This document shows positions 1 to 64,000 of a stretch of 64,000 nucleotides of DNA, one piece after another (within the stretch, counting starts at the first letter, position 1; every line of letters begins with the position of its first letter). This DNA comes from Xestospongia muta (Eukaryota > Porifera > Demospongiae > Haplosclerida > Petrosiidae), in NCBI GenBank assembly GCA_963693285.1, contig OY848917.1, positions 13,764,192 through 13,828,191 on the forward strand, given 5' to 3'. The notes below the pieces were generated by a model. It searched no databases. It was not told the origin of the DNA and saw nothing but the letters and a program-made list of their open reading frames with translations. The position numbers were made by a program, and so were the translations under genes.

Positions 1-45
1 ATTATTTGTTTTATTGAAAAACACCAAAAAAAAATTTCCTCTCAT

Positions 46-1395
46 TTACACCAATAAAATCTTTGGCCGCTTATGAAAGGTTATATTGTCAGTTAGCTCT
101 TTGTGCACTAGTCTACTTTGTGTTATAGTACTCCTAAGGTAACTCTTCAACCTCCGTAGAGTAGAGAATGATCTCTCAGAAGTTGCAATTGTCATAGGGA
201 TGGTATAATACAACTTTAGAAGTGTGTCAACCTCAGATAGCATTGCTTTATTGACTAAACTAGTATTCATGATATCAGCAACAGTGCCTACTGATGTGAC
301 CTTTTTGATACGGATGGATTGTGCACTCTATTCATTTGTTGCTTGTAGTATTAGAGTCCAAAATAGGTGAATTTCCTGATGCACAGAGCTCAATAAAAGC
401 ATTTGCTAGAATCAATGACTAACCGTTCCATTTCTTCCATAATTCTAAATGAGAGTTGGCTGAATCTGTTATCTAGTTCATTGTCTAGCAAGTCAATAAC
501 CTCAAAGTACGACTTCTGGAAATATTCTTCAGGGGTTTCAAATGAATGACCTGGATCTGTATCATCGTCAATCCTCTTTGGAACATATCTTCGGCGAGGC
601 AAAATAGGCAGTTGTGTTAGTTCTTTTGCTTCCTCAACAGCTTCTCTATAAAGCTTTGAAAATGATTCTTCTGATCTGTGGCGAGTGAAGAAACATTTGG
701 CCATTGCAACTGATTTCAGTGCATCTTGAGAACTAACATCTTTCCCTTGTAAAGTGAGAGAAACCTGTTCAGTCACAGCAAAAAAGAAGTGAGCAATTTT
801 AAGACCGAAGAAACTACTAGATTTATCCATTAGTGACAACAGACCACATGCTTTACAAGATGAATCAGCAGACGATTCTCTAGATAACACTTTCAGCTCT
901 TGACAGATAATTTCGTAATTCTTTATAATTGATCCTATTGCAGCAGTTCTAACTGTCCAACGTGTAGGACAAAGTTTCAATTGAGGATTCCCAGGTGATA
1001 CTTCTGCTTGAATACGTTTAAAAAGTGATAAGTGCTTTGGTGACGCTCTTATCAAAACGTTTCACTACACCAGTCAAGTAACCTAGCATATCAGCTCCTC
1101 CATCATATGCTTGTCCACATAAAAATGACACAGGCAAAGACAAACGAACTAAGCAATCTTTAAGGACAGAAAATAATGTAGCTGCAGAAGTGGACTCAAC
1201 CTCGACTAGTCCAATGAAATCTTCATGTATAGTATAGTCACTCTCAACCCATCTTAAAGACAAAGATAACTGTTCCTTGGAGGATATGTCACAAGTTTCT
1301 TCTGCCATTATTGAGTACCACTTTGAACTTCGGACATTATCAAGAATTCCTTTCAAAACTTGGTGAGCCATTAGTTGAATTTGCTTGCTCATTGA
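46..1395 (-). pseudogene. hAT-superfamily (ZMYM1/DUF4371-like) transposase relic
   Basis: Three minus-strand open segments lie in N-to-C order from high to low coordinates. 1018-1392 has CDISSKEQLSLSLRW and CGQAYDGGADMLG, as in the DUF4371 part of ZMYM1-like hAT proteins. 390-1055 carries the middle, with CPTRWTVRTAAIGSI. 46-270 carries the C-terminal dimerisation motif ERSFSTLRRLKSYLR. The frame changes where the first two segments overlap near 1018-1055, and stops separate the second and third, so no intact protein is possible. The N-terminal zinc finger is missing. The family cuts and pastes DNA through an RNase H-like fold; this copy should be inactive. Family assignment is by motif recognition only. 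Confidence 0.75.
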
Positions 1396-1789
1396 CTACA
1401 CCATGGGATAAGTAATTCTTGTCAGCAATCCATTTCTTAAGCTCAGAAACATCTGATGATTACTCTAAAAGTAATTGAATTAGACTACTTTCTGATTCCA
1501 TGTGGCCACGAACAGCAAATGCCTTGCGGTAATAAGAACTTCAATGCACTCAATTGTTTCAAAAGCATTTCTCTGTGAAAGTGTTGATCATGGTTGAGTT
1601 GCAGGCTGAGTTGAGAAGCTACAAATGGCTGTGACAGGCGTTGATATCACTGTCAAGTGCTGTTTATTCAGACACGACTCCCACTATTAGCAGTTATTCA
1701 ATAACAAAATCATTAACTGTGAGCTACATAATTAGAGAACACCAAGTATGGAATGATTAAAAAAATCATTGTTTTTAGATATATGTGAA
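1396..1789. other. Intergenic stretch, possible hAT relic
   Basis: No clear gene is seen. Short minus-strand peptides with scattered stops may continue the hAT relic on its left, but none is long or distinctive enough to assign. Confidence 0.3.
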
Positions 1790-1956
1790 TTATGTCCATG
1801 CTGCACATAGAAAGAAATCAACAGCTTCTTCTAAGCCCACACAATATAAATGTACCCAACATCTACAATATTCACATTCAATCAACACAGAATTGACTTC
1901 ATTTGATTCATCAATAATACAAACAGATGCAGCACAGTCTTTATCTTCTTCAAGTT
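1790..1956 (-). CDS. PHD-finger terminal exon (fragment)
   Basis: On the minus strand an acceptor (ttaacag) at 1957-1960 is followed by an open exon ending in TAA at 1790-1792. It encodes paired cysteines, then LIECEYCRCWVHLYCVGLEE, then FFLCAAW: the Cys/His spacing of a PHD zinc finger. The last zinc ligand appears to be Trp instead of Cys. PHD fingers usually bind histone tails or act as protein contacts. The exon joins in phase 1 to the duplicated 90-bp exons directly upstream (2075-2395), so the two look like the end of one gene. No start or catalytic domain belonging to it was found. It is probably a transposon-borne gene end. Confidence 0.55.
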
Positions 1957-2074
1957 CTGTTAATTATGCTTGAAATAAGATAAATTCCTAACATAACACT
2001 AACCATCATCAATCATTGACACTTCATGACTTGGTGTCACAGTACAAGTAGTTCTTTCAGTGAACAAATGTCTT

Positions 2075-2395
2075 TCTGGTTCTGTGAATTATTTAATTAA
2101 ACAATTATTAACAAAGTGACTAACGAAGGTGAGAGAGAGTCCAGCTTTTGAGGATCCTTCTGGTTCTGTAAGTTATTTAAAATAAACATTAATAAATAAG
2201 TAACCAAGGTCAGAGAGTGATTGTTGCTCCTTATTAGCCATCCTAGTCTTAGTACGAGTTGAAGCTTGTCCAGTCTTTGAGGATCCTTCTGGTTCTGTAA
2301 ATAATTTAAAATAAGCATTAATAATTAACAAGGTCAGAGAGCGACTGTTGCTGCTTATTAGCCATTCTAGTCTTAGTATGAGTAGAAGCTCATAG
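2075..2395 (-). repeat. Tandem mini-exon repeat, about 129-bp period
   Basis: About 2.5 imperfect units. The best unit on the minus strand is a 90-bp exon (2205-2294) with a 39-bp GT-AG intron on its 3' side (2166-2204) and a tttacag acceptor on its 5' side. The exon is divisible by three, phase 1 at both ends, and encodes a 30-residue unit beginning EPEGSSKTGQASTRTKTRMA. The following copy begins at 2165 with the same residues. The unit is polar and basic with no recognised fold. It lies directly upstream of the PHD exon. Confidence 0.6.
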
Positions 2396-2589
2396 GCGTA
2401 GGAATGATTTTATGACTGGGGGGGGGGGCACAGTTGGTGAAGTAAAAGGTGTGTAATAATCATTCATTGGTAATTTTTGATAACATTAGGTAGCTATAAA
2501 CATTGGACATGGTCTGTAAGATGTTTTTAACAACAATGTTATAAATAATTTGATTATAAGTGCAATGCAAGATAGAGTTACACATTACC

Positions 2590-3915
2590 AAAATAATTTC
2601 TTCTTCTGTCATTTACGTTGATAAAACTATTAGCTAGTGTTATAATGTCAAGTTCATCTGTCCTGTCTTAGTGAACACAAAGTAGCATTGTATTGTTAAG
2701 TCTTGTTTGTGACATTGTAGCTCTTAAATAAGTTTTCAGTCTCCTAAGCGCTGAGAATATCCTCTCTGCAGTTGCAGTGGTAACAGGTATTGTCTAAAAA
2801 ATCTTCATCAAATGAAGAACTTCAGAAAACATGACCTTACTCATGGAAACTTCGTTGATGACTTCACAAAGTGTTCGTATGTTAATTACCCTTGTAATAG
2901 GGACATCACAGGTTGGCATCATGTTTCTAGTACGAATCAAATCAGGAAGCATACGCAGCTGTGTTTGCAACCTCACCAGATCTAGGTCATTCTTGTATAT
3001 CTGCAAGTCATCAGATACCTGCTCAGGGCTGCCATTAGCAGCATCTAGTAACATTTTCTCAATTGCAGCTACAACAGGTAATCCTCACTTCTGCTGGAAC
3101 CTGCGCTTCAGCTCATTGATCAATAGGTCCAATACCTCAAAGTATTGCTTCCTAAATTAACTCTGAGGAGTGTCAAATTATGACTTGCTGCACCAACATC
3201 ACCTGGTCTTCTCGGTGGTTTCCTGTATCTGGGTAGTGTTGATGGAGATGTGAATTCTTTAGCACCTTCCACTCGTGAGTAAAACTCATCAAAAGAGGTA
3301 TCCTGTCAAAGCCTCTCCAGGAAGTTCACAGTCAGCTCAGCAGCAGTAACAGCTTCCTGGACTGTAGTATCTTTGCCTTGTAGAGTGATAGAGTTGCTCA
3401 GTTCCAGAAAAGATGAGATTTGACAATTTCAATCCAAAATATGTGCTAAATTTTTCCATTTGAGCTAGAAATCCACCAGCTCTTCCAGGATCTCCGAGTC
3501 TCAAGCCTTTATGTCCAACACAATGGACAGTTCGTTGTGCAGCCATCGACTTTGTCTTAAAAAACTATGCTGTACTTTGTGAGGCACTGGCTGAGATCAA
3601 CACCACTACTCATGTTGAGTATGGTGGAGACACCTGACTTTGAAGGTTTTCAAACAATGCTGACCGCTTCGGAGAAAACCGGATTAGCTGAGATAACTCC
3701 ATCACAATATCTAGAGCATCTCAGATAGGAATGCACTGATGGCCAACACTTTGCAAGCAAAGGTTGGTGCAATGGGCTAAGCAGTGGACATAAAGAGCTG
3801 ATGGAAACTCCTTTTGAATTTGAGCAGCAACACCATTTAAGTGGCCACTCATACTTGTGGCCCCAGCATATGCTTGCCTACAGCATGCTGAAATCGGAAG
3901 ACAAAGCCTTATCAA
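2590..3915 (-). pseudogene. Second hAT/ZMYM1-like transposase relic
   Basis: Minus-strand peptides in order from high to low coordinate: 3721-3915 with NGVAAQIQKEFPSALYVHCL (the region that precedes the catalytic His/Cys segment in ZMYM1-like hAT proteins), 3337-3546, 2794-3054, and 2600-2790 with IFSALRRLKTYLRATMSQTR, the hAT dimerisation motif. Frameshifts and stops separate every block. It is a decayed copy of the same broad family as the relic at 46-1395 but clearly divergent from it. Confidence 0.65.
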
Positions 3916-3983
3916 GGAATCTTTTAACGTGAGGGTAGGTGTGTTAGTCTACTTGTATTTAGACCCTTTACTTTCATATATTT

Positions 3984-4335
3984 TCATCTACTTTGAATCT
4001 TAATTTCATGTAGTGAATGGCCATCTCGGCCTGTCCAAAAGTCAACCGTGACAGTGGGTTTAATAACTGAAATTTTCTTGAGCATCTCATCTCTGCCTTC
4101 TTGATACAAATCATTCAACTTTCTTTTGATAGCTACTCTGAAAACTGGCTTAAAGCGTGGTTCAACATCAGTCATGAACTGTCGAAACCAATCCCGTTCA
4201 GCGACTTGAATTGCCAGTCCACCTGACCCAACAAGATTCCGGACAAGTGACGTTAGAATTAGATCCTGACTCTTAAACTCTCTTGATTCACTTCTAGATG
4301 TAGAGCATTGACCATCGCAAGTAAGAGTACCTTGT
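3984..4335 (-). pseudogene. ZBED-type hAT transposase fragment
   Basis: One open minus-strand stretch reads through LILTSLVRNLVGSGG, then ERDWFRQFMTDVEPRFKPV, then VTVDFWTGRDGHS. This is the segment after the BED finger in ZBED-like hAT transposases, where the VDFWT-like Asp is the first catalytic acidic residue. The rest of the catalytic domain is not seen; the neighbouring relic at 2590-3915 belongs to a different hAT subgroup. Confidence 0.55.
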
Positions 4336-4473
4336 CCAGACTAAAGTCAGCGTTGTTTCTTTTCTGTGTGTTCATTTAGCAAGCTGCCATGTGGTAGGAC
4401 AATCATCCATATGGCCTGATTCTTTGGCTTTCTTTTTTCCTATCTTAATTCTATTGCAGTGAGTTTGTAGAGA

Positions 4474-4692
4474 ATGTCTGTCTCTGTGACTTACACTGAT
4501 TTCTTTGACTTACCAGCTCGGTCAGGTAGCTCAAAAGAGTGCCAAGTTAAATATAAAGTTTGTTCCTGTACTTATAAATATACGTTGACAACTAAAGGCA
4601 ACTTGTTGAAGCACCTACAGACTTCACAAAAAAGGTCCAAATCAGATATTCCACGTGTATACACGATACACAAGTACATACACGAAAATTAG
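4474..4692 (+). pseudogene. BED-type zinc finger fragment on the opposite strand
   Basis: The plus-strand peptide shows DFFDLP, then CQVKYKVCSC, then TTKGNLLKHLQTSQKR. This is a BED finger-like arrangement (aromatic residues, paired Cys, then His and a residue in the second His position). It is the domain expected just upstream of the ZBED-type fragment at 3984-4335, but it lies on the other strand. Either an inversion separated the two or they come from different elements. Confidence 0.45.
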
Positions 4693-4885
4693 GGCTGAAA
4701 GTAAATAGATGTGAATACACAATATCACACGATGTATTTTCGTATACAATACTGCAACCACGCCCATATTCAATTACTGTACAACAGTTCATGTACAGGC
4801 ACGTGTGAGTGTAAGATCAGTCCAAGAAGTCAATAGATAAGAAAGTTATTATTGAGACAAATTGTAAGCATTGTAAGACACTTAC

Positions 4886-5084
4886 ATATCCATTTCCCAT
4901 AGTGTCTGCCATAAAGGGATACTTTAAAATTAATTTTCTAGCTACTCCCTTGATTTCTTTGCAACCAAAATTAGTTCCAAACTCGATGTCAGCAGGGTCA
5001 CCAGTGTTCTGGCAATTTCTGAACGAGCTGTTGTGTCTGGCTCTTTGGATTGACATTGACAATGCAGTTGAAGCAGATGACATA
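4886..5084 (-). CDS. Exon-like ORF, unrecognised (SAM-gene companion domain?)
   Basis: On the minus strand a good acceptor (caactctcag at 5085) and donor (GTAAGTG at 4879-4885) bracket an open exon. It encodes FGTNFGCKEIKGVARKLIL followed by KYPFMADTMGNGY. The R-K-L-x-x-K-Y-P-F-x-x-D-T-x-G-x-G-Y pattern resembles a domain I associate with SAM-domain proteins encoded beside C2H2-type transposon genes, such as the SAM gene at 12846-13081 here. That link is from memory and weak. No function is proposed. Confidence 0.3.
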
Positions 5085-5189
5085 CTGAGAGTTGGTGACC
5101 CAGGAGAAATATACTGTGGAGAGCTGAAAGATGGCGGAGAAAGCTAATACCATGTCCTTCAGTTGAAGAAACTGCATTGGCCTTTGGAT

Positions 5190-5514
5190 TCAATCTAAAT
5201 ATTTTCTTTACTATTCATTTTCAGACAAATTCATAAACTCCTCCCCATCAATGTAATTTTCTACAAGGATAATTTTATTATATTAATAGTGCAAATCCAA
5301 TTATTATAACCACAAAATTGATTAGATTATTTTTAATTCGCAACATTGAAAGTTGAAATAAAAAAGATACCATTGACATTCTTAGAGTAATCAGTAAGTA
5401 TATACTTATATCATATAACTGATGTCTAAGTATTATTATTATTAATATTGTTATTAATATATATCATATGTGCATGTAGATGAACAAAAGCAAATAAAGT
5501 AAGATGGTGAAAAT
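5190..5514. other. AT-rich stretch, nothing recognised
   Basis: AT-rich sequence with short ATT/TAT runs. I see no ORF with family features, no RNA gene and no clear repeat boundary. Confidence 0.4.
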
Positions 5515-6700
5515 CTAGTACATAATATAGTCTAAGGGTGAACCATCTACGATGTCTATGGACCGCCATTTAGTGCAGGAACCTCTTAGACAGAGTATAG
5601 TTGCCCTGATGATGGCAAAAGTTAGCCTAGTTTTTATCCAGCTAATGGTGGTACTGTAGCTTCTCTGCCACATGAGGGACAGATGTTCGGCAAGACATTG
5701 TAAGAATCTGGTGGTTTCCCTGCCCAACAGACCGTCGACTGAGATGCAGAGAGGAGTAAATAAGGCTCTTCTTTCTTCACAGGCGGTGCAATATTTGTTC
5801 TTTTTCTCCCTCTCAGCCGTGGTAAGGACTTGCGGGGGGTTTGGTGACGATAAGACTGGGCGTCAGTGTCAATTACACGAATGTCAAACAACACCTCAGT
5901 CTTGTGGAGTCCAAACTCCTCTCACAGCAAGATCGGTGATAAGAGCGGGTGTACTAATAGTGGCCTCTCTGACTATGGGTTCTTTAACAACTTGTCCCCA
6001 GGCCACATCTGCCAAATGCGTCCCTGACTTCACAAGACCACCACTACGACATGACAGGGTGTGGGATAGGTCAAAGGGAGCTCCGCAACCGCACAGTTGA
6101 TGGGGAGAGAGAGTAAAGGCTTCCTATAGCGAATTGATAGTGCATCCTTAAATTCTCTGTCAGAAAGGTCAAAGTGATGTTTGGACAGAGCAGATGAAGG
6201 CTGGATAGGCGGCTTGCAGTTGTACCTGTGCTATTTTTGCTAAACAATCTGCTACTTGAACCCATTCATGAACGGACTCTTTCACAAAGTGGTTGTTCTC
6301 GGAGGGACTGCCCACAACACCTCCAAGTAATTTGTGACTTAAGACTACGTTGACTCCTAGTGGATCGAACAAAGAGTGGACCTCCTCCATAATTTTTTTT
6401 AACTACAATGAAACTCTTGTTTGGTTTGGGATAATAACCGAAAGAAGGGCCACACTTCATGAGGTTTAGTAACCAGTCTTTAAGTGACACCAGTTTGGGA
6501 GACGCAGAGGCATCATCCGCATACCAAACTTGGGATCCCTGGTATGGATGGTCTACTGTATTGATGAGTGGAAGGGTAGCGATAGCATATATGAACATAG
6601 ATAGTGGATCACCTTGTGTGATACCCTTTTTACTGTGTAACATCGATGCTGAACCTTTCAGAACTAAAGAGGCCCAGCCCCTATATGTTTTAAACAAGTA
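5515..6700 (-). pseudogene. Non-LTR retrotransposon (LINE) reverse transcriptase relic
   Basis: The minus strand carries the C-terminal part of a reverse transcriptase. 6266-6697 has KKGITQGDPLSMFIYAI and VWYADDASA, so the catalytic YADD is kept, followed by GPSFGYYPKPNKSFIVVK. After a frameshift, 6169-6390 continues with LGGVVGSPSENNHFVKESV. Further down, a Cys-rich CGCGAPFDLSH segment and FDIRVIDTDAQSY lead to a terminal peptide ending at 5515. At least three frame changes and stops are needed to read it. The element would copy itself by target-primed reverse transcription. The N-terminal half and endonuclease are absent: a typical 5'-truncated, dead copy. Confidence 0.7.
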
Positions 6701-6749
6701 TCGAGAACAGCATGGCCATGTGACTTTTGAGTTCTATGATACCGTAATT

Positions 6750-7670
6750 CTATTTATATACATCAAGCGGCTGTAGTAGATGAGTAGTATGAGCAGGAAG
6801 ACAAAGCATGTGGATCTGATATTTTTGAGTGTACTCTATTACTTCAACAGAAATATGTGATGCATGGCCATCAAGAATAAGCAAAATTGGTCTAGCAGGA
6901 GGTATCATTTCAATGAAAAGTTTGAATCAATCCATGAACAATTCACCATTAACCTTGCCAGAATCACTACATCAAAAAGTAGTTCCAACCAAGGCACCTA
7001 CTTTCAACACATTTGTTATCATTTTACAAGGATAAATAAGATATGGTGGCATAGAAAAACCCAAAGCTGAAACACAGATTAAAATTGTATAGGTCTTACC
7101 CTTTTCTGCTGAAGTTATTGCCCACACATTGCGACGGCCTATCTCTGAAAAGACTCGTCCAGGCTTGTGGACAATGCTGATTCCAGTTTCATCCATGTTG
7201 AAGATTTGCATCAGTTTAGATATAATATACAGCCTAGCATAAAGAGCACCTAGTTTTGCGAAGTAGTCTTGAATTATGCACGGATTTGCACAGGCAGCAC
7301 GTGAATGGGATAGAGATTGTGCTGACCGCAAAGTCAAATTTGGGTGGTGAGATGTAAATCCATCCATCCAAGACCGTCCAGCACTTCCATTAGTGAAAGG
7401 GTGCTTCCGTCCAGATGATTCTGCAATTCTAAAGGCAATTCTCATAACATCATCCCGTGACAGGCCAAACCCCATGCCAGACATTTTTATGAGGTATGAA
7501 ACTACCTGTTCTTCTTCCTCACTTTTGAGGACTGTGGATGGGCCTGGTGTACATTCTAAACTCACAACATGGCAAGTTCTGTGCCTAAGAGTTTCATACG
7601 GCAGATTATAGGTTCTAGAAGCTTCTCTCATTCCCATACCATCCACGACACATTTCAAAGCTGCAGCCAT
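6750..7670 (-). pseudogene. pogo/Tigger-type transposase relic
   Basis: An open stretch (6972-7670) encodes a psq-like helix-turn-helix (MREASRTYNLPYETLRHR), a second DNA-binding region with NGSAGRSWMDGF, and the start of the DDE_1 nuclease (NMDETGISIV). The same frame continues past two stops (TGA after GTTF and TGA after FMD) into LILDGHASHISVEVIEYTQ and LPAHTTHLLQPLD. The first two catalytic Asp residues are therefore recognisable. It ends at a stop in 6750-6752 without the C-terminal tail. Its domains match the larger pogo element at 27777-33679, but it lacks that element's extra modules. Confidence 0.7.
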
Positions 7671-8583
7671 ACTTTCCTTGGTCCATAGCTTTCACACAGG
7701 TTTCGACTTAGATAGTGCCATAATTCTATGTGAAATATTGAGAGAGATCCTTTAATAACCATAGTCCTGGTTCTAAACAGCTCCCTAATTCTATTTAAAG
7801 CATATGGCAAGTAAAAGTTCATTTCTATCATTTACAGAGTTATTCGAACATGTAATTCTATGCAGCATTGTATGTTAAGTAGTAGCAAAATAAAGTCACA
7901 GGTTTATAGTTTTAAACCTTGAGATACTCTGTCAGACCCACAATTTGGCTTTTGTCAAGTTTTGACAACTTTTTGACATTAACTGCTGAAAGGTCAAAGT
8001 TCGCAATATATGCGATTGCGTAAGTCCCTTAATTATGCAATATAAGTGATCAGCAAAATGAAAAGTGAATAAAGAATATAAGTGATCTATGATAAATTAT
8101 AGGAAAAGAAAGTAAAGAAAAATAACTGGAATGACTAAAGTTACTAAGAGCTGGGTATTTAAGATGGCAAGTGGAGCATGGACATAAATAATGACAAGCA
8201 GGGCCAGAACGAGTTGAGAGGTTGGAAAAAGACACAAAAGCTCAACTTGGATCTGGAAACTGTAGACACTTAACTAAAAATAGATTATCCTTGAGCTCTT
8301 AAGTAACAAACAAGAGGTAGAAGGTTGAGAGCTAACAACCTAGAACGATAAGAAGACAACCTGTCATTGAGGATGTACTTGAGAACCGTATGTAAGATGA
8401 GACCGAACAAGGAACAGGTAGAGTAATCTTTTAACTTTTACTGGAGAATCAACAGAAAACGTCCTCCTTATATGTATGCGTTTCTCTCTTCCTCCTGTCT
8501 CTCTTCCTCACAATTTGGGTTTTTGATCTATACATATAAGATTCTTCAGGCTTTTGATCTAAACCAGCAGTATGATTCAGTTA
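7671..8583. other. Intergenic, no gene seen
   Basis: No open frame with family features on either strand and no RNA gene. The part next to 7671 would be the 5' flank of the pogo relic. The right end abuts the Harbinger target duplication at 8581-8583. Confidence 0.4.
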
Positions 8584-8808
8584 AGGCCAGGATACACGAT
8601 GCAACATATAGCACCACTATGTTGCATGCAACTTTTTTGTTCTGCAACAAAGTCGCTCTGCGCTGGAATATTGATACAACTTTGTTGCTGTGATTTATTA
8701 AAAGTTATAAACGTTATTAAAATCATTGATTAACAATAATTTTAAAATGGCGGAAGACCGTGTGAAGATAGGTGCTTGTGGTGTTATTATAGCCTGACGT
8801 TGATGAAA

Positions 8809-8949
8809 ATGCGTCACAGACGTAGAAAGCAAACTGTCTGGGTCAGAGAATGGGTTAGAAATCGCCAGAGGTATGGTGCATATCATCAATTAGTTCAAGA
8901 GTTGAGGTTGGGAGATCATGTGAAATACAGCACTCTGCCTGCTTATTAG
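8809..8949 (+). pseudogene. Harbinger 1 transposase, N-terminal exon
   Basis: The open stretch encodes RHRRRKQTVWVREWVRNRQ followed by YGAYHQLVQELRLGD, the N-terminal block before the nuclease domain in HARBI1-like transposases. It ends at TAG 8947-8949. Another ATG at 8749 (MAEDRVKIG) lies in a different frame and may be the original start, now shifted. The middle of the protein, between here and the exon at 9705, is missing or unrecognisable. Confidence 0.55.
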
Positions 8950-9163
8950 ACTGTTAGCATTGTGTGACTGTTCTTTACTCTCTATTACTTATTTCACTTA
9001 CTTTCAAATATTTTTTCAAAACTTCAGTTATAACTGAGCATGTCTCTGGCACAATTCTTGCAATCGTTTGTCTGGGAATTCTATAGAGATACTGCAAACT
9101 GGTATAAGATTCTCCTATATTCAAGGCATGATAATAAATTTGTAGAAAATATTATGAGACTAC

Positions 9164-9484
9164 TTACCAGTAGCAAGAAAGTGTAAGGTTACTGCAAGCC
9201 TTTCTCCTGGAGGTATGGCACATCGCATGTGATGAACTTGAATTGAGTGATCCACTATGCATGTCACAATGGTAATGAGGGTTGGTGGGATAGCCATAAT
9301 TTAGCAGTCCAGGTGACATTGGAAGGTGGTTTTCATTTTGCACAGAGAATATCATGGATTGAATTTGAAATTTAATTCTTCGTTTGGTTGCTTCATCTTT
9401 GATTGTCTTAAGTTCCGAAGCTATGTATTCGCCAAATATATCGTCAGGATCCCATTGTGTGCATTTGCTACTAGTTGCCTCCAT
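9164..9484 (-). pseudogene. Harbinger 1 MADF/BESS accessory protein, C-terminal exon
   Basis: The minus strand encodes WDPDDIFGEYIASELKTIKD and KRRIKFQIQSMIFSVQNE, a BESS-type C-terminal interaction motif as found in MADF/BESS proteins. The frame extends upstream to about 9640, through LLEKAINLMEATSSKC and one stop at KE*. In Harbinger elements this partner protein helps the transposase enter the nucleus and bind the ends. It sits between the two plus-strand transposase exons. Confidence 0.55.
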
Positions 9485-9704
9485 TAGATTAATGGCTTTT
9501 TCTAAAAGTTTTCCCCTCTCTTTTCTGTCATTTACTAGTATTTGTTTGTGGAGTTACTCTTTGGTAGATTGAACTACATCTGCTTCCTCCATTTCATCCA
9601 AATTGTCATCAGGAAGGGTATCACCAGTGATTGCTTCCAGTTAATCTTTTAATTCACCATCAACCTACTTGATGCACTCATTCATTCCATATTTATTTTT
9701 ACAG

Positions 9705-10491
9705 GTACCACAAACTGAAGCTGAGTGGAAGACCATTGTTCATGACTTTGATGTACAATGGAATTTTCCCCATTGCATTGGAGCAATGGATGGGAAGCAT
9801 ATAATCATTAGGCCACCTCCAGGAAGTGGATCATATTACTTTAACTATAAACACAGCTTCAGTATAGTCCTACTGGCAGTTGTGGATACTAACTATAAAT
9901 TCATATATGTTGACATAGGATGCAATGGAAGGGTCTCAGATGGTGGGGTGTTTAGAAATTGTAATCTGTTTACTGCAATGGAAAACAACACCCTCAATAT
10001 ACCTAATCCAGAACCTCTAATTGGAGATAGAAGTTTTCCCCTTCCTTACATGTTTGTGAGTGATGATGCCTTTCCTTTAAAAGAATACATTCAAAAGCCA
10101 TTTGGTCAGGTGGGATTAACAACTGAGAAACGAATTTTCAACTATAGACTAAGCCATGCCTGACGTATTGTAGAAAATGGTTTTGGTATTTTAGCCAACA
10201 GATTTCCAGTTTTTATGGTCCCTATCCATCTCTCTCCATAATTTCTTATGCACAAAGAAAAATTCAAAGCCAATTTATGCTCCTCCTGGAAGTTTTGACA
10301 GAGAGGACTCTGAAACACACACCATCACACCTGGAGATTGGAGGACGAAACAACAAACTCAAGGCATGATACCCATTGAACGTGAAGGAAGCAACAGAAA
10401 TCCACAGAACGCAAGAGATATACGTGAATACTTAGTAAAATATTTTACATCCACAGCTGGAAGTGTACCATGGCAGGATAACATTATTTGA
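9705..10491 (+). pseudogene. Harbinger 1 transposase, nuclease domain (DDE_Tnp_4)
   Basis: An acceptor (tttttacag) precedes 9705. The frame encodes [20 protein letters not shown] with the first catalytic Asp, then FIYVDIGCNGRVSDGGVF with the second, and RIVENGFGILANRF with the Glu. A TGA at 10161-10163 interrupts just before RIVENG. Further down a deletion removes sequence before YAPPGSFDRED and PGDWR, and the frame ends at 10489-10491. This is the HARBI1-like endonuclease. All three catalytic residues are still visible, but the stop inactivates this copy. Confidence 0.8.
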
Positions 10492-10728
10492 TAGATACCT
10501 GTAAATGTGATTGAGAAGCCTTTGGTGTGACAAAATCTTCCAAAAACTCCAATTGTTTATAATGTTTCCATTTGGTAACATATACATCCTCACGTCCATC
10601 TCCAGTTTTCCTTTTTTTTCATTTTCCCTTTTTCTCTAGCATATTGTGTTCTTAGATTTCTCCATTTTTTTCTATTTCTTTAACTATAATAAGAGTGGCA
10701 AGGTTTAGTATCATATATTATGTATTAC

Positions 10729-10888
10729 CTGGAATATCCAAAGTTTCAGCAATTTCTGCCAGTGCTTTACTTCTGGCATCTCTGTTGAAGTTATTCTTGG
10801 ATTTTATGTCATATAAGCTTGGCCTCTCTTCAAACAAGTCAATCAATTGATTGATCTTGGTCGACCACGAGTACGATGAATTTGCCAT
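10729..10888 (-). CDS. Harbinger 1 MADF-domain first exon
   Basis: A minus-strand ATG at 10888 begins MANSSYSWSTKINQLIDLFE and continues with RPSLYDIKSKNNFNRDARS and EIAETLDIPG, then a donor (GTAATAC). This is the N-terminal half of a MADF (Myb/SANT-like) DNA-binding domain. The exon is open and has a good splice donor. The expected second exon with the rest of the domain is not found before the transposase. An equivalent exon lies at 19798-19945. Confidence 0.65.
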
Positions 10889-11224
10889 TTTTTTCTCAGC
10901 CTGGTTAATGAATTTCTGGTTATTAAGTGCAGAAATACCATTTGGTGTCCATGGTAACCTTTGATCATTGTAAGATTTTGTTGCATGGAATAGAAAGCAT
11001 TTCTATTGCAAAAGACTTGTTGCATGCGATGAAAATTGGCGTGATTCTTTATGACACATGAAGAGATTTATCGCATACAACAAGTTGCACGAAACAAAGT
11101 TGCATTGTGTATCCTGGCCTTTATGCTACATTTTGTCAAAAAGTCACAGTTATTTCGACCAATCTACGTTTTGATCCAGAGTAGTGTGGTTCGTAATATA
11201 CCTACATCATTTATTTGTCACTTG

Positions 11225-11417
11225 TTCAAACTATAGACCTATTTCATTGTTGCCTTTTGTTTCTAAACTGTTTGAAAGACTTGTGTTTGATATATTCCTC
11301 TACTTGAATCGGTACGTAACCTTTTATGTAATTCAACTGTTATGGATCAAATTGAAAGCTTTCCCAGATTTGGTATACAAGTATCTTAATGATGTGTCTT
11401 CTGAGACAACAAGTTAG
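11225..11417 (+). pseudogene. LINE reverse transcriptase fragment
   Basis: A short plus-strand peptide has NYRPISLLPFVSKLFERLV, a strongly conserved block in the N-terminal part of LINE reverse transcriptases. The match stops after about 30 residues, so this is a small truncated insertion. Confidence 0.6.
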
Positions 11418-11795
11418 GCAAACACCAAAAATGCATGCAAAACAACTACATATATGTAACCTTTCATTTGCAATTCTAGAGCACAACATGTGTGGTTTTT
11501 CAAAATAGGTCACACATTATACCTGTGTCAAACTTTTTTTAAAAACAGCATCGGCAAATTTAACTTTTATTGGCTGACTAGCCCCTACAGTAAAGTAGAT
11601 AATCACAGTACATACGGATGGATAACAACTCTGCTTATCATTATATGTAGTTAATACTACATGTACATATACATGAGACATACCTAATAGAGAGACCCCA
11701 TCAAGGCCATTTATTGCTTTTTTACAGTTATCTTGACTGTCTAATCTAAAAAACAGAAATTATGACATAAAAATACATATACATGTGAAATACAC
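11366..11795. repeat. Dispersed repeat, copy 1
   Basis: About 420 bp here match 34986-35397 in the same orientation with few differences. Both copies hold AGCATCGGCAAATTTAA and CCCCATC-(A/G)(A/G)G(G/A)CCATTTAT blocks. On the minus strand each contains two short exon-like segments with splice sites, encoding QDNCKKAINGLDGVSLLG and ASQPIKFKFADAVF. The family is not recognised. Confidence 0.7.
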
Positions 11796-12485
11796 TGCAA
11801 AAAAGTTCGTTTATTTTAACCATTTTTTGTAGGTCAAAACAATTGAAACTGAGGCAACCATTGGTAAAGTTATTTAAATAACCATCGTTTTTATAAGGTA
11901 GAGTCAAGACTATAATATAATGGTAATTTTGAATTATTAATAATTAGTTTCAACTTATAATTTGTCCAGTTTTAAACAAATCATTCTTTTAAAATAAAAA
12001 ATAGTAAGTTGTTTTAAATTAATTAACTCAACAAGTGTTGTTTTAAACAAATAATAGAAGTGAGCTAATGAAATCACAAAATGAATTGCTCACAACTCAG
12101 TGAAATTTTTAATTCCTGTTGTCACAGATAGATAGGTTGCCGTCTTCTTTTTTTCTGAACAAGGTAGAGAAAAACAAACTCCTGGAAAAGACACATCTTT
12201 GATTTCTTTAGGATACTCCAAGTCATATATGAAGAAAGTGACAAATCAAACCATTAATGCTTTACATAAATAATATTGTAATCTCAGTATTTAATACAAA
12301 GGCATTATCATCAATCAGAATCAGTTTTACACTTACATTATTACCTGAAATTCATCAGATAAACAACAAAGATTCAGACTTAGCACAACAGTTCAACAAT
12401 AACAAATAAAGCTTTCTTCTCATCAAATTCTTGGTCACCTATTATTACATTTTATGCACGACTAAATATTATATATTTACAAACC
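11796..12485. other. AT-rich intergenic, nothing recognised
   Basis: Very AT-rich, with many TTTAAAC and ATTAAT stretches. No coding or RNA signal is seen on either strand. Confidence 0.4.
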
Positions 12486-12686
12486 TTAGTACATTTCATC
12501 AGCTTTTGCAACTGCTTTCATTATAGCCTTTGTTCTGATATCTTCAGTATACTCAAATAACTGCATAGTCTTCCAGTTCTGCGTACCTGTGTCGACAACA
12601 TTCTTTCTAGAATCACTTTCAGATCGTGCATTGATACACTCCATTATTGAAGGTCTCCATTTATCAATAGCTGCTGATGCAAACAC
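12486..12686 (-). CDS. Unrecognised short ORF near the SAM gene
   Basis: An open minus-strand frame encodes KWRPSIMECINARSESDSR and EDIRTKAIMKAVAKADEMY before a stop. The composition looks protein-like. It could be a downstream exon of the SAM-domain gene at 12846-13081, but that gene has its own stop. No domain is recognised. Confidence 0.25.
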   Translation of the reverse strand: MFASAAIDKWRPSIMECINARSESDSRKNVVDTGTQNWKTMQLFEYTEDIRTKAIMKAVAKADEMY

Positions 12687-12845
12687 TGTTACTGGGCTGG
12701 AATCACTGATAGCATGTGGTGTTACTAAGTGAAGGGCTTGGCAGTGGAGCTACAGTAGGTTGAGTGATTTCTTTTATCTATGACAGAAAAAAATGGTAAA
12801 TCTACAAGTAGTGAAAACAATGGCTTACTTGACTAATCAATTTGC

Positions 12846-13081
12846 CTATCTTTTAGGAGGACCTATTTTTTTACAGATCACTTTTACGTCATCTTCAGTG
12901 AGGTCAATAAAAGCGGCTCCATATTCATCTAATAATAACAAGTAACAGCATGAAAGCATGACTTCTTACCCTCAAATTCTCTACACATTGATTGTGGAAT
13001 CCTTACTTCCAAGTACTCGGTAACCTGTTCTGAAGACTTCTCACTGAATGACAAGGCCTCTTCAACCTCCATTTCAGACAT
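12846..13081 (-). CDS. SAM-domain protein, two exons
   Basis: Exon 1 is 12970-13081 (ATG at 13081) and exon 2 is 12846-12928, separated by a 41-bp GT-AG intron (12929-12969). They join in phase 1 to give VTEYLEVRIPQSMCREFEDE followed by YGAAFIDLTEDDVKVICKK. This is a sterile-alpha-motif: short helices, then a DGxxFLxLT-like turn (here GAAFIDLT), then the last helix. The protein is only about 65 residues and stops after IGPPKR. SAM domains oligomerise or bind partners. It lies head to head with the C2H2 gene at 13085, suggesting a shared promoter within a mobile unit. Confidence 0.6.
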
Positions 13082-13084
13082 GTG

Positions 13085-13750
13085 CTTTTCCGAACGTTCA
13101 TTCTTATGTCAGTCTCATCCCACGTGTCCACTGCAAAGATACTGGCTTTGAATTATAATGTGGTATCGATGGATGCACAGCTCTTTTTAGAACATTTGGA
13201 CCATTTAATTCACATGTGTATGTATAGGCATCATCGAGATGCTATGGAATTAAATGGAATTAACTGTTTTACCTGCCATTGATTCAACTGTTGACATTAG
13301 TCTGGGTAATTCAATTACAGAAGAATCAACCGGAAATGTGACATTTGTCATTCAGAATGGTGCCAGTTATCCTACATCACTGACCGCAGCTACTTGCATT
13401 CAACAAGTAGTTTTTTAGATTCTCTAGCTAAGTTTCTTATGAAGCTCTCGCAGCGTCACCATTTGTTGCAAATCGCTATATCTGATGTAATTACTGGTTG
13501 TCAAGACAGATTTCAAGGTGTGGCTGACTTTGTATCAGTGCTAATTGCTGACAGAATGACTCAGAGTGGTATCAATGAAGCAATTCTAGCAGACATTTGC
13601 TCTATAGAAGAAGGCTCTTTACCTAAACCTTTTGTCTGGCCTCGGGACCAATTATTTACAAGAAAAGTACTATCACAAAAACTTTCCTTACGTAGTGAGT
13701 TTGTCATTACTTTGCATTATGTACTACTACTACTAATTTTTATTATGTAA
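13085..13750 (+). pseudogene. C2H2/DIMHNLYEGV-family gene, 5' half
   Basis: 13085-13240 encodes two finger-like blocks, including CGIDGCTALFRTFGPFNSHV, with an in-frame TAA between them. 13394-13748 encodes ISDVITGCQDRFQGVADFVS and KPFVWPRDQLFTRKVLSQ. The remaining half resumes at 15290 beyond an inserted element. I know this only as a widespread uncharacterised animal family rich in transposon-like copies, possibly related to CACTA or KDZ transposases. Stops and frame changes make this copy a relic. Confidence 0.45.
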
Positions 13751-13918
13751 AAATTGTGATAGTTATAGTCTCTATTTTTCGTCTATTCTGAAAAAAGGAG
13801 AGAAATGATACAGAGATGTGACAAATTTTATTACGTACCGATTTTTGAAACATTGAAGATAATTCTATGTAATAAAGGTATGCTACATGAAGTTTTAATC
13901 ATCTCGCCAGGCTGATTC

Positions 13919-15282
13919 TAGTCTAGCTAGCTAGACCCTCCTCCTTTTTGATAAGTTGACGGGCGGAGGAGGGTCTAGAAGCGAATTGGGCTTACTGCCC
14001 CATTGGAATGTATGGAATGTGGGGCAGTACCGCAATGTTTACATAGTGGTTATAAATTGTTATTATAATTGTTTGCATGTGACCCCTAAGATCTTTATGT
14101 TCTCCTTGCAAATTTGGAAGCTGTTATGCCAAGCCAATATAAGTACTGCTGACCATAGAGGTTAGTTTGTTTTAATATTTCGTTACTTAGAGTGTCTGTC
14201 CATAGATGTTTAAAATAAATTATTGGTTCTGCTCCAGACAATTGAGTGGTTGGTCCTGGTTTTTCTTGGTACTGAGGAATACTAGTATCAGGATAATTAG
14301 TAGGAGGAGTTGGAGAAGAGGTGGTACCAGAAGAAGAGAAAGTTGTAGTAACATTACTAGTTTCTTCATCACAAAAATAATCATCATCTTTTTTTTCATT
14401 TTCATCATTTTCATCAACAAAACCATCGAAATCGTCGTCACTGAAATCGCTATCTATTTCTTCCATCAATTGTAACAAAGCCTCAGGATCATTTGAACTT
14501 AGAAAACGAGCCATTTCAAAAGAAAACTTAGAAAAGTTGATCCAAAAAAAGCGAATGTTTTTATAACAGCTCCAGGTGCCTAAAAGAGCCTTCCGCGTTT
14601 TGCAATGAAATTGGGTGGGGCTCCGTATGGAGCCTTCCGCAAACGAAGGGATAACTGAAACCCAGGGACATGTTATTGGCGTACTAAATAAATTTGTCAA
14701 AGAAATGTTTTTGATAAAATTCCAGGTTGTTACCAAACTGTCTATATTAGTTCTTTTTATTTTCTAGTAAGCAACTTGTAAATCCTACAATATTTGCATT
14801 TTTTTGAAAGGATGACCTCTGAAAGAACAAATTAATCAGATATATGATATAATTTTTTTTCAAATCACTTAATTGTCAAAAAATCAAAACTTTTAAACTA
14901 ATATTGCTGTTGTTTGTCTAAAAGTTGGAGATACAAACAATTTCAGGGGAGATGACAAATTTTGTTCCCACATATTTTTCATTTAATGCTTTTCACTGAT
15001 TTTCCATTAGAACTAGCAAAGGTGAAATAACTAATACAAAAAAATGATGACAGTCGTTAGAAGATGGTTTTTCTCTGCTCATCTTTAGGCAAATCATGTG
15101 TCATTTTTTTAGAGTATAACTCCATGTGACAATTGCAATAACAGTTTATAACCACTATGTAAATATTGCGGTACTGCCCCACATTCCATACATTCTAATG
15201 GGGCAGTAAGCCCAGTTCGCTTCTAGACCCTCCTCCGCCCATCAGCTTATCAAAAAGGAGGAGGGTCTAGCTAGCTAGACTA
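13919..15282. mobile_element. Long-TIR DNA transposon with 9-bp target duplication
   Basis: Left 13919-14071 and right 15131-15282 are about 150-bp inverted repeats, nearly identical. Each contains an internal palindrome (CTAGACCCTCCTCC ... GGAGGAGGGTCTAG). The element is flanked by GGCTGATTC at 13910-13918 and again at 15283-15291. A 9-bp duplication with long TIRs is the pattern of Mutator-like elements. The interior, however, encodes a piggyBac-like N-terminal fragment (14095-14514), which would normally go with TTAA. It lies inside the C2H2-family relic, so it jumped after that gene. Confidence 0.75.
14095..14514 (-). pseudogene. piggyBac-like transposase N-terminal fragment
   Basis: From ATG at 14514 the minus strand encodes MARFLSSNDPEALLQLMEE, an acidic Asp/Glu-rich region, then KPGPTTQLSGAEPIIYF and TDTLSNEILKQTNLYGQQ. 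The last two are the start of the piggyBac DDE domain as I know it. The frame reaches about 14095 and nothing downstream resembles the catalytic Asp residues. It appears to be an internally deleted transposase gene inside the long-TIR element. The frame also runs upstream of 14514 to 14736, but that part looks like leader sequence. Confidence 0.5.
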
Positions 15283-15289
15283 GGCTGAT

Positions 15290-16447
15290 TCATACCGTAA
15301 TGACTTTTGTGATGGTACACTTTTTAAATCACATCCTCTTTTCAGCCTTGATCAGCAAGCACTGCAGATCATAGCATACTTTGACGAATTAGAAGTTGTC
15401 AATCCTTAGGGCTATTATGTTGCTAAGCATAAATTAGGATGCATGCATTTTCTTTTTGTTAGGGAATATCAAGCCTCATTATCGTTCTACACATTTAGCC
15501 TCTTATCTAGTAGCAGTTGGAAAATCTAAAGATATAGCTCATTACGGGATTGATACTTTTTGTTACCTTTTGTTGAGGACTTAAAAACTCTTTATTTACA
15601 TGGTATTGCAATAACGCTTGATACTGAAACAAAGCTGTTTTATGGAGCTTTATTGGGATTCTTAGGAGATAATCTAGGTGCTCATCTAGTTGGTGGCTTT
15701 AAGGCATTTCATTTGCATTAAGGATATGCCGATACTGTATGATCACGTCAGCACAATCTCAAGAAATTAGTAATGAAGCAGATTGTGTGCTAAGAACTTC
15801 TGAATCTCATGAAGAGCATTGTTTGCTTTTGTCTGGTCCACTTCATATTCATTTTTCTACCACATTCGGAGTCAAACGCTGATCGATCCTTGCAGACGTG
15901 CCTGGGCTTTCTGTGGCAACAGGTTTACCACATGACATCATGCACAATCTGTATGAAGGTGTTGTTAAGCTAGAGCTGAAGTTATTTCTTGCTTATTGTA
16001 TAGGAAAAAAGTACTTCACTATTGACGAACTTAATCGAAAGATTTGCTACTATGATTTTAAATCTAACGAGTACAAGATTAGACAGTCAGCATCCCAGAT
16101 GATTAATTTAAGCAAGGAGTTTTCTATGCTAATTGGTGATAAGATTTCTATGACTAACATTATTACTCTTTCTTACTCTTACTTAAAATCTCTGCAATTA
16201 CTTTGTCACCTAGTGTTAGCCTTAATACATTGCCTTATTTGCGCATTCTTATTGAGGAAAAAATTGAACTTTTTAACCATTTCTATCCCACTTTTTCAGT
16301 TATTCCTATAAAGCAGTCATCACAGAGAGGAAACTTTAAGAATGTACTAAAGACTGTTGCTAAAATTACGTCATCTGCCTCTTCCTCAGTTACTTCAGTT
16401 GGTAATTCTTCATCTTTTTCCTTTAAAATTAAGAAACAAAATAGTTA
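15290..16447 (+). pseudogene. C2H2/DIMHNLYEGV-family gene, 3' half
   Basis: It resumes the relic begun at 13085. Blocks in order are HPLFSLDQQALQIIAYFDEL, GNIKPHYRSTHLASYLVA, YGALLGFLGDNLGAHLVGG, and VPGLSVATGLPHDIMHNLYE followed by KYFTIDELNRKICYYDF (15898-16311). Frame changes occur between most blocks. A related gene copy lies at 36630-37880, with YCDGSCYKSHPLY and ALQIIAYFDEVEVCNPFG. The HDIMHNLYEGV motif is reminiscent of the DxMH motif in CACTA-type transposases; function is not assigned. Confidence 0.45.
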
Positions 16448-16502
16448 ATAAAATCAATTTAAGGTAGCTGTGTATTATTATAGTATAATCTCTTTTCTAT
16501 AG

Positions 16503-17253
16503 ATACCAAAAACAGAATCAGAATGGAAGGAGATTGCCAAACAGTTTAATGATCGATGGAATTTCTCACATTGTATAGGAGAAATTGACGAAAAACATAT
16601 CAATATTAGACCACCAGCTAATAGTGGCTCTTTCTATTACAATTATAAGCAGAGATTTAGTAATGTACTCTTGGCAGTTGTCGATGATGATTACACATTT
16701 GTGTATGTCGACATTGGGTGCAATGGAAGGGAATCGGATGGAGGTGTTTTTAGAGACAGTACAATGTGTGTTACACTTGATAGCAATTCTTTGAACATTC
16801 CGTCACAAGAACCACTACCTGGGTGTACTATACCAATTCCATACATGTTTGTGGGGGATGAAGCTTTTCCGTTGAGAGATTACTGCCTTACCTTTTCAAA
16901 TCCTTAAAACATTGGCTTTTACTCTCATTTCGCCAATGATCTGGATATACTTGGTAAGTTTCAGGATGTTCACTATCCAGACAGCCTGGAGGAGTGTAAG
17001 TTGCATGAGTATCTGGTTGTGACAGCAAGTAGTTGTGTAAAAGGCAGCATGTTAAAACTATTGTTTCCACTTTTCAGGTGCAAGGTTAATTGGTGACGTT
17101 AAAACTCTAAAGCGATTGGCTAAGATTCCAAAGGCATTTTCAACAATTGTTCTTGCACGGCTGAGCCTATAGTTGTAAATTCTTCTTTTAACTGTCAAAC
17201 CAATCTGGCTAAAAGGTTTTTGTATGTAATCATACAAAAGGTACTTCAAAGCT
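16503..17253. pseudogene. Harbinger 3 transposase with inverted C-terminal half
   Basis: 16503-16881 (plus) encodes IPKTESEWKEIAKQFNDRW through VDIGCNGRESDGGVFRD to VGDEAFPLRDY, after an acceptor (ctatag). The continuation is on the minus strand: 17235 down to about 17060 gives YIQKPFSQIGLTVKRRIYNY and RARTIVENAFGILANRF. After a 1-base deletion at PEK, 17070-16888 gives LTCCLLHNYLLSQPD. The conserved order therefore needs the segment of about 16882-17235 to be flipped. Catalytic Asp, Asp and Glu are all present but lie on two strands. GAMDGKH has become GEIDEKH. Confidence 0.75.
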
Positions 17254-17359
17254 ATATCGTGAATAATAAAGTACTTTAATTCTGAAGCAGGTGCAGTTTC
17301 TTGGCAAAATAATATGATATAACAGTATTTACCAATATCATTAATCAATATCACTTGTT

Positions 17360-17645
17360 GACTGTCATTATACTCTATATATTATATTATCGTCATTTTG
17401 TTATTTATTTCATTAATTTGCATTTAACAACTTTTATCCATACTGGGTATGGATGTTTCTGATTTTTTTGGTAACCTCCTTCTCTAAAAACAAGATTGAA
17501 AAATTCAGTCTTCCTGAAATAATATCTTTAAATTAATGCCTGAAGTTGTGGCAGACAGTCGAATTGTGTAATACATTTCTAAATCCACAACCCAACCATT
17601 ATCAGAAGGAACACAAAATAATTTATTGTCTTCAGTCAACACTCG
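17360..17645. other. Intergenic, left flank of hAT insertion
   Basis: AT-rich sequence with no ORF having family features. It may be part of Harbinger 3, because a MADF first exon lies just beyond the hAT insertion at 19798-19945. Confidence 0.3.
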
Positions 17646-17653
17646 GCCACTAC

Positions 17654-19767
17654 TAGGGATGGGCGATAACAGTATTTGATTCTCACGATTATCATTATGT
17701 CATTTATCACAATAATTTCGATTATCATATATCATAGTGGTATTGTCTAAACCCATGAAAATTTTCAAACAATTTTGCAATAATAACATTAATGCATATT
17801 TACAGAAAGAAAAATGAACTTGTCAACATTTTTTGGGTTTAATCGAGATCTCAGATTGTCATTAATGTACCCTGCTTTACTGAATATCCTTTCTGACGGG
17901 ACACTAGTACCACCACTGCAGTGGGTCTATTTCCACTGAAGCTACTGGAAAATCTAAATAAGATGCAATTTCACTCTCAACTTTCTGTTCAGGTGTCATG
18001 ACTACTCTAGGAGAATTGTGACATTCACCAGTAATCTTACTAAGAACTGCAGCTAATCCTTTCAACCGCTTCTTAGGAGGTGCTAATCCTTTCAACTGCT
18101 TCTTAGGAGGTTGATTCTCTTCCATGTCCAATGAAAGTGTAGGTGTCATCAAGTTCAAGAAGGAGGCACGCTTCACGAAGAGAAGATAGAACTGTAGCCT
18201 TCTTTTGATCATCTAGCTGAGAGTCTTTAAACCTTGGGTCTAAAAATGAAGCAGTGTGAATTAACTCTTCAACATCAGATGAGGTATTTCGTTTCTTCAT
18301 GTCCTCAAGCAGTGCTGTCTTAATTTCACCTACTAAGCCAGTATCTTCAGCTGTGACAGTCATGGCTTTCTCTATATGTCGTGTAATTGTAAGTAGTGCC
18401 GAAATTGTTACATGCTTCTCCCCTGATAAAGCATCAGTCAGTGTAGCAATGGGCTTAAGAACTTCAATAATTGTTTCCACTGAAAATGTGGCATCTGATG
18501 GCATGAGGTGGCGATTGTCACGATCAGCAATAAGAACACCAGAAGTAGCTTGCTGTTGCTCAACTACACGTTCAACCATGTTGTAACTTGATCCCCATTT
18601 TGTAGACACTGATCCCACTAGTTTGTGCACTGGAAGGCCCAAAGATTGCTGCTTCTCAGTGAGATCACGTGCTTTTTTCCAACTCCTATGAAATAGCTCA
18701 ACAAGGCAGTGGCATTTTGCAAGAGCACTTTGAACTCTAGCACACTGAAGGGCTTTGTTGATGACAAGATCTAAATTGTGGCCTAGCCTTGTCCACTGAA
18801 GAGTATAAAATGCATTAACTATATTAGATGCATTGTTGGTAGTTGTAGCAATGAGATTCTCTGCTGAAAGTCCCCAGTTCTCTAAAGTATCCTTTAATGC
18901 AGCTGCTATATTAGGGCCTGTGTGATCTTTATAGAGAGGAGATGTTGATAAGCAGAATGACTGTAAACTCCAATCTGTGTCAATCAAATGAACAGTGTAT
19001 GTTCAGTAGGGAATTGTAGAAGGACTAGTCCAAAAATCACATGTTCCAGCAAAGTACGATGCTTCCTTTAGTAGGGATCACAACATCCCTAACATGATTG
19101 TAAACCTTAGGAACTTCATAATCAGAAAAATGCTTTCTACTGGGAAGCTAATACTGGGGATTTAACTTGGGATACCATGTGTTGAAAACCAGGCTTTTCA
19201 ACAATAGATACTGGTCGCGTGTCTTTTGTGATGAAGTATGTGACAGCAGAATTCAGCTCTACTGCTGTGGGTGATTGGGGAGGGTACTTAGTAGCACGTT
19301 CATATGTCTGCTGCAGGGTGAGCTATACTAATCCATCACCTTTAGCCTTTATTCCCTTCTTGGCTACCTTAGGATGTGCTTCACTACACTTGTCAGGATG
19401 GTGTTCTCTCAAATGTACCAAGATGTTACTGGTATTGACACTCTTTGCTGGCACTTCCTTCAAGCATACTCTGCATACTGGAAGAGACTCTTTTTCGGTC
19501 AGTACTCTTCCTTCATTGTCAGCTCTTAGGCCAAAATAATCCCAGACAAGCTTTAGGCTTCTTCATAAGAGTAAGTTCAGATGAGGCAGTAGAGCTAGAC
19601 GAACAGCTAGACGATGCCATTTTGATATAATAGATATTAATTAACACACGTGTTAGCGCATGCGCAGTTGCACTGTCACACTCGTTATCGCGAGGATCAA
19701 TTATTGTGACGATCAATAACAGCGCTGTGACGATAACCATGGAAGCTATTACCATCGCCCATCCTTA
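17654..19767 (-). mobile_element. hAT transposon (ZBED-type), delimited
   Basis: The ends are TAGGGATGGGCGAT at 17654-17667 and the complement of TAAGGATGGGCGAT ending at 19767. GCCACTAC flanks both sides (17646-17653 and 19768-19775), an 8-bp duplication as expected for hAT. The 2114-bp interior encodes a BED finger and hAT transposase on the minus strand. It separates the Harbinger 3 transposase from a MADF exon, so it probably jumped into that element. Confidence 0.9.
17790..19620 (-). pseudogene. ZBED-type hAT transposase
   Basis: The start is near 19620 (MASSSCSSSSTASSELTL). A frame change leads into a BED finger (CRVCLKEVPAKSVNTSNILV, then HLREHHPDKCSE). 18103-18987 is a 294-residue open stretch with the catalytic-domain blocks TTNNASNIVNAF, RLGHNLDLVINKAL and VSTKWGSSYNMVERVVEQQ. 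A frame change near 18103-18212 leads to SEIASYLDFPVASVEIDPLQWW (shown here in part), and another to PSERIFSKAGYINDNLRSR, the C-terminal dimerisation motif. It is nearly complete, with about three frameshifts and one stop, so recently inactivated. Confidence 0.75.
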
Positions 19768-19797
19768 GCCACTACATAAAATTTACTCATCACACAC

Positions 19798-19945
19798 CTG
19801 GTACTTCCAGAGCATCAGAAATTTCTTTAGTAGCTTTTCCCCTCAAAGTTCTGTCCCAATAACGTTTATCTTTAGTGTTGTACAAACATGGACGATCTTG
19901 CAGTAGTTCAGTGACTTTAGCCACAGTCCAGTGTACTTCCACCAT
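19798..19945 (-). CDS. MADF-domain first exon (Harbinger 3 accessory protein)
   Basis: A minus-strand ATG at 19945 begins MVEVHWTVAKVTELLQDRP and goes on with LYNTKDKRYWDRTLRGKAT and EISDALEVPG before a donor (GTGTGTG). It parallels the exon at 10729-10888 residue for residue in layout and is the first half of a MADF DNA-binding domain. No second exon is seen; the hAT insertion lies directly downstream. Confidence 0.6.
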
Positions 19946-20189
19946 TTTCTATTGGCCACGCCTTTTTATTAACTATGTTTAAGTTTATTAACTAAATACC
20001 AGTCCATCACTATGGCAACCTTTAAAGTTAATTGCAACATGTTGCAAGGAATAGAATTAAATAGAACATTTTAATTAAATAAAACAGGTGTAATGCAAGA
20101 ATTAATTTTGATCCAATGTCAGTTAATGTGTCTGTTGTCACACTTAAATGCTGCTTAAATAACAACAAATTATTATTATTAAATTATGA

Positions 20190-21157
20190 CTGAAACTGAA
20201 CAGATAATGCAACATCAATACCTCAATAAAGCATACACCAGGATAAACGTTGACCACCTTTCCCAAGGGCCATTTCATTGGAAACAAAGTTTCGTCATGA
20301 AGGAAACAATATCTCCCACACATACATTCCTTGATCAATTAGGCCATTTGGTGTACTTGTTTAATGTAGTGATATACTCAGTAGACCATTTTGTCCAGAA
20401 GTGGTTCACTATGTTTTGACACAACTGCCATCAGTGTAACAGAGACATTGGTTGTTCTGAAATAGAGCGATCTGGTAGAGCAGTCAATGTTCGTCCTATC
20501 AGAAAATGACCTGGTGTAAAGACTTCAGTGATATCGTCATTAACATGATTTAAAGGAACCAATGGTCAACTATTTAAACAAGCTTCTTTAAACTTCGATT
20601 TGACACATTATAGTGCTCAATTCTTCAAAAGTCAGCTTGACATCCAATATGATCCGCCGTAAATGAGTTTTCATGCTCTTGATGGCTGAATCCCATAGTC
20701 CCCCAAAATTTAGAGCACGTTCTGGGATAAATCTCCATTCGATCATTTTCGATGTGCAGAATCCCGAAATAATTGTTTAAGAGTTCTTATCTTTCAGGAA
20801 TTGGAAAAGATCCCTCAGCTCGTGGTCTTCCCCAATGAAATTTGTTCTGTGATCACTCCATATGAGCGTGGGTAATCCTCTTCTGAAAATGTAGCGACGC
20901 AAGGCAGCAATAAAGGCTTCAGATCACACACTCACGAGTGATTAATCGAATGTGTTTCTTCGGAGGTTGATGATGTGAAATCGTAAACTAATAGAGGCAC
21001 TCAATAGATATAGACCAGCATGTAACATACGACAATGTTCTGAAAGGACAATCAATCTGACAAAGGGGTGTTTACCGTGAAAAATGATTGGATATACTTT
21101 AGAATATGACAGCTTAGCATTGGAGATACGACCACCCACACGAATTATACCAAGTGG
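20190..21157 (-). pseudogene. BEL/Pao integrase and C-terminal domain
   Basis: On the minus strand: LGIIRVGGRISNAKLSYSK, HPFVRLIVLSEHCRMLHAG (H2C2 zinc-binding region), GLPTLIWSDHRTNFIGED (integrase core with Asp), IEWRFIPERALNFGGLWDSA, and near 20200 RYCFLHDETLFPMKWPLGKV (DUF5641-like tail). Several stops break the frame. The upper boundary is the hAT insertion with its CAAGTGG duplication. Confidence 0.75.
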
Positions 21158-23591
21158 CAGACATGCCAACCCCTGACTTAGCAATTGAGTGAGAGGCTCC
21201 CAAAAAATGAGTGAGACAGGATGAAAATGAGTGAGATGTGGAAGAACATCTTTTGGAGGATTATAACTGCTACAGGGCTCTGTATTTGCAAGTTTCACAC
21301 AAATAATGCTTGATAGTGTGCCATCGAGTTGTAAATTAGGCCGAAACTTGGTTTTATTCTTGGAAACCATACTGAAAACCCTCTCTTCTAGTGCATTTGA
21401 GTGAGGAAGTATGAGTACCAGCATTGCTATTTTACGTAGCTTTTCGAATCTGTATGTACCATCTCCTCTCCTCATACCAACAAGGTAAGACCAAAGACTA
21501 TCTATCTTGTAAGTAGCATGATCACTTTTGGTGACAGTTGCAGCTGATTCCCATACACTTGAAGGGATTTCGGTGGATTCCATCAATTGATAGTCTAAGA
21601 ATTCTTCCTCCAGGGCACTCAACTCAATGACAGACTGAAAAGGCAACACATTTGGGTACCTGCATTATGGCAGCTTGTTCAGTAACTGCCTGGTCATAAG
21701 TCCAATATGAAGTTCTGAATCTATAATAGTCAAAGAAAAAAAATCAAAAAAATTGTTTTCATAGCTCCTTGTCGATGGTAGTAACACATGTATGGTGTAT
21801 TTTACCTGGCAAATGTTGAGCTTTATTATGGTAGTCTACTTGAGATATAGATGATGCTCCTTTAATGGTGGGAACAGAAACAAATTTCCCAAGGAGTTTT
21901 TTTTAAAAATGGTTGATTTCATCCGATAACATATAAATGATGGGATCCTCTCGTTGTAATAGCTTATTGAAGTGCACAAACAGCTGGAGAACAGATTGAT
22001 AAAACATCAAGTACACCTCTGATAATGGATCAGAATAGACTGCCTGTAGCCGTTGAAACCGAGTGCCTGCACCCTCTGCAATTTTTAAATTACAATATCA
22101 TACAGTTATACACATTATAGCACTGAGTGCACACATGTACACTGTACAGCCATGCACGAACCTTGAGAAACAAAATAAGATTTCAGTGAAGGATACTGCT
22201 TAAGCAATCGCTCTATACCCATCTCGAGACTGAGCCATCTCACTGAGACATGCTTTAGAACTTTTCGATATTCTTGGTCACAGAAAGAGCAAAACTCAGC
22301 TAATTCACTCTTTCTTTTACTACTCTTGTCAAAATAGTAATAGTTGTCGATTAGTAGCTCCTCGACATCAAAGTTTGTGAAGCTTTCATTGCTGTATTAT
22401 GCACTATATGGCAAGGGCATCCCATAAAATAAACAGATCTATTCTCTTGTAGTACTCGAGTCATGATGGAATTATGCCTTCCGATGTTGACAGAAGTGTT
22501 GTCACCTACACAATTTTTCCATGAGATCTTGTTGGTAGTGAGTACTTCATTCATTTTTGTGAAAACTGATGCAGCAGTACCAGATTCAGGTCCTACAGAG
22601 TATACATATTACAGAAATATTTTGTAAACAGAATGAAAAAACACCTAAGAACTTCAGTTATACCTGATGTAAGGCACATGTCCAAAAGCTGTGTTGTTAC
22701 CTCTCCTAGCTTTTCATCATAAACTCAAATTAGAACCATCAATAGCTATGGAATATGGACTGGAGCTCATCTTGTCTACCAAATCTGCCTTGAAATACGG
22801 AGCTAGTGAACCATTCAAAATACATGTAGATTTAGTTCGTGCACATGCATAGCCTTTAGATATTTCACTATCGTCAAAGATATCTTTAAAAAGAGGACTC
22901 AAATGGTCACTCACAGCTAGAGGAACATTGTGCTGGACTAAGAAATTGGTAACCTTTACTTCTGCTCTAATTATCTATACAAAAAATTACTGACATGACA
23001 TCATACATATTGAGCAGTTCACTCACAAACCTTTTCTTTGAGCAGCTGCACAGAAGGGTCATCACCGAAGTTCAATGGTTGGATGTTTTTTAATGCTTGA
23101 GCATTTCTTTTGTGATATACACTATCAATGTGTCTTAACACATCTTCTTCACCCTGGTGAGCACAAGAAACTTGCTTTTTACAAACAGTACAGAGGCATG
23201 AGTGAGGATTATCTTTTACTGGAGACAGGAAAGGCCATTTTCTTTGCCAAGAAGTCTGGTACTTGCTTTTGTAAATAGCAGCTCCACTCCATTTTCTAAG
23301 TGAGTTATTTATCTTTTTCTTTTTGTTGGGGGGAGCAAAATCTTCATGATCACAGTCTGAGTCACGATCAGTCTGGTCAGAGAGAGCATCAGAGTCTGAG
23401 TCACTACCATTGTCCATAGCCATATTAGCATGTGGCCACTAAGTCTGTTGACACGGGGTTAAAAAGAATATAATGATACACCTCCTTTTCTGATCTGAAA
23501 TGCGTGAGACATGTTCATGTTTGCGTGTGAGCGTGAGTGATTGCCCAAAAGCGTGTGTCTCACGCAAAATGCGTGTGAGTTGGCATGTTTG
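21158..23591 (-). mobile_element. hAT transposon inserted in BEL/Pao integrase
   Basis: The ends are CAGACATGCCAAC at 21158 and the complement of CAAACATGCCAAC ending at 23591. CAAGTGG flanks both (21151-21157 and 23592-23598). The repeat is 7 bp instead of the usual 8 for hAT, or 8 with one mismatch. Pao sequence lies on both sides. The interior encodes a hAT transposase on the minus strand. Confidence 0.7.
21244..23423 (-). pseudogene. hAT transposase with small introns
   Basis: ATG at 23423 begins an acidic Ser/Asp-rich leader, then KYQTSWQRKWPFLSPVKDN and CLCTVCKKQVSCAHQGEED with HIDSVYHKRNA, a BED-like Cys/His finger. Later exons: 22717-22914 with PYSIAIDGSNL, 22351-22554 with NCVGDNTSVNIG and GCPCHIVHNTA, and 20942-21649 with LPHSNALEERVFSMVSKNKT, the dimerisation motif. 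Gaps between blocks look like short introns. The last exon has no stop before the element ends. The stop-free exons suggest a fairly young copy. Confidence 0.6.
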
Positions 23592-23599
23592 CAAGTGGG

Positions 23600-25275
23600 T
23601 CTGGACTATACATAATTCATGAGGAAAACTGTCACTCTGTGAAATGGCTATCCAATATCGCTCTGCCCGGGAGAGTTTTTCTACGGGCAAATAGGAGCAA
23701 CGAATGACGGAATTTCCTGGGTTACGGCAATTGTTTACAAATCAAAAGATCCATGCTGTCACGCGTTGAAGTCTTGAAAATGTAGAATAACGATCAAATG
23801 GCATGATGGTCGCCACTAGTAGACATGTGGTAGCCAAACATACTTCCTTCTCTTCATCGTGTATCTTGATAGGAGATAAAGATAGTTGTTTTGGCCATTG
23901 TGATTGTGAAATAGTTAACCAGTTGGGACCTTTCCACCACAACTCATAATTCAACAACTCGCTCGGATAAAGACCTTGAGAGGCACAGTCTCCAAAACGT
24001 TTTAAAACTTCGTTGGAAATCGAATTTCAACCATTATTGATTGTATACCTCCCAACCGCTGGAACCATGTTAGCAGTATTGATAATCCTGGAAAAGTAGT
24101 ACCGAGATACATGGTAATTGGAAAGAAGTTGTAGTTCAGTTTTTGTGTCCCAGAGACGTTAAAGGAGTATTTTCATTTTAATGATAATAGGTGAGAACCA
24201 GCCAAAGATATCGAATATCTTGGCGATGTTAGAACAATATCAGGTGATGGTAGATCAGCGATAATTAAGCGAAAGTGATCCAGTGTGGTGTTCCATTCCA
24301 GCCCAAGGGCTTTGACCCAGATATGTTGAGTACTTCAAGGGAGTCTTGGAGGCCTGGATCGATGCTTTTTAGTACAGCAACATCACTGGAATTCCACTTT
24401 CGTAATAGAAATCCACCACAATTAAACAGATCGAGTAGCTGATGGTATAAAAGAATTGCCCTTTCAATAGTGTTAGCTCCTGTGAGGCAATCATCAATGT
24501 AAAAACAGTCTTCTACTACTTTGGCAGCTAAAGGGAATTCGTGTGCCAAATCAAGGGCATTTTGTCTCACAGACATATTGGCAGCAAATGACAAAGCAGA
24601 CACGCCAAAAGCTACTCTTGTCATCCAATAATCCTTTAACAGTTCAGTAGGTTTGACCTCCATCTTGCCTACATCTGCTGTTATTGGCACACGATGCAGA
24701 TGAAAACGCAACAAGACATCAATTAGTGGTAGGTGAATAGTGGGTCCTGAAGTAGAATGTCGTTTAATGATATACCAGATGATGATTTTGCTGAGGCATC
24801 AAAGATTGCATGGGTAAGTAGTATACTTTACTTGCTGGTTTATCAAGATGCTCAGGCGGTACTGCTTCTGCACGTTGCATATTGAAATACTCTTGCATCA
24901 CCACATCAAACTTGACAAACCAATTCTTGCTGTTAAGGGAGTGCTCAAGTGAGAGAAACCTTTGTACTGATTGAGACCTTGATTCACCAAGCATCACACC
25001 CTCTGACATCTTTGGTAAAGGAACTACAAATCGTCCATCAGGGTTAGGGGTGTGCTTAGTCTTGAAATGTTGTACAATGATACGTTCCTCCATGGATAGG
25101 TGAGAAACTAGATGATTGGGCGGTTCTTCAATCTCCGAGAATTTATGAATTAGATCATCTATCATTTCGATTGAGGCATGGCTCACAGTGACAGCAGATG
25201 AACAAGAGGTGGAAGATTTAGTATTACTACATAGTACCCAACCAAAATGGGTTTTGATTGGGTCTCTGTATGTGT
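23600..25275 (-). pseudogene. BEL/Pao reverse transcriptase and connection region
   Basis: Minus-strand blocks in order: DPIKTHFGWVLCSN (protease/RT junction), NPDGRFVVPLPKMSEGVML, NWFVKFDVVMQEYF, RVAFGVSALSFAANMSVRQN and DCFYIDDCLTGANT, where the YxDD catalytic motif reads YIDD. Then come FGDCASQGLYPSELLNYELW and VEKLSRAERYWIAISQ. Frame changes separate 25186, 24714 and 23957. It ends at the hAT insertion. Confidence 0.75.
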
Positions 25276-25289
25276 GTGTGTATAATTAA

Positions 25290-26725
25290 TTGACTATTAA
25301 GGTGGGTGAACCTGTTGAGGAGTGCATGAGGAAATTGAAGAACTTAAGGGATCAATTTGTGCACGAAAAAAAGTGAAGAAAAAGACAGGTGAAGAAGGAC
25401 CACCATATGTTCCTTCATAGGAACTTTATATTAACATGATATTCCTACAGGACTCCGTAAAACATAGAACATAAGTAATCATTAATATTTATAGGTGGAA
25501 CAAGAATAAAATTGTATTAATTATTATTATTATAGAACACATTCCAACTTGTCCACTGATTCACAAAAGCTTGAAATTGAAATTGTAACTGAGAGTATGT
25601 CACCAATTAACGATTCAAAGTAATGATTATAATATCGATTAATTAATGGTTCAGTTAATTAATGGAACTTTCCCTTTTAGTATATCCCTAGATGGCGAAA
25701 CTTTGGAACAGGCTGGGATAATATCAAGATCATCATGAAGTACATCATCTGCAAAGAAAAAAAAACGAGGGAATGTGGAAGGCACATTGGTGCAGCACTT
25801 CACCGTTTAAGTCCTAAACAGAAAGCTTTAGCTAAAGTGCAAATTGAACAAGTTCTTGTTAATATTGAATTTCCTTTAAAGACATATGGTAGGTCTGGTG
25901 CGGATGTTCCTGGCAATGGACGACTTCTTGGAATATGAAGTGTCTGATTCTCTATTGCTTGACCAAAATCGGAGTTAGCAAACACACCTCCATCACTCTG
26001 ATGTCCTGCATCACCTATATCTACTAAAATAAACCTATAATGTGCGTCACAGACAGCCATTAGTACTATGGAAATGAGTTCCTTTATAATTAAAGTAAGT
26101 AGAACCCCCATTAGCTGGGGCTTGAATAACAATATGTTTTCCGTCCATCGCTCCTAACAAATTGAAGGAGTTTCACATATACAGGTTGCAAAACATGCCA
26201 CAAATCTTCACATGTCTCTTTCAATATTCCAGACACAGTAGATTTTCCAACACGAAAACTAAATGATAATGATACTTGGGAATTTCTAGTGGCCAGGTAT
26301 CGTATTGCTCTAACCACACTATTATAGCTTCTCTTTGACAAGTAAATACAAACCAAACTCTAATATATCAAATTTTTCTTTAGTCATTTTGAGATAATGC
26401 CAATGAGACTATGGGTCTTTTAGCCTCAATTTTTGTAATAGACAATGATATTCACCACTTATGCGACGATTGGCAAATATATCTCTCACCCACATTTTCT
26501 CCTCAGTTTCTTTCTCCTCCTTCGTCAAAAAATAAGCAGGAGCAGGAGCCTTGAGATAGTTTTATTATCTGCCATTTTTAGTAGGTGGAGTTTAAACTGT
26601 GATCATGTGGGCATGATGTAGCGCTGCAAAAACAATTGTGAACAACATGCAACGTAGTCACAACATTCAACAATACACAGCGGTACGCAACGTCACCCTT
26701 CCGTCGTATTGTGAACAAGCCTTAA
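25290..26725 (-). mobile_element. PIF/Harbinger DNA transposon 2 inside BEL/Pao
   Basis: Minus strand: KMWVRDIFANRRISGEYHCL, SQVSLSFSFRVGKSTVSGIL (26111-26356) and VDIGDAGHQSDGGVFANSD (25800-26132), a HARBI1-like transposase with a stop and frame changes. Plus strand: ECMRKLKNLRDQFVHEKK near 25320 and GAALHRLSPKQKALAKVQIE near 25790, pieces of a MADF/BESS partner. Pao protease sequence ends at about 26727 on one side and resumes at about 25275 on the other. The right end reads inward AGGCTTGTTCACAATACG; I could not find its left partner, so the left edge is approximate. Confidence 0.65.
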
Positions 26726-26734
26726 CTCTCACGG

Positions 26735-27775
26735 ACAAACCATTAGGTGCCATAATTAGTACTTGACACGTCATTAACAATGAGTAGGGTTTCAACTTTG
26801 CTGCAGCTGTGTTAGCAGATACTTCTAGTTCATTTGGAGTTGATGTGACAGACTGATGGGGTCGATCCTTTCATTGTTCTCTATGACCTGTATAATAGAG
26901 TATGGTGAGGGTTCTGGCACTTCCTGCACCTATGGAGAGATTTATACTCGGCCAGAAAATGACCCTTATTAAGGCAGTTCATGCAAATATAATTTACTTT
27001 TACAGTGACCATTTTCCTTTTATCGGATAGTGACTGGAATTTCGGACAAGAGTATAGAGGGTGTTTCACTGTCTTACAGCAACATATTAGTGCCTTGAAA
27101 TCCACGCAACAGGAGCTGTCTCCTTCGTTCATTACTTCTATCATCGAATTGAAGTTGAACCCAACTACTATGTTCAAGTGGCAACAACATACTCAGTCAG
27201 TCTCAGAACAAGGTGCCACATTACCGAGAGATGTTGGAGTTCCTCGATCGTCGTGCTCAAGCATCAGAGATTTCTACACCCAGTAAAGGGCAACCACTAC
27301 CATCACAAACTTGGAGTGCGTCAAGAATCATCTTAACATGGGTCTGATGTATCAGACGAGGACAATCAAATCAGGCTGTTAGACAATCCACTGCTTCAGT
27401 ATACTGTTCTCCTGACTGAGAAAGGCCTTCTATTATAGGCTTGGCAGAACCATCCTTGAGGGCATGCTGTAGATATACAAGTTTCTCAGCATTAGATGAA
27501 TTTGGTCGATTGTGAATAGACACACAATACTGCTCCCAGAATTGTCTCTAGTGGAGAATGTTACCATTAAAAGTTGGAACTGCCAATTTAGGATGTCACA
27601 CACCCAATCCAGTACGATCAGACAGAGTAGTGGTCATAGTAGTGGTAGATTCAGAGGTTTTGCATGTTTTCAGAAGCTTTCAGATGTAATGGAATTATTC
27701 AAATAGTACAACTTCGAGTTTGGAGTGAATTGTTAGTTGGTCTTGCACGACACCTTCATCATTGACAGATAGAGT
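26735..27775 (-). pseudogene. BEL/Pao gag C-terminus and protease start
   Basis: Minus strand from about 27640: PKLAVPTFNGNILHWRQFWE, AEKLVYLQHALKDGSAKPI (DUF1759-like gag), then 26881-27177 with CCCKTVKHPLYSCPKF and CMNCLNKGHFLAEYKS (zinc knuckles), then PYSLLMTCQVLIMAPNGLSV at the protease. Stops interrupt, for example after DCLTA. The Harbinger 2 insertion follows at about 26725 and the pogo element precedes it. Confidence 0.7.
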
Positions 27776-27776
27776 A

Positions 27777-28145
27777 ACTGACCAATTGTCGGACAAATCA
27801 ATTTTCGGACACTTATATCTCGTGAACAACAGACTCCTGGATGCTGATTATACACACACAAACTGCTTGCGTACAAAATACCAGGTTGCAATCTTTTGAT
27901 ACGTAGGTTTTACAGCTACAAAACCAACACTGTCCGAACTTGGTGTTCTTTGGACATTACTATCAATCTTTGTCCGCAAGCTTCCAAATAGCCTTGAGAT
28001 AAAGAATTGCCACTAAATTCCACAATATAAGCCTTCCATCATTGCTCTTTCAGGCGTCCAAACCAGAGCCTTGAAACATTGTATATTTAAGAATAGGAAG
28101 ATGACAAAAAATGTGTATCACGTGATCAAATTTAGGACACACGTG
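27777..28145. repeat. Left terminal inverted repeat of pogo-type element
   Basis: It matches the reverse complement of 33295-33679 at high identity, with an insertion of about 16 bp in the right copy (near 33580). Both include GTCCGAA and GTGTCCTAAATTTGAT. Outermost bases are ACTGACC. Confidence 0.85.
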
Positions 28146-28234
28146 GTAATACTCTAAGGTGTCACTGTGACAATCACACTTATTTTTGAAGTTCAAAAAT
28201 GTAATTAGACGTTACATAACACAAAAAGTACTAA

Positions 28235-28440
28235 TTAATAACATGTCTTGCAGTACCAAACATCAGGAACTTCTGTGGGATTGATACAAACACAGGAACA
28301 ATGAAACCATTTATGACACTTATCACACAAGATCATCATAACATCATACTCTTCAGGCATATAACACAGACAAAATAGTTTAATGACATGAAGGCGTCTT
28401 GAAGGACGAGGAATATACTCTTTTACAATTTTAGGGAACA
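28235..28440 (-). pseudogene. PHD finger, C-terminus of pogo-element protein
   Basis: The open frame encodes PKIVKEYIPRPSRRLHVIKL, then CLCYMPEEYDVMMILCDKC, then HKWFHCSCVCINPTEVPDVW and YCKTCY, stopping at 28235-28237. Cys-Cys, Cys-Cys, His-Cys, Cys-Cys is the full C4HC3 set of a PHD finger, with the Trp before the last pair. It follows the Ulp1 segment within the same exon (28235-28751), separated from it by a 1-base frameshift near 28445. Confidence 0.75.
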
Positions 28441-29107
28441 ATGACAATTTCTTTCTTCAAAACATTCAATGAGGTGGGCACGCATCTTTCGTTGATCAAA
28501 AGTGGCCAGTTCAGGATTGTTTCCAAAGCATACTTTTATTACTGTAGCAATTGAGAATGGACCACAGTCATAACAACTTTCCTGTTGTTGCACTGAACGC
28601 ACTTGCACTCTCAAATTAGACAGTAAAAAAGAATATATTTTTGAAATTTGAAGGATTGCAGATTCTGTTAGAGTAAAAAATAATGCCAAACTATCCATCA
28701 CTTCAACAAATCCAGGTTTCTGACAACAAGTACATATCCAGTGATTTGATCCTATAGTAATAAATTATACCAAAACATGAACCCTGAGTACAGATCATGT
28801 GACATTAAACCTTCCCAGCAAAACAAGTTACTATAGTTTGCTCAACATAATTACTAAGTTATAACAACATCAATACTACTAATTATACATGTACCTGTGT
28901 GAAGTATCTGAATAGCAGGAACATTAGATATTGATAAAAACTTAACAGTATAACCCAACAGTGTATTTTGGAATCCAAGGATGTGAGGAAATTGATGCTT
29001 CAATAATGTCTGTGCAGCATTAATCACACTATCCGAAACTTCAGAACCATTCTCAATACACTCTTTATCTGCCATGTAAAGGTTGAGTTCCTTAATCCAC
29101 CAAACAT
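28440..29107 (-). pseudogene. Ulp1-like (C48) cysteine protease domain of pogo-element protein
   Basis: Exon 28895-29107 encodes DVWWIKELNLYMADKE and LLKHQFPHILGFQNTLLG. A 143-bp intron leads to exon 28235-28751 with SNHWICTCCQKPGFVEVMDS, carrying the catalytic His and Asp, then VQQQESCYDCGPFSIATVI, carrying Gln and the nucleophile Cys in DCG. This is the His-Asp-Gln-Cys layout of SUMO/ubiquitin-like proteases. Both junctions are phase 1, matching the mini-exon array upstream. Such domains occur in several eukaryotic transposon families; the substrate here is unknown. Confidence 0.75.
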
Positions 29108-29164
29108 CTATGAAAAACATCAACAATATATGTCTGCATTAGAAGAAGTACTACAAGTTAACAC

Positions 29165-31411
29165 CTTTGTTTTTGTCTCTAGGGCACTTCTCTACAACTT
29201 GAAGCTCAGAGAGATCTGCTTCAGACTGTAATAACTCTACAACAAAGTAATAAAGGTATGATAATAATTAACACACCTTTCTTCCTGCTCCTCCTCTGTA
29301 TAGGCTGTATCTCAGGCTCAGAGTGATCTGCTTTGGACTCTAAAAACTCTACAACAAAGAGTAATAAAGTTATGTTAATAATTAACACACCATTCTTTCT
29401 GCTCCTCCTCTGTATAGGCTGCATCTCAGGTTCAGAGAGATCTGCTTTTGACTGTAAAAACACTACAACAATGTAACAAAGCTATGTTAATAATTAACAC
29501 ACCTTTCTGCTCCTCATCTGTATAGGCTGCATCTCAGGCTCAGAGAGATCTGCTTTGGACACTAAAAACTCTACAACAAAGTAATAACACACTTTTCTTT
29601 CTGCTCCTCGTCTGTTTAGGCTGCATCTCAGGCTCAGAGTGATCTGCTTTGGACTCTAAAAACTCTACAACAAAGTAACAAAGCTATGTTAATAATTAAC
29701 ACACCATTCTTTCTGCTCCTCCTCTGTATAGGCTGTATCTCAGGCTCAGAGTGATCTGCTTTGGACTCTAAAAACTCTACAACAAAGTAATAAAGCTATG
29801 TTAATAATTAACACACCATTCTTTCTGCTCCTCCTCTGTATAGGCTGTATCTCAGGCTCAGAGTGATCTGCTTTGGACTCTAATAATTAACACACCATTC
29901 TTTCTGCTCCTCCTCTGTATAGGCTGCATCTCAGGCTCAGAGAGATCTGCTTTGGACTCTAAAACAACAAAGTAATGAAGCTATGTGAATAATTAACACA
30001 CTTTTCTTTCTGCTCCTCCTCTGTATAGGCTGCATCTCAGGCTCAAAGAGATCTGCTTTGGACACTAAAAACTCTACAACAAAGTAATAAAGCTATATTA
30101 ATAATTAACACACCTTTCTATCTGCTCCTTGTCTGTATAGGCTGCATCTCAGGCTCAGAGAGATCTGCTTTGGACACTAAAAACTCTACAACAAAGTAAC
30201 AAAGCTATGTTAATAATTTATACACTTTTCTTTCTGCTCCTCCTCTGTATAGGCTGCATCTCAGGCTCAGAGAGATCTGCTTCGGACTCTAAAAACTCTA
30301 CAACAAAGTAATAAAGCTATATTAATAATTAACACACCTTTCGTCCTGCTCCTCCTCTGTTTAGGTTGCATCTCAGGCTCAGAGAGATCTGCTTTGGACA
30401 CTAAAAACTCTACAACAAAGTAATAAAGCTATGTTAATAATTAACACACCTTTTTTTCTGGTCCTCTTCTGTATAGGCTGCATCACAGGTTCAGAGAGAT
30501 CTGCTTTGGATTCTAAAAACTCTACAACATAGTAATAAAGCTATGTTAATAATTAACACACCTTTCTTTCTGCTCCTCCTCTGTATAGGCTGCATCTCAG
30601 GCTCAGAGAGATCTGCTTTGGACACTAAAAACTCTACAACAAAGTAATAAAGCTATGTTAATAATTAACACACCTTTCTTTCTGCTCCTCGCCTGTATAG
30701 GCTGCATCTCAGGCTCAGAGAGATCTGCTTCAGACTGTAATAACTCTACAACAAAGTAATAAAGCTATGTTAATAATTAACACACCATTCTTTCTGCTCC
30801 TCGTCTGTATAAGCTGCATTTCAGGCTCAGAGAGATTTGCTTTGGACTCTAAAAACTCTAGAACAAAGTAATAAAGCTATGTTAATAATTAACACACTTT
30901 TCTTTCTGCTCCTCGTCTGTTTAGTCTGCATCTCAGGCTCAGAGAGATCTGCTTCGGACTCTAAAAACTCTACAACAAATTAATGAAGCTATATTAATAA
31001 TTAACACACCTTTCGTCCTGCTCCTCCTCTGTTTACGCTGCATCTCAGGTTCAGAGAACTCTGCTTCAGACTGTAAAAACTCTACAACAAACTAATAAAG
31101 TTATGATAATAATTAACACACCTTTCTTTCTGCCCCTCGTCTGTTTAGGCTGCATCTCAGAATCAGAGAGATCTGATTCAGACTGTAAAAACTCTACAAC
31201 AATGTAATAAATCTACGTTAACAAGTAACACACCTTTCTTACTGCTCTTTGTCTGTTTAGGCTGCATCTCAGGCTCAGAGAACTCTGCTTCAGACTGTAA
31301 AAACTCTACAACAAAGTAATAAAGCTATGTTAATAATTAACATACCTTTATTCCTACTCCTCATCTGTTTAGGCTGCATCTCAGAGAGCTGTGCTTCTGA
31401 CTGTAAAAACT
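29165..31411 (-). repeat. Array of 21 tandem mini-exons (112-bp unit)
   Basis: Each full unit on the minus strand is a 72-bp exon plus a 40-bp intron starting GTGTGTTAAT and ending TTTGTTGTAG. From 30338 to 31346 units recur every 112 bp exactly. The exon begins AG and ends G, so every junction is phase 1, and each adds 24 residues around EFLESKADLSEPEMQPIQRR. The first exon (31346-31411) is 66 bp. The last (29165-29236) is 72 bp but has a diverged end (VVEKCPRDKNK). Units near 29502, 29816 and 29895 have shortened introns, some lacking an acceptor. The repeat is acidic then basic, with no known fold. Confidence 0.85.
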
Positions 31412-31452
31412 CTAAAACAAAATAATGTGAGTCGCATTTCCTTTTGACTAAC

Positions 31453-33110
31453 CCTTCCTTTTCACACATTTTCCACATTTTTTCTTATCTTCTCTAAGTC
31501 TCTTCCGTTCTTCTTTTAGCTGAGCCTCTATTTGCTTTTTTCTTTCTTTTTCTTCAATTATTTGTAGGTTATGACTGCTAGTGAGAACTACACCTGCTGA
31601 CTTTCCTCTTTTAGTCTTCATTTTGCTTGGAGACATAATTGGAACTAAAAAGCTTTTAACAGTGGATGTTGACTTAGTAGGTAATGAGCTTTCTCAAAAG
31701 TGCCTTTCATACAAGTTAGAATCAGAGTATGACCTTTCCATGATGGATGTAGCATGCCTTAAACCTGAGGTATCAAAACAAGAATCATCAAGTGCTGTAT
31801 CATGTGAACATTGACGCGGAGTACTGGTAATCATAGCCTGTTTTGAACGCCTAACAGAGGGGCTATACAACGGAATATATGCTAAACCAGTTTTTTGTGC
31901 AAGAATGTCTGGCTTAAAAAGAGAAAAGTTTTCCTCTGATTCCTTCTTATCTAAAAAGTGTGTTGCTATAACTGGTCTGTTGAATGGAAAAACCCCTGTT
32001 ACTTTAAAACTTGACACAATAGTTTTAATTGTAAATGCTCGTGACCATGCTTTAGAGAAGAGTTCACAAAACTCATATTGAGATACAGTCTTTCCTGGAT
32101 TCTCTGAAATATACTTGTGGCAAAGCTGTCTCCATTCAATCTTCAATGGTGCAAAACAGGCACGATCAAGTGGTTGTGTGACGTGCGTCGTGTGAGGTGG
32201 CAATGCAAAAATAATTATTTGATTCAGTGCTGCTATATTGATCATCTCAGGGCCATAATGAGTCGAATGCCCATCAAGCAATAGAAGTAATGGCCGGACC
32301 TGTGGTGCATAGAGTAAAAAGTGATTGGTAAACCAGTGTAAGGTCCCTGGTCATCCATCCGCTATCTGAAAGGCCGTATAGGGTTCCTGGTATTTCCCCT
32401 TTGGTCAATTCCTGATTTAAAGACTTTCTGTTGAAGATTATAAAAGGAGGAATGACATATCCAGCAGCACATGAGCATACCAAGACAGTTATTTGAGACT
32501 TATTGCTACCAGTTATATAACTAGGATTCTTAGAACCCATCTGATCAACTATCTTTAAGCTCTTTGGGCTCAAAGGAAGACCAGTCTCATCACAGTTGAA
32601 AATATGTGTAGGATTATCAAATATGCCATTGCTTTTGAGTGTTTCCTCCAGCATGTCATAATAACAATGAAAAACATCAGAATCGGTTGCCATAGCGCGT
32701 GCATAAATTAAAGGCATAGCTGACTTCAAAGTTAAATTTGGGTGCCTCTTTCTAAACTTTTCCACCATCCATTAGAAATACTAGCTTCAATACTTTTACT
32801 TTCAATAATTCTTTGGACAAGTGCCAAAAACTTGTTTTTTGGTATGTGGGTAGCCAATTTTTGCGGTTTGAATTAAAAAACTTGCTAATTCTTCCTCCTC
32901 TAAGTAAGTTAAATAGGGGTTAGGTCCAGGTTTTGCTCCACAGTGCACCTTACCATTAATTCTATCGTAGAGTGATGATTTTGGAACAGAGTATATTTCA
33001 GCAGCCCTCCGAATGGACATCCCAAGCTCTACCTCTTTTATTGCCTTATGCATACTTCCACTGTCCCAGCCCTTATATTTACCACGCAAAGAAAACATTT
33101 TCCTTGACAT
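31453..33110 (-). pseudogene. pogo/Tigger-type transposase (HTH-psq + DDE_1) with coiled-coil tail
   Basis: ATG at 33110 begins MSRKMFSLRGKYKGWDSGSM; the psq-type helix-turn-helix follows (MSIRRAAEIYSVPKSSLYDR). After a 1-base frameshift near 32845 and another near 32765 come HPNLTLKSAMPLIYARAM and FNCDETGLPLSPKSLK (first Asp). A third frameshift near 32300 precedes LLLDGHSTHYGPEMINIAAL (second Asp) and HTTHVTQPLDRACFAPLK. A TGA at 31694-31696 interrupts the same frame before the tail, which has EEKERKKQIEAQLKEERKRL. The tail exon ends at 31453 with a donor and splices in phase 1 to the mini-exon array through a 41-bp intron. Confidence 0.8.
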
Positions 33111-33294
33111 TTCTCACTTGTGACACACACTCCTCTAAACCTATCCTTGACGACCCTTCTCGAAAGTGGAGGATGTGAATACATAACCTGTAAATTGAGG
33201 AATTGAAGTTTAAATAGTTCTATCGGTTCGCTTACTCTGAAAAAAGGAGATATAAACACTCCACGCGCTCACAGTCAACCTCACAGTTCACTCT

Positions 33295-33679
33295 CACGTG
33301 TGTCCTAAATTTGATCATGTGATATACATTTTTTGTCATCTTCCTATTCTTAAATATACAATATTTCAAGGCTCTGGTTTGGACGCCTGAAAGAGCAATG
33401 ATGGAAGACTTATATTGTGGAATTTAGTGGCAATTCTTTATCTCAAGGCTATTTGGAAGCTTGCGGACAAAGATTGATAGTAATGTCCAAAGAACGCCAA
33501 GTTCGGACAGTGTTGGTTTTGTAGCTGTAAAATCTACGTATCAAAAGATTGCAACCTGGTATTTTGAATGCAAGCAGTATATCTATAGTCCTATTTGTGT
33601 GTGTATAATCAGCATCCAGGAGTCTGTTGTTCACGAGATATAAGTATCCGAAAATTGATTCGTCTGATTATCGGTCAGT
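33295..33679. repeat. Right terminal inverted repeat of pogo-type element
   Basis: Reverse complement of 27777-28145. It carries about 16 extra bases (TAGTCCTATTTGT region near 33580) not in the left copy. It ends GGTCAGT, followed by the TA duplication. Confidence 0.85.
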
Positions 33680-33699
33680 TACTCCAGTAGTTTTGTATG

Positions 33700-34193
33700 G
33701 ATAGTAGACAACTCTGTCTTGTAATCAGATAACTGTGCTTCATATTGTTTAATCATAGAAACATTGTCATGGTCGGATGGTAATGCTGTGATAGCGTCAC
33801 ATGTGGTGATGATTCTCTTTTCCAAATGACCTTTCATGATGACAATTTTTGATGATCAACTGATGATGGCGTAGCAATCAAACCTAAATGCTTGAGGTGA
33901 ATATTCATGTCAGCAACAAGGTCATCATGTTCATCGAGTATCTCCTGTTCCCTTTCTAACACTTCATCTTCACCTTCATCTAGCAAGTCAACAAGTTGGA
34001 GATGAAATGCTTTGAAGTCATCATCCAGTGTTTCAAGTTTAACCGTCAGCTCTTGGGCATGATCAGTAGTAGTGGGTTGATCCGAGATAGCTTCTAGTTC
34101 ACAAAGGCGTTTTTCGAGGCGAGTGATTAAAGAATGAGTTACTCCTCTTCTTCTTATTTCAGTGAGTTCCCGAGGATCAGCGGTAGATTGCAT
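33700..34193 (-). pseudogene. BEL/Pao gag N-terminus
   Basis: Open minus-strand frame 33834-34193 encodes LITRLEKRLCELEAISDQ and LVDLLDEGEDEVLEREQEI, a helical acidic segment like the start of Pao gag proteins. After a frame change the coil continues (IKQYEAQLSDYKTELSTIHT) up to 33682, exactly where the pogo element begins. Gag resumes on the far side at 27775. Confidence 0.6.
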
Positions 34194-34409
34194 GAGTGCG
34201 ATGAGTTACAATGATAAAGGACTTAAAAGAGGACTGTACGATGAGTATCTGATACTAAGCCAGAGAGACTGCTTCTATATTGGAATGAAGTATAGGGAGA
34301 TGTATCTGGTTCGGTGGACCAAAAATATGATTGAGCTTAGTACAGATTGCGAGTACTACACAAGAATACCACTGATCAGTCAATATCCACGACACAACAG
34401 AGAATGAGA

Positions 34410-34985
34410 GTCAAATATTACTTTATTGATTTTACCAAATGAGAGAGAGAGAGAGAATTGACAGACTATATCATAGAACAAAAAAAGTAGAGAGTAGAAA
34501 TTAGAACTAGGGAGAGAAAAAGTCATATTGTAGGGTAAGCGACAATTTTTCTCAAAAAAAACTTGATTAGGCATTTGATAAATAATGTACATTAAATACT
34601 ATTAAATACACATTACTCACTCTAAGAGGATCATAGAGAGGCACTGTATCGGGACCATAAAAGGTTTAAAAAACCATCTGGAGGAATGACATAGTCTGTC
34701 CATAAACCTTGATCAGATAAGAAGACTGGTTACATTAATATATTATGGATTGTAGCTTAGTACAGTGGACCCATACAGCAAAGTAATGGAAAGAACACAC
34801 TTAGTCAAATATTTGCAAGTTTATATATTGCCTGTATTACTAGTTTTAGTTGTCATTTGTAGGTCAATACAATACAAAGTTATTTAATCAAGTACATGTT
34901 ACACTGAAACATTTCAAACAAATAGTTGCATTATAATGCAGTTGGTAGTTATGTGGCTTATGTGGCCATTTTGCATAGAAGTTTA
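34410..34985. other. Intergenic; GA-rich run, nothing coding
   Basis: Holds a short (GA)n run near 34440 and AT-rich sequence. It might include what remains of a Pao LTR, but no matching copy was found near 20 kb. Confidence 0.3.
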
Positions 34986-35397
34986 CCAGATTTCGTATGC
35001 AAGTATCTTAATGATGTGTATTCTCAGACAACAAGTTAGGCAAACACCGCAACTACATATATGTAACCTTTCATTCGCAATTCTAGAGCACAACATGTGC
35101 GGTTTTTCAAAATAGGTCACATTATACCTGTGTCAAACTTTTTTTTAAAAACAGCATCGGCAAATTTAAATTTTATTGGCTGACTAGCCCCTACAGTAAA
35201 GTAGATAATCACAATACATGCGCATGGATAACAACTCTGCTTATCATTATATGTAGTTAATACTACATGTACATATACATGAGACATACCTAATAGAGAG
35301 ACCCCATCGGGACCATTTATTGCTTTTTTACAATTATCTTGACTGTCTAATCTAAAAAAACAAATTACAACATAAAAATACACATACGTATACATGT
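34986..35397. repeat. Dispersed repeat, copy 2
   Basis: Direct match to 11366-11795. On the minus strand the two exon-like segments are again bracketed by splice signals: ASQPIKFKFADAVFKKKF and QDNCKKAINGPDGVSLLG. Keeping both segments open in both copies hints at a coding origin; the family is not recognised. Confidence 0.65.
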
Positions 35398-36045
35398 ATT
35401 CAAAAGAGTATAAAAATAATACATGTACATGTATACAGTGAAATAGTCAGCATCACGTCTCCTATATTCTCTTATATAATATTACTAGATACTAACTCAT
35501 TACTTGTACATGTACATCATTGCTAATCTAACCTCGGCCATAACCATTAGATCCTCTTAGTATCCGAGTTGAAATGACTGTTCCAAATGGTGATAACAAT
35601 CCCTTCAGATGCTATCATAGAATTAATAATACTTTGAAGGTTTAATAACAGACAAGGTAAGGATGGGAGGACATGTACGCATAATATAGTCGCTGGGTAC
35701 ATAATACAGTGTACTTTAAAGTATATATAACAAATGTGACATTCCATTACAAACACAATAGTTACTAATAACAATATAATGTTCATATATGTACTTGTAA
35801 CTGGGTAGTAATAAATCAATTATAATACATGTAATTTGTTATAATTTCCCTAAGAACTCCACTACGACACCTAGTCATTTATCACTTCATTGCTTTAATA
35901 TATAATAAACCTATATCGTCAAGCATGAGAGGTCACAGCAGGAACTATCCATTTATTATGCAAACAATAGTAGGTAAAATCACACTGTGTTAATAACAAG
36001 TACATACCAACAATTCTAAAAGTAAATGTTTGCTTTGACAGTTAA
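35398..36045. other. AT-rich intergenic
   Basis: Rich in TACATGTACATG-type palindromic steps. Minus-strand frame 35547-35819 has no family features and looks random. Nothing else seen. Confidence 0.35.
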
Positions 36046-36282
36046 GGATGTTGTGGAATGTATTAACAGAAGCCTGTTAGTTAATCATTTTGATTGTGAA
36101 GCTATCAGACAAAAAAATTACTCTCTCTATTAGACCAAAGAGCGTGTGACAATTGCCAAAGAGCTTCTTGTTTTACAAGAGGATAACTTTTTTGCAGTCA
36201 GTTGTCAACCCTCCACATCTTGCTAAAGAAAAATGAATCTCAAGTGAGTCACCATAACTTTTGTTACAATGCGTATTAGTAT

Positions 36283-36625
36283 TGACACTTGTTCTAGTCC
36301 CATAGTAATACTTTAGTGTATTATACAACCTCTATATTGAGGACACTTGTTCTAGTCCTATACTAATACTTCAGTGTATTTTACAACTTCTATATTGAAG
36401 ACACTTGTTCTAGTCCCATACTAATATTTCAGTGTATTATACAACCTCTATATTGAGGACACTTGTTCTAGTCCCATACTGATACTTTTGTGTATTATAC
36501 AACCTCTATATTGAGGACACTTGTTCTAGTCCTATACTAATACTTCAGTGTATTTTACAACCTCTATATTGAAGACACTTGTTCTAGTCCCATACTATTA
36601 CCTCAGTGTATTATACAACATTACA
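36283..36625. repeat. 58-bp tandem repeat, about 6 units
   Basis: Units read ACACTTGTTCTAGTCC-(C/T)-ATACTAATACTTCAG followed by TGTATTATACAACCTCTATATTGAGG. Six copies run from 36283 to about 36620 with few changes; the last is partial. It lies in what seems to be an intron of the gene relic at 36630-37880. Confidence 0.8.
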
Positions 36626-36629
36626 AGTG

Positions 36630-37880
36630 GTAGTGAAGATAACATTGATGTTTCAGGCTGTACATCAACTGAAGACTATCTACAGAGATCAGATGCACTT
36701 TTTTGTTGACTTTAAAGGAGCATTATTAGCTAACTCAGACTGCTATCAATTTTTCAATCAGACAAGTTCAAAAATATGATCCATTATTCTTTGTTAAATA
36801 TTAAAAATTCTGCTGAGTTGATGGGTCTCATTACTGAAAACATCACCCAGTCTGTTTTATCGGATTACTTTGAATGTATAGATCCTTTCAAATCACTGCA
36901 TTCAGAATATCTTCAAACTAAATTTTATAAAGACCATTTTGGGCTAGTTGTAAGTTCATATAATGAATTTACATGTACATGTACTCGCCTGTCAACACAT
37001 GTTCTTGGCACTGTTAGTATACCAGGCAATAATACAATATAATTATTTCATTTAGTTATGTGTTGAGTACTGTAATAAGTGATTATTGCTTGTTATTATA
37101 TATAGGAGCCAAGAACAATTGTCTTAGGTATTAGATTGGTCACTTGTGGGAGTGGAACTTTAAACGAAAAGGAAGATACTTTTCAATGCATTCCTTTACT
37201 GGATAGCCTAAAATTATTTCTCTCTAATCACGAAATATTTGATGAGGTGATTATTGATGTACATGTCCCTCAGTTAATGTAAATATATCTTTATACTAGT
37301 TTGTACTTGTACAATTCTGTATCTGTTGTATAAAAAGTATCATTTCACATGTTATGAAATCTTATTCTCAGCCACCAGGATTCTTAGCTGATTATTGTGA
37401 TGGATCATGTTATAAATCTCACCCTTTGTATAGAGAAGATACCAATGCACTGCAAATAATTGCATATTTTGATGAAGTAGAAGTTTGTAACCCTTTTGGC
37501 AGTCATGTTGGTGTTCTTAAGTTAGGTACATATGCTTAATATTTTAGTACTATTGTCCATATTATTATTATATATTTGATTTAGGTATGTTTTACTTTAT
37601 CCTGGGTAATCTTAAACCAGAACTACGATCTTCACAAAGAGCCATTCATTTAATTGCCTGTGTTACATCTCAGAACTTGACAAGATATGGATTTTCTGCA
37701 ATAGTATTAGATATTTGTAATTACTAAGTCATATAGTAAACAGTGTAGACTAATTATCAATATATGATTACTTCAGGACTAATTGGATTAAGATTTATGG
37801 AGAGGAATATCATCCATTTGAATTTGTTTTATGTGCTTGGCAAGATGATGATCTCCCTGTTTTTGCCCAAAAATAAAGTC
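36630..37880 (+). pseudogene. C2H2/DIMHNLYEGV-family gene relic, copy 2
   Basis: Plus-strand exon-like blocks with short gaps: 36776-36950 with LITENITQSVLSDYFECID, 37107-37250 with PRTIVLGIRLVTCGSGTLNE and PLLDSLKLFLSNHEIFDEV, 37354-37530 with YCDGSCYKSHPLYREDTNAL and IIAYFDEVEVCNPFGSHVG, and 37586-37720 with MFYFILGNLKPELRSSQRAI. The third and fourth blocks align with the relic at 15290. The DNLGAHLVGG and DIMHNLYEGV regions are missing, so this is an incomplete copy. Splice sites (tttag acceptors) are kept, suggesting the original gene had small introns. Confidence 0.5.
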
Positions 37881-37889
37881 TATCATTTT

Positions 37890-38840
37890 AATCTGTGGTA
37901 TACCTGTATTTGTAGTTGAAATATTTCAAACAATTGGTATCAACAATCATCTCTCATCATACGTCATCCAGACATCTTTTATCACAACTGTGATCTTGCT
38001 CTCCAAACTTTTTTATAAGCAATGTATATCATGAGATCATTGTGTTGGCAACTATAACACATACATATGTCTTCGCTCACATGTCATATAAATATTTCAT
38101 TGTAGATGTAACAATTGAATAACATGAATTAATAAAGTATTGTTAAAATAGTAAAAACATGATGTACTAACAATTTCAGTGTTAATATAACAATTCAAAC
38201 TCTTCCTAGAGCAGAGCATTGTTATAGTTACAATTGAATGTTACTTTCACAGAATGTCATTTCTACAGTGCATGTTATTTTGACAGTGCATTTTTAATAG
38301 TGTAGCCTCTGTCATTGGAAATTAAGTAATATCTGCTATTCTTTGTCACTTCGTCACCAGTTACATCAATGTTACTTAATCTTAAATAAAACTGGATTAC
38401 CTGGAGAGAATATAGAATAGGACCAGATACAACTTTTTCTTTAATTTTGTAATGTTTAATATGTGATTAACAGTTTATAATGTCACTTTACCAGAATGTG
38501 AATTTTGGAATAACAACAATTCTGATGGTATTTGTGACATGTGCATTGAAGGTAAACATTTATTAATTTTTAATTAGAACAATGGAATTTATAGAGTTAA
38601 TTCAAGAACGTGGTACAAAATATCAGAAAGAAGCATGTGTTATTCTTTGGATTGATGGAAATGAACTATTGATCTTTGCATACAAAAGTATAAAAACTAA
38701 TAAAAATTTTAATTTAGTTATATAACATGTTCGACAGTTTGAGTGACATGAACTGTAGATCTACTTAGGCTTCTTCAACGTCATTTAGAACATCAGGAGA
38801 ATTACCCTCACAATTGGGGATGCATTTTAGTTTATTATCG
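37890..38840. other. Intergenic
   Basis: AT-rich. Short plus-strand segments near 38580-38690 (IELIQERGTKYQKEACVILW) could be one more exon of the upstream relic. No RNA gene or clear repeat. Confidence 0.3.
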
Positions 38841-38844
38841 AACT

Positions 38845-39014
38845 TTAAGCTTTTTTTTGACTTTTGGGACAAATACACTTCTTAAACTCATCAAAGACTA
38901 ATACCAGGACCTCTATGATTGATATAATACTGATACCAAGAAACAGTTCCATATTACCACCTAAATCACCAAAGAGCTGAACCTCTTTGTAAGTATAATA
39001 CGTAATCGTCTCCT
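38845..39014 (-). pseudogene. DEG/ENaC channel C-terminal fragment
   Basis: Minus strand: ETITYYTYKEVQLFGDLGGN then MELFLGISIISIIEVLVLVF and a stop at 38845-38847. This is the second membrane helix, with the G-x-S selectivity motif (GIS), closely similar to the intact channel at 60958-62571. Its upstream end runs into the sequence gap, so whether a whole gene lies here cannot be told. The cytoplasmic tail is much shorter than in the intact paralog. Confidence 0.65.
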
Positions 39015-39214
39015 NNNNNNNNNNNNNNNNNNNNNNNNNNNNNNNNNNNNNNNNNNNNNNNNNNNNNNNNNNNNNNNNNNNNNNNNNNNNNNNNNNNNNN
39101 NNNNNNNNNNNNNNNNNNNNNNNNNNNNNNNNNNNNNNNNNNNNNNNNNNNNNNNNNNNNNNNNNNNNNNNNNNNNNNNNNNNNNNNNNNNNNNNNNNNN
39201 NNNNNNNNNNNNNN
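39015..39214. other. Assembly gap (200 N)
   Basis: A run of exactly 200 unknown bases, probably a scaffold gap of nominal size. It cuts the DEG/ENaC fragment on its left. Confidence 0.98.
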
Positions 39215-39904
39215 CGTATCGATGAACTAAAAAGACTGTTAAAATAATTGAAACTAAGGCTATACTTTTAAGGGCCAAGAATAAAACTAGTCCAACTAAG
39301 GTGAACTAGAATAACATATATACAACATGTACCCTGATCCACTAATAAGGATGCTTTAAGTTAATTTAAATCATGAATATTATCAAACAATGCATCCAAT
39401 ATATATATAGCTTGATGGGTATGTAACCATCACAAATACAATTGTAGGAAAAACAATATATAATTTACATTGATGGTATGCTCCAGCCAGGATTACCTCG
39501 TCTTCGGATGAGTGTTACCAGGCCACGGTTGACGGTCCTAGCTAGCAATAGCAAGGACTCCTGGAACCTATGGAAGCCCCAGTGGATGAGTGAGAAGGAA
39601 TTGTTTGGGCAACACGTGTTTTTTATAAATCTTTTATTTATTCAAAATAAACACATGACAATTATATCATAAATTTATTTAAAAAAACACATAACACTAC
39701 AATTGTAATAAATCCATCATATATACATTACCTATAAAATACATGGTACAAAATGAGTGGAAATTTATTATTGTAATTATAATATGAACCATTTCATTTA
39801 CATCATTAAAACAATGAATGTATTCAATACATTTTTCCTGTAATTTTTCCTAATAGGTTATTGTGCAATAAACTATTACTTTACTTTACTTTAGATCAAA
39901 GATG
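39215..39904. other. Intergenic
   Basis: No convincing gene. A GC-richer patch at 39480-39620 (GGCCACGGTTGACGGTCC) differs in composition from its surroundings and may be a transposon scrap; no family recognised. Confidence 0.3.
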
Positions 39905-40310
39905 TAGCATTAGTTAGTGAGCATGAAATCAAGGACTGTGTCCACTGAACATATATTTGTATATACTGTGGCTGTAAAGATACATATGGTTATGTTACAG
40001 AGCATTACTTTGTGTCATAGATACTTAGTCTTCTCTCCTAATATAATTGTAAACAAGATAAAATACCTCATTTTTGAAAATCATGATTATTTCAGTACAT
40101 CTTGTCTATTACAATTGGTTGAGTGTGAATTTAGTTGGGCTGGATGTAAAATAAAAAGAAGATGGTGAGAACTTTCAATACATTGCTCTGAAAATCTTTC
40201 AAAACATTTGTCTTTTGTTGCAAAAGCTTGTAAAGAATTGAAAAGAGAAAATCAACTCTTGAAAAAAGAGAATGCTAGGATAAAGAAATATTAAAGAAGA
40301 ATTAGAAATG
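39905..40310 (+). pseudogene. TRAF-type zinc finger and coiled-coil fragment
   Basis: Plus strand, in more than one frame: HEIKDCVH then CGCKDTYGYVTEHY, RYLVFSPN, LVECEFSWAGCKIKRRW, then HLSFVAKACKELKRENQLL. This is the order TRAF zinc finger, second finger, coiled coil found in TRAF-like proteins. Several stops occur. It lies just upstream of a RING/TRAF relic on the same strand, so the two are probably tandem copies, each truncated. Confidence 0.5.
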
Positions 40311-40577
40311 AAATATTCTGATTATGAAGAGTCTTTTTAAAGAGGATGAGTTTATTAAATACCTTTTTCTGTGTATTACTACACTTTATCTTGGTCTAGC
40401 CATGTTTCATTGTGCTATATTTTATCATGATCTTTTTTTAACTTTTGCTGCTGTTGTTAAAATATTTTTAGAGACTTGTTAAGAATTTAAGTTCAGTTAT
40501 TTGTTACTAACTTCTATACAATAAAAACAGCTAATGGGTGGAGAGTAAATTTAATAATAATTATTATTATTAATCTT

Positions 40578-41130
40578 ATGGCAGGAACACGTATAGAGAG
40601 TCGGCATAGGATGGTTATTGGATATTATAAAGACGAACTCAGATTTGTTGAAGCTAAGAACCGCCAAAGTTACTAGAACTAGAGTGTCCAGTATGTCTAC
40701 AGGTTATGTTAAATGATCCTTATCTAGTGCCTTGTTGTGGTCATCATTTCTGTGGTCCTTGATTAAGGAAGTACATGAAGCAAAACGATCATGTCCACTT
40801 TGTACATGTAAACGGCGCCGTTATCAAGCAATGTTTGATAAAAATATACAACGTAAAATTAATGGTTTACATGTTTACTGTATCAATAACAAAGAAGGAT
40901 ATAAGTGGAAGAGAGAACTTAAAGATTCGTCATCTCATCTTCAACAAGCAAAGAGAGAAGGAGAATGTCAGTATGTGAGAGTTCATTGCAAACACCAACA
41001 TTATACATTTGTAGATCAACGATATACAGTCAAGACACATGAAAGAAAACATTGTCCATATCGCCCATATACTTTTGAACATTGTGGTTACAAAGATTCA
41101 TTCGGTTATATAACTGAGATACATTATTAA
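40578..41130 (+). pseudogene. RING and TRAF-type zinc finger gene, truncated
   Basis: ATG at 40578 begins MAGTRIESRHRMVIGYYKD. A 1-base loss near 40660 shifts the frame to LLELECPVCLQVMLNDPYL and CCGHHFCGP, the RING finger. A second loss falls in the next Cys codon (TG then ATTAAG) before KRSCPLCTCKRRRYQ. TRAF-type fingers follow (CQYVRVHCKHQHYTFVD, HCPYRPYTFEHCG). The frame stops at TAA 41128-41130, part of the TTAA at the edge of an inserted element. TRAF-like RING proteins act as E3 ligases or adaptors; this copy is broken. Confidence 0.7.
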
Positions 41131-42707
41131 CCTCGCTGTGCGTGGGCGCATAGCAAGGGTACTGTAGTCTGTTTGTGTGTGTGTGTGTGTGTGTGTCTGT
41201 TACCAGGGTTGTTAACCTCGCTGTGCGTGGGCGCATAGCGAGGGTACTGTAGTCTGTTTGTGAGTGTGTGTGTGTGTGTGTCTGCGCTGCCTGTTTTTTT
41301 TTGAACTGCTATAACTTGGCAACCGAAGCATTAGCAGCTACCAACGTTTAGCAACGAATAGAAAAACATGTGGACTTTACAACAGTAGTATCAAGAACAT
41401 CGTCAAGGAAAACAGAAGCTTAAAACTCGCAAAAGAATTTTCAGGCTGCAGAGGTCAAGTGCCGTTTCTCGAAAAGTAAAAAACTTAACGTGGAGATTTT
41501 TAGTATGTTGTAAACAATCTCAGAGGTATACGGATCAGCAAGACAGAAGGCCGTTGGTCGAAGTAATCGTTAAAAAAGTTCTGAAAAATGTTTTGTGGAC
41601 TTGGAGCAAAGTAACGCATTCAGGAAACGTCTCCAAGCACTGAAAAGACTGCTACTAATAGATAATATATTGATTTATATTTGTACTACGGGACGTTTCC
41701 AAAGAACGTTTCATCTTCAAGTTACAATAAATTTTATATATGAAATATTGATACATTTTAAAGGGTCATGTAAAGACTCAGAGAAACTTTTCATCACGAA
41801 ATTAGCACTTAATCTTGCTTGGCAATTGAATGATACTATCACTTACTCAGTTACTGCTTCACAAACATGGCAAAGCTAGAAATCAAGCAACAATTAATGA
41901 GCATATACAGAATGACAAAAATTACCATTTTATAACCACACCTTCTGGAATGTTAATAAATTTTCTTGCAATAACAACATCATAGCTGCTATAACTTGGC
42001 AACCGAAACGTTAGCAGCTACCAACGTTAAGCAACGAATAGAAAAACGTGAAGAAAAACAGAAGCTTAAAACTCGCAAAAGAATTTTCAGGCTGCAGAGG
42101 TCAAGTGCCGTTTTCTCGAAAAGTAAAAAAGTTAACGAGGAGATTTTTTAGTATGTTGTAAACAATCTCAAAGGAATACGCATCAGCAAGACAGTAGCCC
42201 GTTGGTTGAAGCAATCGTCAGAAAAGTTCTGAAAAGTTTTTCAGGATTATACATGGACTTGGAGCGAAGTAACGCATTCAGGAAACGTCTCAAAGCACTG
42301 AAAAAACTGCTACAAATTGATTTATATTTGTACTACGGAATGTTTCCAAAAAACGCTTCATTTTCAAGTTACAATAAATGTTGTATATGAAATATTGAAA
42401 CTTTTTAAAGCGTCATATAAAGGCTCAGAGAAACTTTCATCACGAATCTAGCACTTAATCTTGCTTGACAATTGAATGATACTATTACTTACTCAGTTAC
42501 AGCTTCACAGACATGTCAGAGTGTAAAGTACCCAGTAAACGACAAAGCTTTTTTCCCTTTGATTGAAGAGAAATGCTGAGTCATCAAACAACAGTTTGTA
42601 ATGTGCATCACGTGATCCATCAATAATTTGACCACACCTTTTCCAATCTTAAATGTACATGTACATCCACTCTGCAGTATAGATTTACACTGGGAACCGC
42701 AGCGAGG
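41131..42707. mobile_element. TTAA-flanked non-autonomous DNA element
   Basis: Left end TTAA then CCTCGCTGTGCGTGGGCGC (41127 onward), right end CAGCGAGG then TTAA at 42708-42711. TTAA with CCTCGCTG inverted ends fits a piggyBac- or Kolobok-type non-autonomous element. The left end occurs twice, at 41131 and 41216, separated by a TG microsatellite. Inside, a segment of about 570 bp (41305-41875) is repeated at about 41990-42515 with changes. No transposase is encoded. Confidence 0.65.
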
Positions 42708-42711
42708 TTAA

Positions 42712-43183
42712 GCCTTTAGTGCATTTTTCATTGTTTTGTTGTTTTGTTGTTATTGTTGTTGTTGTTGTTCTTGTTGTGTTGTTTTGTTGCTTTATTATTG
42801 TTGTGATGTCTGGCCAATTATAGTTAAATATCCATAAATACAAGTGTTTGACAATTAGCCGGGATTCTGGTACGCGTGATCAATTTCCAAAATATTGCTA
42901 CTGCATTCTGATTGCCAATATGTCAGGGCTAAGTGAATATGCAACTTTCTGTGATAGTATATTCCTCTGTCTTTTCTATGACATTTCCTTTGATAACATT
43001 ATGTTTGAAACATTGAAATAATGAAAACACACAGCATTTACACATCTGTTAGCTCAACATCTATTAACATAGCATATTATTAATATGCACTTCCCATAAC
43101 TACTATTAATAGTGACAATATTTCTTCTATATCTACCTACCTACCTACATACATATATATATATATATATATAAAGATTCACA

Positions 43184-43230
<47 letters not shown>

Positions 43231-43771
43231 CTGTTACACAATTTATAGATTTACTAGTAAAATCTATTGCTTTGTAGAATTATATACTATCAATTAATTA
43301 CAAAAACTGGAACAGTCTACATTATGTTTAAATACATTAATAACTATTGTTTAATTTCCAAACGTAATCAACAGATTTTACTAAAACATTATCTACCAAA
43401 AAGCAAAGTCTCTACTCACAATTTTTACACTTTTGGAAAGAAACCATTATACTTGTAACTATTTCAAACTTGTTGAAAACAATACCAAAACCTAGCTACT
43501 GGATGATTTTAATTAATGTTTGATTTATCTTGTATATTTTTTGCAGTTATTTCAATTGCAACTTTTCTTTCTGTTATATGTGAAGTTTAACACTATCAAT
43601 AATCCAACAACAAAACATAAAAATTATATAATGACTTAAAATAAATGTATAGTGTTTGCAAATAATTATTCTCTGTATATTGTGATGACAGAAATTGGAG
43701 TACAATAAATTCTAGCAGTTATGTTTAATTTGAATTTTGAATCCAATGCTGTCTGGCTACTAATTTCACTT
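42712..43771. other. Intergenic with microsatellites
   Basis: Contains a (TTG)n-type run (42730-42800) and a (TA)n run (43150-43228). An open frame at 43267-43458 has no family features. It is the 3' flank of the WRN-like gene. Confidence 0.4.
43150..43228. repeat. (TA)n microsatellite
   Basis: Two TA runs separated by AAAGATTCACAATCGA. Confidence 0.9.
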
Positions 43772-46700
43772 TTACCATAACTTCTTTGCTTTTGATTTTC
43801 CTTTGCTATATGGCTTACTGCCCTTTAAAGATGAAGGAAGAAATCGTTTTGTCCCTCCTTGTATTTGTGATGTAGCAGTCTAAATACATAACTCACATAA
43901 GCATTGTACATAAATTAAGCCATACAAAGTACAATCAGAAAGAATAAAAACAATTTTAAAACCACTATTATGTTTTAAAGTGGCTCAACAATTTTAGAGC
44001 AGACCTAAGTTACGTTTCAACAACTTATATACCATTATAATCAAATATAGTTATTTATACTTCAACTGCAAAGGCAAGAGTCGAGGATATTAAGAAGCAA
44101 GTTATACCCTCAGTCAACCTCAGCTGTTTTATGCTTTTATTCAAACAGTTGGAACTAAACAAGTGCCCTTAAAGAATGTCCCAAGTTATAAGGGTACCAT
44201 AATTAGGGTATATTAACAAATAGTTATGAAGATGTAATGACAGCCATTGTTAACCTTTAAAATACTTTACCTGGAATGAGGATGAGGATGATGGGAGAGA
44301 AGGTAAAGACAGTTGAGGTAAGAGTTTCCCAGGTCGGACAAACCCAGTAGTTATCATAATAATTGTTATTGTCATTTTGATTTGCCAGTACTCAATTGTC
44401 TCTGGTAATAGATTTTTAATACAATGCAGATTAGTAATATCTAGTAAATGTAGAAAGGTAATATGAAAGACAAAACTGCTGAATAGAATACAAGCAATCA
44501 ATTGATGGCTACCTGAACATATTGGTGGTTGTCTAATTGTTAATGTTATAAGATCTTCAATTTCTGTTGTTAGTCCCACTGTAAAAGTATAAGTATCAAT
44601 ACACATTATACATTGTATAGGATACTCACATTCTCTGTAGTTAACAAAGTTTCCAGCTTCAAGTGCTTCACCTATATAACAATACATTGTATTAGGTTGT
44701 ATTTTACGATGGGTAGCTATTGACTCCTATAAAAAGTTTACAACAATTTTACTAATATTATTTTTCTAACCACAGCATGGCCTTCACGAGCATAAGATAT
44801 ATAGTTACGTCCAACAGCATCTGTTAGACGGCTTACAACTTGGTTTTGAGTTTTGACAGGGGCCTTCATATAAATTAAATCATTGACTTAATAAAATTAA
44901 AGACAAAATATAAGTTATCTTCATTGTCTTAGCATTAGGACCATCCGTTTCTTCAGGAAAATCATCAAATATGAGACCAGGGTTTTTCCTGAGAAACTCT
45001 TGTATCTTTTAAGCATTTTAAAACCAAATTTAGGTATCCACTGATCTGAAACACCTTCCACTTCTCTACGTTTCTCAGGACAGCTGGGTCTACTAAGAGA
45101 CAAATTACCTAATAGTTTATTAGAGGCCACTAAGAAAGAAGGGATATCAATCTCGTCTGCAATCTGATTACAGTACAAAACCAATTTCTCATACAAAGAA
45201 GCCTAAATCAAAATTAAAAGATTAATTTATTCTTTTAGCATTTACTTACTTCAAGGTCTTCAGTTTCTTCAGATTTAGGAGCTTTGGTAGGTTGTAACAA
45301 TGATGGACAAGGTATGTCAACCATAAGGGTTTTAAATGCTGTGGGATCTTCTGTTGTTGGGAGAATTAATGAAGTACGAGAGTCATGTTGAGTTTCTTGA
45401 GATGCTAAAGATGACACAGATTCCTTCATAGTTTTAAATGAATCTTTCGTCTTAAAAAACAATTAGCATTACCAAATTAAATGAGCCAGTGGCCATATAA
45501 TTAGGATTTGAACTTGAAGGTACTACTGATCTAGTGAAATTGAAAACAAAAATACATATAATTAGAATTTACGACAATTTAATTATGTTTGAAACTGCCA
45601 GCAATTGCTCTAAGACTTTTATGACAGTACATTATATGTTATATATGGAGATTAGAAAACAGATAGAATCTTATGGTTCTAGTTAGTGATACAGCATGCC
45701 ATAATATCAAGTTGTGGCAAAACATCTCAACTGTAAGTTTAAAACACTTACTTAGCCTGAGTAGTCTTTTCATGAGCTAATATCTCATTACTAGGAGTGA
45801 TTTTTAAGGCATAATTTGGTTCTCTCTTTGCTCGAAACAACCAATTCTTACCCTTAGCTGAACAGAGAAACATTACACAATATACATAAGTTGTTGCACA
45901 TACTTGAGAGTTCAACAGTTTTACGAAAATGTTGTCCAGTAATTTTCTCTTTCAAATACCCATCAGAGATCATAACACTTGCTATGTTACAAGAGACAAA
46001 ATCATAAATAGTATAAGAATAATTGTATAATATACCAAATGACTTCCACCATTTTTCAGGTTGTGACCTAAAGACAAAACAAACTCTAAGCACTCTACAA
46101 AATGCAATTGCCTCACTTTCCTTTACCATGTAAATGACTTTCTCTCATAGTACAAGGTACCTTCTGAGATTTCTATTCATGACATTATTATGCAACATTC
46201 TATAGCTTTCTACTTACTGAGCCTCTAAGAATAAAGATTGGAATACTAATGCCATATCTTCCATTAGTTTCCTTTAAATATGTACACATATAACATATCT
46301 GCATAAGAGAATTGTCTTACATCAACAACTTCTAACAATAATTTTCCCTCATTAGAGTAGGTTGTCTTATCCCTTGTACTGTCCACAGTATCTTTAATTC
46401 TAATACAATAATGAGTATACATGTGTGTGTGTGTGTGTGTACATTACAACTTTCATGAGATAAATTAACTTTCATCTGCAGTTATGACAACATTGATCAT
46501 ATCCTCCTATGTCTGATGGAAGATTTTGATTAAAATGTTTAAGGAGCATTCTACATAAGAAAAGCTCAATTAATTTTTCTCTCACGTGTATTTACTTTCT
46601 TCTGCATTCTGAAGCACTTAAAAAAGTAATCAATTTTCTTAACATCTTGTCCTTGTGTTCTCGAAATACCAAATGATAAATCTGTTTAAGAAAGAACCTA

Positions 46701-47655
46701 CAGAAAAAATAGATAGTGTCATACATTCCTACCACATGCACAGTTATATATGAAATAAAACATCTCATTGTCACATGGAACTGACCTATGTAAGTTGAAG
46801 TCTTGACTAGTGTAGAACGTGTAACATTTACTAGGAGAACTAATGAACAATCGTACAAACAGAGTAGGTGTATGTGTACAGTAATATAGCTTCTTACTCA
46901 TCTCTGCCAGCTCGACCAATCTGTTGATAGTAGCATTCAATGTCCTGAGGAGCTAAAGAGGAAAAAATCAGAGTATACTACTACTGGAAAACGACATATT
47001 ATACCTGAATAGTGAATGACCATCCTTACATCAGGTTTATCTATTTCCATTCCAAAGGCTATTGTAGCAACTACACACTAAATAAAACAAAATGAGGTGA
47101 TGTGTCTTATAAATTGAGAAGGAAGGCTAAAACATCACCTGTAATTCATCTTTCAGAAATTGATGATGAATTTGGGTTCTTTGGTATTGTTTAAATCAGC
47201 ATGATCAGTGTCACACTTGACCTCAAGATCTTTAAGAATGAATGTAATAATATCAATTTATTGATATTTGATTACATACATTAATATGAAAATGTGACCC
47301 CAAGTCTGACAAAAGGCATGTTATCATGCAAAAGATTAAAAAATTTCATGATTTTTTGTCTGTATTGGTCACATGCAGATATGAAAGTTTTTATAATTTA
47401 CTTTGCAATGTTCTAGTAATTTCTTCTGTTTGAGCTTTTGTATGACAATAGACAATAGTAGAGCCTTCAAAACTATACACAATCCTACACAATAAAAAAG
47501 ATTCACTTTTCATGTTAAAATATAAAATTGTATCTATAGAAAATCATGTATAACCTCCCAATAGAATCCTTAGTTGATACTAGTAGTCTCTTAAAGTCAT
47601 CAGACACAATGTTAGATTTCTGGTTAATTTCTAAGTATAGATTGGGACTAACATA
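43772..47655 (-). pseudogene. WRN/RecQ-like helicase, C-terminal half, copy A
   Basis: Minus-strand exons in order: PNLYLEINQKSNIVSDDFKR, GSTIVYCHTKAQTEEITR, VVATIAFGMEIDKPDVRMVI, APQDIECYYQQIGRAGRDE (helicase motif VI), LHRFFLKQIYHLVF-type spacer, CCHNCR (zinc ligands), RYGISIPIFILRGS, SQPEKWWKSF and ASVMISDGYLKEKITG (RQC winged helix), LYEKLVLYCNQIADEIDIP (HRDC), a C-terminal helix block, and KRFLPSSLKGSKPYSKGK (last exon, 43772-43879). These follow the order of WRN. Copy A lacks one A in the exon at 47133-47236 (frameshift) and one base in HRDC. No exonuclease or first RecA lobe is found upstream. Confidence 0.75.
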
Positions 47656-47884
47656 CCTACCTACCTACCTACCTACCTACCTACCTACCTACCTACCTAC
47701 CTACCTACCTACCTACCTACCTACCTACCTACCTACCTACCTACCTACCTACCTACCTACCTACCTACCTACCTACCTACCTACCTACCTACCTACCTAT
47801 CTATCTATCTATCTATCTACTATATATATGTATATACATATATATATATGTATATATACATACATACATACATACATACATACA

Positions 47885-47951
<67 letters not shown>

Positions 47952-47960
47952 CCAAAGGGG
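47652..47960. repeat. (CCTA)n/(CATA)n/(TA)n compound microsatellite
   Basis: About 145 bp of ACCT repeats, then (CTAT)n, (TA)n, (CATA)n and (TA)n. Copy C (55196-55290) has a much shorter version. Apparent proteins such as YLPTYLPT are artefacts of this repeat. Confidence 0.95.
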
Positions 47961-48177
47961 TTTATATATTTTATCATTTAATTTGTTTCTTGTTTGTTTA
48001 AAAAGTTTTAGGCTTCAGTGCCAATCAATATATACTAAATTTATTTTACCTCTTAATTGTGCGTAATTATGATACGATATACGACATAATTATAAAACGA
48101 TTGACGAAACCCCACCCCTTAACTTTCAATCCAGCTTCATAGCAGAGAATCTGACGACTGACGTAGGTGTATCTAGA

Positions 48178-48315
48178 ATGGCAGGCAGGAAAACTAGTGG
48201 TGATCCTTTTAATGCTTCTGAGTTTATAACAGATACAGTTATTTTAATGGCCAGTGACTACACTAATGAGTATTCAGTTTTTATGAGACTATCAAATATT
48301 TTCCCAACTAGATGA
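48178..48315 (+). CDS. Small ORF conserved in both duplicates
   Basis: MAGRKTSGDPFNASEFITDT then VILMASDYTNEYSVFMRLSN, 45 residues, stop TGA at 48313-48315. The second copy at 55518 is open too, with one residue changed (FMR to FMK). It could be a first exon or a small gene, but recent duplication alone could explain the conservation. No domain recognised. Confidence 0.25.
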   Translation: MAGRKTSGDPFNASEFITDTVILMASDYTNEYSVFMRLSNIFPTR

Positions 48316-48450
48316 AAACTACGGCTATTTTCAAGAGCAAACGTTCTTTTGACTCAGTTATACTAATTTTATATACACCAATGTCAGTTTTCTTTCGACT
48401 GATATAATAATACTCTGAGAGTGATATAACCAAAAGGATTATATCGCCCA

Positions 48451-48700
48451 AATAAGACATCAGCTATACCCAGTTGCTTTCCTATCATGACCTCCTCCCT
48501 CCAATGTGTCATTAATTCCCATTACTGCTATAATATAGTCAGCACATTGAGCTGCTAACAAGCTCAATAAAACTCTAATAAAATAAGACATCAGCTATAC
48601 ACAGTAGCTTTCTTATCATGACGTTTTCTCTCCAATCTGTCATCAAGTCCCATTTCTGCTATAACATAGTCAACACATTGGGCTGCTTACAAGAATCTGT
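48451..48700. repeat. Two-unit 131-bp tandem repeat
   Basis: AATAAGACATCAGCTATAC begins units at 48451 and 48582; the rest of each unit is about 80% alike. It is present again in the duplicate near 55791-56035. On the minus strand one unit reads ADYIIAVMGINDTLEGGGHD; the other is not open in that frame. Confidence 0.6.
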
Positions 48701-49147
48701 TTGTATCAAAACGGACAGGAACTAACATTTGATAGCAGGTACTAGTATAAAAAGTAGTAGTTTAAAGTTTAAATAGTTTAAATAAGTAGTTTAGTACAAA
48801 GTAGTTTAATACTAAGATCCTAGACATGATGGTATATAAATAACACGACTATGATATAATTGATATACATGCTTTTGTTCTCTGTCAAAATGTACTATTC
48901 CATAGCTCTTTAGAGCACTCAATATCATTAATAGTATCTATTAGATTCTCTTGTTATATCAATGTATGTAACTTCTAAATGTTCAATTAACAGCTATAAT
49001 ATAATATAAAGAAAAGATAGATGGATAAAAAATGAAAATGTATGTATTAATAGTAAGAGAATGGAAAAAGTGACAAAGTGTTACAGCAGACAAAACATAG
49101 GATTATTTGTAGTATGTAGAATTGGTTTGTGTTACCATAGCAACCAC

Positions 49148-49370
49148 ACTGTAAAATTAATATGTTATTTTAACAACTATTTGTACTTTACATAGGTGGA
49201 TTACTATGGAATCTAGAATTTCTGTGAATTACTCACTGTATAATTTCTTGATATGTAAACATACTACATACCAATAAATTATATGGTGAGTATATTCCAT
49301 AGTAGTCCATCCATGTAATGTACAAATTATTTGTTAACATGATATATTAAATTTTACAGTGCAAACAATT
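49148..49370. mobile_element. Palindromic MITE, copy 1
   Basis: The ends are CACTGTAAAATTAATAT and its inverse ending TTTTACAGTG. The arms continue through ACTACTATGGAAT-type blocks, so most of the element folds on itself. Other copies are at about 56487-56703 and 59569-59801. No coding capacity. Confidence 0.65.
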
Positions 49371-49469
49371 CTCATTTGTTACTATTGATTATTATGCATA
49401 GATCTAGATACTGTGTCTATTCAAGCTTTTGAAGTATCTAGGCAAACCTTTGGCCAACTACCATCAGGA

Positions 49470-50415
49470 CATTGCCAAATTAAATGAGCCAGTGACCATA
49501 GAATCGAATTAGGATTTGAACTGGAAGGTACTACTGATCTAGTGAAATTGAAAACCAAAATACATATAATTAGAATTTATGACAATTTAATTTTGTTTGA
49601 AACGGCAAGCAATTGCTCTAAAGAAGTTCATGACAGTACATTATATGTTATATATGGAGATTAGAAACACACATGGAGACCTATAGTGGTTACTAGTTAT
49701 TGATACAGCATGACATAATATCAAGTTGTGGCATAAACATCTCAACTGTAAGTTTAAAACACTTACTTAGCCTGAGCAGTCTTTTCATGAGCTAACATCT
49801 CATTACTAGGAGTAATTTTTAATGCGTGATTTGGTTCTCTCTTTGCTTGAAACAACCAATTCTTACCCTTAGCTGAACAGAGAAACATTACACAATATAT
49901 ACAAGTTGTAGCACATACTTTAGAGTTCAACAGGTTTATGAAAACCTTGTCCAATACTTTTCTCTTTAAGATATCCATCAGAAATCAGAACACTTGCTAC
50001 AATACAAGAGAAAAGGTCATAAATACCAAAGAATAATTGTATAATATACCAAATAACCTCCCTCATTTTCAGGTTGTGACCTAAAGACAAAACAACTCTA
50101 AGCACTCCACAAAATGTGATTGCCTCACTTTTCTTTGCCATGTAAATGACTTTCTCTCATAGTATAAGGTACCTTCTGAGATTTCTATTCATGACATTAT
50201 TATGCAACATTCTATAGCTTTCTACTTATTGAGCCTCTGAGAATAAGGATTGGAATACTAATACCATATCTTCCATTAGTTTCCTTTAAATATGTACACA
50301 TATAACATATCTGCATAAGAGAATAGTCTTACATCAACAACTTCTAACAACAATTTTGCCTCATTGGAGTAGGTTGTGTTATTGTTTGTACTGTCCACAG
50401 CATTTCTTCTAATTC
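49470..50415 (-). pseudogene. WRN-like helicase, copy B (RQC region)
   Basis: Matches copy A from about 45467 to 46440 in direct orientation but is more diverged. ASVLISDGYLKEKSIG-like and GKNWLFQAKREPNHALKITP are kept, but SQPEKWWKSF has become SQPENEGGYL. It begins immediately after the end of duplication copy A at 49469. Confidence 0.65.
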
Positions 50416-50439
50416 AAATATGATATATAATGAGTATAC

Positions 50440-50442
<3 letters not shown>

Positions 50443-50513
<71 letters not shown>

Positions 50514-50527
50514 GTGTGTGTGTGTGT
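50443..50527. repeat. (TG)n microsatellite
   Basis: About 80 bp of TG repeats. The matching place in copies A and C (46427, 53927) has only short runs. Confidence 0.95.
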
Positions 50528-50537
50528 TAATTGTTTT

Positions 50538-51075
50538 TAAGAAGAAAAATTCAATTAAAACTATGTAGGAATCTGTGTTATTTCTAGTGTCTCAAGGCAC
50601 TCAACGTGTCTCTCGTATTAATTCTCCCAACATTAGAAGATTCCACAGCATTTAAAACCATTATGGTTGACATACCTTGTCCATCATTATTACAACCTAC
50701 CAAAGCTCCTAAATCTAAAGAAACTGAAGACCTTGAAGTATGTAAATGCTAAAAGAATAAATTAATCTTTTAATTTTGGTTTAGGCTTCTTTGTATAAGG
50801 AATTGGTTTTGTACTGTAATCAGATTGCAGACGAGATTGATATCCCTCCTTTCTTAGTGGCCTCTAATAAACTATTAGGTAATTTGTCTCTTAGTAGACC
50901 CAGGTGTCCTGAGAAACTTAGAGAAGTGGAAGGTGTCTCAGATTAGTGGATACCTAAATTTGGTTTTAAAATTCTTGAAAAGATACAAGAGTTTCTCAGG
51001 AAAAACTCTGGTCTCATTTTTGATGATTTTCCTGATGAAACTGATGGTCCTAATGCTAAGACAATGAAGGTAACT
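50538..51075 (+). pseudogene. WRN-like helicase, copy B, inverted HRDC part
   Basis: On the plus strand: FKTIMVDIPCPSLLQPTKAP, then after an intron LVLYCNQIADEIDIPPFLVA, LREVEGVSD*WIPKFGF and KIQEFLRKNSGLIFDDFPDE. It matches the reverse complement of copy A 44.9-45.4 kb. It has one stop in HRDC but keeps the frame that copy A lost after KILEK. Confidence 0.75.
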
Positions 51076-51119
51076 TATATTTTGTCTTTAATCAGTATTA
51101 TGTTAAAGGATTAAATTTC

Positions 51120-51355
51120 GATCGATCTATATATATATATATATATATAGATCGATCGATCGATCGATCTATATATATATATATATATATATAGATCGAT
51201 CGATATATATATATAGATCGATCGATCTATATATATATATATATATATAGATCGATCGATCTATATATATATATATATATAGATCGATCTATATATATAT
51301 ATATATATAGATCGATCTATATATATATATATATATAGATCGATCGATTGATCGA

Positions 51356-51391
<36 letters not shown>

Positions 51392-51572
51392 TCGATCGAT
51401 CTATAGATCGATCGATCGATCGAACTATATATATATATATATATAGATCGATCGATCGATCGATCTATATATATATATAGGTCGATCGATCGATCGATCT
51501 ATATATATATATATATATATATAGATCGATCGATCGATCGATCGATCTATATATATATATATATATATATTG
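51120..51572. repeat. Compound (TA)n / (GATC)n satellite
   Basis: Alternating blocks of TA repeats and GATCGATC repeats, about ten alternations. Each block is self-complementary, so long hairpins or cruciforms are possible. It sits between copy B and copy C of the WRN-like region. Confidence 0.95.
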
Positions 51573-51894
51573 CTAGTTGTAGTACTATATGATGATGAAG
51601 GTCAAATTGTTCATGTTCATTTTTAAAAGACTTATAATGAGAGATATACTGTACCCATTTGAATTACATGGGCACGCAAAGCTTGTTGCAGGGAAAGTTA
51701 CTTCCTATACACTAGTGATTTATATTTTCTTGTGTGCTTGTTTAATTGCTTAAACTTACCACTATCTCAAATTTTGTAATAAGTTCAAAAAATAATACTT
51801 AATATACAGTAAACTTGAATTAAAAAGACATGTAGTTATAGCAAAAAGGAAAAAGGACAACACATCATATTTCAATTGAACCATAATAAGTTCA

Positions 51895-54800
51895 GCCAGT
51901 ACTCATTATTCTCTGGTAATAGATTTTTAATACAACGCTGATTAGTAATATCTAGTAAATGTAGAAAGGTAATATGGAAGACAAAACTGCTGAATAGAAT
52001 ACAAGCAATCAATTGATGGCTACCTGAACATATTGGTGGTTGTCTAATTGTTAATGTTTTAAGATCTTCAATTTCCATTGTTAGTCCCACTGTAAAAGTA
52101 TAAGTATCAATACACATTATACATTGTATAGGATACTCACATTCTCTGTAGTTAACAAAGTTTCCAGCTTCAAGTGCTTCACCTATATAACAATACATTG
52201 TATTAGGTTGTATTTTACGATGGGTAGCTATTGACTCCTATAAAAAGTTTACAACAATTTTACTAATATTATTTTTCTAACCACAGAATGGCCTTCATGA
52301 GCATAAGATATATAGTTACGTCCAACAGCATCTGTTAGACGGCTTGGTTTTGAGTTTTGACAGGGGCCTTCATATAAATTAAATCATTGACTTAATAAAA
52401 TTAAAGACAAAATATAAGTTATCTTCATTGTCTTAGCATTAGGACCATCCGTTTTTTTAAGAAAATCATCAAATATGAGACCAGGTTTTTTCCTGAGAAA
52501 CTCTTGTATCTTTTAAGCATTTTAAAACCAAATTTAGGTATCTACTGATCTGAAACACCTTCCACTTCTCTACATTTCTCAGGACAGCTGGGTCTACTAA
52601 AAGGCAAATTACCTAATAGTTTATTAGAGGCCACTAAGAAAGGAGGAATATCAATCTCGCCTGCAATCTGATTACGGTACAAAGCCAATTCCTTATACAA
52701 AGAAGCCTAAATCAAAATTAAAAGATTAATTTATTCTTTTAGCATTTACTTACTTCAAGATCTTCAGTTTATTCAGATTTAGGAGCTTTGGTAGATTGTA
52801 ACAATGATGGACAAGGTATGTCAACCATAAGGGTTTTAAATGCTGTGGGATCTTCTGTTGTTGAAAGAATTAATGAAGTACGAGAGTCATGTTGAGTTTC
52901 TTGAGATGCTAAAGATGACACAGATTCCTACATAGTTTTAAATGAATCTTTCATCTTAAAAAACAATTAGCATTACCAAATTAAATGAACCAGTGGCCAT
53001 ATAATTAGGATTTGAACTTGAAGGTACTACTGATCTAGTGAAATTGAAAACAAAAATACATATAATTAGAATTTACGACAATTTAATTATGTTTGAAACT
53101 GCCAGCAATTGCTCTAAGACTTTTATGACAGTACATTATATGTTATATATGGAGATTAGAAAACAGATAGAATCTTACGGTTCTAGTTAGTGATACAGCA
53201 TGCCATAATATCAAGTTGTGGCAAAACATCTCAACCATAAGTTTAAAACACTTACTTAGCCTGAGTAGTCTTTTCATGAGCTAATATCTCATTACTAGGA
53301 GTGATTTTTAAGGCATAATTTGGTTCTCTCTTTGCTCGAAACAACCAATTCTTACCCTTAGCTGAACAGAGAAACATTACACAATATACATAAGTTGTTG
53401 CACATACTTGAGAGTTCAACAGTTTTACGAAAATGTTGTCCAGTAATTTTCTCTTTCAAATACCCATCAGAGATCATAACACTTGCTATGTTACAAGAGA
53501 CAAAATCATAAATAGTATAAGAATAATTGTATAATATACCAAATGACTTCCACCATTTTTCAGGTTGTGACCTAAAGACAAAACAAACTCTAAGCACTCC
53601 ACAAAATGCAATTGCCTCACTTTCCTTTACTATGTAAATGACTTTCTCTCATAGTACAAAGTACCTTCTGAGATTTCTATTCATGACATTATTATGCAAC
53701 ATTCTATAGCTTTCTACTTACTGAGCCTCTAAGAATAAGGATTGGAATACTAATACCATATCTTCCATTAGTTTCCTTTAAATATGTACATATGTAACAT
53801 ATCTGCATAAGAGAATTGTCTTACATCAACAACTTCTAACAATAATTTTCCCTCATTAGAGTAGGTTGTCTTATCCCTTGTACTGTCCACAGTATCTTTA
53901 ATTCTAATACAATAATGAGTATACATGTGTGTGTGTGTGTACATTACAACTTTCATGAGATAAATTAACTTTCATCTGCAGTTATGACAACATTGATCAT
54001 ATCCTCCTATGTCTGATGGAAGATTTTGATTAAAATGTTTAAGGAGCATTCTACATAAGAAAAGCTCAATTAATTTTTCTCTCACGTGTATTTACTTTCT
54101 TCTGCATTCTGAAGCACTTAAAAAAGTAATCAATTTTCTTAACATCTTGTCCTTGTGTTCTCGAAATACCAAATGATAAATCTGTTTAAGAAAGAACCTA
54201 CAGAAAAAATAGATAGTGTCATACATTCCTACCACATGCACAGTTATATATGAAATAAAACATCTCATTGTCACATGGAACTGACCTATGTAAGTTGAAG
54301 TCTTGACTAGTGTAGAACGTGTAACATTTACTAGGAGAACTAATGAACAATCGTACAAACAGAGTAGGTGTATGTGTACAGTAATATAGCTTCTTACTCA
54401 TCTCTGCCAGCTCGACCAATCTGTTGATAGTAGCATTCAATGTCCTGAGGAGCTAAAGAGGAAAGAATCAGAGTATACTACTACTGGAAAAAGACATATT
54501 ATACCTGAATAGTGAATGACCATCCTTACATCAGGTTTATCTATTTCCATTCCAAAGGCTATTGTAGCAACTACACACTAAATAAAACAAAATTAGGTGA
54601 TGTGTCTTATAAATTGAGAAGGAAGGCTAAAACATCACCTGTAATTCATCTTTCAGAAATTGATGATGAAGCTGGGTTCTTTTGGTATTGTTTAAACCAG
54701 CATGATCAGTGTCACACTTGACCCCAAAATCTTTAAGAATGAATGAAGTAATATCAATTTATTGATATTTGATTACATACATTAATATGAAAATGTGACC

Positions 54801-55150
54801 CCAAGTCTGACAAAAGGTGTGTTATCATGCAAAAGATTTTAAAAATTTCATGATTTTTTGTCTGTATTGGTCACATGCAGATATGAAAGTTTTTATAATT
54901 TACTTTGCAATGTTCTAGTAATTTCTTCTGTTTGAGCTTTTGTATGACAATAGTAGAGCCTTCAAAATTATACACAATCCTACACAATAAAAAAGATTTA
55001 CTTTTTATGTTAAAATATAAGATTGTATTTATAGAAAATCATGTATAACCTCCCAATAGAATCCTTAGTTGATACTAGTAGTCTCTTAAAGTCATCAGAC
55101 ACAATGTTAGATTTCTGGTTAATTTCTAAGTATAGATTGGGACTACCAAA
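51895..55150 (-). pseudogene. WRN-like helicase, copy C
   Basis: Same exon series as copy A from PNLYLEINQ (about 55145) to the block GEALEAGNFVNYRE (about 52150). The exon broken in copy A is intact here (DTDHAGLNNTKRTQLHHQF then LKDELQ). Stops occur in the linker (PKSE*TEDL) and in HRDC (VSDQ*IPKF). The last exon of copy A (KRFLPSSLKGS) is missing because the duplication begins at 51895. It cannot make a full C-terminal half. Confidence 0.75.
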
Positions 55151-55195
55151 TGAGAAGAGATATAAAAGATAACAAGTACAACATGTATAGGAGAT

Positions 55196-55227
55196 ATACC
55201 TACCTACCTACCTACCTATCTACCTAC

Positions 55228-55263
<36 letters not shown>

Positions 55264-55290
55264 ATACATATATATATATATATATATATC
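55196..55290. repeat. (CCTA)n/(CTAT)n/(TA)n microsatellite
   Basis: Short counterpart of the array at 47652-47960. Confidence 0.95.
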
Positions 55291-56486
55291 CAAAGGGGTT
55301 TATATATTTATTATTTAATTTGTTTCTTGTTTGTTTAAAAAGTTTTAGGCTTCAGTGCCAATCAATATATACTAAATTTATTTTACCTCTCTTAATTGTG
55401 CGTAATTATGATACGATATACGACATAATTATAACACGATTGACGAAACCCCACCCCTTAACTTTCAATCCATCTTCATAGCAAAGATATCTGACGACTG
55501 GCGTAGGTGTATCTAGAATGGCAGGCAGGAAAACTAGTGGTGATCCTTTTAATGCTTCTGAGTTTATAACAGATACAGTTATTTTAATGGCCAGTGACTA
55601 CACTAATGAGTATTCAGTTTTTATGAAACTATCAAATATTTTCCCAACTAGATGAAAACTACAGCTATTTTCAAGAGCAAACGTTCTTTTGACTCAGTTA
55701 TACTAATTTTATATACACCAATGTCAGTTTTCTTTCGACTGATATAATAATACTCTGAGAGTGATATAACCAAAAGGATTATATTCCCCAAATAAGACAT
55801 CTGCTATACTCAGTTGCTTTCCTATCATGACCTCCTCCCTCCAATGTGTCATTAGTTCCCATTACTGCTATAATATAGTCAGCACATTGAGCTGCTAACA
55901 AGCTCAATAAAACTCTAATAAAATAAGACATCAGCTATACACAGTAGCTTTCTTATCATGACGTTCTCTCTCCAATCTGTCATCAAGTCCCATTTCTGCT
56001 ATAACATAGTCAACACATTGGGCTGCTTACAAGAATCCGTTTGTATCAGAACAGACAGGAACTAACATTTGATAGGGAGTACTAGTATAAAAAGTAGTAG
56101 TTTGAAGTTTAAATAGTTTAAATAAATAGTTTAGTACAAAGTAGTTTAATACTAAGAGGCTAGACATGATGGTATATAAATAACGACTATGATATAATTG
56201 ATAAACATGCTTTTGTTCTCTGTCAAAATGTACTATTCCATAGCTCTTTAGAGCACTCAATATCATTAATAGTATCTTTTACATTCTCTTGTTATATCAA
56301 TGTATGTAACTTCTAAATGTTCAATTAACAGCTATAATATAATATAAAGAAAAGATAGATGGATAAAAAATGAAAATGTATGTATTAATAGTAAGAAAAT
56401 GGAAATAGTGACAAAGTGTTACAGCAGACAAAACATAGGATTATTTGTAGTATGTAGAATTGGTTTGTGTTACCATAGCAACCACA

Positions 56487-56703
56487 CTGTAAAATTAATA
56501 TGTTATTTTAACAACTAATTTGTACTTTACATAGGTGGATTACTATGGAATCTAGAATTTCTGTGAATTACTCACTGTATAATTTCTTGATATGTAAACA
56601 TACTACATACCAATAAATTATATGGTGAGTATATTCCATAGTAGTCCATCCATGTAATGTACAAATTATTTGTTAACATGATATATTAAATTTTACAGTG
56701 CAA
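56487..56703. mobile_element. Palindromic MITE, copy 2
   Basis: The duplicate of copy 1, carried along with the 5-kb segmental duplication. Same CACTGTAAAATTAAT ends. Confidence 0.65.
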
Positions 56704-56755
56704 ACAATTCTCATTTGTTACTATTGATTATTATGCATAGATCTAGATACTGTGT

Positions 56756-58960
56756 CTATTCAAGCTTTGAAGTATCTAGGCAAACCTTCTTTGGCCAACT
56801 ACCATCAGGATTTCTTACTTCCAACATTAACATCTACTAGAGAGAATGAGATTAATAACCTCATGTATCATAATACCTGCCCTTCATAAATACCAGCATC
56901 AAGTAAAGTCTGATCTAGATTAATATGTACTTCATAGCTGTTTATCATGTAACAATCCCATAGTCTACATCCATCAGTTACAGGTATACCAAATAGCTCT
57001 CTTATCTTCTGTATAACAGTACCTATAATAATAGTTTAATAAGTATGTAGTTAATTATGTCCTTATTCTTACCAATAGTGGTTGCTCTACTAAAGTGAAC
57101 ATATTTGATACCATTGACATATGGATACAAAGACACTCTAAGTTCAAGGAGATAGACCTCAACCTTCAAATGCTTTACATAAGTACCATGTTCCACTACA
57201 TATCTAATTGTAAATAATAATAGTATAGTATAATACTATCTTAGTCTTACTTACAAATAGGTTGTGATCCTACTGACAGTCCATACCAACTAACAAAGAG
57301 TTCCCATACTGGTTTATGAAGTACAGCATAGTCTAACCCCTCAATTAGATAATCTTTTAAAGTATTTGGTTTAATATCTATATAACAAATGAAGCAAATG
57401 ATGTGGTTTCTCAAAAAATTAATTTGTTACCCTTGAATAATCTCCCATTGTCTACAGGACCAGGATTACGAATCTTAATACAAGTGTTCCACTGATGCCA
57501 GGAGTCAAATCCAACATATATCTTCCATTGTTTGAGCCATCTTTGATCAACCAAATACCTATTAACATAAACAATTTTAATACAAGTCGAATACATTTTA
57601 CCATATATCTCCTTTTCTTAACTGTTGTGCTAACAGTGGTTGTATCATTCTTTATGATCTTGATATACAGGAGGTGTTTGTGGTTCAGATTCTAACATTT
57701 TAATTACATCATTTTTAGACCTTAGAGTATTTTCAAGCATTTTGTTAAGTGAGGTCACATCTGCTTTTAACTGTACATTCTCATCTGTTAGTGATTCCAC
57801 TGTGCTGTTTGCTTTACATAGCAATGTATTAGTTGTAGTTACCTGTTCTTTAAGATGATGCAATTGCTGTTGTAATTCTAATAATTCACTTTCTTTTAGT
57901 CAAGCTTTCTGTATATCCAGTTCTTTCCTATCCTCATGAACATGAATGATGTCTTGTAAATGTACCATTTTACTTTCCTTAGATTGGACTAATTCTTTTA
58001 AATCACTGATCTCTTTCATCATTTCTAGATTATTCTTTGAAGGTGGGATTTTAGAGAGAGCACCATCAATACACTGAATTGCTTCATTCATAGCTGGTCT
58101 GTTTCTGGGGTTATTGTCAAGACATTGTCTTGTCAAGTGATAGAGTGGGTCATTTTGTAATTGTTGAGTGTACTTTGATCTTCTATCCCACTCTGAGACC
58201 AGAACAAAAGATTTCCATCTAAACCAATCAGTGTTTGGGACATATTGAGCAGTAGGTTCAGGCCACTGGTGTGTGAAGACATGGTGGATAAGACAGCCAT
58301 AAGAAAAGACATCTAGCTTGTGGTCGTAACTTGGACTCTTCTTAAGAGCTTCAGGAGGCATCACAATGCAATTACCTGGTGCTTTAGTAAATTGTTGTTG
58401 TTTCAAGGTGTCTGCTATTCTGGACGCACCTATGTCAGATATCTCGGATATAAAATTGGAGGTCAGCAAAATGTTATTGGCTGTGAGGTCACGATGGACA
58501 ATGGTAGGTCTCTTACAATGAAGATAATTGAGACCTTTTGAAACATCAAGAAGAATAGAGAACTTGATTTGAAGTGAGAGATCTTGATATGTTTCTAAAC
58601 ACTGTGTTAATGACAGAGGAAGATACTCCATCACTAACATAGGTAGTCGGGAATGTTGAGAGAAATGGATACCCATTAACTGGACAATGTTTGGGTGACG
58701 TAATTGACTGTGACAAAGACACTCTTCAGCAAATGTGTCTAATGTTTCATCCTACAAAGTGATAACAAGATGTAGTGATCATTTCATCATTAGCTAGTAT
58801 GTATATGTACCTGCACAATAGCTTCATGTAGACTCTTTCCAGCACAAACCAGTCCACTCACTCTAACCTCAACTACCATACCATAAGCTTTACAACCTAA
58901 TTCTCTACCAGTCTCCTCTACATTATCCAGTAACAAGGATTTATGTCGATTCTAGACTTC
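56756..58960 (-). CDS. Protein kinase - coiled coil - DUSP - ubiquitin-like fusion
   Basis: Eight exons are read. 58811-58953: glycine-rich loop ELGCKAYGMVVEVRVSG and CAGKSLHE. 57669-58751: HPNIVQLMG, HRDLTANNILL, ISDIGASR (DIG for DFG), VMPPEAL, DVFSYGCLIHH, then a coiled coil. A 47-bp intron, then 57602-57621, 57431-57558 and 57251-57377: RKGDIWYLVDQRWLKQWK, YVGFDSWHQW and ELFVSWYGLSVGSQPI (a DUSP domain as in USP4/11/15). 57073-57203, 56877-57022 and 56756-56833: VVEHGTYVKHLKVEVYL, RLWDCYMINSYEVHINLD and RNPDGSWPKK (the linked ubiquitin-like domain). It stops at 56756-56758 with no protease domain. A TGA at 57900-57902 interrupts the coil. The first exon and start are not seen. The kinase is probably TKL-like. 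Confidence 0.7.
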
Positions 58961-59568
58961 CTACCATTTTTACAAAAGATAATAACTTCCACACCTCTCT
59001 CTCAACCCATAGATAAAGGAGGAAGGAAGTTACACAAGTTTTTGTAAAACTGCTAGCTACTAATTACTATTAAGAATTATACGAAAATCCCGATACAGTA
59101 ATACCATCATTGGCTTACTGAATTGTAATTATATACTTTGAATCTCTGTTTAATTCAAAGTATATAATTACAAAGTATATGTTGTCGTGAGGTAAAAAGG
59201 TAGAGGGAAGATGACCAATCTAACATTTATCAAATTGTGTCTGTCATGTTTAGAAACCTTGTTTGAATCATAAATAGATTATCATAGAAATTAATACTGC
59301 AAAGAATTGAAAGATTCGATCAGTTTTAGAGAAAAATTCATTTTAATGCCAACACATTTCAATCAACAATTAGGGTTATTCCTATAGGCACTGTTATCAT
59401 GTGTCTGATTATTTTAATTCATTGCTTAGTACACAATTGGGCCACAGGTTATGCATATATGATACTCTCAACCAAGCAAGTGAGTACAATCTCTAAAACA
59501 TCTCCTGAATTCATGTAGGTTAAACTTGAATAGCTTGTAACTCAATTGGACTATCTATCACTGTATAA
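58961..59568. other. Intergenic, upstream of kinase gene
   Basis: No coding exon recognised; the kinase start exon may lie here undetected. Contains the perfect hairpin at 59124-59172. Confidence 0.35.
59124..59172. repeat. Perfect 20-bp inverted repeat, 9-bp loop
   Basis: TGTAATTATATACTTTGAAT at 59124-59143 and its exact complement at 59153-59172. It could be a small MITE or a structured RNA; no T run follows. Confidence 0.8.
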
Positions 59569-59801
59569 ATTAGTATGTCATTTTAACAACTAATTTGTAC
59601 ATTACATGAATGGATTACTATGAAATATAGAATTCATGTGAATTTTTTCCTATATTATTTATTGGTATTTTGGACGACAGTACGTTTACATATCGAGAAA
59701 TTATACTGCAAGTAATAGACAGAAATTCTAGATTCCATAGTAATCCATTCATGCAAAGAACAAATTAGTAGTTAAAATAAGATATTAATTTTTACAGTGT
59801 A
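59569..59801. mobile_element. Palindromic MITE, copy 3
   Basis: Ends CACTGTATAAATTAGTATG and the inverse ending TTTTTACAGTG; arms of about 90 bp pair. Independent of the segmental duplication and more diverged from copies 1 and 2. Confidence 0.65.
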
Positions 59802-59842
59802 TCAGCCCAGACAAATTATCCTTGATGATCACTGGTCTAGTG

Positions 59843-59848
<6 letters not shown>

Positions 59849-59887
<39 letters not shown>

Positions 59888-59927
59888 CGATCGATCGATA
59901 TATATATATATATATATATATCGATCG

Positions 59928-59967
<40 letters not shown>

Positions 59968-60081
59968 CGATCGATCGATATATATATATATATATATATA
60001 TCGATCGATCGATCGATATATATATATATATATATCAATCAATCGATCGATATATGTATATATATATATATCGATCGATCG

Positions 60082-60133
<52 letters not shown>

Positions 60134-60226
60134 CAATCGATCGATATATATTATATATATATATATCGATCGATGGATCGATATATATATATATATATCT
60201 ATATATATATATATCGATCGATCGAT

Positions 60227-60273
<47 letters not shown>
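59849..60273. repeat. Compound (TA)n / (TCGA)n satellite
   Basis: About ten blocks of TA repeats alternating with TCGATCGATCGA blocks, the same motif pair as 51120-51572. Apparent [11 protein letters not shown] proteins in several frames are artefacts. Confidence 0.95.
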
Positions 60274-60277
<4 letters not shown>

Positions 60278-60957
60278 GTAATTGCTTTTAAAAATGACAA
60301 CACAAAAATTTACATAAACTATGTGTTATTATATTAGTAATGGTAAAATCAAGAAGTAGACTAAGGTCAACTGCTAGCGATTTTAATTGTAGTTTGGTGT
60401 GATGGTACTGGTAAATGAAGAGTTTTTGAAGCTATTGGCAATGCTATTTTTAATCATATGGTGGTTATTCTTGCAATCGCTTAGTAGCTTTTGCATGGAT
60501 TATCGATAGGCTATAGTTAGCCTGAATTTATTAAACTCTTCTTACCTCTATTGACTGGACACAATATTCTTGAGTCGTTCACTTCGTTAGCCGAACCGGT
60601 CAGATCACATATCGTAGGCTGATTATTATATTGTGTCGTGTGGGCGTGGTAAACGAGGCATTCGATTCGATCCGCCTTCAGCGTCTGCCCCTCCGCATCA
60701 GTGATCCTAACGTTATTCATTAAGTATCCGGACCATTAATGGGACTATCCTGTTCTGCCAGAGCATAGATGCTCACACATGAATGAAAATATTTGTTTTA
60801 TTATGGAGCAGACTATAGTATTAAAAAGTTAACATGCAAAAACTCATAGTTTTATTTATGAACCACACAAAACTATGTAGATAATAAACTCATTGTTATA
60901 TTGGCACACAAAACTAGATTATGTAGATAATTTGGATAATGTTAACATTTATCTCTA
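60274..60957. other. Intergenic, 3' flank of DEG/ENaC gene
   Basis: 60560-60720 is richer in CG than its surroundings (CCGAACCGG, GATCCGCC), a possible foreign scrap; no family recognised. 60780-60957 would be the 3' UTR of the channel gene. Confidence 0.35.
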
Positions 60958-62571
60958 CTAGACAGAGGTTTCTTGACCTCCTTCATCAAGTTTATGGTCG
61001 GCAGCATTAGTCTCCTCATTAGACATTATTTTGGCCTGATCATGATCTGATGGTGTACATATTCCTTTCTCCTTTGTATCAATACTTTGGTTTTTAATGT
61101 TTTGAGAATTGATCTCTGGCATTGAAACATCAGGAATATTATTTCTAAGTTTATCGTCAAACTCGCGAAACTTCTTTATGACTTTTTTAGGACAAACCAA
61201 TGCCTTTATCTCATCAAGGACTAGTACCAGGACCTCAAAGAGTGATATAATACTGATACCAAGAAACAGTCCCATATTACCACCTAAAGTACCCAATAGA
61301 TCGCTCACCAAATACGTGTATTGTGTAACTGTCTTTGTTGTTTGGAGAGCTTCTAAAAAGACATTAACAGACAAGAAATTATCTTTGACGGTCTCTTCAG
61401 ACATGTTCATTGTACTTGCAATCTCAGTAAGAGCACAGCCATTGGGAAAACTAGAGTAGCTATTCTCATATTCATAGACCGTGTATTTGCAGGGCACTGG
61501 ACAAGTACTAACACTGTCAATTTTTGAGAACTGTTTCAGTAAACAGCATAGATTGCTCAGAGTGCAATTAGGTATGTTAGCATAAGGACCCATCTCTGGT
61601 CTGTAAGGACTAGGAACACAACCACATATATTCTCATTGGCTACATGCTCATAAAGCTCATTCTTCCGGCAGGCAAACTGAGAATATACAACATTTGGCA
61701 GGAAAGGGAAATCTGCTTCTTCCTTCCATTTGCAATCGTCTTGATATGTTTCGTCACTGAAAATTGCTCTTTGAACACCAATATCAGCATTCTGACCAGG
61801 TGGTACACTAATACCATACAGGTTTGGACGAGGAATATCGTTTCTTTCATGAATGATAACTTTAACTCCACTTATACCATCAGAGGTTGGATGTGTTTCC
61901 CTTTCTATATTCAGTACTAGTTTCAGTCCATACTTGACACCAATGTTTTTAACAATTGGAGCTGTCATTTCACTTCTATTACCATTGAATGTGTAACAAA
62001 TTCCAGCTGGTGTTAGTACAGGATAAAACATATCTTTGCACAATACCTCTTCACTTGCAGCTTCATGACGAAAACCACAGTAATAAATTAAGTTATTCTC
62101 TTTTGGTAGCAACAAGTTCCATAAATCTTCTCTTTTGTAAAGTTCCGTATTATCTTCAATCAACTCATCACATTGTTGTTCAGTTATGTTGTACTGATTG
62201 AGGAAATTGTAAGAACTGAAAAGGTAGTTGATTAGCGTGTAGGTCTCATTGCTAATAATTGATGAATCATTAGGGTTTTTATAGATATTAAGATTACAAA
62301 TAGTCACTGATGGAAAAGGAAGTCCATTTTTCTTTGATGTTATAACTGTGATGGTTGATGCAGTTGGTCTCTCAAAATAGCTCTTAAAACTGTTGTTAAA
62401 TGTGACACAACAACCTACAAATGAACCAATGAACAACAATCCCCACAGTATTTGCCTGATTTTTGATCTTCCCCTAAAAACGTGAAAGACTCCATTGATT
62501 GTAGTTGTGTCGATAAAGTCACTGAGATACTTGTCAGTCCATGTGTATCCTTTTCTTAATTCGGTAGGCAT
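60958..62571 (-). CDS. DEG/ENaC sodium channel subunit, intact
   Basis: A single 537-codon exon from ATG 62571. Family plan: short cytoplasmic N-terminus, first membrane helix about residues 40-58 (ILWGLLFIGSFVGCCVTF), FPSVTICN at 86-93 where the family has FPAVTICN, a large Cys-rich extracellular domain, second helix about 426-459 with G-x-S selectivity motif (GLFLGISIIS, GIS at 438-440), then a basic and acidic tail. The conserved N-terminal His-Gly gating pair is Asn-Gly here (TTINGVF). Length is normal for the family. Such channels are trimeric, sodium-conducting and often opened by acid, peptides or force; the stimulus is unknown. Two related fragments lie at 38845 and 63601 on the same strand. 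Confidence 0.92.
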   Translation of the reverse strand: MPTELRKGYTWTDKYLSDFIDTTTINGVFHVFRGRSKIRQILWGLLFIGSFVGCCVTFNNSFKSYFERPTASTITVITSKKNGLPFPSVTICNLNIYKNPNDSSIISNETYTLINYLFSSYNFLNQYNITEQQCDELIEDNTELYKREDLWNLLLPKENNLIYYCGFRHEAASEEVLCKDMFYPVLTPAGICYTFNGNRSEMTAPIVKNIGVKYGLKLVLNIERETHPTSDGISGVKVIIHERNDIPRPNLYGISVPPGQNADIGVQRAIFSDETYQDDCKWKEEADFPFLPNVVYSQFACRKNELYEHVANENICGCVPSPYRPEMGPYANIPNCTLSNLCCLLKQFSKIDSVSTCPVPCKYTVYEYENSYSSFPNGCALTEIASTMNMSEETVKDNFLSVNVFLEALQTTKTVTQYTYLVSDLLGTLGGNMGLFLGISIISLFEVLVLVLDEIKALVCPKKVIKKFREFDDKLRNNIPDVSMPEINSQNIKNQSIDTKEKGICTPSDHDQAKIMSNEETNAADHKLDEGGQETSV

Positions 62572-63550
62572 TATGACCTGTAAATAAAATAGTGCTAGCT
62601 ATAATGTACATTTATGGCATTGTAACTGCTGTTTAAAATTTGTAATGCAAGCAGTCAGGTGATCTGGGTAATGAATACTAAGCTAACTGTGTAGTACGTA
62701 ATATAAGCAACACATCCAATCTAGCAGTGTTCTAGAATAACTAACATACTCGTTACCTAAAATTGCAATAATTGTAACTGGGATGTCATGTTGTATTTAG
62801 TTATACATCCTATACCTTTGTGGAATGTTTCTCATCATTATGTAACATTTTAAAAAGTGCAAAACATTAGTCTAACCAACAAGAAAACCAACTAGCTTTT
62901 TGGCTGCAAATAGCCAATCAGGCCTTATGGCATAGATAGCGTAATAAAACAGTTCCAATTATATATATACTGACATATCAGTCAGTTTTGTGTTCAGTAA
63001 TTGAGTGACATAGCACTGAGCTAGAAACCTGTAGCTGTTTATATGCAGCAATATAATGTACAGTTGTACTGACTGTACTGATTGTGAGGCCAACTTGATT
63101 CCATTAAGTTATTTCAGAGGTCATAACTAAAGCTGAATCTGGATAAATATTATTAATAGACAACTCACCTAAGAAAATCAAAGATAACACTACCTTCTCC
63201 AGTAATTGTACAGTACAGTACAGTTCCAATCAGCTCAGTGCAGTGGTCAAATGCTACTGGCTGAAAGATTAATGCTGATCCGCGAATCGCACCGGTTTAT
63301 TAATAATTCATTTGTTATAGTAATTCGCTGTGGGTATTTTAGTTAAGTTCAATGAATAGATTTGTCACATCTGATAGTGCAGCATTCCACACGTAACATT
63401 CACATGAACCATAATTAAATTATATGAGAAACTAACTATTATAAGCAACGAAAATAAGCAATAAAAAAATAAAATAATTACTGAACTACAATAATAACTA
63501 ACTATAAAACAATGATAAGCAACTAAACTGAAACACTACAAATTTAGAAT
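62572..63550. other. Intergenic between two DEG/ENaC genes
   Basis: 5' flank of the intact channel. AT-rich with no coding signal. A GTACAGTACAGTACAG-like run occurs near 63212. No obvious TATA box with supporting context. Confidence 0.4.
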
Positions 63551-63600
63551 GCTACATTTCACTCATAATTATTACATACACAAGTTTTTGAGATGGCAAT

Positions 63601-64000
63601 TTATAGAGTTGAACTGATCGCTTCATCAGGCCTAATATCAGCTGTTGAATTAATCCCCTCATTACTAGTTGTACCAACCTGATCATCTTGTGTTGTATTT
63701 GTTGTCTGCCTCTCTGTTGTATCATTATCTGGATTTGACTCTGCAATATCAGGAATATATTTTCTAAGTTTTCTGTCAAAATCCACAAACTTTTTAGTGA
63801 CCTTTTTGGGACAAACCAGCACCATTATTTCATCAAGGATTAGTACTGGGATCTCCATGATTGATATAATACTGATCCCGACAAACAGTCCAATATTACC
63901 ACCTATATCACTCAATAGATCAATCTCTTTATAGGTCTATTCAGTTCTTGACTCTGTTGTTTGGAGATCTTCTAAAAAGACACGAACAGACAAGAAATTC
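63601..64000 (-). pseudogene. DEG/ENaC channel, C-terminal part, runs off window
   Basis: Minus strand from the window edge: FLSVRVFLEDLQTTESRTE, then TAG at 63937-63939, then in the same frame TYKEIDLLSDIGGNIGLFVG and ISIISIMEIPVLILDEIMVL (second membrane helix, GIS motif) and CPKKVTKKFVDFDRKL, with a stop at 63601. It aligns with residues 400-480 of the intact neighbour, where the stop position is Gln (CAG to TAG would explain it). Tandem duplicate of the intact gene, apparently inactivated unless the stop is an error. The rest lies beyond 64000. Confidence 0.75.

Follow-up and report, generated by a model that had tools for sequence, protein, structure and literature searches.

A dead pogo transposon of a sponge whose single gene probably made one spliced transposase-protease-PHD finger protein

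We describe a dead copy of a pogo-type transposon from the sponge Xestospongia muta, whose single gene, in a reading that we think likely as a whole, makes one spliced protein: a transposase, followed by an array of short repeat exons, a Ulp1-type cysteine protease and a PHD finger. The element lies in the window, as we call the whole 64,000-nucleotide stretch that was analysed (contig OY848917.1, positions 13,764,192 to 13,828,191). What carries this proposal is a unit bounded by terminal inverted repeats (TIRs), the order of the parts within it, the conservation of reading frame and donor sites in the array, and a relative in another sponge that is annotated as one protein. In X. muta itself, the parts would be joined in one transcript.

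Where does the element begin and end? The first-pass annotation had placed it at 27777..33679, with TIRs and a TA on both sides. The TIRs are confirmed, at about 375 bp, the arms being complementary at 97% over 284 nt and at 93% over 91 nt. The ends had to be moved: 27 of the 30 termini read, in the window and in other copies, have the form TA/GAGTA (slash at the element boundary; chance or internal matches without a preceding GTA were excluded, and the termini of L010-L013, which have common flanks, are no independent insertions), and the element therefore spans 27772-33684, five bases more on each side. Ends at the inner TA (27775-27776 / 33680-33681) were rejected, as by the same comparison this TA is inside the TIR. 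It was this inner TA that had been noted before; outside the element, the window has the true TA on the left and, on the right, a CA that is a changed TA. TA is found at both ends in six copies (L016, L022, L027, L028, L029 and L032), and TIRs with a TA-type target, as in pogo elements, occur in two of the families described below (families 1 and 2).

The joined flanks of the element (200 bases from each side) have full 400-base matches at three other places, at 90-91%, and partial matches at two further ones. In the one match that was aligned, the empty site L038, one TA stands at the junction where the window carries the element, and the whole stretch, including protease and PHD finger, therefore arrived as one piece. 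The insertion lies in a repeated sequence that resembles a retroelement. Scans of the window for tRNAs and Rfam families gave no match. The features of the element are collected in Table 1.

Table 1. Parts of the pogo element and its target site, in positions of the window
Feature	Position	Strand	Basis or remark
TA target site, left copy	27770..27771	.	single TA here in empty site L038
Pogo element, whole	27772-33684	gene on minus strand	comparison of termini across copies
TIR at gene 3' end	27772..28145	+	arms 97% and 93% complementary; termini compared
PHD finger (C4HC3) and stop codon, in a frame unlike that of the protease here	28235..28420	-	PF00628, E 1.3e-6
Second protease exon with His/Asp/Gln/Cys, running on to the PHD region	28423..28751	-	PF02902, E 3.4e-5
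First protease exon	28895..29107	-	AG before, GT after, open; matched by first exon of the Amphimedon protein
57-nt intron, GT...AG	29108..29164	-	sequence read
Terminal variant repeat exon, 72 nt	29165..29236	-	sequence read
Array of 20 repeat exons (72 nt, first 66), introns mostly 40 nt	29277..31411	-	
41-nt intron, GT...AG, coiled coil to array	31412..31452	-	sequence read
Basic coiled coil	31448..31693	-	in transposase frame behind TGA; listed frame enters intron by 5 nt
DDE_1 transposase core (DD35D), interrupted by frame breaks	31694..32771	-	DDE_1, E 2.7e-14
N-terminal part with HTH_psq	32802..33184	-	PF05225, E 5.7e-10; start codon read near 33184
TIR at gene 5' end	33295..33684	+	inverted-arm comparison
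Target site, right copy, now CA	33685..33686	.	termini and empty-site comparison

On the minus strand of the window, Pfam finds HTH_psq, DDE_1, Peptidase_C48 and PHD (E values in Table 1), which together with the sequence confirms the one-strand order of HTH-psq, DDE_1, coiled coil, array, protease and PHD finger given at first pass. The transposase has the features of pogo, namely an N-terminal HTH of the psq/CENP-B/Tc5 type (PF05225) and a DDE_1 domain with a DDD triad; DDE_1 is also matched in L027, L032 and L030. The D1 and DD35D patterns are present in the window, L009, L028, L029, L032 and L030; L016 and L031 gave no match to the D2-D3 pattern. All three catalytic aspartates are intact in L032, and the first is replaced by asparagine in L027.

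The window copy itself is dead. Its transposase is spread over several frames, and an in-frame TGA precedes the coiled coil. In the array, one unit contains a stop and two lack the AG, and protease and PHD finger lie in different frames. Other copies are better preserved: in L027 and L032, the transposase exon has an uninterrupted frame of 587 and 588 codons, respectively, which begins in the start region, takes in the coiled coil and reaches the first donor. Does the TGA mark the end of a first protein? One element could encode two, a transposase that ends after its DDE and C-terminal region and a protease with PHD finger from a separate gene, and the TGA at the boundary of transposase and coiled coil in the window and L028 is what such an arrangement would predict. 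Among the 11 copies read (the place was not located in L026), these are the only two that keep it, and the others have a sense codon there (CGA in seven, GGA in one, CAA in one). All joins, moreover, are in phase 1, and the Amphimedon gene LOC109581489, treated below, is annotated as one protein, so that we regard two proteins as improbable. A single spliced protein, which had been called plausible at first pass, is supported by the sense codon in 9 of 11 copies, by the location of the protease-PHD segment between the TIRs of an element that has an empty counterpart site, and by the one-protein annotation in Amphimedon.

At the far end of the gene, the His-Asp-Gln-Cys protease of the first-pass annotation proved to be a C48 domain with all four residues, which we presume to be catalytic from their counterparts in SENP1, and which the aligned copies retain in each of the three families. 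PF02902 scores 24.2 bits in the window, 22.6 in L030 and 20.7 in L031, at a cut-off of 20.7; the Pfam C48 model has no match in L032 and the Amphimedon protein P0021, though the catalytic residues are kept. The predicted structure of a relative, P0012 (mean pLDDT 84), most closely resembles SENP5, SENP2 and SENP1, and a full-length model of P0021 was poor (mean pLDDT 42) and set aside. In the PHD finger, the C4HC3 zinc ligands and the conserved Trp before the last zinc pair are present (PF00628 and alignment). Its nearest neighbours by sequence are PHF2, Spp1, PHF8 and BPTF, and among the positions that we take to form the aromatic cage, one looks shifted. The last exon is a single open frame across protease and PHD finger over 191-193 codons in L027, L028 and L032, and is open over both for 176 codons in L009, L013 and L016.

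Between L009 and family 2, with synonymous sites between families 1 and 2 near or at saturation, dN/dS is 0.13-0.15 in the second protease exon, 0.14 in the first (one comparison), 0.31-0.38 in the PHD finger and 0.19-0.21 in the C-terminal extension with the coiled coil; in the DDE and HTH parts, synonymous change is saturated. Between families 1 and 2, as judged from these ratios, protease and PHD finger evolved under selection against amino-acid change. Within family 2 (L032 against L027), on few changes, the PHD finger gives 1.35 and the other parts 0.28-0.57.

Does the module accompany the transposase elsewhere in the genome? The first-pass annotation had pointed to other copies as the place to look, and there the protease-PHD segment indeed accompanies the transposase, both in numerous copies and across diverged families. 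The 158 Mb searched (28 contigs) contain 99 matches to the protease and 151 to the transposase; for the linkage comparison, overlapping, fragmentary, weak or unlisted rows were removed by hand, leaving 83 and 86, respectively. A protease lies within 12 kb downstream on the same strand for 33 of the 86 transposase rows, upstream for none and on the other strand for one, and the identities of paired transposases and proteases correlate (Spearman 0.82 over 34 pairs within 25 kb). If a transposon had merely landed beside a host protease gene, or captured one once, proteases without a neighbouring transposase would be expected, and 50 of the 83 protease rows have none within 25 kb upstream on their strand. 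Among the lone rows, those retrieved with family-1 TIRs are copies with deletions or with a truncated 5' end; the more distant ones, mostly unfetched, may be other elements or host genes. Against such a coincidence stand the strongly one-sided linkage, a protease that is enclosed by TIRs in an element for which an empty site exists, and an order common to diverged families and to another species, which together make it exceedingly improbable.

The domain order is common to three diverged families, two of which (families 1 and 2) have TIRs. Family 1 is that of the window. Family 2 (L026-L029, L032 and L033) has ~69-74% DNA identity to it in aligning stretches (L026-L028). Family 3 (L030 and L031, both with an array of 54-nt exons) is more remote, with identities of 49-52% for the transposase core and of 35-41% for protease and PHD finger (L030), and no inverted repeats of at least 25 nt were found in its two loci fetched. 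In L030, Pfam recovers HTH_psq (3e-7), DDE_1 (3.4e-15), C48 (1.1e-4) and PHD (1.1e-5) in this order, in broken frames, and in L031 it recovers C48 (4e-4). Two other pogo genes, L036 and L037, have a coiled coil and no protease match nearby; the 4 kb retrieved contain no other long frame of that kind. In a tree of seven sequences, none from the named pogo families, family 3 falls on the side of these genes without a nearby protease match; the module would then have been either gained before that split and lost again, or gained twice. No relatives were found in viral contigs.

Between transposase and protease lies the array. The 21 repeat exons counted at first pass correspond to 20 found here plus the variant last exon; of the 20, 18 have the AG, all have the GT and are in phase, and one contains a stop. 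Both introns that had been singled out, of 41 and 57 nt, have GT...AG ends in the sequence. Across copies, 101/106, 88/88 and 9/9 units of families 1, 2 and 3 are in phase, and 88/106, 83/88 and 8/9 combine AG, GT, phase and absence of a stop. The typical unit exon measures 72, 69 and 54 nt, respectively, in phase 1 throughout; lengths are constant at 69 nt in family 2 (114 units) and 54 nt in family 3 (9 units), and in family 1 (100 units) they are 66, 69, 72 and, twice, 73 nt. Thus 221 of 223 tabled units are multiples of three in length, while intron lengths drift by single bases (the table includes L034 and L035, and is without L017, L019, L021, L028 and L029, which are in the phase count, where L021 has no unit). 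The donor GT is off consensus in 1/162 and 1/130 cases (81 and 65 units), as compared to 7.2% and 9.8% in intron bodies.

The number of units swings strongly between copies: 20 in the window, 17 in L009, 8 in L016, 29 in L027 (two with a stop) and at least 46 in L026. In the C9 copy, 21.85 kb separate the transposase match from the protease match and both samples taken inside (2,001 and 1,501 bases) are wholly repeat, and from the spacing we estimate an array of ~176 units. In families 1 and 2, as in Amphimedon, the first half of the unit is acidic and the second basic, which is not so in family 3. SUMO-interacting motifs were considered as a common feature of the units and rejected, the hydrophobic pattern not being shared: a simple pattern of the SIM type was counted once in each of 5 Amphimedon units and 0.01, 0.04 and 0.00 times per unit in families 1-3.

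Is the array translated at all? Among distinct units (81, 65 and 9 in families 1, 2 and 3), pN/pS is 0.81, 0.61 and 0.89, and wrong frames give similar values; no codon-level constraint is therefore visible in the amino acids of the units, although concerted turnover could hide selection on them. This and the strong swings in copy number are what one would expect of an untranslated minisatellite in a large intron, across which the transposase exon is spliced straight to the protease. A minisatellite, however, does not sit well with unit lengths held to multiples of three beside drifting introns, with donor sites better kept than intron bodies, with unit exons that are dissimilar in sequence between the three families and yet all in phase 1, or with predicted Amphimedon proteins that contain units. 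We consider it quite unlikely that the array is skipped in this manner, and the fusion of transposase and protease would stand even then, because the outer joins are also in phase 1.

The closest counterpart to the proposed single protein comes from Amphimedon queenslandica. In a search with the family-2 composite (7992 candidates scored), the nearest named protein among the best 120 of 392 matches is from this sponge, with 54% identity over 69% of the query; conversely, the long matches of the Amphimedon protease-PHD stretch in the present genome do not exceed 48%, and its shorter matches reach 61%. The matches listed include isoforms X6 and X14-X18 of LOC109581489, predicted proteins of 1117-1370 residues, for all of which precomputed Pfam lists HTH_psq, DDE_1 and PHD. 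In sequence, they also contain the coiled coil, the repeat array and the protease motifs, and hence the entire order in one predicted protein. Outside the array the six isoforms do not differ, and within it they have 8, 11, 12, 13, 13 and 18 units; among 689 candidates, they are the only long proteins with such a protease-PHD end. The unit sequence differs from ours, the commonest Amphimedon unit being of the QSDYESEPSTKTGTRGRKKKLVDIQP type, and LOC109581489 may be a mobile element or a host gene. A further relative, P0059, joins a pogo transposase to the first protease exon in a single open frame of 725 residues, with no array visible in its sequence.

How unusual is such a combination? The first-pass annotation had thought it so, which holds for pogo and does not hold for the module. 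Several Ginger1 elements of Hydra carry Ulp1, and one of them, Ginger1-9_HM, carries Ulp1 and PHD at the C terminus of the transposase of a TIR element (PMC2836005, 2010). The protease-PHD module is thus already known on another transposase. Ginger1 transposases as described there are of the integrase type, with a zinc finger and GPY/F, and no exon array is mentioned in the accessible text (PMC2836005); the transposase here consists of HTH_psq and DDE_1 by Pfam and does not belong to Ginger1. Mutator-type elements, as cited in the same paper, also carry a Ulp1-like protease on a DNA transposon, with a different transposase; this likeness is one of description. The pogo superfamily with Fot-like features shares HTH_psq, DDE_1, DD35D and the TA target with our element, according to a 2020 survey that puts pogo elements at 1.20-5.20 kb and their transposases at 300-977 aa, and that lists long TIRs (392-856 bp) in a few insect elements (PMC7386202). 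The copies here are longer, at 7.9 kb in L027 and an estimated >20 kb in the C9 copy, and the words protease, PHD and intron are absent from the main text of that survey. As listed there, POGK, POGZ and CENPB resemble our element in fusing a pogo transposase to further domains, and differ in being domesticated and in having KRAB, zinc fingers or a dimerisation domain, with no protease listed (PMC7386202). The text of a second paper on pogo-like diversity (PMC7325037, 2020) matched none of the words tried. By title and start of abstract, in searches largely outside subscription journals and Repbase Reports, no pogo element with Ulp1 or PHD was found. A pogo element in which the module is fused via an exon array of variable length, and which is common to diverged families, looks new.

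What might such a protein do? In the mechanism we propose, HTH_psq would recognise the TIRs and the DD35D domain would be the catalytic core, with the coiled coil next to it. A linker of tandem 18-26 residue units would follow, each encoded by one phase-1 exon, and after it the Ulp1/SENP-type cysteine protease and then the PHD finger. Since unit exons are symmetrical, the frame survives when a unit is added, dropped or skipped, and the length of the linker varies freely. The protease would presumably cleave a SUMO-like protein, and the PHD finger may bind histone H3, perhaps H3K4me3; together, they would shield the element or its transposase against SUMO-linked silencing, or direct it towards open chromatin. 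One could go further and see in the array a multivalent tether of adjustable length, with stripping of SUMO at marked chromatin letting the element move. Unequal exchange and exon skipping would then produce a ladder of isoforms in which the charged units number from a few to far more than a hundred, and the array would set the reach, or the condensation, between the DNA-bound transposase and the protease-PHD end. This extension of the proposal is tentative, and on balance we doubt it.

Ulp1-type proteases now appear on unrelated transposases, those of Ginger1 and Mutator as described in the literature (PMC2836005) and that of pogo here, and in both Ginger1 and pogo a PHD finger stands behind the protease. 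Given this recurrence across transposase types, editing of SUMO-like marks may matter to animal transposition, and the fused copies of this sponge offer a place to test its role. The repeat-exon array, in turn, is a natural example of a coding region growing in steps of entire symmetrical exons, and lends itself to work on how many near-identical mini-exons are spliced and how protein linkers evolve.

The pogo element of the window is enclosed by a repeated sequence, copies of which without a pogo insertion are present elsewhere. The fragments of this sequence in the window resemble a retroelement of the BEL/Pao type. As separate observations, the minus strand also carries a second fragment of a pogo-like transposase, different from that of the element and psq-like at its beginning, and a 546-codon open frame with likeness to DEG/ENaC-type sodium channels, both judged by eye.

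Tandem repeats of 23, 131 and 15 bp form a set that is present at two places in the window, spaced ~7.3 kb from each other, which suggests a segmental duplication. Among the copies of the element's own family, L010–L013, all on one contig (C4), have a transposase whose 5′ portion is missing, and their flanking DNA is ~97% identical; apparently, these represent a truncated copy multiplied by segmental duplication. In the diverged second family, two copies (L027, L028) carry an insert with inverted ends in the intron preceding the first protease exon, and one end of this insert is present in each of L026 and L032.

Coordinates of features in the window and in second-family copies
Sequence	Position	Strand	Feature
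Window	6972-7691	minus	pogo-like fragment
Window	24265-27192	minus	BEL/Pao-like fragment
Window	33834-34205	minus	BEL/Pao-like fragment
Window	48064-48816		tandem-repeat set
Window	55403-56156		tandem-repeat set
Window	60958-62598	minus	open frame
L027	5961-6336		insert (CAGACATGGGGCAAGC...)
L028	3974-4349		insert (CAGACATGGGGCAAGC...)

Two other pogo genes of this genome (L036, L037), with no protease match nearby, have a basic coiled-coil end similar to that of the element, which suggests that the extra modules may have been gained downstream of it.
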